Shown piece after piece: positions 1 through 34,693 of a stretch of DNA of 34,693 nt. The position numbers and the translations under genes were made by a program. Origin of the DNA: Acidobacteriaceae bacterium. GTDB lineage: Bacteria > Acidobacteriota > Terriglobia > Terriglobales > Acidobacteriaceae. How positions within the stretch are numbered: position 1 is the stretch's first letter; each line of letters starts with the position of its first letter. The DNA lies in contig PLBE01000171.1 of assembly GCA_003134435.1 (NCBI GenBank), forward strand, positions 1 through 34,693. The letters run 5' to 3'. The notes under the pieces were generated by a model. The model saw nothing but the letters and a program-made list of their open reading frames with translations, did not search any database and was not told the origin of the DNA.

Positions 1-1256
1 TCGAGGCCGGCCCCGATTCCTTTCTCACGGAAAAGCCCTGGGCAGCGGAACTCTGCGGCAAGATCGGTTTGGCTGGACAACTGATCGGGTCGAACGACTC
101 GGAGCGCAAGACCTACATTGTTGCCCGGGGTCAATTAGTGGTGATGCCCGACGGACTCATGTTCATGGTGCCGACCAAGATCATGCCCACCGTGCTGTCG
201 CCGCTCTTTTCATGGGGCACAAAAATTCGCATGGCGGCGGAGTGGTTCCATCCGCCGCGCAGAGCTTCCGAGGACGAGACCGTTGCTGATATGGTGAAGC
301 GGCACTACGGCCCCGAGATGGTCGAGTTGCTTGCCGATCCGTTGCTCTCGGGAGTTTATGGCGGCGAGGCTACGGGATTAAGCGTGCGCGCGGTGCTGCC
401 TCGCTTCGCTGACATGGAATCGAAGCATGGCAGCCTGGGCCGCGCCATGCTCAAGGCGCGCAAGAAAATGGGCGCAGCGGCGAGCGTGCCGGCGCGCCCG
501 CTCTTTAGTTCGCTGAAGGACGGCATGCAGCAGATGGTGAATGCCCTGGTCGCGCGGTTGGATGCGCGAGCGCTCAACACATCGTCGCTGGTGCAGTCGC
601 TGATCCGCCAGGACAATGGCTGGACGGTTTCCGCTGGGTACCAGACGGACCACTTCGACGCCGTAATCATCGCGATTCCAACCCATGCCGCCGCGGGGGT
701 ATTGCAAAGCGCGGATCAGGACCTGGCCCGAGAATTAGGCGAGATCAACTACAGTTCTTCGGTAACGGTCACGCTCGGTTACGATGAAAAAGTGCGGCGC
801 GGACTGCCCCCGGGCTTCGGATTTCTGGTGCCACGAAGTGAGGGCCATCGCATGCTGGCGGCGACTTTTGTCCACAATAAATTTCCGCATCGCGCACCGG
901 AAAATCGCGCCCTGGTTCGCTGCTTTCTCGGAGGCGCGCGCGACGAGGCTATTCTGGAAGCGAGCGAAAAGGAAATTCTCGAAATCGTTCGCGTCGAGTT
1001 GCGCAAGATCGTTGGCGTTGCTCTGAATGTCGAACCCCTGTTTGCCCGCGTCTACAAATGGAAGTCCGCCATGGCGCAATATTCGGTTGGGCACCTTGAA
1101 CGCTTGCAGCGCATCGAGGCGCTCCGCCAGAAACTTCCCGGTCTGGCGCTCGCGGGTAATGGATATAACGGGATCGGCGTTCCCGACTGCGTACGCTCGG
1201 GTACCGAGGCGGCGGGCAAGATACTCGCCGAGATGTGTATGTGGTCGGCTGCCTAG
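1..1256 (+). CDS. hemY: Protoporphyrinogen/coproporphyrinogen oxidase, FAD-dependent (5' partial)
   Basis: This enzyme oxidises protoporphyrinogen IX or coproporphyrinogen III in late haem synthesis. The frame is open from base 3, and the residues before the first possible internal start (TTG at 69) already match the family (EAGPDSFLTEKPW, then GLAGQLIGSND). The true start therefore lies upstream of the window and the FAD-binding GxGxxG end is missing. The family C-terminus is visible: YKWKSAMAQYSVGHLER, then a GNGYNGIGVPDCVRSG segment that contacts FAD, with the stop soon after. About 417 residues are present, against the usual 450-480. It is called HemY here; some pipelines name this family hemG. 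Whether it acts on proto- or coproporphyrinogen cannot be decided from this fragment. The next gene begins 52 bp on and is unrelated to haem. Confidence 0.93.
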   Translation, partial: EAGPDSFLTEKPWAAELCGKIGLAGQLIGSNDSERKTYIVARGQLVVMPDGLMFMVPTKIMPTVLSPLFSWGTKIRMAAEWFHPPRRASEDETVADMVKRHYGPEMVELLADPLLSGVYGGEATGLSVRAVLPRFADMESKHGSLGRAMLKARKKMGAAASVPARPLFSSLKDGMQQMVNALVARLDARALNTSSLVQSLIRQDNGWTVSAGYQTDHFDAVIIAIPTHAAAGVLQSADQDLARELGEINYSSSVTVTLGYDEKVRRGLPPGFGFLVPRSEGHRMLAATFVHNKFPHRAPENRALVRCFLGGARDEAILEASEKEILEIVRVELRKIVGVALNVEPLFARVYKWKSAMAQYSVGHLERLQRIEALRQKLPGLALAGNGYNGIGVPDCVRSGTEAAGKILAEMCMWSAA

Positions 1257-1279
1257 CCAAGAACGAAGTTTGAGCAGGT

Positions 1280-1288
1280 TGGTACAAT
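1280..1288 (+). promoter_or_regulatory. Possible extended -10 promoter for the Met/His-rich gene
   Basis: TGg followed directly by TACAAT fits an extended -10 element 20 bp upstream of the ATG at 1309. There is no good -35 hexamer at 16-18 bp. The gene has its own ribosome site (GGGGAAG before the ATG), so the leader would be very short. This is inferred from pattern only. Confidence 0.25.
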
Positions 1289-1308
1289 AAGGCCGTGCGG
1301 GGGAAGCT

Positions 1309-2073
1309 ATGAAGCATTTGCCGGCTCTGTTTTGTCTTTTGGGAGCGCTCTGTTTTGCGCGACAAAATTCAACACAAGACATGAAGGGCATGAACATGCC
1401 TGGGCACGACATGTCGAAAGTCTCAGCCCATGATTCCGCGGAAGACTCGGACGCCGGTATGCATGCCATGCATTCGATGGAAGGCCGCATGGATATGGGC
1501 CCGCACATGAAAATGACGGCGCTGCGCCCGGCGCAACCCGGTGACGCGGAGAAGGCGCAGAAGGTCGCGGACGTGGCGCGGGCAGTGATGGAAAAGTATA
1601 AAGACTACCAGGTTGCGCTCAACGCGGGCTTCAAGATTTTTCACCCCGAAGTGCCGCAGAAGCAGTACCACTTCACAAATTACGAGTATGCATTCGAGGC
1701 GGCCGGTCAGTTTAACCCCGAACATCCGACCTCGTTGCTCTACGAAAAGAATGGCGACGGATACCGGTTGGTGGGAGTGATGTATACGGCTCCCAAGCGT
1801 TTTACGGAAGAAGACTTGAATCAGCGTATTCCGCTCAGCATCGCGCAATGGCACGAGCATGTGAATTTCTGCAAAGCGCCCGAAGGACACAGAGGGGAAA
1901 TGCTGGGAGCGAATCCGAAATTCGGCCTGAGAGGATCGATCGCGACGAAGGAAGAATGCGACGCCGCCGGCGGAGAATTTCATCCCATCATCTTTAACTG
2001 GATGGTGCATCTGTATCCCCTGGAAAAGGACGCGGCCCACATGTGGTCGGTGGAACGGCAGCACGCCGACTGA
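1309..2073 (+). CDS. Exported Met/His-rich protein of unknown function
   Basis: I do not recognise a characterised family. The 254-residue protein starts with a signal peptide (MKHLPALFCLLGALCFA), so it is exported. Residues about 25-70 form a low-complexity stretch of Met, His and Asp with repeated MxxM and HxM spacing (MKGMNMPGHDM, MHAMHSM, MDMGPHMKM), as in periplasmic copper- or silver-binding segments. A compact conserved-looking domain follows (about 80-250) with aromatic-rich blocks (YHFTNYEYAFEA) and a WHEHVNFC segment whose two His and one Cys could bind metal. A clear GGGGAAG ribosome site precedes the ATG. No efflux pump, CopA or multicopper oxidase lies nearby, so a copper role is inferred from composition alone. 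Reality as a gene is certain; function is open. Confidence 0.85.
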   Translation: MKHLPALFCLLGALCFARQNSTQDMKGMNMPGHDMSKVSAHDSAEDSDAGMHAMHSMEGRMDMGPHMKMTALRPAQPGDAEKAQKVADVARAVMEKYKDYQVALNAGFKIFHPEVPQKQYHFTNYEYAFEAAGQFNPEHPTSLLYEKNGDGYRLVGVMYTAPKRFTEEDLNQRIPLSIAQWHEHVNFCKAPEGHRGEMLGANPKFGLRGSIATKEECDAAGGEFHPIIFNWMVHLYPLEKDAAHMWSVERQHAD

Positions 2074-2157
2074 GCTACGATCAAGCAAGTTAGCTGCGAG
2101 AGTCCCGGCCGCTGCCGATCGCGGCTTGCCGTGCCCGCCAGCGCTGGATATCATGCG

Positions 2158-3468
2158 ATGAACATGAAAACGGTAACGCTGTTTCTGTTTTTGTCGCTGG
2201 CTGTTTCCATCGGGGCGCAGACCCCAACAATTTCCGAGGAAGTGGAAGCTGTCTACCCGGCGGCCCACGACTTGTATATTGATCTTCATCGGACTCCTGA
2301 ACTGTCGTCGCACGAGATCCAGACCGCTTCCAAACTTGCCGCTCGTTTGCGCAGCCTGGGCTATACCGTCACGGAAGGAGTCGGCGGCACCGGCGTTGTC
2401 GCCATTCTCGAAAATGGGGTGGGGCCCACGGTCATGCTGCGTACCGAACTCGACGCGCTACCCGTCGAAGAAAAGACTGGGCTGCCGTATGCGAGCAAAG
2501 TCCATGCCCAGGACGACTCCGGACGCGAGGTGCCAGTCATGCATGCCTGCGGCCATGATCTGCACATGGCGGCGCTGGCAGGGACAGCCGCCATCATGGC
2601 GCATAGCCAGCAGAGTTGGCACGGCACTCTGATGCTGATTGGCCAGCCAGCCGAGGAAACGATCTCCGGGGCCAGGAGGATGATCGACGATGGCCTGTTC
2701 ACGCGCTTTCCGAAGCCAAGCGTGGGCATTGCTCTTCACGTCGGCAACGACCTTCCCGCTGGAGAAGTTGGGATCACTCCAGGCATCTACAATACGAATG
2801 CCGATTCCTTGCGGATCACAATTTACGGCAAAGGCGGACATGGTTCCGCGCCGCAGTCGGCCATCGACCCCATTGTGATTGCCGCCCGAACGATTCTCGC
2901 TCTGCAAACTATCGTTTCGCGCGAGGTGAAGCCGGGAGAGATGGCCGTCGTAACTGTCGGCTACGTGCGGGCCGGCACGAAAAACAACATCATTCCTGAC
3001 CATGCGGAACTGGGCTTGACCGTGCGGACCTACAAAGCGGATGTGCGGAAGCAGGTTCTAGCGGCGATCACCCGCATCGCCAAAGCCGAAGCGCTGGCCG
3101 GGGGCGCGCCGCAGGAGCCTCTGATCGAGCACTACGAGTTCACCGACTCGGTTTATAACGACCCGGCACTGGCGCAACGGCTTAGAGCCCCACTCGAAGC
3201 AGCATTGGGCAAAGGCAACGTGATTGCCACCGAGTCGATCACGCCTTCCGAGGACTACGCCTTCTTCATTGAACAGGGCGTTCCCTCGCTCTACATGAGC
3301 CTGGGAGGCGCAGACCCCCGGAAGTATGCCGAAAGCAAGAATGCGGGTACTCAGCTTCCGTCCAATCACTCCCCTTATTTCGCCCCGGACGCGGATCCGG
3401 CACTGCGCACGGGCATGGAGGCGGAAGTCGCGGTTTTGCGCAACCTGCTGAACGGCGCTTCGCAATAA
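2158..3468 (+). CDS. Exported M20-family amidohydrolase (hippurate/N-acyl-amino-acid hydrolase type)
   Basis: A zinc metallopeptidase of the M20D amidohydrolase group, which removes acyl groups from N-acyl amino acids or aryl-amino-acid conjugates. Family blocks occur in order: DLHRTPELSSHE, MLRTELDALPVEE, the metal-binding MHACGHDLHMAALAG, GQPAEET with the catalytic Glu pair, ALHVGNDLPAGEV, the dimerisation-domain GKGGHGSAPQ, and SEDYAFFIEQGVP near the end. The N-terminus is hydrophobic (MKTVTLFLFLSLAVSIGAQ) and reads as a signal peptide, so this member is exported. ATG 2158 is preferred over the open GTG at 2131 because it places the signal peptide at the start; ATG 2164 is equally possible. 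The protein is 436 residues, slightly longer than cytosolic relatives. Substrate is unknown. Confidence 0.93.
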   Translation: MNMKTVTLFLFLSLAVSIGAQTPTISEEVEAVYPAAHDLYIDLHRTPELSSHEIQTASKLAARLRSLGYTVTEGVGGTGVVAILENGVGPTVMLRTELDALPVEEKTGLPYASKVHAQDDSGREVPVMHACGHDLHMAALAGTAAIMAHSQQSWHGTLMLIGQPAEETISGARRMIDDGLFTRFPKPSVGIALHVGNDLPAGEVGITPGIYNTNADSLRITIYGKGGHGSAPQSAIDPIVIAARTILALQTIVSREVKPGEMAVVTVGYVRAGTKNNIIPDHAELGLTVRTYKADVRKQVLAAITRIAKAEALAGGAPQEPLIEHYEFTDSVYNDPALAQRLRAPLEAALGKGNVIATESITPSEDYAFFIEQGVPSLYMSLGGADPRKYAESKNAGTQLPSNHSPYFAPDADPALRTGMEAEVAVLRNLLNGASQ

Positions 3469-3522
3469 AACAGACATCGTCTCTGGCTCTGATATTCTGA
3501 CTTTTCCATTCCTGTCATTTCA

Positions 3523-4488
3523 ATGAACAGCGTTGCGACCCCAATCCGTTGGAAGGTAATTCTTGCCTTTGGACTCGTCTATGTCTTCTGGGGCTCGACG
3601 TATCTCGGCATCGGCATCGCGGTCGAGCAGATTCCTCCGGGCGCAATGTGTGCCGCGCGCTTCCTGATTGCGGGCACGGTGATGCTCGCATATTGCGCGC
3701 TTAGCGGACACCGCATTCGCTTCTCGATGCTCCAACTGAGCCGATTGGCAGCTGTCGGCATTTTGCTTCTGATGGGTGGCAACCTCACTCTTTCGTACGC
3801 CGAGCGGATCGTTCCCACCGGCCTGGCCGCGCTGCTGATTGCGGTTTCGCCGCTGTGGTTTCTGGTGCTCGACAGCCTTCTGCTCGGCGACCATCATATC
3901 TCGCAGCGCGGCAAGATCGGACTAGCGATCGGAATTGTCGGAGTTGTCGTCCTCATCTGGCCTGATCTTCGTCCATCGGTGGGGCAAGCCCATGCGCTTG
4001 GGCATCGTGAACTCTGGTGGTCTCTGGCGTTGCAACTCGGATCCCTCAGTTGGGCCTTTGGTTCGGTGCTTTCGAAAAAGTGGCAGACTGCTGCTGCCGA
4101 TCCATTTAGCGCCATAGCCTGGCAAGTAACTTTTGCGGGGATCGCGAATTTGATTTTTGCGCTGCTGGTCGAGAAGCCCGCCAGCGTGCACTGGACCTTC
4201 CGCGGAGTGGGCGCAATCCTGTATCTGGTGGTTTTCGGATCATGGATCGGATATACCGCCTACATCTGGCTGCTGCAGCACGTTCCGACGTCCAAGGTGT
4301 CCACCTACGCCTACGTCAATCCCGTAGTCGCGGTGTTTCTGGGATGGCTGGTGCTGCACGAGCGCATTGACCGGTACATTCTGATGGGAAGCGCGATCAT
4401 CGTGGCTTCGGTGGTGCTGGTGACCAGTGCGAAGGTCTCGACCCGGACTGTAGCCGAGGACCTGCCGGCAGAGGCTGTGGGAGACTGA
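3523..4488 (+). CDS. EamA/DMT-superfamily inner-membrane transporter
   Basis: A 321-residue protein with about ten hydrophobic helices arranged as two EamA repeats, the usual architecture and length for drug/metabolite exporters of the RhaT/YedA type. The first repeat opens with FGLVYVFWGSTYLGIGIAVE and PPGAMCAARFLIAG; the second contains LSWAFGSVLSKKW and ends with STYAYVNPVVAVFLGWLVLHE, a strong family signature. Such proteins export amino acids, purines or other small metabolites; the substrate cannot be read from sequence. A TGaTATTCT element at 3490-3498 may be an extended -10, and there is no clear ribosome site before the ATG. It is convergent with the exported-protein gene downstream. 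Confidence 0.92.
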   Translation: MNSVATPIRWKVILAFGLVYVFWGSTYLGIGIAVEQIPPGAMCAARFLIAGTVMLAYCALSGHRIRFSMLQLSRLAAVGILLLMGGNLTLSYAERIVPTGLAALLIAVSPLWFLVLDSLLLGDHHISQRGKIGLAIGIVGVVVLIWPDLRPSVGQAHALGHRELWWSLALQLGSLSWAFGSVLSKKWQTAAADPFSAIAWQVTFAGIANLIFALLVEKPASVHWTFRGVGAILYLVVFGSWIGYTAYIWLLQHVPTSKVSTYAYVNPVVAVFLGWLVLHERIDRYILMGSAIIVASVVLVTSAKVSTRTVAEDLPAEAVGD

Positions 4489-4502
4489 CGGCACCAATCC
4501 AT

Positions 4503-4520
4503 TGTCAGTTATTAGTTGTC
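4503..4520. repeat. Short TCAGTT/AGTTGTCAG motif pair
   Basis: A short stretch between two convergent genes contains TGTCAGTTATTAGTTGTCAG. It resembles the longer TTCAGTT/GTTCTCAG-type repeat at 27947-28022. Low information content; listed only because a related element recurs in the window. Confidence 0.25.
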
Positions 4521-4536
4521 AGCGAGGGCGGAAGCG

Positions 4537-5214
4537 CTACTCATCCGGTTCTTCGGCGTCGTTGACTACATCGACCACCCGGCTTCGAATGTTGAACACC
4601 AATTTCTGATCGTCGTCGGGCTGGAAAGTGACGCGCATGGGTGTACGTTCCCAGACAGGAGGCGGGCACTCCGAGTCGGGATCGTCGTCTCCGGCGGGTT
4701 CGCCAGCATCCTTTTTCAGAATTGGTTTTCTACGTCCCACCTGGGAGACGATGGCATAGAGTTTCTTGCCATCGTCGGAGACGCCGCAATACGCAATGTA
4801 GTCGCGATACCAGCTGGCTGTCGAATAGAAGGGATCAAAGTCTGGCAGGTTGAGTTGGGAGACACGTCCCGTGAGGCGATCGACCAGCAGCCAGCCGCCA
4901 CGCTGCCACTGCCAGCGTGGGCCGCTGGCATTCGCGCTTTCCGCGGGCAGGGCGTCGTTCACGCGAAAGGCGCGCCGGACGACAAACAGGCGATCGGTCA
5001 GCTCATGCTGTGTTCCAGTCGTGTACTCCTTAAGCCGGGTATCCACAAACAGAGGGCGCACCTTCAAGTCGATTAGTTTCTGTCCCGTGGCGTTCGGCCA
5101 TTTGGCGGAAATCCATTTTCCGAAGGTGATGACGTGGGGCTTCGGGACGGCGGCGCATTCAATCGCGAACAAGCCGATCATGACCAGGATCGACGCGATC
5201 TTTCGCATGACCAT
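4537..5214 (-). CDS. Exported protein of unknown function
   Basis: A 225-residue protein I do not recognise. The chosen ATG at 5214 gives a signal peptide (MVMRKIASILVMIGLFAIECAA) directly at the N-terminus and has GCGAGAA upstream; ATG 5208 is an alternative. The frame stays open to 5439, but that upstream extension passes through a dispersed repeat and is not protein-like. The mature part has blocks FGKWISAKWP, FVDTRLKEYTTG, WLLVDRLTGRVSQLNLP and YRDYIAYCGVSDDGKKLYAIV. The last two suggest one or two beta-propeller-like strands. The C-terminus is acidic (DDDPDSE, ending NDAEEPDE). It is divergent from the CHAD-HD gene, so the two may share a control region. Confidence 0.75.
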   Translation of the reverse strand: MVMRKIASILVMIGLFAIECAAVPKPHVITFGKWISAKWPNATGQKLIDLKVRPLFVDTRLKEYTTGTQHELTDRLFVVRRAFRVNDALPAESANASGPRWQWQRGGWLLVDRLTGRVSQLNLPDFDPFYSTASWYRDYIAYCGVSDDGKKLYAIVSQVGRRKPILKKDAGEPAGDDDPDSECPPPVWERTPMRVTFQPDDDQKLVFNIRSRVVDVVNDAEEPDE

Positions 5215-5330
5215 TTCTCGCAGCATTGTGAAGAAGAGTGGCACGGGGGTGGCTAGCGTCACAAGGACGCCTGAACATGAAAAATGTTCGGTTTCCTCGA
5301 GTGACTGCTCGATCATCCATATTGCATCGC

Positions 5331-5362
5331 GTTCGTGAAACTTCGTATCCTCTGTAGTTAAC
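5331..5362 (-). repeat. Degenerate copy of a dispersed ACAGAG..AGTTTCACGAA repeat
   Basis: Read on the minus strand this is GTTAACTACAGAGGATACG followed by AAGTTTCACGAACG. It aligns with 17571-17611 on the plus strand. Translated, both copies give the same signature (TEDTKFHE here, TENTEFHE there). This matches the abundant CACAGAGACACAGAG-type repeat found between genes in many soil bacteria (recalled, not searched). Confidence 0.45.
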
Positions 5363-5553
5363 GCTTGCGGTGAACACTGGTGTTGAACGCTCTCGCAACC
5401 TGGCCCAATCCCCAGCCTGGTGACTGTTTTTCTGTACACTAGTCATGGATTTCGGGGAGCATTGTTCTGGCAGAGGGCAACGCAACATCCAATAAGGCAT
5501 CAATCGTAATCACGACCAGGACGGCCAAGCCGAAACTCGGGCTCCGAGCCTGG

Positions 5554-7074
5554 ATGGAGCGCGTGCTCGTGGAGTGCGACCGGGCGGCTCTCGGTTTTGA
5601 CGCCGAAGCGGTTCATGATCTTCGGGTGGCGCTGCGGCGCTGCCGATCTCTCGCCGATGGCATGATGGCCATCGATCCCGACTCTTCGTGGAAGGATATG
5701 AAGAAATCGGGGAAGAGGCTTTTCCAGGCGCTGGGTGAACTGCGCGATATGCAGGTGATGCAGGAGTGGATCGAGAAGCTGAGCGGCGCCGGCGATGACA
5801 AAGATCCGGCCGCCATCAAGCTGCTGAATCACGTGCGAGCGCGCGAAGCCGAATGCAAGCAGCACGCCTTCAAAGATCTCGGTCAGTTTGACCGCAAGCA
5901 ATGGCGGCAGTGGACGAGAACTCTTCCGCGGCGCGCTGCGCAGGTACGCCCGGGGAGCGCGGTATATCTACATCTGGCGCTCGAAAAGTGGACCGCCGCC
6001 TACGATTTGCACAAACATGCTCTGCGGACGCGGTCGCAGGCCAGTTGGCACGAGTTGCGCATTGGCATCAAACGCTTTCGCTACACGGTGGAAAATTTTC
6101 TGCCGCGCCAGCATGCGCTATGGGGCGATGATCTGAAGGAACTTCAGGATGTGCTGGGCGAGGTGCATGATCTGGATGTGCTGTGGACCATGGCCGTCGC
6201 CAGCGATGTGAGTGCGTTCCCCGATCTCGAAAGCCGAAACCGCTGGCGTGACAAGTTGAACGCCGAGCGCGTCAAGCGAATCGGGCGTTATCGCGAGAAG
6301 ATGGTGGGCCGCGAGTCGCTATGGCGCGTCTGGCGGGCGGTCTTGCCATCGGGTCCGCAGCTGCAGGCGGCGGCGATGAGCCGGCTTCGAGTGTGGGCGG
6401 GATACGTCGATCCAGATTTCGCGCATTCCCAACGCGTGGCCCAGTTGGCCCTGCTCTTGTTCGATGGGCTGCGGGACGCGAACCTGCTCACGACCGGCGC
6501 TGCGGACCAGGCTGATGAAGTGCCCAATGGAGGTGGGTCAAATCGGAAGCACGACTCGCGAGCTGTGCTGCAGGCGGCGGCCCTCATGCATGACGTGGGC
6601 AAAGCCAAGGGGCAGGAAGATCACCAAAAGCGATCCTATCGCATGATCCAGGGGCTGGCGCGGCCTTTGGGCTGGAGTGCGCGCGACCTTGAACTGGCGG
6701 CGGTGGTTGCGCGTTATCACCGTGGAGCATTGCCGCACCCGCGACGAAAGACCTTGCAGATTCTGGAACTCCCAGATCGGTCGATCGCCGTGGCTCTGGC
6801 CGCCGTTTTGCGGTTGGCCAATGCGCTGGATATGAGTCATGGACGCCATGGGCTCAATGGGAAAGCGAACCACGACGCGCCGCAGCTCGAGGTGAGTTTG
6901 CAGGAGCATTCCGTAGTGGTGCGTGTGGCAGGATACTCGGTATTCGATCGATCGGCGGAAGACATCGCCGCGGCGCGACATTTACTGGAAACCGTGCTGC
7001 GCCAGCCGGTGCTGGTGCGCACTTTAAGGGCTGCGGTTGGTGGCGGAAGATCCACGGGACGAACTGGCACCTAA
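5554..7074 (+). CDS. CHAD domain fused to a Ppx/GppA-type HD domain
   Basis: At least 506 residues in two modules. The first half is a CHAD domain, a helical histidine-rich fold known to bind polyphosphate: its two hallmark helices read AVHDLRVALRRCRS and WHELRIGIKRFRYTVE, with conserved His and Arg facing the tunnel. The second half (about 285-430) is an HD domain like the C-terminus of exopolyphosphatase/GppA: AHSQRVAQLALLLFDGL, then LMHDVGKAKG with the His-Asp pair near 346, HQKRSYRMIQG, VVARYHRG and VLRLANALDMSHG. The ASKHA catalytic domain of Ppx is absent. ATG 5554 is the first standard start, but the frame is open from 5443 and a CTG at 5467 sits 7 nt after GGGGAG, so about 29 more residues may be translated. 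Role in polyphosphate or (p)ppGpp biology is inferred. Confidence 0.88.
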   Translation: MERVLVECDRAALGFDAEAVHDLRVALRRCRSLADGMMAIDPDSSWKDMKKSGKRLFQALGELRDMQVMQEWIEKLSGAGDDKDPAAIKLLNHVRAREAECKQHAFKDLGQFDRKQWRQWTRTLPRRAAQVRPGSAVYLHLALEKWTAAYDLHKHALRTRSQASWHELRIGIKRFRYTVENFLPRQHALWGDDLKELQDVLGEVHDLDVLWTMAVASDVSAFPDLESRNRWRDKLNAERVKRIGRYREKMVGRESLWRVWRAVLPSGPQLQAAAMSRLRVWAGYVDPDFAHSQRVAQLALLLFDGLRDANLLTTGAADQADEVPNGGGSNRKHDSRAVLQAAALMHDVGKAKGQEDHQKRSYRMIQGLARPLGWSARDLELAAVVARYHRGALPHPRRKTLQILELPDRSIAVALAAVLRLANALDMSHGRHGLNGKANHDAPQLEVSLQEHSVVVRVAGYSVFDRSAEDIAAARHLLETVLRQPVLVRTLRAAVGGGRSTGRTGT

Positions 7075-7129
7075 GAGCTATAGAGAATCCACCGTTCGGC
7101 TCTGGCTGTTGCAGAGCTGGCCTGGGCTT

Positions 7130-7151
7130 GGACGGGCGAGGGCGCCCGTCC
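7130..7151. repeat. Perfect 9-bp palindrome (REP-like)
   Basis: GGACGGGCG, loop AGGG, CGCCCGTCC. It lies between the CHAD-HD gene and the next gene and has no T-tract on either side, so it is not a standard intrinsic terminator. Similar GGGCG-type palindromes are common between acidobacterial genes, as I recall; copy number was not checked. Confidence 0.5.
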
Positions 7152-7235
7152 CGACACAAGCGGGGTGCAGAAGCTACTCTGACACTTCTCAGAACCACGA
7201 TCCCGTTTCAAACTTTGTTTGTGACCCATACGATT

Positions 7236-7787
7236 ATGACTCACGCGAAACTAGTCTCGATGGCGGTAGGGTGGCTGCGACGCTATCGCTGCGGAGTCGT
7301 GCTGAGCGAGCAGGCGTGCGTCAGCGGCGAGATGCCGGACGCCATTGGATGGAAAAAGGCCTGCCATTCCGTGCTGGTTGAAAGCAAGGTATCGCGCGGA
7401 GATTTTCTGGCCGATCGCGAGAAGCCCTTCCGCCAAAAGCCGGAACTCGGCGTCGGCTGCGAGCGCTATTACCTGGCGCCACGCGGTTTAATCCGGATCG
7501 AGGAAATTCCCACGGGTTGGGGACTGCTAGAGGTGTGCGGGCGCGAGATCGAGAAAGTAAGATCGTCGGGGAGGAACCTGCGTTCCGAGGCTGGGTTCCT
7601 GAACGAGATGAATCTGCTGCTGGCGAGTTTGCGGCGGGTGGAGATCCGCATTGAACCGGAGAGCATCACGGATTTCCTCAAATGGAAAAACCGCATGGCA
7701 CAATACAATCGGGGTAGTTTGCCCGAGGGGTTGGTTGCGGTGGCAGAAGAAGCCAATGCGTTCCTCGCGGGCACCGCAGGTGACTGA
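7236..7787 (+). CDS. PD-(D/E)XK nuclease-fold protein, MmcB-like, function unknown
   Basis: A 183-residue protein with the layout of a restriction-endonuclease fold. PDAIGW gives the catalytic Asp at about residue 35, and after a short strand VLVESKVS gives the E-x-K pair at about 49 and 51. This is followed by SRGDFLADREKPFRQ, as in MmcB-type proteins, where an S-[RK]-x-DF block follows the ExK. Later blocks are ERYYLAPRGLI, IPTGWGLLEV and a basic C-terminal half. All three catalytic residues are present, so nuclease activity is possible. ATG 7236 was chosen because the open frame before it (from 7128) covers the REP-like palindrome and is not protein-like. I do not know a characterised orthologue; a repair or DNA-processing role is inference. 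Confidence 0.75.
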   Translation: MTHAKLVSMAVGWLRRYRCGVVLSEQACVSGEMPDAIGWKKACHSVLVESKVSRGDFLADREKPFRQKPELGVGCERYYLAPRGLIRIEEIPTGWGLLEVCGREIEKVRSSGRNLRSEAGFLNEMNLLLASLRRVEIRIEPESITDFLKWKNRMAQYNRGSLPEGLVAVAEEANAFLAGTAGD

Positions 7788-8259
7788 GATTCTAAGCCGC
7801 AGGCTGACGGATTGACCGGAAACGATCGGTCCGCTGATGGAGTCCGCCTCTACCCAAAAAAGAAACCGGGCTGTTTGGCCCGGTTTCGGAAGCGTCGGTT
7901 TGTGATGCGGTTACATCGCAAACGCGGCGCGCTGGCTCGGAGATTCGCGCGGGCGTGGTTCACGCTCGCTGTTGCGCCTCTCGCCAGCAACGTCGTACAA
8001 AAGGAGCGAGGAGACAGATCTAACGGCAGCAACTATGGGGCCAGTGGCAAGCCTTGTGCGATAGATTTGAACATCTTTGTAAGTTAAAGATAATTAAGAT
8101 GTATAGAATCTAGTACGATCTGAAACTGCTGGCCAAGTTCCGGACGGTCCGCGCCCCGGAGTTTCAAACTGTTGCACAGTCTCCGGTGCATGGGCGTCGA
8201 ACGCGACTCCAGCCCGGGTGCTTGCGGCCCTCGGTGAAGACAAAATTCCGCAATTCGCC
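7788..8259. other. Non-coding stretch with hairpins
   Basis: No credible gene. Open frames here (7812-8087 plus; 7850-8032 and 8084-8455 minus) are low-complexity or overlap the real minus-strand gene. It contains a strong hairpin at 7862-7887, listed separately, and a second hairpin at about 7893-7916 (TTTGTGATG, loop CGGTTA, CATCGCAAA, with one wobble). An AT-rich patch near 8070-8115 follows. It may hold the 3' end of the minus-strand transcript or a small RNA. Confidence 0.4.
7855..7887 (-). terminator. Intrinsic terminator, minus strand
   Basis: A perfect 10-bp GC-rich stem, GAAACCGGGC (7862-7871), loop TGTTTG, GCCCGGTTTC (7878-7887). On the minus strand the stem is followed by TTTTTT from 7861 down to 7856, the classical form. 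On the plus strand there is no T-tract. It would end minus-strand transcripts such as the one from the secreted-protein gene about 370 nt upstream. With only that gene feeding it, a long 3' untranslated region or a separate small RNA is implied. Confidence 0.7.
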
Positions 8260-10110
8260 CTAGTTCAATCCCGATTGAGTCAGTTTTACTGCGCAATAAG
8301 GAGTCGCAGTTCCCCCGGACACGTTGCACTGCTGCCCATTCACCGACCCCGCTGCCAGAGTCGAGAAATAGATGTTCGCACCGCCATTGCTTGTAACCTG
8401 ATTGTCGACGATGATCCCGCTGGTACCTCCGAGAGCGCTCGGAGCCGTTACGCACGTCGATGTAGGAGTGGTGGTGCAGTTCGGTGAGGTCAATGAGCTT
8501 GTAATCGTTGAGCTCTCGACGAATCCGTCCTTCGAACTACTGCCTACCCCGAAAAACAGACGGTCTGTCGCTCCGTCATAGAACTCAGTCATCGGCGAAC
8601 ACTCGTCCCCTTTCGTACTATCCACCACAAACGTGGTCGCCCCGGTGCTGGTGATGAGATTACCGGCAAAGGGAAAGAAATAGATCTGGGGGTTCGAGGG
8701 AATCAGTTTGTTTTTGGTCGAGCCCTGCACAAATCCACAGGCGATCATGTGCCCGGTCGCGCTCCCGTTCAGCCAGAAGGCATTATCAAAAGTCCCGGCG
8801 TGGACATTGCCGGTAGTGCAGTTACCGGTACCCGTCCCCGATCCCATGTCAACGGTAGTGAAGGTGCTGGAACTGGTGAAGTTGGCCGCAATCTGACTCA
8901 CCGCCCCACCGACGCCAATGACGGAACTGCACCCGGTAAAGGAGAATACCTGATTGACGGAAGGATTGGCGGCGTCGTTGACCACGATCGGCGAGTCCAC
9001 CAGCCCGGTGCCAGCTCCGTGTCCAACCCACCCGATGGATTGGAGGGCAGAGTAAGTCTTGCCCGGGCTGGTCAGGCTGACTGCATACAGATAGCCGTAT
9101 CCATCGCCTATGAAGATCCGTCCTGTAGTGGTGTCGACGATTGGAGCGGTCAGAACTTTCGTAGGCGCGGTGGAGACGGTGACGGGCCAGTTATTTGGAT
9201 CGTTGACCAGGGCAGGCGCTCCGCCACCGAATACTGGGGTGATCTTGTATAGCAAGCCATTGTCGGCGCCCACGTAGGCCGTGTCCGAGTTGTAGTCGAC
9301 CCAAGGTGAGGAATTGGAGTCGGTGGCGCTGCTTTGGATGGCTAGGGTGGTCATGCACCCCGGAGTGGTTGGGCTCGTACACGAAGTCGGTGTCTGCGGA
9401 CTCAACACCGTTCCGATCGAAAGGGCTGGAGGCGTCGGAATTGGATTGGGCAGCACCAGAACGTGGAAGTATGAACCGCTGCTGGTCGACTCAACGAAAG
9501 CGACTTTGGTTCCGTCGCTGGAGAGCTCCGGTGAAGTACGGATCTGGCCACCGCTTTGGGTGACCGTGTTGTAGGCGAATGCCACCCACGGCGATCCTCC
9601 GTTGCACTTCGGATTTGCGTTCGTGTAAAGATTGTTGATTCCGACCAGATTAGCCTGCGTGCCTGAAGTCACGGTGAGGCCGAAGACAACGTAGTCGGCG
9701 CTGCAACTCTCGGTGCCGATACTAAAGCGATATTTCGCGGGGAACTGATCCTCGGGCACGTACCCGTTTTCCAAGGAAACCGCCCAGTCGATTTTGACCC
9801 GGCGAGGAGGCCGCAATTTGTCAATGGTTATGGGTGGAGCCGGGTGCGAGTTTTCGACCGCCATTTGCCGCATTACGAGATTGTAAACATGCCGCGGGTC
9901 GCGGTCTCCCGCCGCCAGCACGTCCTCCGGTCGCGTGCCCGGCATCAACAGGTGGCTTGAGCTCCAGTCCTGCGGATAACCAACTGACATTTTTCCGGTG
10001 CTGGTTTCGACCGGAGAATCGGCCTCCATTTGTGCCTGCCCAGACTGCGGAAATCCCAGCAGGAGTAAGCAAGCCGCCGCACCGATCCACGCAAATGCGC
10101 ACACTCGCAT
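8260..10110 (-). CDS. Large secreted propeller-like protein, function unknown
   Basis: A 616-residue exported protein. ATG 10110 is chosen because GGAGAGGAAG lies just upstream; the open frame to 10125 (TTG) would start inside that ribosome site. The signal peptide is MRVCAFAWIGAAACLLLLGF ending near AQA/QAQ. The mature chain is rich in Ser, Thr, Gly and Asn and contains many repeats of a strand pattern typical of PQQ-like or YVTN-type beta-propellers: SPELSSDGTKVAFVE, SPWVDYNSDTAYVGADNGLLYKI, APIVDTTTGRIFIGDGYGYLYAV, PIVVNDAANPSVNQV and FYDGATDRLFFGV. Several Cys pairs suggest disulfides, as expected outside the cytoplasm. No catalytic motif is visible. It stands alone, with a long gene-free region upstream. 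Confidence 0.88.
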   Translation of the reverse strand: MRVCAFAWIGAAACLLLLGFPQSGQAQMEADSPVETSTGKMSVGYPQDWSSSHLLMPGTRPEDVLAAGDRDPRHVYNLVMRQMAVENSHPAPPITIDKLRPPRRVKIDWAVSLENGYVPEDQFPAKYRFSIGTESCSADYVVFGLTVTSGTQANLVGINNLYTNANPKCNGGSPWVAFAYNTVTQSGGQIRTSPELSSDGTKVAFVESTSSGSYFHVLVLPNPIPTPPALSIGTVLSPQTPTSCTSPTTPGCMTTLAIQSSATDSNSSPWVDYNSDTAYVGADNGLLYKITPVFGGGAPALVNDPNNWPVTVSTAPTKVLTAPIVDTTTGRIFIGDGYGYLYAVSLTSPGKTYSALQSIGWVGHGAGTGLVDSPIVVNDAANPSVNQVFSFTGCSSVIGVGGAVSQIAANFTSSSTFTTVDMGSGTGTGNCTTGNVHAGTFDNAFWLNGSATGHMIACGFVQGSTKNKLIPSNPQIYFFPFAGNLITSTGATTFVVDSTKGDECSPMTEFYDGATDRLFFGVGSSSKDGFVESSTITSSLTSPNCTTTPTSTCVTAPSALGGTSGIIVDNQVTSNGGANIYFSTLAAGSVNGQQCNVSGGTATPYCAVKLTQSGLN

Positions 10111-10984
10111 AGTCTTCCTCTCCAACTCTCATCCGGCTCTCATCCGGGCTACAGCTCAGCTCAATTCCTGAGGTAGACACTGTCGAAGCAGTATTGGCCC
10201 CGCACCCAGAGACTGGATGTCACCTAAATTGTAAAGAAGTTCTGTATCGGACCGGAGCTAGAAACGGGAAACTAGGATGACCTAGGTAACATGCCCGCTT
10301 GGATTTGTCTGGGTGTGGCTAAAAGACGAAAAACCACCTGCCGCGCATTTGCTGACCGATGGAATCGTGCCCGGAACGGAACCGGCGAGAAACTAGCCCC
10401 CGCGAGTCGCTCAGGGTCGTTGCTTGACATTCGCGTGCTTGCCGAAACTGGCTGGTTATGAATTCTTCCGATTGAACCGGCATTGAAACTGGGTCGTTGT
10501 TACCTTCCCGCAAGACAGCGCCATGGTTTCAAACACACGTTCAAACCGGAACGCTGGCTTCAGATAGGGCTTTCGGCGACGCGCTGGCTCGGATTCCGCG
10601 CAGGCAGGCGTTTCCGCCCGATGCGGTTCACCACCCGTGCCCTCTCTCTTCATGCACCGCCCCCTCGAGCGGGACTCATGCTTCGACGATCCAATTCTCC
10701 AGTCGCCATGGTTGAGGGCGCAAGAAAGCCGGCATTTTCACGGAAGACTTCTCTGGGAATGGACTTCAAGCCCACAAAACCGAACGGCCGGGAGTCTTTC
10801 AATTTATACACTATGCCAATGCCGCCGCAGTCCATTTGTGCAACATCGCAGTGGTGCAAACAGGCCGAGTGTATCATTATTAGACAGTGCACTCATCTTA
10901 AGGGCGTGGCCCAAGCCCGTCAAGGTCATGGGACCAAGTCAGGCACGGGGTTGTGGACTGAAATGGCCGCTGATCGAAGCCAAT
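10111..10984. other. 874-nt stretch with no supported gene
   Basis: Between the secreted-protein gene start and the recR stop. Open frames on both strands (for example 10483-11025 plus and 9821-10180 minus) overlap real genes in other frames or lack any protein-like pattern or start signal. An 11-bp tandem repeat (CTCTCATCCGG twice, 10126-10147) sits just upstream of the secreted gene. No tRNA arm or rRNA piece is visible. It should hold the promoter of the secreted gene, but I could not identify a convincing -35/-10 pair. Confidence 0.4.
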
Positions 10985-11584
10985 CTACATATCACGGCGG
11001 CCTTCCATGGCTTTCAGCATGGTGACCTCGTCGGTGTACTCGATATCGCTGCCTACCGGAATTCCCATGGCGATGCGAGTAACCCGCAATCCCTGCCTCT
11101 TCAGGTGATCGGCCAGGTAGGAGGCGGTGGCTTCGCCTTCGACGGTGGGATTGGTGGCCAGGATGACTTCTTCGATTTCGCCCGCCGCGACACGGCTTAA
11201 CAGATTGCCAATGCGCAGCTGTTCAGGCCCGACACCATGTAACGGTGAAAAAGAGCCATGGAGCACATGATAGACGCCGTGATAGTTCCGCGTTTTCTCG
11301 ATGGCGGCGATGTTGGTCGGTTCCTCAACCACGCAGACCAGTTTTTGATTGCGGGTAGGGCTGCTGCAGTAGACGCAGGGATTGATGTCGGTAATATTGT
11401 TACAGACCGAGCACAAACGCAGCTTGGCTTTGAGGTCGCGAACGGCCGAGGCCAGGGCCTCGGCGTCGTCCTCGCTCGACCGCAGAATGTGAAAGGCCAG
11501 CCGTTGCGCGCTCTTGCTGCCGATTCCGGGCAGTTTCTTGAGTTCGTCGATCAGCCGTGACATCGGTTCGGCAAACTTGGACAT
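10985..11584 (-). CDS. recR: Recombination mediator protein RecR
   Basis: RecR works with RecF and RecO to load RecA on single-stranded DNA at gaps. The 199-residue length is typical. The N-terminal helix-hairpin-helix is [17 protein letters not shown], the C4 zinc finger has Cys at 58, 61, 70 and 73 (CSVCNN..CVYC), and the Toprim domain follows ([17 protein letters not shown], then [18 protein letters not shown] with its acidic residues). The C-terminal [19 protein letters not shown] is the usual RecR ending. Unlike many genomes, the dnaX and ybaB genes are not next to it; the gene upstream is divergent and unrelated. Confidence 0.97.
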
Positions 11585-11870
11585 AAGAATTTTGTATTGT
11601 TGTGATCAGATAATCTGCGGCGGAAGTACTTGCACAATGCAACCGACACTTCCCACGGCGCAGCTTCGAGATCAGTATAGTCGCCATCGGCCCGGAAAGG
11701 CAGTTGTAGCGTATTTGCCTGGTGAGTCCCGCTGAGCAAATGCTCTGTTTGCATGAATTTGAGGATTACGAAGTGACTGACCCCGTCTCCAATTGACTTC
11801 CCCCCCATTTCGCGGGAAACTCGCATTAGACGCTGCGTCCGCCGCATCGCCGCAGTCTGCCGGAACAATT

Positions 11871-13223
11871 ATGCTTCCGCAACCTATGTTGAGGTCCGAG
11901 GTTCATCCTGACGATTCGCACCCCGACCCAACTCGTACCCTCGAGCAGCACATCCTCGCCGGTTTTCCTCCCGACCTTGCGCTTGATCTGGTGCTGAACG
12001 AAATCGTGGTCCATGCCGCTGAAGCTACCCGCGCTGCTGCCGCTGCCCTGGCCCTCGCCCGCGGCGATGAGATGATCTACCGCGCCGCCACCGGCCCCCT
12101 CGCTCCTGATATTGGCGTGCCTGTCAGCACCCGAGATGGTCTTGCTGGCGCTTGTCTTCGGACCCGTCAGACACAGCTTTCCGTGGATACAGATTTGGAT
12201 CCCCGCCTCGGCACTGCCCTCCCGGGTATTCGATCCATCCTCATCGTGCCCCTGTTCGACACGAATGACAACCAAGCGCCGATCGGTGGAATTCTCGAAG
12301 TGTTTTCGCAGTTACCAGCCGCTTTTTCCGCCATCGACCAGAAGATGCTCGAACGTTTCGCAGAAGAGTGTGCCCGGGTTCGTCACGCTGCCATCGCGTT
12401 GGGACAACGCAAGCCTGCCGCTGCAGTTCTGGCGCCCGACCTGGTCATACCGTCTGGATTCGTGCCGTCCGAGTTCGCTGTGCCGGCGCCCCCGCCAGCG
12501 AGCCGCCGCCCTTACGAAGCGTGGAGCCTGGTTCTTGGATCTCTGGCCATTCTCGCCATCGTCTTTGTCAGCATGCTGATTGGTTCGCGCGTCGGATGGC
12601 TCCATCCCGCCGCGTCGCATGCGCAGGGCTCCCAGCCTGTTCCACCCAATCCGGTTCTCGCCGAACCGGTGAATGTCGCCCCCATACAACCCATCACCAC
12701 AAAGTCCGTGGATCGACGATCAACTCCAGCCGCCCCGGAGAAAGCCACTGGCCCAACCCCGGTTACTGCGGGCGAACTGGTGGTCTACGACAAGGGCAAA
12801 GTTATCTTCCGGATGATGCCAGGCTCCACCAAGCCCGATCACGGAAAGAGTCGTCAAGTGCCGCCCGATCCGATCAAGCCTCCCGGCGCCGCCGTCGTGG
12901 CCGCGTCATCCACCCAGAAAGTTGCTTCTTCGCAGAGCGTTTGGCTGGCTGCCGGACAAGCCGAAACCCGCCTCCTTAATCGTACCGAACCCAAGTATCC
13001 GTCCGCGGCCCAAGTCGCCCGTCGCGCCGGTGAAGTCATTCTCGAAGTCCAGGTCGCCGAGGACGGTTCCGTCTCCTCGATACACATTGTTAGCGGAGAC
13101 CCGCTCCTGGCCGCAGCCGCGACCGACGCGGTGCGCACTTGGCGCTATGAACCCTACGTTCTCAATGGTCGTCCATCCCCGTTTACTACCAACGTAACCC
13201 TCAGTTTCGTACTTCCTGATTGA
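11871..13223 (+). CDS. GAF domain - transmembrane helix - TonB C-terminal domain protein
   Basis: A 450-residue protein with an unusual order. A cytoplasmic GAF-type sensor domain covers about residues 35-175 (FPPDLALDLVLNEIV, ATRAAAAALALA, SILIVPLFD, IGGILEVFS, DQKMLERFAEEC). A single membrane helix follows at about 219-238 (SLVLGSLAILAIVFVSMLI). Then comes a Pro-rich periplasmic linker (about 245-360) and a TonB C-terminal domain in the last 88 residues (EPKYPSAAQVARRAGEVILEVQVAEDG, then AVRTWRYEPY). TonB normally carries energy from the inner membrane to outer-membrane receptors. The GAF part suggests the device is gated by a cytoplasmic ligand or redox cue, which is inference. The frame is open from TTG 11793; ATG 11871 is preferred. 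Convergent with the hybrid kinase gene. Confidence 0.87.
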   Translation: MLPQPMLRSEVHPDDSHPDPTRTLEQHILAGFPPDLALDLVLNEIVVHAAEATRAAAAALALARGDEMIYRAATGPLAPDIGVPVSTRDGLAGACLRTRQTQLSVDTDLDPRLGTALPGIRSILIVPLFDTNDNQAPIGGILEVFSQLPAAFSAIDQKMLERFAEECARVRHAAIALGQRKPAAAVLAPDLVIPSGFVPSEFAVPAPPPASRRPYEAWSLVLGSLAILAIVFVSMLIGSRVGWLHPAASHAQGSQPVPPNPVLAEPVNVAPIQPITTKSVDRRSTPAAPEKATGPTPVTAGELVVYDKGKVIFRMMPGSTKPDHGKSRQVPPDPIKPPGAAVVAASSTQKVASSQSVWLAAGQAETRLLNRTEPKYPSAAQVARRAGEVILEVQVAEDGSVSSIHIVSGDPLLAAAATDAVRTWRYEPYVLNGRPSPFTTNVTLSFVLPD

Positions 13224-13300
13224 TCGATAGGGGCGCTTGTCTGGAGGCGGCCATTGGCCGTTGGTTGTCGCATGGACTGGCAGTTTCCCGCCCCTCGCTC

Positions 13301-15295
13301 TCAACCCAGAGTGGCATGGATGGTGTTCAACAATGCCGTCCGGCTAAAGGGCTTCTCCAGCAGGGTGATGCCGCGCTCCAACACTTCGCGCTCCGCGATC
13401 AGTTCCCCTGTGTAACCCGACATATATACGACCTTGAGATTAGGCCGGGAGGCCTTCAGTTGATCGACTAATTCAGGGCCACTCATGCGACGCATCACTA
13501 CATCGGTCAACAGAAGATCAATCGGACCCGGATGAGACGCTACCCACTCTAGCGCCGACTTTCCGTCGTCGGCTTCAGCTACCGTGTAGCCGTGTTCCTG
13601 CAGGAGCTGCCGAGTCAAACTCCGCATAATTTCGTCATCTTCCACCAGTAGGATCGTCGTCCCGGAACGCTTTGGCGCGACGGTCTCCACTGCGGCATCG
13701 GATCTCAGTCCGATCTTGTGATCAGCGCTGGGGAGATAAATCTTGAAAGTCGTTCCGTGCCCTGGTTCGCTGTAAACCAGGATGTGTCCGGCGCTTTGCT
13801 TGACAATGCCATACACGGTGGCCAGGCCCAGACCAGTTCCTTTGCCCACTTCTTTGGTGGTAAAGAAGGGTTCGAAAATGCGTTCCGAGGTCGCCGCGTC
13901 CATTCCGCTGCCAGTATCGCTGACCGCGAGCAGAACGTACCTTCCCGCTGCCATGGTTTGGTGCTGCTCGGCAAATTCATCGTCGAATCTTTCGGAGCGC
14001 GTTTCGAGAATCAGTTTGCCACCACGAGGCATGGCATCGCGCGCATTCACCGCCAGGTTGACCAGGACTTGGTCGAGTTGCCCGGGGTCTGCCTCCACTA
14101 CCGCCGACGGCGAACGGGACACAACCAGCACTTCAACATCGTCACCCATCAGTGGCCGCAGAAGTTTGCTGATGTCTCTTAACCGATCGTTAAGATCGAG
14201 GATACAAGGTTGGACTGCGGGACTGCGGCTGAAGGTGAGGAGCTGTCTGGTTAAGGAAGAGCCGCGCTCGGTTGCCTTCTTAATATTTTCAACGTAAAGC
14301 GACGATTCCGCAGCAGGGTCAAGCCGATCGCGGAGAAATTCGGTGCAGGCGTTGATGATTCCCAGAATGTTGTTGAAATCGTGCGCCACCCCGCCCGCCA
14401 GTCGCCCGATCGCTTCCATCTTCTGCGCTTGACGAAGCTGCGCTTCCGCTCGCTTCTGGGCTGTAATATCGCGCGCAATCGCGGATGCTCCCACAACCTC
14501 GCCTTTCGCATCGCGCAATGGAGACACGGAAACGGAAATATCCAGGTGGCGCCCGTCTTTCGTCACCCGCACCGACTCATAATGCTCGACGCTTCCACCG
14601 CTCGCGATCTTCCGCAGGATATTGGGGATTTCGTCGGATAGATCCGCGGGAACCAGAAGGGCTATGTTTTTCCCCAGGACTTCCTCAGGCGTGTAGCCAT
14701 AGATCCGCTCGGCGCCCTTGTTCCAACTGGTGATCGTGCCGTCCAGCGTCTTGCCAATGATGGCGTCGTCGGAGGAATCGATAATCAAAGCCAGTCTCGA
14801 CCGGTATTCGCCCAGTTGCTCGGCGGTTCTGCGATGCAGTTCCTCGTTCGCCCGGCGCAGCTCTTCGGCGATCCTCTTGCGATCGCTGATATCGCGGATC
14901 GCGCTCAGAACAAAGGTCCCATTCTCCGTGGCCACCGGACTCAGACCGATCTCTACGGGAAACTCCGATCCATTTCGGCGTCTTCCATAGAGATCCAACT
15001 CCGCTCCCATCCGCCGCGTCTTCGGTTTCTCCGCGTAATGCTCGCGATGCCGATGGTGCTGAGGGCGGTAGCTTTCAGGCACCAGCATCTCGACTTTCTG
15101 ACCGATCATTTCCTCGCGGTCATAGCCAAACAGATCCTGCGCTTGCGTATTGACTTGAACGATCGTTCCGTCGCGATCTACCGCGATGACGGCGTCCGGC
15201 AGCGTTTCCAAGAGGTCGCTCGAAAGAAAAGCTTCCGCCATGGGCTTGGACGAAAGCGCGGGCGCGGGTTTCTTGTGAGACGAAAGTCGTGACAT
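13301..15295 (-). CDS. Hybrid sensor histidine kinase: PAS-PAS-HisKA-HATPase-receiver
   Basis: 664 residues, no membrane helix, so a cytosolic sensor. PAS 1 is about 25-135 ([22 protein letters not shown]) and PAS 2 about 165-280 ([23 protein letters not shown]), each with a PAC-type ending. The HisKA box has the phospho-acceptor His at 305 ([12 protein letters not shown]). The ATPase domain has its N box at 417 ([11 protein letters not shown]), G1 DTGSGM at 460 and G2 GTGLG at 486. A receiver domain follows with the acceptor Asp at 598 (LLLTDVVM) and Lys at 648 (LLEKPF). ATG 15295 is preferred because CGGAG lies 7 nt upstream; the frame runs open to 15487. No DNA-binding partner regulator is adjacent, so it may feed a remote one or act through an Hpt protein. 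Confidence 0.95.
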
Positions 15296-15416
15296 GAACA
15301 ACTCCGCAGTGTAAGACTCCCGGTCATTCAATGTATGTCGGAACCTGCTTATGTGTAAAGGGCGAGGAGCGCAAGCACTTGAATCAAAAGAAATATCCGG
15401 CCGCGTCCATTCGTTT

Positions 15417-15445
15417 GTCACAAAGGGTTTGTGACGTAGTGCACA
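15417..15445. promoter_or_regulatory. Palindromic operator cluster including a CRP/FNR-like half-site pair
   Basis: GTCACAAA (15417-15424), GGG, TTTGTGAC (15428-15435) is a perfect 8-bp inverted repeat. Overlapping it, TGTGA at 15430-15434 and GCACA at 15441-15445 form TGTGA-N6-GCACA, one base off the CRP consensus TGTGA-N6-TCACA. It sits about 130 bp upstream of the kinase start and 160-190 bp upstream of the small gene. A binding protein is inferred, not shown. Confidence 0.4.
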
Positions 15446-15488
15446 GCACTGGCGGTCAACCATCACAGCCGTGGGTACGCCGGTCATT

Positions 15489-15514
15489 GTAAGTGTAGTT
15501 CCCAGTAAGTGTAG
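15489..15514. promoter_or_regulatory. 10-bp direct repeat GTAAGTGTAG, 16-bp period
   Basis: Two copies of GTAAGTGTAG (15489-15498 and 15505-15514), each followed by TTCC after 0-1 bases. Direct half-site repeats are typical of response-regulator boxes. It lies about 90 bp upstream of the small barrel-protein gene. Confidence 0.3.
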
Positions 15515-15603
15515 GTTCCGAGTTAACGGGAGTCGGGCTGCGGCCGTTGTTCTCGAACACGCAATCGAGCAACGCCTATTTTGAAACTACAAGGAGCGCG
15601 ATC

Positions 15604-15930
15604 ATGGTTGCCTGCATTCTTGCTTTTGAAGTGAAAGTCGAAAAGAAAGAAGAGTTGGTGAAGGTCCTGAAGGACCAAGTTCTCCCTATTCTCAAGCAGC
15701 AGGTCGGCTTCCTCGAAATTTTGCCTTTCTTCCACGAAAAGGTCACAGAGGAGAAGGTGTTCACCATCACGCTGTGGACAACCAGAAGGGATGCCGAGCG
15801 CTACGAGGGAGAATTTCATCCCAAAGTCCTCGATATCCTGACGCCATGCCTGACGACGCCGGTCGAGGTGAGCTACTCCAACCTTGAAACAGCGCTCTGC
15901 GATCGTTTCGTCGATGCCCTGGCCGTCTGA
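15604..15930 (+). CDS. Small dimeric alpha/beta-barrel (ABM-like) protein
   Basis: 108 residues; ATG 15604 has a strong AAGGAG ribosome site 7 nt upstream, so the open frame from 15547 is not used. The pattern is that of the antibiotic biosynthesis monooxygenase-like ferredoxin fold: a first strand ACILAFEVKVE, a helix EELVKVLKDQVLPILKQQ, a strand GFLEILPFFHE, a strand KVFTITLWTT, then a helix beginning RRDAERYEGEF. This fold includes haem-degrading enzymes, quinol monooxygenases and simple stress proteins, so no reaction is assigned. It is divergent from the hybrid kinase, and its control region carries the repeats noted there, so it could be a target of the kinase pathway (inference). Confidence 0.8.
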   Translation: MVACILAFEVKVEKKEELVKVLKDQVLPILKQQVGFLEILPFFHEKVTEEKVFTITLWTTRRDAERYEGEFHPKVLDILTPCLTTPVEVSYSNLETALCDRFVDALAV

Positions 15931-16018
15931 GGCAGAATTTTTTGGCTCAAAGCACGATCCGATGCCGCTCGCGATGCACTGAAATTCTTGCTTGGAATCC
16001 TCGTTGCAATCGCGTTGT

Positions 16019-16048
16019 TGTGATCAGCGTCACATTCCCGAGTGACGC
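16019..16048. promoter_or_regulatory. CRP/FNR-family-like operator plus overlapping palindrome
   Basis: TGTGA (16019-16023), six bases, TCACA (16030-16034) matches both CRP half-sites exactly. Overlapping its right half, GCGTCAC (16027-16033) and GTGACGC (16042-16048) form a perfect 7-bp inverted repeat. It lies about 85 bp upstream of the first TPR-gene ATG, a usual place for an activator. The regulator is not in the window. Confidence 0.45.
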
Positions 16049-16116
16049 AGAATGCTGCCCCCGTCTTTCCATGCCTTTAAGGTAAATTGGAAATTATTTC
16101 AGCTGAGGAATAGCGC

Positions 16117-16818
16117 ATGGCGACTGAACCCACCACACCAACGACTGCGGGATCGTCCTGGCAGTCGAAGCAGGTCTATGCGATGGCCGTGATCAGCCTC
16201 GTGGTCGGGCTGGCGATTGGATACCTGTTCCGCGGGTCACAATCGGCCTCGCCCCTGGCGCTATCCGCAGTCAATTCCCAGGCTGGTGGTCAGGCCGGAG
16301 TCCACGGCAATGATCAAGATAATGGGCAGCCGGGCCATGCTGGAGTGATGGGCGGGCAAATGCCGAGCCTTGACCAGATGAAACAGATGGCCGACAAAAA
16401 GGCCGCCCCGCTGCTGGAAAAGCTCAAGACTGATCCCAATAACAGCGATCTGCTCTTTCAACTCGGGAACATCTACAAAGCCACTCACCAATTCAAGGAA
16501 GCGCTGGCATATTACGACAAGGCGTTGCAGATCGATCCCAAGAACGTTGCCATTCGCACCGAGATGTCTTCCTGCCTCTACTACAACGGAGATGTGGACG
16601 GGGCCATCAGCCAATTGCAGCAGGCGTTGCACTATGACCCCAAGGATGCCAACTCGCTGTTCAACCTCGGCATGATCAAGTGGCAGGGCAAGCAAGACAG
16701 CAAGGGCGCGGTCGCGGCCTGGCAGCTGTTGCTGAAGTCGAATCCGCAATTGAGCCCCGAGCGAAAAGCAACGGTTGAGAAACTAATGGCCGACGTTCAG
16801 ATGCAGGGCAAGAGCTAG
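16117..16818 (+). CDS. Membrane-anchored TPR protein, first of a tandem pair
   Basis: 233 residues. A short cytosolic N-terminus precedes one membrane helix at about 21-38 (YAMAVISLVVGLAIGYLF), then a flexible Gly/Gln/His linker and a TPR array from about 100: LKTDPNNSDLLFQLGNIYKA, EALAYYDKALQIDPKNVAIR, AISQLQQALHYDPKDANSLF and a last partial repeat. The fold is close to the TPR half of CcmH/NrfG-type proteins. GAGGAA before the ATG is the ribosome site. Its neighbour at 16880 has the same design and equivalent motifs (VGLAIGYLFRGSQ against VGIAGGWFIRGSQ), so the pair arose by duplication. It is the first gene of a seven-gene same-strand run and lies behind a CRP-like site. Role: probably a periplasmic scaffold; partner unknown. 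Confidence 0.9.
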   Translation: MATEPTTPTTAGSSWQSKQVYAMAVISLVVGLAIGYLFRGSQSASPLALSAVNSQAGGQAGVHGNDQDNGQPGHAGVMGGQMPSLDQMKQMADKKAAPLLEKLKTDPNNSDLLFQLGNIYKATHQFKEALAYYDKALQIDPKNVAIRTEMSSCLYYNGDVDGAISQLQQALHYDPKDANSLFNLGMIKWQGKQDSKGAVAAWQLLLKSNPQLSPERKATVEKLMADVQMQGKS

Positions 16819-16879
16819 CGGGTTTCATACCCTGGAGCGAACAAACGGGCATATGTTAAGAAGTAGGGAGCAAACGGCA

Positions 16880-17563
16880 ATGACAGATACGAATCAAGCA
16901 ACTTCTACTTCAATCGAGCAATGGACCAGCGTGCAGGCCTACGTATTGGCGGTCATCTGCCTTCTGGTCGGAATTGCTGGCGGTTGGTTCATTCGTGGAT
17001 CGCAAGGTCCGGCAACCGCCGCGGCTGAGATTCCGGCTGCGTCCGCACCGGCAATGGACAGTGCCAACCCCGGCGCCCAGGCCCCAACCCCGGCTCAAAT
17101 GCAAAAAATGGCCGACACCCAGGCTGCGCCTCTGATCGAGAAGCTCAAGGCCGATCCCACGAACGCTGGACTTCTCGAAAGCATCGGCAATGTCTACTAC
17201 GATGCCCAGCAGTTTCCCACGGCCATTGACTATTACCAGCGCGCCCTGAAGGTTCAGCCCGCCAACACCGGCGTCCGTACCGACATGGCGACCGCGTATT
17301 GGTACACTGGCGACGCCGATACTGCCATCGCGGAATTTCAGAAATCGCTTTCTTACGAACCCACCAAGCCCAACACACTCTTCAATCTCGGCATCGTCGA
17401 GTGGCAGGGCAAGATGGATATCGATAAGGCCACCGCCACCTGGCAGAAGCTGTTGGACACGAATCCGAACTATGAAGGCAAAGACAAAGTCCTGGAACTG
17501 ATGGCGCAGGCGAAAAAACACGCCGGTGTCAAGCCCGGCACGCCCGCTAAACCGCTGCAATAG
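16880..17563 (+). CDS. Membrane-anchored TPR protein, second of a tandem pair
   Basis: 227 residues with the same plan as its upstream paralogue: an N-terminal membrane helix at about 20-38 (AYVLAVICLLVGIAGGWFI), an Ala/Pro-rich linker, then TPRs beginning at LKADPTNAGLLESIGNVYYD and continuing AIDYYQRALKVQPANTGVR, AIAEFQKSLSYEPTKPNTLF and ATATWQKLLDTNP. ATG 16880 is preferred to the open frame at 16853 because AGGGAG lies upstream of it. The linker lacks the His/Gly-rich stretch of the first copy, so the two have diverged most there. The C-terminus is short and basic-Pro (GVKPGTPAKPLQ). Gap to the first copy is 61 bp. Confidence 0.9.
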   Translation: MTDTNQATSTSIEQWTSVQAYVLAVICLLVGIAGGWFIRGSQGPATAAAEIPAASAPAMDSANPGAQAPTPAQMQKMADTQAAPLIEKLKADPTNAGLLESIGNVYYDAQQFPTAIDYYQRALKVQPANTGVRTDMATAYWYTGDADTAIAEFQKSLSYEPTKPNTLFNLGIVEWQGKMDIDKATATWQKLLDTNPNYEGKDKVLELMAQAKKHAGVKPGTPAKPLQ

Positions 17564-17570
17564 CGAAACG

Positions 17571-17611
17571 GTTAGCCACCGAGCCACCGAGAATACAGAG
17601 TTTCACGAAGG
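17571..17611 (+). repeat. Degenerate copy of a dispersed CACCGAG..ACAGAGTTTCACGAAGG repeat
   Basis: GTTAGCCACCGAGCCACCGAG followed by AATACAGAGTTTCACGAAGG. The unit CCACCGAG occurs twice. It matches 5331-5362 (minus) at AGTTTCACGAA. In frame with the kinase gene it would encode TENTEFHE, a signature of falsely called repeat ORFs, which argues that the kinase starts downstream. Confidence 0.5.
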
Positions 17612-17735
17612 TTTTTCTGCTCCAGGCTTTTCCCTCGTGAGCGGCGTGTGTTCGTCGTGGCCGAGCCCTTCGCTGAATACGCGTAAGAAGCCGGCTTTAC
17701 CACTCCGGCCGCAACCGCCTTCCCACCAAGTCCGA

Positions 17736-17741
17736 TATAAT
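17736..17741 (+). promoter_or_regulatory. Consensus -10 box TATAAT close to the kinase start
   Basis: A perfect TATAAT ends 12 bp before the ATG at 17754. There is no matching -35 and no ribosome site in between, so if used it would give a leaderless or very short-leader message. Pattern evidence only. Confidence 0.35.
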
Positions 17742-17753
17742 CCACAACTTCAC

Positions 17754-20405
17754 ATGGCACTCGCCGCCGGCACGAAGCTAGGTCCCTATACCCTCCAATC
17801 GCTCGTCGGTTCGGGCGGGATGGGCGAAGTGTATCGGGCTCGCGATTCCCGGCTGGATCGCATCGTGGCCATCAAAATCCTGCCTGCGTCCTATTCCGCG
17901 GATGCCGATCGCTTGCAACGCTTCGTGCAAGAGGCGCGCTCGGCGGCGGCGCTGAATCATCCCAACATACTTTCAATCTTCGATATCGGCGAGCAGCGGG
18001 GTGCTCCCTACATTGTTTCTGAATTGCTCGAAGGTCAGACTTTGCGGGAGCGGATCAGGAGCGGGCCGCTTTCCACCCGCAAGGCAATTGAATGCGCGTT
18101 ACAGGTGGCCCGCGGATTGGCGGCGGCGCACGAGAAGGGAATCGTGCATCGTGACTTGAAGCCGGAAAATTTGTTCCTCACGAATGACGACCGGGTAAAG
18201 ATTCTCGACTTCGGCCTGGCGAAGCTGACGCGTCCGGAAACCGAGCCGGGCGCTGACGCGGCCACCGTCCAGGTGAATACCGAGCCTGGACAGATCATGG
18301 GCACCGTCGGCTACATGTCACCCGAGCAGGTGCGGGGAAAAGCTGCGGACCATCGCTCCGACATTTTTGCCTTTGGATCAATACTCTACGAGATGCTTTC
18401 CGGGCAACGCGCGTTTCACGGAGATTCTCCGGCGGAAACCATGAGTGCAATTCTCAAAGAAGAACCCGCCGAGCTTTCGGAAACCGCCCGCAACGTTCCG
18501 CCCGCGCTGGAACGCATGGTGCGGCATTGCCTGGAGAAAATTCCCGGCCAGCGCTTTCAGTCTGCCGGAGATCTGGCGTTCAATCTGGAAGCGCTGACGG
18601 ATAGTTCCTCAGTGAGTTCGTCTCTTGGTGTGGAGGCGGCAAAGACGGGCCAGCAGGCCGCTCTCGCTGAGCCAGGAATCCCGCGGACAACAAGCCTGCG
18701 GAATACGGCTGCGTCTCGCCGCAGCCCGTTGGCCGTGGCTGGTGCGCTGGCGTTTTTGGTTCTGATGGTCGCCCTCGGTTGGTGGTTGGGACGAAGCAGT
18801 GTCCGCGCGCCTCTCGCTGAATATCAGCCGATCACGTTCCGCACCGGTGCAATTGGCAATGCGCGCTTCACACCCGACGGTAGCATCGTCTACAGCGCGT
18901 CCTGGGATGGAGGCGAAGACCAGCTCTACATCGGGCGAGTCGATGATCACGGGGCACGCGAACTTGGGGTGAATGACGCGGAAATATTGTCCATCTCAAA
19001 GAGCGGAGAATTGGCAGTGCGTCTGAACTCCACGAATCTGGGCGGTTTTGCCAGGGCGGGAACGCTGGCACGGGTTCCCTTGAGTGGAGGAACACCCCGC
19101 GAGGTTCTCGACAATGTGCAGGACGCAGATTGGGCGGCCGACGGCGAGCATCTGGCGGTAGTTCGTTATCTGCCCGAGAGCGGACACTGGCGTTTGGAAT
19201 ATCCCATTGGGAAAGTTCTGTTCGACGGCATCAACTGGATCAGCCACCCCAAGATATCGCCCGACGGGAGGTGGATCGCGTTTGCCGACCATCAAAACGC
19301 CTCCGGCGATGACGAAGGTTCCGTGGCTGTAATTGCCTCGGATGGCAGAAATGACGACAAGGAGAAGCTGCTTTCTTCGGGCTGGACCACGCTGCAGGGC
19401 GTGGTCTGGTCGCCCGCTGGCGATGAAATCTGGTTCACCGCCTCCAGAAATGGGAGCGCCGGCAACCCGCAGGCCGTAACCCTGTCGGGAAAGTCGCGAA
19501 CCATCACCAATGTGCCGGGTGGAATGTGGCTGGAGGACCTCCAGAATGGGCTGGCGCTGACCGTGAATCATCACCGGCGCATTGGGATTCGCGGTGTGCC
19601 TCCAGGTGGAAAAGAAGAACGGGAACTGGGATGGTTCGGCTGGTCCATTTTGAGTGACCTGACGCCGGACGGCCGCAAGGTTCTTTTCGATGAGGAAGGC
19701 GATGGCGGCGGCCCGAATTACACCGTGTTCATGCGCGATACCGACGGCTCGCCTCCAGTGCGTATTGGCGAGGGCGTGGGCCTCGCGATTTCTCCCGATG
19801 CCATGTGGGTGATTACTCAACCGGCGAAAGGCGGCCCGCTGACCGTGGTGCCAACGGGAGCTGGCGAAGCCCGGCAGTTGACGCACGATCATGTCACCTA
19901 CCAGCGTGTGCGCTGGCTGGCTGGCGGCAAGCAACTGCTGGCCAGCGGTATCGAGGCCGGCCACGGTGCTCGCGACTATGTCATTGAATTGAGTACCGGA
20001 AACTCCAAACCCATCACTCCCGAAGGTACGGTGGGAGTCGAGCCCTCGCCGGATGGCCGCAGCACCACAGCTCTCACTCCGGACGGCAAGTGGGGGATTT
20101 GGCCACTGGATGGTAGCGGCTTGCGGCCGATTCCCGGGCTGGACGCGAGATACCGGGTGAAGGGCTGGTCGCCGGACGGGCTGTCGGTCTTCGCCATTCC
20201 TCGTCGCCAGCGCGACAAAACCGGAAACGTCTATCGCGTGAACGCATCCACTGGAAAGATTGAGCCCTGGAAAATCTTCGGAGAAGACCTGGCCCCTGGA
20301 ACCGTGAGCGGAAGCGCATCTTATCTGGCCGCGGACGCGGGCGCGTATGTCTACCTTTACGTTCAGACGCTGTCGCAGATTTATGTCGTGCGCGGTATGA
20401 AGTAG
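17754..20405 (+). CDS. Ser/Thr protein kinase (PknB-type) with secreted WD40-like beta-propeller
   Basis: 883 residues. The kinase domain is at the N-terminus: glycine loop LVGSGGMGEVYRA, Lys 41 in VAIKIL, catalytic HRDLKPEN at about 136, DFGLAKL at about 156, and an activation segment ending GTVGYMSPEQVRG. Every key residue is present, so it should be active. A membrane helix at about 326-346 (LAVAGALAFLVLMVALGWWL) places the rest outside the cytoplasm. The rest is a TolB/WD40-like propeller with repeated strands: ARFTPDGSIVYSASWDGG, PKISPDGRWIAFADH, VVWSPAGDEIWFTAS and SDLTPDGRKVLFDEEG. This architecture is very common in Acidobacteria. ATG 17754 starts right at the kinase fold; the open frame to 17526 crosses a repeat. 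Likely an extracellular-signal receptor; its ligand is unknown. Confidence 0.95.
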   Translation: MALAAGTKLGPYTLQSLVGSGGMGEVYRARDSRLDRIVAIKILPASYSADADRLQRFVQEARSAAALNHPNILSIFDIGEQRGAPYIVSELLEGQTLRERIRSGPLSTRKAIECALQVARGLAAAHEKGIVHRDLKPENLFLTNDDRVKILDFGLAKLTRPETEPGADAATVQVNTEPGQIMGTVGYMSPEQVRGKAADHRSDIFAFGSILYEMLSGQRAFHGDSPAETMSAILKEEPAELSETARNVPPALERMVRHCLEKIPGQRFQSAGDLAFNLEALTDSSSVSSSLGVEAAKTGQQAALAEPGIPRTTSLRNTAASRRSPLAVAGALAFLVLMVALGWWLGRSSVRAPLAEYQPITFRTGAIGNARFTPDGSIVYSASWDGGEDQLYIGRVDDHGARELGVNDAEILSISKSGELAVRLNSTNLGGFARAGTLARVPLSGGTPREVLDNVQDADWAADGEHLAVVRYLPESGHWRLEYPIGKVLFDGINWISHPKISPDGRWIAFADHQNASGDDEGSVAVIASDGRNDDKEKLLSSGWTTLQGVVWSPAGDEIWFTASRNGSAGNPQAVTLSGKSRTITNVPGGMWLEDLQNGLALTVNHHRRIGIRGVPPGGKEERELGWFGWSILSDLTPDGRKVLFDEEGDGGGPNYTVFMRDTDGSPPVRIGEGVGLAISPDAMWVITQPAKGGPLTVVPTGAGEARQLTHDHVTYQRVRWLAGGKQLLASGIEAGHGARDYVIELSTGNSKPITPEGTVGVEPSPDGRSTTALTPDGKWGIWPLDGSGLRPIPGLDARYRVKGWSPDGLSVFAIPRRQRDKTGNVYRVNASTGKIEPWKIFGEDLAPGTVSGSASYLAADAGAYVYLYVQTLSQIYVVRGMK

Positions 20406-20430
20406 CGACTGCCTTCGGGGCGCAGATAGA

Positions 20431-20895
20431 ATGAGTCTTATGAAAAAGAGACGCCCGATTCGGATTACGTGGACGTTGACCGTCGCCCTTGTCCTCGGCC
20501 TGGTTGGATGGGCTGTTCCCCAGGACGACGATGAGGGGCCGATGTCGGACTTGAGCTTCGTGGTAGTGAAAGACTACAACGGCAAGCCAGTGCGAAATGC
20601 GGCCGTAGTGCTCCATCCGGTGGGCAAGAAGGGAAAGCAGTCGAAGGGCGGCTTGGAGTTGAAGACCGATAATGACGGGAAAACGAACATTGACGGCATT
20701 CCCTACGGGCCGCTGCGTGTGCAGGTGCTGGCTCCAGGTTTCCAGACATTTGGTGAGGATTACCAGATCGACAAGCCGGCCGTGGAAATTACCGTGAAGT
20801 TGAAACGTCCGGGGGCACAGTACTCTGCTTACGGGAATCAGGGAGAGACCAAGAAACCCGACGACCAGAAACCGCCCGCTCCGAAGCCGCAGTAG
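20431..20895 (+). CDS. Small exported carboxypeptidase-regulatory-like protein, first of a pair
   Basis: 154 residues with a hydrophobic N-terminal segment (ITWTLTVALVLGLVGWAVP) acting as signal peptide or anchor, then one beta-sandwich resembling the carboxypeptidase regulatory-like / CNA-B domain: LSFVVVKDYNGKPVRNAAVVLHPV, LELKTDNDGKTNIDGIPYGPLRVQVLAPGFQ, VEITVKLKRPG. Such domains fold outside the cell and often bind surface partners. The C-terminus is a Lys/Pro-rich tail. ATG 20440 is an alternative start. It is 25 bp downstream of the kinase, which suggests co-transcription. Its neighbour at 20974 is a clear paralogue. Confidence 0.85.
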   Translation: MSLMKKRRPIRITWTLTVALVLGLVGWAVPQDDDEGPMSDLSFVVVKDYNGKPVRNAAVVLHPVGKKGKQSKGGLELKTDNDGKTNIDGIPYGPLRVQVLAPGFQTFGEDYQIDKPAVEITVKLKRPGAQYSAYGNQGETKKPDDQKPPAPKPQ

Positions 20896-20973
20896 TCAGT
20901 GGATAGAACCTTCCTTAGTAATGTTTTGGCGAATGGCGCGGACCTCAGCCACGCCGCAGACAAGAGGCTTCCT

Positions 20974-21372
20974 ATGAAAACAAACTTCTGGATCCCGCTC
21001 GTGGTCGTTGTGCTCGCGTTCGGCATGCTTGACTCAGCTTTTGCGCAGGACGATGAGGGCCCGACTTCGAGATTACGCTTCGTGGTGATTCGCGATTCCG
21101 ATGGCAAGCCGGTGCGCAATGCCGCGGTCGTGCTCCATCCGGTGAAAAGCAAAGGAAAACAGGCGCAAGGCGAGATGGAGCTGAAGACCGATCCAGAGGG
21201 GAAGACGAGCGTCGACGGCATTCCGTATGGCCCGCTGCGGGTTCAGGTGCTGGCGCCGCATTTCCAGACCTTTGGAGAAGACTATGAGGTCAACAAGCCG
21301 GAACTGGAGATTACCGTAAAACTGAAACATCCCGGTGAGCAGTACTCGGTGTATGACGATAAGAAGAAGTGA
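20974..21372 (+). CDS. Small exported carboxypeptidase-regulatory-like protein, second of a pair
   Basis: 132 residues. ATG 20974 gives a signal peptide (TNFWIPLVVVVLAFGMLDSAFAQ) at once; the frame is open to 20899 but without a signal. The domain matches the previous protein block for block: LRFVVIRDSDGKPVRNAAVVLHPV, MELKTDPEGKTSVDGIPYGPLRVQVLAPHFQTFGEDYE, LEITVKLKHPGEQYSVY. Only the tail differs (DDKKK, no Pro-rich extension). Such close similarity suggests a recent tandem duplication. Function unknown; a surface or envelope role with the upstream kinase is inferred. Confidence 0.85.
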   Translation: MKTNFWIPLVVVVLAFGMLDSAFAQDDEGPTSRLRFVVIRDSDGKPVRNAAVVLHPVKSKGKQAQGEMELKTDPEGKTSVDGIPYGPLRVQVLAPHFQTFGEDYEVNKPELEITVKLKHPGEQYSVYDDKKK

Positions 21373-21398
21373 AGGTGTCCGCCTTGTTCACGCCGGAG

Positions 21399-21427
21399 GT
21401 GACACAGCGGGCTGCGTGGCCTACAAT
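21399..21427 (+). promoter_or_regulatory. Sigma-70-like promoter for the STAS gene
   Basis: GTGACA (21399-21404), 17-bp spacer, TACAAT (21422-21427): five of six matches at each box. The predicted start is within a few bases of the ATG at 21437, so the message would be almost leaderless. Confidence 0.4.
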
Positions 21428-21436
21428 TCGGGAGCT

Positions 21437-21799
21437 ATGGGGTTGCAGGAATTAACCGTCGAGCGCTATGAAGGGGTGGCGGACGATCAGCGCATTCTGC
21501 TGTTGCGCGGACCTATCACGATCGAAACCGCTCCGCAATTTGAGCGGGCGGTCTGGCACGAGAGCGCCGAGACGATGATTCTGGATTTGTCGGACGTCCC
21601 CTACATTGACTCGGTGGGATTGGGTTCGTTGGTCAGGGCCTATGTATCGCATCAGAAAATGGGGCGATGCCTGGTGCTGACGGGCATGAAGCCGCGGGTG
21701 CGCAGAATTATGGAGATCACCAAGGTGAACGATTTCTTCGTCACCTTTGGCACCACCTGGGAAGCCGTTGAAGCGCTAGCCAATACCGGGACAGCATGA
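21437..21799 (+). CDS. STAS-domain anti-sigma factor antagonist
   Basis: 120 residues of the SpoIIAA/RsbV type: strand IDQ-type opening VERYEGVADDQRILLLRGPITIETA, then the core motif MILDLSDVPYIDSVGLGSLV with the phosphorylatable Ser at about 59, and the end block RCLVLTGMKPRVRRIMEITKVND. Unphosphorylated antagonists bind and release an anti-sigma factor or regulate a target; the Ser is controlled by a Ser/Thr kinase. A kinase lies three genes upstream, but it is the PknB type rather than the RsbW type, so direct linkage is speculation. ATG 21437 has GGGAG only 2 nt away; TTG 21443 has better spacing. The frame is open to 21335. Confidence 0.88.
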   Translation: MGLQELTVERYEGVADDQRILLLRGPITIETAPQFERAVWHESAETMILDLSDVPYIDSVGLGSLVRAYVSHQKMGRCLVLTGMKPRVRRIMEITKVNDFFVTFGTTWEAVEALANTGTA

Positions 21800-21905
21800 G
21801 TTTGGTAGACGGTTGCCTCGTCCGTTGCTCGGTCGCGGGTTTTGAATCTAAAGAACTGGCAAGCCATCTAAATTGCATCAGTCTGGTGCCTTCGCCGCGA
21901 CGCCT

Positions 21906-23666
21906 ATGAACCTTCTTTACCGCTATTCCAGACAGTACTGGAAGCTTTTTGTGGCCGCGCTGTTGCTGGCCGCGACCAACCAGATTTTTTCCCTGCTTGA
22001 TCCTCTGATTTTCCGTCATGTAATCGACAGCTACGCTACCAGATATCATCAATACACGCAGGGGCAATTTATCCGCGGGGCTGGGCTTTTGCTGCTGGCG
22101 GCGGTGGGCGTGGCGTTTGTCTCTCGCGTGGCAAAAAATTTTCAGGACTACTTCGTGAACGTAATCGTGCAGCGTCTGGGTGCGAAGATGTACTCCGACG
22201 GAATCCGCCATTCATTGGACTTGCCCTATCAGGTCTTTGAAGACCAGCGCAGCGGCGAGACCCTGGGCAAACTGCAAAAGGTCCGCAGCGACGTGGAGCG
22301 TTTCATTACCGCTGCCATCAATATCCTGTTCATTTCGGTTGTGGGCATCGTTTTTGTAATGATCTATGCTTTTCGCGTGCACTGGTCAATCGCCCCTGCG
22401 TTCCTGGTAACCGTCCCCCTGCTCGGAATCATCAGTTCGGTGCTGAGCAAACGGATCAAAAAGATGCAAAAGACGATCGTTGCCGAAACCACCGCCCTGG
22501 CCGGTTCGACCACGGAGTCACTGCGCAATATCGAACTGGTCAAGAGTCTCGGTCTCGCGCATCAGGAAGTGGTCCGGTTGAACGGGATTACCGGGAAAAT
22601 TTTGAAGCTCGAACTGAAGAAAGTGAAATACCTTCGCAGTTTGAGTTTTATTCAGGGGACAGCGGTCAACGCGCTGCGCACCAGCATTCTATTCTTGATG
22701 CTCTATCTGATTTTCCGGCAGGAAATCACGATCGGTCAGTTTTTCTCCCTGATGATCTATTCGTTTTTCATCTTCACGCCCCTGCAGGAACTGGGAAACG
22801 TCATCAACATCTACCGGGAAACGGAAGTCTCGCTGCAGAATTTTCAACAGATCCTCGACACTCCTCGCGACCCCAAGCCAGCCGATCCGGTGCCGATCGA
22901 TGAACTGATGACGCTGCAATTTGAGGGTGTCAGCTTTCAGCATCAGAGTTCAACTGCGCTGGCGCTCGACGAGATCGGTTTCAGCGCCGCGCGCGGAGAT
23001 ACGATTGCTTTTGTGGGACCCTCCGGGGCAGGGAAGTCAACCCTGGTAAAGCTGCTGGTGGGCTTGTACGCCCCGAAAGCCGGCGAGATTCTGTACAACG
23101 GGATTCCTTCGCAGCGCGTGGACCTGGATCTGCTTCGGGAAAAAATAGGATTCGTGACCCAGGATACCCAACTGTTCTCAGGCTCGATTCGTGAGAATCT
23201 GCTGTTCGTGAATCCCAAGGCGACGGACGAGGAATGCATGGAGGTGTTGCAACAGGCAGCCGCGCACAGCTTGCTATCCCGCGCTGACCGTGGGTTGGAT
23301 ACGCTCATTGGCGAAGGCGGCGTCAAGGTTTCTGGAGGCGAAAAGCAGCGGCTCTCGATCGCTCGCGCACTGCTGCGGCATCCACAATTGCTCGTCTTCG
23401 ATGAAGCCACCTCGTCTCTGGATTCGCTGACCGAGGAAGAAATCAGCCGCACTATTCGCGAAGTTGCTACCCATCAGGAGGCGATTACGATTCTGATTGC
23501 GCATCGCCTGTCTACCGTCATGCATGCCGATCGGATCTATGTTCTGGAGCGTGGACGCATCGTTGAATTCGGACGCCACTCGGAACTGCTCCATCAGAAG
23601 GGGTTGTACTACGCGATGTGGCGGCAGCAGGTTGGCGAACGCGAAGCGGTTGTGCAGGCGAAGTAG
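21906..23666 (+). CDS. ABC transporter, fused permease and ATPase (MsbA/MDR type)
   Basis: A 586-residue half-transporter. The N-terminal part has six membrane helices (YWKLFVAALLLAATNQIF, GAGLLLLAAVGVAFVS, ILFISVVGIVFVMIYAF, and others) with the coupling loop ETLGKLQKVRSDVERF. The nucleotide-binding domain has Walker A GPSGAGKST at about 370, a Q-loop FVTQDTQLF, signature VSGGEKQR at about 473, Walker B LLVFDEATSSLDS and the H-loop IAHRLST. All catalytic residues are present, so an active exporter of lipid, drug or peptide after dimerisation is expected. ATG 21906 is chosen; the TTG at 21873 is possible. Last gene of the seven-gene run. Substrate unknown. Confidence 0.95.
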   Translation: MNLLYRYSRQYWKLFVAALLLAATNQIFSLLDPLIFRHVIDSYATRYHQYTQGQFIRGAGLLLLAAVGVAFVSRVAKNFQDYFVNVIVQRLGAKMYSDGIRHSLDLPYQVFEDQRSGETLGKLQKVRSDVERFITAAINILFISVVGIVFVMIYAFRVHWSIAPAFLVTVPLLGIISSVLSKRIKKMQKTIVAETTALAGSTTESLRNIELVKSLGLAHQEVVRLNGITGKILKLELKKVKYLRSLSFIQGTAVNALRTSILFLMLYLIFRQEITIGQFFSLMIYSFFIFTPLQELGNVINIYRETEVSLQNFQQILDTPRDPKPADPVPIDELMTLQFEGVSFQHQSSTALALDEIGFSAARGDTIAFVGPSGAGKSTLVKLLVGLYAPKAGEILYNGIPSQRVDLDLLREKIGFVTQDTQLFSGSIRENLLFVNPKATDEECMEVLQQAAAHSLLSRADRGLDTLIGEGGVKVSGGEKQRLSIARALLRHPQLLVFDEATSSLDSLTEEEISRTIREVATHQEAITILIAHRLSTVMHADRIYVLERGRIVEFGRHSELLHQKGLYYAMWRQQVGEREAVVQAK

Positions 23667-23704
23667 CCCCCATTCGCGCTGCCAGAGACTACGCTGTCCC
23701 CGTC

Positions 23705-24562
23705 TCACCCCGCCAGAGACTCGATGGCGCGTACTGTTTCCGGCGGGAGCGTCACCTCGCGACTGGCCAGATCCTGCCGCATGTGTTCCGCATTGGTGGT
23801 GCCAGTGAGCGGTACAATCCCAATACTGCGGGCGAAGCTGAAGACCACCTGCGCCGGCGTAGCATTTGGGCTCACGGCGGCGATGGTTAAGCTGTCACTC
23901 GTTAAGCCGGCAATCAGAGGATGGTGCAGCACCTCCGGATTCGCGGTGAGCAGCGAAAATCCTTGATAGATAATCTTGTGATCGCGGCAGAATAAGCGCA
24001 CGGCGCGATCCCAGCCCAGGCGGGCGTAGCAGCGATTTTGCACGAAGGCAGGAAGTTCAGCGCCGACGGCTTCCATCTGTTGCAGGTGGCGCAGAGAAAC
24101 ATTGCTTACGCCGAGTAGGCGTGTACGCCCAGCGTCCCGCTCCATGCGCATGGCATCCCAGACTTCTGTGTCGTCACCGGTCCAGTCATAGTTGGACGAC
24201 GGCCCGTGTAGCACGTAGCTGTCGACATGATCAGTCCCGAGATGTTCGAGCGAACCCGCCATCGACTGCGCCACCTGCACGGGCAAAGCGGCTGCTGGAT
24301 CGTAAGGCATCCGGTGGTCCTGGCCACGCTGATAAGTGAATTTCGTCTGCAGAAAGAGATCGGCGCGAGCGACCAACCCCGCTTGATATGCCTCCACCAA
24401 TCCCTGACCAACCCCCTCCTCGCAATAATGGCGCCGCTGGTTCGCGGTGTCGATGGCGCGAAAACCCATGCGCAATGCGAGTTCGGTGAGAGCCGGGGTG
24501 CGGTCCTCCTTCCACGCCGTGCCATAGATGAAATCGGGAAAAGACGGTACGGTTGTCGCCAT
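23705..24562 (-). CDS. Aldo/keto reductase
   Basis: 285 residues. The NADPH-dependent reductase signature is complete: Asp 38 (FRAIDTA), Tyr 46 (in RRHYCEEGVG), Lys 74 (LQTKFT) and His 119 (YVLHGP) form the catalytic tetrad. The end segment VPLTGTTNAEHM is the usual cofactor-binding loop. The Asp-Tyr spacing and the EGVG block suit the single-domain aldose-reductase-like branch. ATG 24562 has GGGAG upstream; the longer frame to 24823 overlaps the TetR gene and is not protein-like. It lies 67 bp downstream of the TetR gene on the same strand, so both probably share one message and one repressor. Aldehyde detoxification is a reasonable but untested role. Confidence 0.92.
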   Translation of the reverse strand: MATTVPSFPDFIYGTAWKEDRTPALTELALRMGFRAIDTANQRRHYCEEGVGQGLVEAYQAGLVARADLFLQTKFTYQRGQDHRMPYDPAAALPVQVAQSMAGSLEHLGTDHVDSYVLHGPSSNYDWTGDDTEVWDAMRMERDAGRTRLLGVSNVSLRHLQQMEAVGAELPAFVQNRCYARLGWDRAVRLFCRDHKIIYQGFSLLTANPEVLHHPLIAGLTSDSLTIAAVSPNATPAQVVFSFARSIGIVPLTGTTNAEHMRQDLASREVTLPPETVRAIESLAG

Positions 24563-24629
24563 CGCATTATTCTCCCATGATCCATGTCTCCCGACTTGTC
24601 CATCCCAGGGCGGAGCATCCGACTCGTGG

Positions 24630-25190
24630 CTATTTCTTGATGCGCGGCATTTTGGCTTCGATCGCTGTGAATCGTTCCAGGGCACGTTTGCCTTTTTCCC
24701 GATCTCCCGTGGCCAGGTAGATAAGGACCGCCCCTTGAAAGAGTTGCAACAGAGCCTCGACCGCATCGGGGTCAGGCAGGAATTCCAGCAGTAGTTCGTT
24801 CCACGCTCGCTGTTGCTCCTCAAAGAAGTGCTTGGCGCGGGCCGATCCGCTCCAGCTTCGCCGCGTCAGGTCCGTCACCAGCAGCAGGACCCCTCGATTC
24901 TCAGCGCTCGTCGTCTGCTCCCACAGAGCCGCCACCACCGACCTGAGAGTTGTGCCTGCTGGAAATACGCTGGCGCGGAATCTTGCCCGCAACCGGTCTT
25001 CGAGTAACGACAGCGCCTTTTCCTCGATGGCGTCGCGCCCTCCGAAGTAGTGAATCAGCATGCGCTTGCTGGTTCCGACCACTTTCGCCAGTCCATCGAG
25101 GCTCAGATCGAGGCTGCCGGCTCGAATGAAAGCCGCCAGACAGCATTGCATCAAGTCATCCCGGCCGCGATGTTTTTTGTTTGTGGCCAT
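24630..25190 (-). CDS. TetR-family transcriptional repressor
   Basis: 186 residues. The N-terminal helix-turn-helix is seen at about 15-60: LMQCCLAAFIRAGSLDLSLDGLAKVVGTSKRMLIHYFGGRDAIEE, with the GTSKRMLIHYFG recognition part. The all-helical C-terminal ligand domain follows (LLEDRLRARFRASVF, GVLLLVTDLTRRSWSG, ALLQLFQGAVLIYLATG). ATG 25190 leaves a correct TetR N-terminus; the frame is open to 25436 but that part crosses its own operators. Two TGTACC-N4-GGTACA palindromes lie 13-52 bp upstream, a strong sign of autoregulation and control of the divergent gene. Ligand unknown; genes regulated are probably this one, the reductase and the small membrane protein. Confidence 0.94.
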   Translation of the reverse strand: MATNKKHRGRDDLMQCCLAAFIRAGSLDLSLDGLAKVVGTSKRMLIHYFGGRDAIEEKALSLLEDRLRARFRASVFPAGTTLRSVVAALWEQTTSAENRGVLLLVTDLTRRSWSGSARAKHFFEEQQRAWNELLLEFLPDPDAVEALLQLFQGAVLIYLATGDREKGKRALERFTAIEAKMPRIKK

Positions 25191-25202
25191 CTGGTCTGTC
25201 AA

Positions 25203-25218
25203 TGTACCATATGGTACA
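25203..25218. promoter_or_regulatory. TetR-type operator 1
   Basis: TGTACCATATGGTACA, a perfect 16-bp palindrome 12 bp upstream of the TetR start. It has the same arms as operator 2; only the four central bases differ. Confidence 0.75.
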
Positions 25219-25226
25219 AGAATAAG

Positions 25227-25242
25227 TGTACCGGTTGGTACA
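25227..25242. promoter_or_regulatory. TetR-type operator 2
   Basis: TGTACCGGTTGGTACA, identical arms (TGTACC/GGTACA) around GGTT. Centre-to-centre distance from operator 1 is 24 bp, about two and a quarter helical turns. It lies 24 bp before the ATG of the divergent membrane gene. Confidence 0.75.
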
Positions 25243-25266
25243 TGTTTCCCGTTGGGAGGATGTTCC

Positions 25267-25671
25267 ATGACGCTGCGTGACAAGTTGCTCTTCGCTCTAT
25301 TCGGGTTCGTCTTTTGGATTCTCGGAACTATCTGGTACCAGGCTCGGGGGGCGCGCGTATTCGAGACAACCAGTCTGCGATTCTGGATTAACTTTGTCCT
25401 CACTCCAATTTTGGCTGCCGCGGTCTGTATCGACATTGTGAACTGGCGTCATGTGCCGTCGGCGGAGTGGGCCTCCGCCGCGCTGCTGATCGCGTTGCCG
25501 GGCATGTTTGGCGAGGCCGTCCTGCTCTCGTGTTTCGCACGCTTCATGCCGCGGATGCGTCCCGAGACTGCGGGAAAGTATGGAGCGTTTCTTTTTGCCA
25601 GCTACGCCCTGTTTCTGACCCTTGCCGAGATGGTTACGGTGCGTGCGGCCAGTGGTCCCGTGGCCCGCTAG
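25267..25671 (+). CDS. Small four-helix membrane protein (DUF5367-like)
   Basis: 134 residues with about four membrane helices: LLFALFGFVFWILGTIWY, FVLTPILAAAVCIDI, ASAALLIALPGMFGEAVLL and YGAFLFASYALFLTLAEMV. It looks like the DUF5367 family, a group of small inner-membrane proteins of unknown role; this family name is from memory and not checked. ATG 25267 has a strong GGGAGG ribosome site 7 nt upstream. The gene is divergent from the TetR gene, and the operators lie in its promoter region, so it is probably induced with the reductase. Its stop is 4 bp from the pncB stop on the other strand. Confidence 0.85.
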   Translation: MTLRDKLLFALFGFVFWILGTIWYQARGARVFETTSLRFWINFVLTPILAAAVCIDIVNWRHVPSAEWASAALLIALPGMFGEAVLLSCFARFMPRMRPETAGKYGAFLFASYALFLTLAEMVTVRAASGPVAR

Positions 25672-25675
25672 CGCG

Positions 25676-27067
25676 TCAGGTGATCACAGCAATATTTGTC
25701 ATTCCCGCGGTGCCAAAGACGCGGCGGTAGCGCTCGATCTCTTCCGGAGTGCCCAGCGCCTTGGCGTAGTTGTCGGAGAGTTTCACCGCGGGCTTGCCTT
25801 CTACGGTGGATACCTTGCAGATCAGGCTGATAGGGTCGAAGTTGTTGCCATCGGCGGGGTCGCATCCGCGAAAATCGTTCGTGAGCAAAGTTCCCCAGCC
25901 CGCGCTGAAACGAATTCGTCGTCCCGGAGTCCACTTCCTGGAGTCGTCAAAGTCGGCGGCGCTGCGGAACTCGCCTCCTGTGACGTCGTTGGCCAGCGTG
26001 CCGCCAAAATAAGCGTGCAGGCCGAGAATGTCATCGACGTCGAGTGCGTCGGAAGCGATGATGCGTTTCTCCCGGGGATCGCGACCGTGCGCCTTAAGCC
26101 ACTCGATATATTCGTCGCCCGCGAGGTAAGGATTCTTGCTGTCGACGCGTTGGCCGGTCCAATCGGCGGTCCAGCCGGGAGCGTTGGCGAGAAATTGCGT
26201 GGTGCCGAAGGTGTCTGGCAACATAATGCGGAGTGCGCCTTCGTAAGTTTTCTGCCACATCTCGAGGACGCGGTACTGCGAAGCCCGCAGGGCATCGTCA
26301 TCACCCTCGGCCACCAGCGCGGCCAGCACCATCGGAATTTCATGCGCGTTGGTTCCGATGGCTTCGAGATCGTGCTTATGGGCGAGGAAAGCATTTGAGG
26401 TTCCGGTGAAGGCGCTGCCCAGATTCGCGGCCATGGCGTTGACCACGTATTCCTGCCACAGAAAGCTGTGGCGGCGCCGGGTGCCGAAGTCTGCCACCGC
26501 CAGATCCGGGACGCCGCGCAGCCGCTCGATCTTGCCCCAGAGCTTTGTTTTCGCCCGCGCGTACAGGATGTCGAGGCCGAACTCGCGAAGTTCCTTCAGG
26601 CCCGCCCGCGTCTTGAGCTCGTCGAGAATGGAGAGCGCATACAGCTCCCACATCGTAGTTTCGATCCAAAGTCCATCGAAGGAGAGATCGAACTGGCCGT
26701 CCTTGACCGACAGTTCGTAGTCCGACAGTCGAAAATCACGTTCCAGCCATTCCAGAAACGCCGGTTCAAAGATGCCGCGGCGGCCGTAAAAAGTGTTACC
26801 CGCAAGCCACACCAGTTCCGACCTGCGAAAACGCAGGCGGCGAACGTGCTCCATCTGGTGGATCAGTTCCTCGCGCGCGAACATATCGCCGAGACGCACC
26901 GAGGTGGAACGGTTCAGCAGCGAGAACGTCACCCGCGTTTTCGGATAATGCTTCCAGATGAACTGAAGCATCAGCAGCTTGTAGAAATCGGTATCGAGCA
27001 GCGACCGGATTACCGGGTCGAGTTCCCAATTGTGGTTGTGCGCCCGCTCGGCGAAGTTGACGATCAT
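25676..27067 (-). CDS. pncB: Nicotinate phosphoribosyltransferase
   Basis: PncB makes nicotinate mononucleotide from nicotinate and PRPP in the NAD salvage pathway. Signatures: SLLDTDFYKLLMLQFIWKH near the N-terminus, VTFSLLNRST, the RRRHSFLWQEYVVNAMA block, GTSNAFLAHKHDLEAIGTNAHE which carries the phosphorylated His, and LSDNYAKALGTPEEIERYRR at the end. The length of 463 residues is longer than E. coli PncB (400) but suits other clades. ATG 27067 is close to the family N-terminus. Transcribed alone on the minus strand, head to head with a small membrane gene. Confidence 0.96.
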   Translation of the reverse strand: MIVNFAERAHNHNWELDPVIRSLLDTDFYKLLMLQFIWKHYPKTRVTFSLLNRSTSVRLGDMFAREELIHQMEHVRRLRFRRSELVWLAGNTFYGRRGIFEPAFLEWLERDFRLSDYELSVKDGQFDLSFDGLWIETTMWELYALSILDELKTRAGLKELREFGLDILYARAKTKLWGKIERLRGVPDLAVADFGTRRRHSFLWQEYVVNAMAANLGSAFTGTSNAFLAHKHDLEAIGTNAHEIPMVLAALVAEGDDDALRASQYRVLEMWQKTYEGALRIMLPDTFGTTQFLANAPGWTADWTGQRVDSKNPYLAGDEYIEWLKAHGRDPREKRIIASDALDVDDILGLHAYFGGTLANDVTGGEFRSAADFDDSRKWTPGRRIRFSAGWGTLLTNDFRGCDPADGNNFDPISLICKVSTVEGKPAVKLSDNYAKALGTPEEIERYRRVFGTAGMTNIAVIT

Positions 27068-27201
27068 CCAGTAATATCTCGCGCCTAGTCTCGCGTACTA
27101 TCCTCTGCGAGCGTGGCGAGAAAAGCAACCGTGGTTACCTGCGGAATGTTTTTTTACGCAGGCCCGGCTGTTTTTGGAACGCAAACACGGTAGTATCAAT
27201 G

Positions 27202-27230
27202 TCTGCATGAGACTACTTTCTGCATGAGAC
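27202..27230 (+). repeat. 12-bp direct repeat TCTGCATGAGAC
   Basis: Copies at 27202-27213 and 27219-27230, 17 bp apart. Each copy holds an ATG, and the second is the start chosen for the next gene. Short; may be chance or a slippage product that moved the start. Confidence 0.4.
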
Positions 27231-27595
27231 CGCCTGGACCTTTCGCTGCCGCCCGCCGCGGTTGTGCCTCGTTGTTTCTCGCCATGGGGCAATTCCATGG
27301 CTGGCCTGGTGTTTCTCTTCGTACGTTGCACGCCCTGGCGGTCGGAATTTTGCCCGCGATGTTCCTGCTGCGCTCGACGCGCGAGGAAGTCTATAACATC
27401 CTCTGGATTCTGGTGTTCGGCTTTGCCACGATCAATATTTTGAGCCTAGGGGCGAGGCGTTTCGAACGGGAGAAGCAAGGCCTCAGCTTTGGAGAGATTC
27501 TCGCGATCATGGTCGTGCTGGTCTCGATTGTGCTGCTGGGTTGGGAAATGCTCTATCTCTTCCACATTTTGCCCATTCGCATCACACCGGTGTAA
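27224..27595 (+). CDS. Small membrane protein of unknown function
   Basis: 123 residues, no recognised family. Three likely membrane segments: about 42-56 (LHALAVGILPAMFLL), 63-78 (NILWILVFGFATINIL) and 95-115 (ILAIMVVLVSIVLLGWEMLYLF). Several charged residues between the second and third (ARRFEREKQG) suggest a cytosolic loop. The first 40 residues are not clearly protein-like, so ATG 27284 (MGQFHGW) is a good alternative start. It ends 13 bp before the next gene and may be co-transcribed with it. Confidence 0.6.
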   Translation: MRPPGPFAAARRGCASLFLAMGQFHGWPGVSLRTLHALAVGILPAMFLLRSTREEVYNILWILVFGFATINILSLGARRFEREKQGLSFGEILAIMVVLVSIVLLGWEMLYLFHILPIRITPV

Positions 27596-27608
27596 CCCGG
27601 ATTGCGGT

Positions 27609-27941
27609 ATGATCGCCTCTGTGAAACCCGAACCTGGTTTACGTGAGATTAGTTTTGACGTGACTTGCCCCTGCTGCGGCGCGGTCATGAAAATCGATCC
27701 GGCAACACGCGGCATCATCGCCCATACCGCGCCGGTCAAGCCCAAAACGTTTAATGATATGGAAGAAGCCGCTCGCGCCATGAAAGAACAGGACAGCCGG
27801 CGCGATTCGATCTTTCGCCAGTCGATGGAAGCGCAAAAACACGCCTCGGAACTGCTGGAGAAGAAATTCCAGGAGGCGGTCAAGAAGGCCAAGGAAACGC
27901 CGGACACGGGCAAGCCGATCCGGGATTTCGATCTGGATTGA
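27609..27941 (+). CDS. CxxC-containing coiled-coil protein of unknown function
   Basis: 110 residues. The start has a short strand and one Cys pair (DVTCPCCGAVMKID), shaped like half of a zinc ribbon; a second Cys pair is not present, so metal binding might need a dimer. From about residue 55 the chain is a charged helix rich in Glu, Lys and Ala (EEAARAMKEQDSRRDS, ASELLEKKFQEAVKKAKE), likely a coiled coil. The longer frame to 27489 overlaps the upstream gene and is not used. Exact role unknown; similar small proteins appear widely in soil bacteria, as I recall. Confidence 0.7.
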   Translation: MIASVKPEPGLREISFDVTCPCCGAVMKIDPATRGIIAHTAPVKPKTFNDMEEAARAMKEQDSRRDSIFRQSMEAQKHASELLEKKFQEAVKKAKETPDTGKPIRDFDLD

Positions 27942-27946
27942 AAACC

Positions 27947-28022
27947 CAGTTCCCAGTTCTCTTCTTAGTTCTGAGTTTAGAGGCCAGGGACGACTTTGCT
28001 GAGAACTGAGAACCGGGAACTG
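27947..28022. repeat. Imperfect inverted repeat CAGTTCCCAGTTCTC / GAGAACTGAGAACCGGGAACTG
   Basis: Left arm 27947-27975 (CAGTTCCCAGTTCTC, then TTCTTAGTTCTGAG) and right arm 27999-28022 (CTGAGAACTGAGAACCGGGAACTG), loop about 23 nt. Repeats of GTTCTCA/TGAGAAC units are typical of dispersed intergenic elements. It ends 10 bp before the next ATG, so a hairpin there could influence translation. Confidence 0.45.
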
Positions 28023-28031
28023 ACAACTCCC

Positions 28032-28673
28032 ATGACCCCTCTTCTCCTCGGGCATCGCGGAGCGCGGGCTTCCCGCCACATTCCTGAAAATAGTTTGGCT
28101 TCGTTCGAGCTTTGTTTGCGGCACGGCTGCGACGGATTTGAATTCGATGTGCGGCTTTCCGCCGACGGTTCGGCTGTGATCTGCCACGATGCTTCCATCG
28201 GCGGGATGAAAATCGAGAAGACGGATTCGAGAAGACTGCTCTTGCCCACGCTGGAAGATGTTCTGCGGCAATTTTCGCAGCGGGCGTTCCTTGATATTGA
28301 GTTGAAGGTGTCCGGCTTGGAGCGTCATGCGCTGGCGGCGTTGCATCATCATCCGCCCCAAGAGGGATTCGTGGTTTCGTCGTTTCTCCCGGAAGTGCTA
28401 GCGGCCGTCCATGCCTTCGACGCGACGATTCCTCTGGGTTTCCTTTGTGAGACACAGGGGCAGCTTCGAGAGTGGCGGGAAAGCCCGGCCCAATCGGTGA
28501 TTTCGCAAGCGGATCTGACGACAAGGGAATTGGTCGAGCAGGTTCATGCGGCTGGGAAGAGAATCATGGTTTGGACGGTGAATTGTGCCGAGCGGATGCG
28601 TGAGTTCAAGGAGTGGGGCGCCGACGCGATCATTTCGGATGAAACGGAGTTGTTAGTCCGATCGCTGCGATAA
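28032..28673 (+). CDS. Glycerophosphodiester phosphodiesterase
   Basis: 213 residues, shorter than the usual 240-250. The enzyme hydrolyses deacylated phospholipids to glycerol-3-phosphate and an alcohol. Signatures of the GDPD barrel: LLLGHRGARASRHIPENSLASF with the catalytic His and Glu, FEFDVRLSADGSAVICHD with the metal-binding E-x-D and the second His, and later FLDIELK and VMVWTVN. The end ADAIISDETELL is the normal finish. No signal peptide, so it acts in the cytosol. ATG 28032 is placed right before the fold; the open frame to 27996 crosses the inverted repeat. Confidence 0.93.
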   Translation: MTPLLLGHRGARASRHIPENSLASFELCLRHGCDGFEFDVRLSADGSAVICHDASIGGMKIEKTDSRRLLLPTLEDVLRQFSQRAFLDIELKVSGLERHALAALHHHPPQEGFVVSSFLPEVLAAVHAFDATIPLGFLCETQGQLREWRESPAQSVISQADLTTRELVEQVHAAGKRIMVWTVNCAERMREFKEWGADAIISDETELLVRSLR

Positions 28674-28730
28674 CGGCGAGACTGACGACTGCCATTGCTC
28701 CCGGTATTCGCCTCAGTTACATTGAACAGG

Positions 28731-29627
28731 ATGCCCACTACAGGCGAACGATTCGAACGAGCGGTGCAGATCATGGCGCGCTTGCGGGCTCCGGACGGAT
28801 GCCCGTGGGATCGCGAACAGACCTTTGACACCATCAAACCCTACACGCTGGAAGAGACTTACGAAGTGCTGGAAGCGATCGACAATCGTGACTGGCCGGA
28901 ACTGACGGGTGAATTGGGCGATCTGCTGTTGCAGGTGCTGTTCTATTCCCAGATGGCTCGCGAGCAAGGCCACTTCTCGGTGGATGACGTGCTCGACCGG
29001 TTGGCTGACAAATTAGTGGACCGGCATCCGCATGTATTTGGTGACGTAGAGGCCGACACTCCCGCCGAAGTGCTGCGCAACTGGGAAGCGCTGAAGGCGC
29101 TGGAGAAAGAAAAGAAGAAGCGGCTGGCTTCCGACGAAATGAACGTGGAGCAACCCGAGCCCCCATCCGTGCTCGCGAGCGTGTCCTCGAAAATGCCGGC
29201 GTCAATGGAGGCCTACAAACTCAGTTCACGAGCGGCGCATGTGGGATTTGATTGGCCGGAGATCGAAGGACTCTTCGAAAAGCTGGCAGAAGAAACTGCC
29301 GAGTTACGCCATGAACTGAAAGCCGTATCCGTTCCCGGGCCATCGGGCAAGGGCATAGCCGGCTCGGGGAAGCCACACGTTTCCCCGGAACTGCGCGAAC
29401 GATTGGAAGATGAAGTGGGAGATCTGTTCTTCGTGCTGGTGAATATTGCGCGTTATCTGTCGCTCGATCCGGAATCGGCGTTGCGCAAAACAAATCGCAA
29501 GTTCAAGCGCCGCTTTCAATGGATGGAGAAATGTCTGCACGCCCGCGGACGAGGTCCGCTGCAGGCCTCGATGGATGAACTGGAAACGCTATGGCAAGAA
29601 GCCAAACGGCAGGAAAAACAGAAGTGA
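28731..29627 (+). CDS. mazG: Nucleoside triphosphate pyrophosphohydrolase MazG
   Basis: 298 residues with two MazG repeats. The first (FERAVQIMARLRAPDGCPWDREQTFDTIKPYTLEETYEVLEAID, ELTGELGDLLLQVLF) has the E-E-x-x-D metal sites and the typical CPWDREQT opening. The second (LFEKLAEETAELRHEL, DEVGDLFFVLVNIARYL) is intact too. MazG cleaves non-canonical and normal NTPs to NMP and pyrophosphate. The middle (about 120-165) carries a Glu/Lys-rich insert. A TTGctc-N17-TACATT pair ending 7 bp before the ATG may be a promoter. Stop overlaps the next gene by 4 bp. Confidence 0.95.
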   Translation: MPTTGERFERAVQIMARLRAPDGCPWDREQTFDTIKPYTLEETYEVLEAIDNRDWPELTGELGDLLLQVLFYSQMAREQGHFSVDDVLDRLADKLVDRHPHVFGDVEADTPAEVLRNWEALKALEKEKKKRLASDEMNVEQPEPPSVLASVSSKMPASMEAYKLSSRAAHVGFDWPEIEGLFEKLAEETAELRHELKAVSVPGPSGKGIAGSGKPHVSPELRERLEDEVGDLFFVLVNIARYLSLDPESALRKTNRKFKRRFQWMEKCLHARGRGPLQASMDELETLWQEAKRQEKQK

Positions 29628-30406
29628 GCGAATTGAACTCCGCAACCGCGACGGGCGCGGTGACCATCCGCAAATGCGATGCCCTGGAGGAAATGCAGGC
29701 CTGTTTCGCGCTGCAGAAAGAAGTGTGGAAGTTTTCCGATGCCGACCTGGTCCCGGTGCGCATGTTTGTGGTCGCGGCAAAGATAGGCGGCCAGGTGGTT
29801 GGGGCCTTCGCCGGTGCGCAAGTCGTTGGTTTTGCGCTTGCGATTCCGGCGATTCGGAACGGTCACAGCTACCTGCATTCGCAGATGCTGGCCGTCCACC
29901 CGCAATATCGCAACGGCGGCCTCGGCCGGCGGCTCAAGCTCTATCAGCGTGATGATGCCCTGGCGCGAGGTTTCGAACTGATGGAGTGGACGTTCGATCC
30001 GCTGGAGATCAAGAACGCGTATTTGAACATCGAGAAGCTGGGTGCCATTTCGCGCCGCTACAATGTCAATCAGTATGGGATCACATCGTCGCCTCTACAG
30101 GGCGGGCTGCCCACCGACCGGCTGATCGCGGAATGGTGGATGAAGTCGAAGCGGGTCGAAACCGTGTTGGCCGGCACTTCGCGGCCGCAGTTCGATTATC
30201 CCGCCCGCATCGATGTGCCGGCGGACATTTATGTCTGGAAGGCGGATGCAACCACGCGCGCGCAGGCATTGGCGGTGCAGCAGCGCAATCGCGGTCAGTT
30301 CGCCGGATTCTTTGCCCAAGGCCTGAGCGTGCTGGCCTACGAACGCGATCGGCGCGGAAATGGGCGATTCCTGCTGGGAGAGTGGGACGAAGGCTGGCGG
30401 TACTAG
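29624..30406 (+). CDS. GNAT-like acyltransferase (COG3375 type)
   Basis: 260 residues. The acetyltransferase fold is visible: AVTIRKCDALEEMQACFALQKEVW at the N-terminus, a middle strand GFALAIPAI, LHSQMLAVHPQYRNGGLGRRLKLYQ with the R/Q-x-x-G-x-G/A CoA loop, and the later MEWTFDPLEIKNAYLNIEKLGAI. This last block is typical of the COG3375 group. GTG 29624 gives GTGA overlap with the mazG stop and has AGGAA 8 nt upstream; ATG 29591 also works. The next gene, 8 bp on, is a MenC/racemase-type enzyme. In Geobacillus a similar pair acts as succinyl-CoA:D-amino acid N-succinyltransferase and N-succinylamino acid racemase, so that role is proposed here. Confidence 0.85.
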   Translation: MSELNSATATGAVTIRKCDALEEMQACFALQKEVWKFSDADLVPVRMFVVAAKIGGQVVGAFAGAQVVGFALAIPAIRNGHSYLHSQMLAVHPQYRNGGLGRRLKLYQRDDALARGFELMEWTFDPLEIKNAYLNIEKLGAISRRYNVNQYGITSSPLQGGLPTDRLIAEWWMKSKRVETVLAGTSRPQFDYPARIDVPADIYVWKADATTRAQALAVQQRNRGQFAGFFAQGLSVLAYERDRRGNGRFLLGEWDEGWRY

Positions 30407-30414
30407 AAAGAATT

Positions 30415-31530
30415 ATGAAAATCGAATCGGTTACTCTGCGTGAACTCCACATGCCCCTCGTGCATTTCTTTGAAACCAGCTTTGGCCGGAGCTACAGTCG
30501 CCGCATCCTGCTGGCGAGCGTGGAGGCCGATGGAGTGCGCGGGTGGGGCGAATGCGTCGCCGGGGAAGATCCGTATTACAGCCCGGAATGGACGGAGACG
30601 GCCTGGCCCACGATTAAGAATTATCTGGCGCCCCTGCTGTTGCAAAGCCAGTTGGATGCGGGCCGGGATTGCGCCGCGCGGTTTGCCCGGGTTCGCGGCC
30701 ACCGCATGTCCAAGGCTGCCCTCGAAAATGCGGTTTGGGATGCGGAAGCGCGGCAGAAACAACTGCCACTCTGGAAACTGTTGGGAGGAACCAGGCGCGA
30801 GATCGCCTGCGGCGTTTCCATCGGCATTCAGGACACTCCGGAACAGCTTCTGGACAAGATCGAAATTGAGTTGGCGGCAGGATACCGGCGGATCAAGATC
30901 AAGGTGAAACCGGGATGGGATTTGAACGTGCTCGAAAAAATTCGCGCGCGGTGGGCGGATATCGTTCTCAGCGTGGATGCAAATTCGGCATACACGCTGG
31001 ACGAGGGCGAGCACTTGCGCAGATTCGATGCCTTCCATTTGCTGATGGTTGAACAGCCTTTGTGGAATGATGAGATCTATCTCCATGCGCGCCTGCAGAA
31101 ATCCATCGAGACGTCGATCTGTCTGGACGAATCGATTCTGAACGCGCGCGACGCCAATTTTGCCCTCGAGATCGGCGCCTGCCGCATCATCAATATCAAA
31201 GTCGGTCGCGTCGGCGGTTTCAGTGAGGCGAAAAAAATACACGATGTCACGGTGCGACACAACGTTCCGGTGTGGTGCGGCGGCATGCTGGAATCGGGCG
31301 TGGGACGCGCTCATAACATTGCTTTGTCGACCCTGGAAAATTTCCGCTTGCCGGGAGATGTGTCGGCGTCGAAGCGTTATTGGAAGGAAGATATTATCGA
31401 GCCCGAAGTGCAAGTTCGCGCCGACGGAATGATTGCCATCAGCGACGCACCGGGAACGGGCTATCAGGTCCGTGAAGATCTGGTACGCAGGTTTACAGTG
31501 CGAGAAGAGACGTTCCGTGTGGGGATGTAA
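30415..31530 (+). CDS. menC: o-Succinylbenzoate synthase / N-succinylamino acid racemase family enzyme
   Basis: 371 residues of the enolase superfamily. Key residues: K-x-K at 163 and 165 (IKVKPGW), metal ligands Asp 188 (SVDANSAY), Glu 213 (VEQPL) and Asp 238 (CLDES), and the second catalytic Lys at 262 (INIKVGRVGG). The numbering is almost the same as in the Amycolatopsis OSBS/NSAR enzyme (from memory). Members either make o-succinylbenzoate for menaquinone or racemise N-succinylamino acids; some do both. The adjacent GNAT gene and the absence of other men genes favour the racemase role; this is inference. ATG 30415 starts right after the GNAT gene. Confidence 0.9.
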   Translation: MKIESVTLRELHMPLVHFFETSFGRSYSRRILLASVEADGVRGWGECVAGEDPYYSPEWTETAWPTIKNYLAPLLLQSQLDAGRDCAARFARVRGHRMSKAALENAVWDAEARQKQLPLWKLLGGTRREIACGVSIGIQDTPEQLLDKIEIELAAGYRRIKIKVKPGWDLNVLEKIRARWADIVLSVDANSAYTLDEGEHLRRFDAFHLLMVEQPLWNDEIYLHARLQKSIETSICLDESILNARDANFALEIGACRIINIKVGRVGGFSEAKKIHDVTVRHNVPVWCGGMLESGVGRAHNIALSTLENFRLPGDVSASKRYWKEDIIEPEVQVRADGMIAISDAPGTGYQVREDLVRRFTVREETFRVGM

Positions 31531-31557
31531 TCCCCCATTCAAAACCGCGCCCCCGTC

Positions 31558-32475
31558 CTATAAAGGGTTGGAGGCTTCTTCCTTCTGCAGCAGTTCCAGC
31601 GCCTGGGCGAATGTCAGGTCCGAAGGAACGCGTTTGAATCCAGTAAAAACCTCGGTTGAGTCAATGGAAAAATTCTTTATTAACAGTATTTTCCCTGTGA
31701 AACGTAAAGTCATGCTTGATAGTTCCCAGAGGTTGTCGCCAACCTCCTGCTGTTGCACCATGAAGTGGCCGCCGCGATCGAGGTGTCCGAGAATTCCCCA
31801 TCCAAACCCGACCTCCTTGGAGAGCGTGCCGTCAATGCTGGCGAGGCGGTAGCGAACCGGGTCCACCAGCACATAGCCCTCCATCCCGGTGAGGACTTCC
31901 TCCACGCGCGACGGCGGTTCGTAGCGCGGATTCGGGCGAAACCTCAACTTGACTAGAGTAGCGCCCGTCCGGCCGATGCCTGCCGACCCCGGTTGTTCTC
32001 CGGCGTATTCAAAGAGGAAAGCATCGGGCAGGGAGCGCACGATGCGCAGGCTGCGCTCGGCGCTCGCCCGTTCCTGCTCGTGTTTCTTTCTTAGTTCCTC
32101 AGGATTGGTGACGAAACGCTCGACCCGTGCCTTTTCCTCTTGGCGCTGTTCGGGAGTCAGCGGTTTGCCGTTGTAGGCGATCACCAGACCGGCGGTAGCA
32201 TCCCTGGTCTCCACATAGAGTCTGGTCGTCGACCCCTGGGGGGTAGTCTTGGTGCCGCGAAACAGAAAGCGGGTGCTATCGTCGTTCGCGGCCTTGATCT
32301 CATTCTGCACAGCTTGCTGCACCAGTTCCGCGGGGTCGCGATATGCGGAAACCGATGGTTGCTGCGCCGCACCATTGGCTGCGGCGAGCAGCAAAATTGA
32401 TGCGCAAATGTGAGCGACACTCTTAGGGAAGCTACCAGCGAGGGATCTGCGCGAGACCGAGTTGACTACCGTCAT
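31558..32475 (-). CDS. Exported protein of unknown function
   Basis: About 305 residues. A basic N-terminus (NSVSRRSLAGSFPKS) and hydrophobic stretch (VAHICASILLLAAANGAAQQ) form a signal peptide. The mature part has a first helical charged region (AELVQQAVQNEIKAAN; TPEQRQEEKARVERFV; EELRKKHEQERASAERSL) and a second beta-rich half (ATLVKLRFRPNPRYEPPSR, VEEVLTGMEGYVLVDPVRYRLASIDGTL, HFMVQQQEVGDNLWELSSMTLRF) that could be a lipoprotein-carrier (LolA/LolB)-like barrel, a low-confidence guess. Start is unsure: ATG 32475, GTG 32490 and GTG 32505 are all in frame; a GGGGAGG site lies at about 32493-32499. Convergent with the racemase gene. Confidence 0.8.
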   Translation of the reverse strand: MTVVNSVSRRSLAGSFPKSVAHICASILLLAAANGAAQQPSVSAYRDPAELVQQAVQNEIKAANDDSTRFLFRGTKTTPQGSTTRLYVETRDATAGLVIAYNGKPLTPEQRQEEKARVERFVTNPEELRKKHEQERASAERSLRIVRSLPDAFLFEYAGEQPGSAGIGRTGATLVKLRFRPNPRYEPPSRVEEVLTGMEGYVLVDPVRYRLASIDGTLSKEVGFGWGILGHLDRGGHFMVQQQEVGDNLWELSSMTLRFTGKILLIKNFSIDSTEVFTGFKRVPSDLTFAQALELLQKEEASNPL

Positions 32476-32620
32476 GACCTGTGTGAGCACGTTCCTCCCC
32501 TTCACCAGATGGTAGCAAACCGCTGGCTGAATCGGGCCGCGCGCTTTCGATTGCGCTGTAAGTTCCTGCCTGAGAATAGTTTCCGGTAGCCGAAGTGAGC
32601 CGCAAGCGCACGGAATGGTT

Positions 32621-32626
32621 TACAAT
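32621..32626 (+). promoter_or_regulatory. Possible -10 box TACAAT before the bactofilin gene
   Basis: TTTACAAT about 50 bp before the ATG. No -35 match at 16-18 bp. Weak. Confidence 0.2.
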
Positions 32627-32676
32627 CGGTTCATTCGCGGCGAACAGAGCGCGGAATCAAAAGGGAGGGCTAAGGC

Positions 32677-33042
32677 ATGGATGCTCCACAAACCGGAGAG
32701 GGCGCGCACATCGGCAAGTCGGTCGTGATCAAGGGAGAACTCTCGGGTTCCGAAGACTTGTACGTGGACGGCAACGTGGAAGGAAAGATTGAGCTGCGCA
32801 ATCACAGCCTGACCGTAGGCCCCAACGGGAACGTCAAGGCCGACGTTACCGCCAAAGCAGTTGTGATTCAGGGGAAGTTGGCGGGCACGGTGAACGCCAC
32901 CGAACGCGTGGATTTGCGCAAATCGGCGGTCGTCAATGGGGACGTCACTACGCAACGCATCGCCATTGAGGAGGGAGCGTTCCTTAAAGGCAAGGTTGAA
33001 GTTCAGAAAGAAGCGGGAAAAGCGGGGGTCGCGTCTTCGTAG
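32677..33042 (+). CDS. Bactofilin
   Basis: 121 residues with a right-handed beta-helix of short repeats: AHIGKSVVIKGELSGSEDLYVDGNVEGKIEL, LTVGPNGNVKADVTAKAVVIQGKLAGTVNATE, VDLRKSAVVNGDVTTQRIAIEEGAFLKGKVE. This is the DUF583/bactofilin core, flanked by short disordered tails. Bactofilins self-assemble into filaments used in cell shape, stalk and surface placement. GGGAGG upstream of the ATG is a good ribosome site. The next gene, 48 bp away, is a methyltransferase-like protein, which may be cotranscribed. Confidence 0.95.
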   Translation: MDAPQTGEGAHIGKSVVIKGELSGSEDLYVDGNVEGKIELRNHSLTVGPNGNVKADVTAKAVVIQGKLAGTVNATERVDLRKSAVVNGDVTTQRIAIEEGAFLKGKVEVQKEAGKAGVASS

Positions 33043-33090
33043 CAAGGCTAATGAGGGTGTACTACGCCCCCGAAGCATTCCTCTTTATCG

Positions 33091-33783
33091 ATGGCCACTG
33101 TTTCTGACAACGTAATGAAATTCTTTCGGAGCTCATCGCACCCGGCTGCGGATTCCGCAGTCCCGCAGAAGCTGAGCCGCCGGTCGAGCGGCATGGGGGA
33201 GATTTCACGCCTGCTGAATTCGCAGGAAGGCCTGTGCATCCTCGATATGGGCGCAACCTCGGCCAGCAATATCCGCTTCTTTACCGGGAAAGGGCACAAG
33301 AACTACAGTGAAGATTTGCTGCGTTCGTCGCTCGATCCCGCGCTCCGTAGTCAGGACGGTGCGGGAAATTCCGTTGTCGACAGCAAGAAGTTTCTGCAAG
33401 AGAATCTGGTCTACCCGAACGCCCAGTTCGACATTGTGCTCTGCTGGAATTTGCCGGATTATCTGGAGGAGAGTCTGGTGAAGCCAACCATCGATCGCCT
33501 CTGGTCAATGATGAAGCCGGGAGGTTACCTGCTGGCGTTTTTTCACACCCGCGAGGCGGGCCCGGATTCCACCTGCTATCGCTATCACGTCACCGACAAA
33601 GATATGCTGGAGATGCAGGAAGTGAAGTTCGCCCTACCGGGCCATCCCGCGTCCGAAAAGCAATCCCCACGGTTGCAGCGCGTGTTCAACAACCGGCATA
33701 TCGAAAACCTTTTCCGGGACTTCTCTTCCATCAAGTTTTTCCTGACCCGCGATGCCATACGGGAAGTGCTGGTTGTGCGCTAG
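33091..33783 (+). CDS. SAM-dependent methyltransferase-like protein
   Basis: 230 residues. A class I fold is suggested by motif I (CILDMGATSASNIRFFTG), a motif IV-like strand (FDIVLCWNLPDYL) and a post-motif strand after a helix (LWSMMKPGGYLLAFFH). The motif I differs from the usual ExGxGxG (DMGATSASN), so cofactor binding may be altered; the protein could be inactive or specialised. The N-terminus is short and basic. Target unknown. It lies just downstream of the bactofilin gene; a link to envelope shape is only inference. Confidence 0.75.
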   Translation: MATVSDNVMKFFRSSSHPAADSAVPQKLSRRSSGMGEISRLLNSQEGLCILDMGATSASNIRFFTGKGHKNYSEDLLRSSLDPALRSQDGAGNSVVDSKKFLQENLVYPNAQFDIVLCWNLPDYLEESLVKPTIDRLWSMMKPGGYLLAFFHTREAGPDSTCYRYHVTDKDMLEMQEVKFALPGHPASEKQSPRLQRVFNNRHIENLFRDFSSIKFFLTRDAIREVLVVR

Positions 33784-33820
33784 TCCAATTTTCTGAGAGA
33801 GCGCCCGGCGCCCCATCGCA

Positions 33821-34036
33821 TCACTTACTGCAGGCCGGGCATATCTTCGCATGAGCCAGACGGGCTTTGTGAGCCTGCTGATACTCCTCCATCTCTTCTT
33901 TCTGATGCTTCCGCTTGGCCTTTTCCGAAAGCTTCGGCTTGACTTCATTGCGATAGAGAAATGAAGTCCAAGCCGCGTGGGCGCGGGTTTCGCGTTCTTT
34001 CAACTTCCTGTAAATTGTGCATTCCGACTCAGCCAT
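33821..34036 (-). CDS. Small basic protein with a C-terminal CxxC
   Basis: 71 residues, unknown. Highly charged helix (RKLKERETRAH, KPKLSEKAKRKHQKEEMEEYQQAHKARL) ending in HAKICPACSK, a single CxxC. Composition resembles nucleic-acid or ribosome-associated small proteins. The ATG is ATGGCTGAG at 34036. No close ribosome site was seen. Its reading frame is clean and not overlapped by another gene, so it is more likely real than chance. Confidence 0.55.
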   Translation of the reverse strand: MAESECTIYRKLKERETRAHAAWTSFLYRNEVKPKLSEKAKRKHQKEEMEEYQQAHKARLAHAKICPACSK

Positions 34037-34158
34037 AGATGCGATTCACGGACAAGGATCTGACCATCAAGTTAACTCACAATGGGCCATTTGGGATAGC
34101 TGGTGAAAATGGGGCTCGGGCTTTTCCTGTTCTCCGCCATCTCTTGATAGTATGTAGA

Positions 34159-34263
34159 GTCAGGCATCGGTTCCGCGCGACGTTTTCCCGCCAACCCCGC
34201 CAGGTCCGGAAGGAAGCAACGGTAACGGGCTCTTTCGTGTGCAGTGGACCTCCGGTGCCTGAC
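34159..34263 (+). ncRNA. ffs: Signal recognition particle RNA (4.5S/SRP small type)
   Basis: The conserved tip is exact: CAGGTCCGGAAGGAAGCAAC at 34201-34220, the Ffh-binding hairpin. The ends pair over 12 bp: GTCAGGCATCGG (34159-34170) with CCGGTGCCTGAC (34252-34263), one G-T wobble. Length of about 105 nt suits the bacterial short SRP RNA. A T-rich tail (TTTTGCTTTT) follows and may end transcription. Start and end are set by the closing stem. Confidence 0.95.
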
Positions 34264-34275
34264 TTTTGCTTTTGT
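34264..34275 (+). terminator. Probable T-tract terminator of the SRP RNA
   Basis: TTTTGCTTTTG directly after the closing helix of the SRP RNA. The RNA's own 3' stem would serve as the terminator hairpin. Confidence 0.4.
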
Positions 34276-34311
34276 TCCCCGGGGAGTCAGTGTGGCTCGC
34301 CACCTTTCATC

Positions 34312-34693
34312 ATGACCAAACGTCTCTACTACGACAGTTCTGAACTTTACGAATTCGATTCGGTGATCGAGGAGGTTACCCCGCCTGCGGACGGGCGATC
34401 GCGTCCCGCACTGACACTTCGCGAGACGGCGTTTTATCCCACCAGCGGCGGTCAGGTCCACGACACCGGGTGGCTGACGCTAGACAGTGGTGGTCCGGCG
34501 AAAGAGCGCCTGCGCGTGGCAGAGGTTGCGGATGCCGAAGACGGCCGGGTGGTTCACTATTTGGAGGCGCCGGCAAAATTGCCGCCAAAAGGCACCGCTG
34601 TTCACGGCAGCATCGATCCCGAACGCCGCCGCGATCACATGCAGCAGCACACTGGGCAGCATGTTCTGTCGGCCGCTTTCATCGAGCTTTATC
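34312..34693 (+). CDS. Alanyl-tRNA editing protein, AlaX-like (3' partial)
   Basis: The first 127 residues of a protein cut by the window end. It matches the second additional domain and upstream barrel of AlaRS: LTLRETAFYPTSGGQVHDTGWL, then VVHYLEA, and the zinc-binding RRRDHMQQHTGQHVLSAAF with His at about 113 and 117. This domain cleaves Ser or Gly from mischarged tRNA-Ala. The start lacks the catalytic class II AlaRS domain, so it is a free editing protein (AlaX or a DHHA1-containing relative). It lies 48 bp after the SRP RNA. ATG at 34312. Confidence 0.9.
   Translation, partial: MTKRLYYDSSELYEFDSVIEEVTPPADGRSRPALTLRETAFYPTSGGQVHDTGWLTLDSGGPAKERLRVAEVADAEDGRVVHYLEAPAKLPPKGTAVHGSIDPERRRDHMQQHTGQHVLSAAFIELY

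Follow-up and report, generated by a model that had tools for sequence, protein, structure and literature searches.

What does a gene named for o-succinylbenzoate synthase (MenC) do when it follows directly on a gene for a GNAT-fold acyltransferase? In the window, by which we mean the entire 34,693-nt stretch of DNA analyzed here, such a pair could belong to menaquinone biosynthesis or to a route that converts D-amino acids to L-amino acids. The window corresponds to contig C44 in a genome of 5.75 Mb and 261 contigs, which is estimated to be 100% complete with a contamination of 4.42%. A sequence-only reading of the window had proposed the amino acid route by analogy with Geobacillus kaustophilus. 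In that species, Sakai and colleagues reportedly described in 2006 a D- to L-amino acid route composed of a GNAT succinyltransferase, an N-succinylamino acid racemase/o-succinylbenzoate synthase (NSAR/OSBS), and an N-succinyl-L-amino acid hydrolase, the gene for which presumably lies beside the other two. As a type, the route is already known from G. kaustophilus. Our analysis indicates that the pair probably encodes the first two enzymes of such a route, with an unlinked M20 hydrolase of the same genome as the third.

The gene pair and its enzyme families

The spacing given in the sequence-only reading was confirmed: the stop codon of the GNAT gene lies 8 nt from the ATG start of the NSAR/OSBS gene on the same strand (Table 1). 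The GTG start of the GNAT gene, if used, overlaps the stop codon of a mazG-family gene by 4 bp; an in-frame ATG is also found at 29591. Relatives of the window GNAT occur in 49 named loci (titled Acidobacteriaceae, Acidobacteriales, Terriglobia, and similar, with one Verrucomicrobia), which places the window in the phylum Acidobacteriota. A mazG of the same gene cluster was found in 48 of these loci and a glycerophosphodiesterase of the same gene cluster in 18. Both neighbors were seen with the pair at named loci of the order and at none of the other-phylum loci examined. We regard mazG as a conserved neighbor within the order and claim no functional link to the pair.

Table 1. Features of the window, with their positions and the matches on which the assignments rest
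Feature	Position	Strand	Basis
M20 amidohydrolase, TIGR01891 type, with signal-like start (judged by eye)	2158..3468	+	TIGR01891, 271.3 bits
Glycerophosphodiester phosphodiesterase-family gene, upstream of mazG (neighbor only)	27996..28673	+	Pfam PF03009
mazG-family NTP pyrophosphohydrolase ORF	28695..29627	+	PRK09562, 311.1 bits; start uncertain
GNAT-fold N-acyltransferase, 260 aa, predicted D-amino acid N-succinyltransferase	29624..30406	+	Pfam PF13508/PF00583; predicted structure, mean pLDDT 91.1
NSAR/OSBS-family enolase-superfamily enzyme, 371 aa, predicted N-succinylamino acid racemase	30415..31530	+	TIGR01928; 1sja

The assignment of the first enzyme, for which we take COG3375 to be the appropriate label, rests on its Pfam GNAT domains and on its predicted structure. 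Foldseek returned a probability of 1.00 for the 50 matches listed, with a TMq of about 0.5; the model aligned to these matches over roughly 160 to 200 of its 260 residues, or about two thirds of its length. Phosphinothricin acetyltransferases were among the GNATs matched. The genome encodes a second GNAT (contig C64), which is 38% identical to the first, and neither an NSAR nor an M20 gene was recognized beside it.

The second enzyme exceeds the curated cutoff of TIGR01928 (menC_lowGC_arch; 300.7 versus 200.65 bits) and aligns over residues 1 to 359 of 371 with the NSAR/OSBS structure 1sja from Amycolatopsis (341.8 bits). The active-site residues listed in the sequence-only reading (K163, K165, D188, E213, D238, and K262) are all present, but its placement of the KxK motif at K163-x-K165 needs correction: because the alignment pairs K161/K163 of the query with K161/K163 of 1sja, the motif is K161-x-K163. 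K165 stands opposite a Glu in 1sja and differs in six loci of the phylum. The remaining query residues D188, E213, D238, K262, and R265 align with D189, E214, D239, K263, and R266. The catalytic lysine pair (K163 and K262) and the metal ligands (D188, E213, and D238) are thus complete, and each of these five residues is conserved in 116/118 locus rows, a set that includes the window itself and counts some genes twice; the other two rows stop short of the site. Chemistry by a pair of lysines acting as bases is described for the family in passages of PMC8142540.

The same comparisons bear on whether the enolase-superfamily member could instead be a dipeptide or other epimerase, with the GNAT acting on an unrelated amine. 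Dipeptide epimerases do appear among the enolase relatives as weaker matches, and GNATs are functionally diverse. However, the query scores 341.8 bits against NSAR/OSBS versus 90.2 bits against the L-Ala-D/L-Glu epimerase 1jpm, and R265, which stands opposite R266 of 1sja, is found in 116/118 locus rows (the remaining two do not cover this position) and in 4/4 rows from menD-positive genomes. An epimerase of this kind is therefore highly improbable.

Within the NSAR/OSBS family, the query also matches the N-acylamino acid racemases 1r0m and 2zc8 (307.8 and 299.3 bits), which we take to come from Deinococcus and Thermus. The Amycolatopsis enzyme (1sja and 4a6g) shares with the query the family, the lysines, the metal ligands, and the equivalent of R266, while differing in the alignment at V263, which lies opposite a Pro, and at Y322/W323, which lie opposite Phe/Tyr. 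The biological role of the Amycolatopsis enzyme is reported as OSBS in a passage of PMC4215206.

The pair and menaquinone genes across the order

For the order, 120 genomes were drawn and up to 16 of the best first-look candidates were scored in each, such that the lack of a match does not equal absence. On this basis, GNAT matches were obtained in 118/120 genomes and full-length NSAR matches (463 to 847 bits) likewise in 118/120. In 114 of the 117 genomes with both, the GNAT gene immediately precedes the NSAR gene and shares its strand, at a median gap of 60 bp; the two genes are on different contigs in G094, G103, and G118. The GNAT matches of G103 and G118 are partial (47% and 38% identical), lie on another contig than NSAR, and possibly represent a paralogue. 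Only weak NSAR relatives were found in G040 and in G027, the latter being 54% complete. In G040, which is 100% complete, neither GNAT, NSAR, nor M20 was matched well among the candidates scored (16 of 41 first-look candidates for M20). In the named loci, tblastn retrieved NSAR in 44/49. The locus of the cultured relative Granulicella mallensis (L085) carries GNAT as well as NSAR. The contig ends right after GNAT in L084 and L103, with no NSAR seen, and in L061, L062, and L080 NSAR was not found by tblastn in the approximately 10 kb downstream of GNAT.

Whether the NSAR/OSBS gene is a MenC of menaquinone biosynthesis was judged from the other genes of the pathway. Such an assignment is suggested by the name of the curated model that the gene passes, o-succinylbenzoate synthase (TIGR01928), and by the occurrence of an NSAR relative together with menD over the cutoff in 18 genomes of the phylum. 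In the window's genome, by contrast, the best matches to menD (64.7 bits; cutoff, 244.2) and menB (143.8 bits; cutoff, 342.7) fall below the cutoffs, so that the combination of menD and menB expected alongside a MenC of the classical pathway was not found, while MqnC of the futalosine route lies above its cutoff (469 versus 428.1 bits). The sequence-only reading had remarked that no other menaquinone genes were in view, and for menD and menB this observation extends to the entire genome. It had also proposed a check for menaquinone-pathway genes, with the enzyme being the sole MenC of menaquinone synthesis as the case that would speak against it; the check was run for menD, menB, and MqnC, and that case was not encountered. 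The picture is similar across the order, where menD exceeded the cutoff in 0/120 genomes (weak matches of 76 to 81 bits occurred in three). Of 31 genomes drawn from the order for this comparison, MqnC exceeded its cutoff in 19 and gave weaker matches in the other 12 (E values of 6e-94 to 9e-112 or better); the futalosine route is thus not established for all 31. The control genomes of Thermus composti and Deinobacterium chartae gave an MqnC match and no menD match at an E value of ≤1e-30.

For five proteomes of Acidobacteria, PMC3914697 lists MenC in four, leaves MenF and MenB blank, and lists MqnA, MqnC, and MqnD in all five. The two menaquinone routes are described in part of PMC13386864 as largely mutually exclusive, which further argues against a MenC in a genome with MqnC. 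Because menD and menB fall below their cutoffs and MqnC above, the "menC" of this genome is probably not a menaquinone gene, and a role as MenC is very unlikely. Given MqnC, no OSBS duty is expected of the enzyme, in contrast to the situation in Geobacillus.

A hydrolase as the probable third enzyme

Analysis of the neighbors of NSAR in other families of the phylum revealed an M20 peptidase beside it. Three-gene clusters in the order NSAR-M20-GNAT occur in G278, G170, and G293; M20 and GNAT overlap by 4 bp in all three, as do NSAR and M20 in G278 and G170. In G134 and G213, the order is M20-GNAT-NSAR. The M20s of these two genomes, confirmed by Pfam, are more distant: they score 220.9 and 268.6 bits against a profile made from an alignment of five NSAR-linked M20s, and a tblastn search at 1e-30 with a single member of the profile set as the query did not retrieve them. 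Four GNATs of the three-gene clusters were scanned; three of them matched no Pfam GNAT model at an E value of 1e-4 and were identified by tblastn to the window GNAT. M20 follows NSAR in four further genomes (G142, G198, G297, and G188), all belonging to family f22, and faces it in G233.

The window's genome contains one strong match to the M20 profile (459.1 bits), located on contig C243 (positions 3402 to 4517) and hence unlinked to the pair. Its reading frame has no ATG, GTG, or TTG ahead of the homologous start, which may be explained by an uncommon start codon or by an error in the assembly. Across the order, M20 was detected at an E value of ≤1e-30 in 117/120 genomes; those without a match are G040 and two genomes that are 73 and 75% complete. 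The closest solved structure to an NSAR-linked M20, that of G198, is carboxypeptidase G2 (1cg2; 117.3 bits). Carboxypeptidase G2 removes glutamate from folates, whereas the NSAR-linked M20 is predicted to be an N-acyl-L-amino acid hydrolase; the nearness of the two could also mean that the M20 acts on another substrate.

Other candidates were set aside. The sequence-only reading had pointed to an N-acyl hydrolase at 2158 of the window as exported and distant. It has a signal-like start, judged by eye, represents another M20 subtype (TIGR01891), and shares 21% identity with the first NSAR-linked M20, leaving the unlinked M20 of C243 as the likely hydrolase. Genes scanned near the pair outside the order, namely those for NAD-dependent DNA ligase, DNA methylase, a HEAT-repeat/cyclophilin protein, histidine kinases, glycosyltransferases, cytochrome assembly, glutamine synthetase, hydantoinase B, and others, pointed to no common pathway.

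Taken with the M20 of the genome, the joint distribution of the genes, and the three-gene clusters of five relatives, the proposal of a D- to L-amino acid route gains support at the level of sequence. Most likely, the GNAT acylates D-amino acids, the NSAR racemizes them, and the M20 releases L-amino acids. The GNAT would acylate a D-amino acid at its amino group, most probably with the succinyl group of succinyl-CoA; the NSAR/OSBS enzyme would racemize the N-acylamino acid by proton transfer between its two lysines via a metal-bound intermediate; and the carboxypeptidase-G2-like M20 would remove the acyl group from the L-form and so pull the reaction one way. We infer the acyl group, the substrates, the direction, and the placement of M20 as the third step.

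The Geobacillus route would involve the same three enzyme types, which are also clustered in five Acidobacteriota genomes, but the hydrolase of the window's genome differs in being unlinked and carboxypeptidase-G2-like. The NSAR and L-succinylase of G. kaustophilus have been used together to make L-amino acids, according to passages of PMC7431475. The same passages report that enzymes of the family take several N-acyl groups, and the direction of the reactions is not fixed by gene content alone. Both points would suit a use of the three enzymes other than recycling, in which N-acylated or D-amino acids are made or interconverted for export, wall modification, or storage. However, no biosynthetic cluster was recognized among the neighbors examined, and the presence of a hydrolase in the same gene set argues for acylation as a passing step. 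We therefore consider such a purpose unlikely and recycling of D-amino acids the better account of the gene set.

Distribution in the phylum

In a draw of 297 genomes from the phylum, the best 5 to 8 first-look candidates per genome were scored, and a lack of match again does not equal absence. With this procedure, NSAR was retrieved in 157 genomes (E ≤ 1e-50), GNAT in 148 (E ≤ 1e-20), M20 in 144 (E ≤ 1e-60), and menD over the cutoff in 26. All three genes of the proposed route were present in 119/297. NSAR and M20 occurred together in 129 genomes, NSAR only in 28, M20 only in 15, and neither in 125. Outside the order, GNAT and NSAR lie within 1 kb of each other in 43/95 cases, spread over 23 families, and do not in 52/95, while NSAR and M20 lie within 1 kb in 10/92 and within 30 kb in 21/92, in each instance among the matches listed.

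Among the 157 genomes with NSAR, M20 was found in 128/139 without menD over the cutoff versus 1/18 with it (Fisher P = 1.5e-14), where G140, with a menD match below the cutoff, is counted as lacking menD. Eleven NSAR genomes without a menD match also had no M20 match. The corresponding proportions for GNAT were 124/139 and 13/18 (P = 0.057), a poorer separation than that given by M20. The sole menD-positive genome with both NSAR and M20, G374, carries menD on a 6.8-kb contig and has MqnC over the cutoff; contamination is thus possible. Because genomes within a family are not independent, the counts were repeated by family. In 40 of the 43 families represented by NSAR genomes without menD over the cutoff, one or more of these genomes had M20, and in 39 more than half of them did. 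Of six families judged on their menD-positive NSAR genomes, only that of G374 had M20 (P = 3.7e-4 versus the 43 menD-negative families).

The 12 genomes of family f48 combine menD with NSAR and GNAT and gave no M20 match. As f48 carries both GNAT and NSAR without M20, the pair alone is no proof of the route. In a tree of 51 NSAR sequences, which is arbitrarily rooted and weak at some of its deep forks, the six menD-linked sequences included fall in two separate places: those of f48 beside f10 and f45, and those of f26 and f66 beside three-gene genomes of f18 and f53. These positions would fit repeated switching between the two duties of the enzyme.

Four points appear to be new in these findings: the gene set is nearly universal in the order, it extends across the phylum, its predicted hydrolase resembles carboxypeptidase G2, and M20 and menD are anticorrelated. 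No description of the route in Acidobacteria was found among the matches listed from the open-license literature. A 2025 survey of D-amino acid genes places Acidobacteriae among the classes possibly important for D-amino acid recycling (PMC12363236); the terms "N-succinyl" and "N-acyl" are absent from its main text.

A broader reading, which we put forward tentatively, is that D-amino acid recycling by GNAT, NSAR, and a carboxypeptidase-G2-type desuccinylase is widespread in Acidobacteriota, and core in the order, under the name menC, and that in f48, which kept GNAT, the racemase was retaken into menaquinone synthesis upon gain of menD and loss of the hydrolase. Recycling of D-amino acids by this gene set would explain the apparent menC of Acidobacteria without the rest of the pathway, as in the four of five proteomes of PMC3914697, on which the relevant passages of that paper do not comment. 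It would also suggest that the automatic annotation of the gene as o-succinylbenzoate synthase is incorrect across much of a major phylum, and it would point to a way in which these bacteria use D-amino acids. If the broader reading is true, f48 would offer a natural series in which to follow how a single active site shifts from one of its two activities to the other. Sites 21, 25, 52, and 263 show a differing tendency between menD-positive and menD-negative relatives, the former consisting of four sequences that all belong to f48.

The acyltransferase-NSAR pair in other genomes

The GNAT-NSAR pair is also present, with 56% and 61% identity, at locus L100 (CAJCIP010000058.1), the record title of which reads Verrucomicrobia. 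Within the arbitrarily rooted NSAR tree, L100 falls amid Granulicella and Bryocella; the record is perhaps a mislabelled bin. At L142 (G285:C1), from a genome with a menD match over the curated cut-off, an IS110-type transposase gene separates the GNAT and NSAR genes. The pair occurs twice on contig C1 of G064, a genome of the same order as the window's, at separate sites (2609083-2610968 and 4534167-4536009).

Related loci in the window's genome

Neither NSAR nor M20 was recognised in the vicinity of the second GNAT gene. For the M20 peptidase frame, no standard start codon was found ahead of the homologous start; an ATG is present upstream, but in a different frame.

Features of the window and its genome (G000)
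Feature	Position	Strand	Basis
CHAD-domain protein, 506 aa	window 5554-7074	+	domain matches
GAF + TonB C-terminal domain protein, 410 aa	window 11991-13223	+	domain matches
GNAT paralogue, L140	G000:C64:19955-20479		38% identical, same family as window GNAT
M20 frame, L168	G000:C243:3402-4517		

Multidomain proteins in the window

The CHAD-domain protein also matches Ppx/GppA domain III and HD within its single chain, perhaps reflecting a link to polyphosphate. Another single protein unites a GAF domain with a TonB C-terminal domain.
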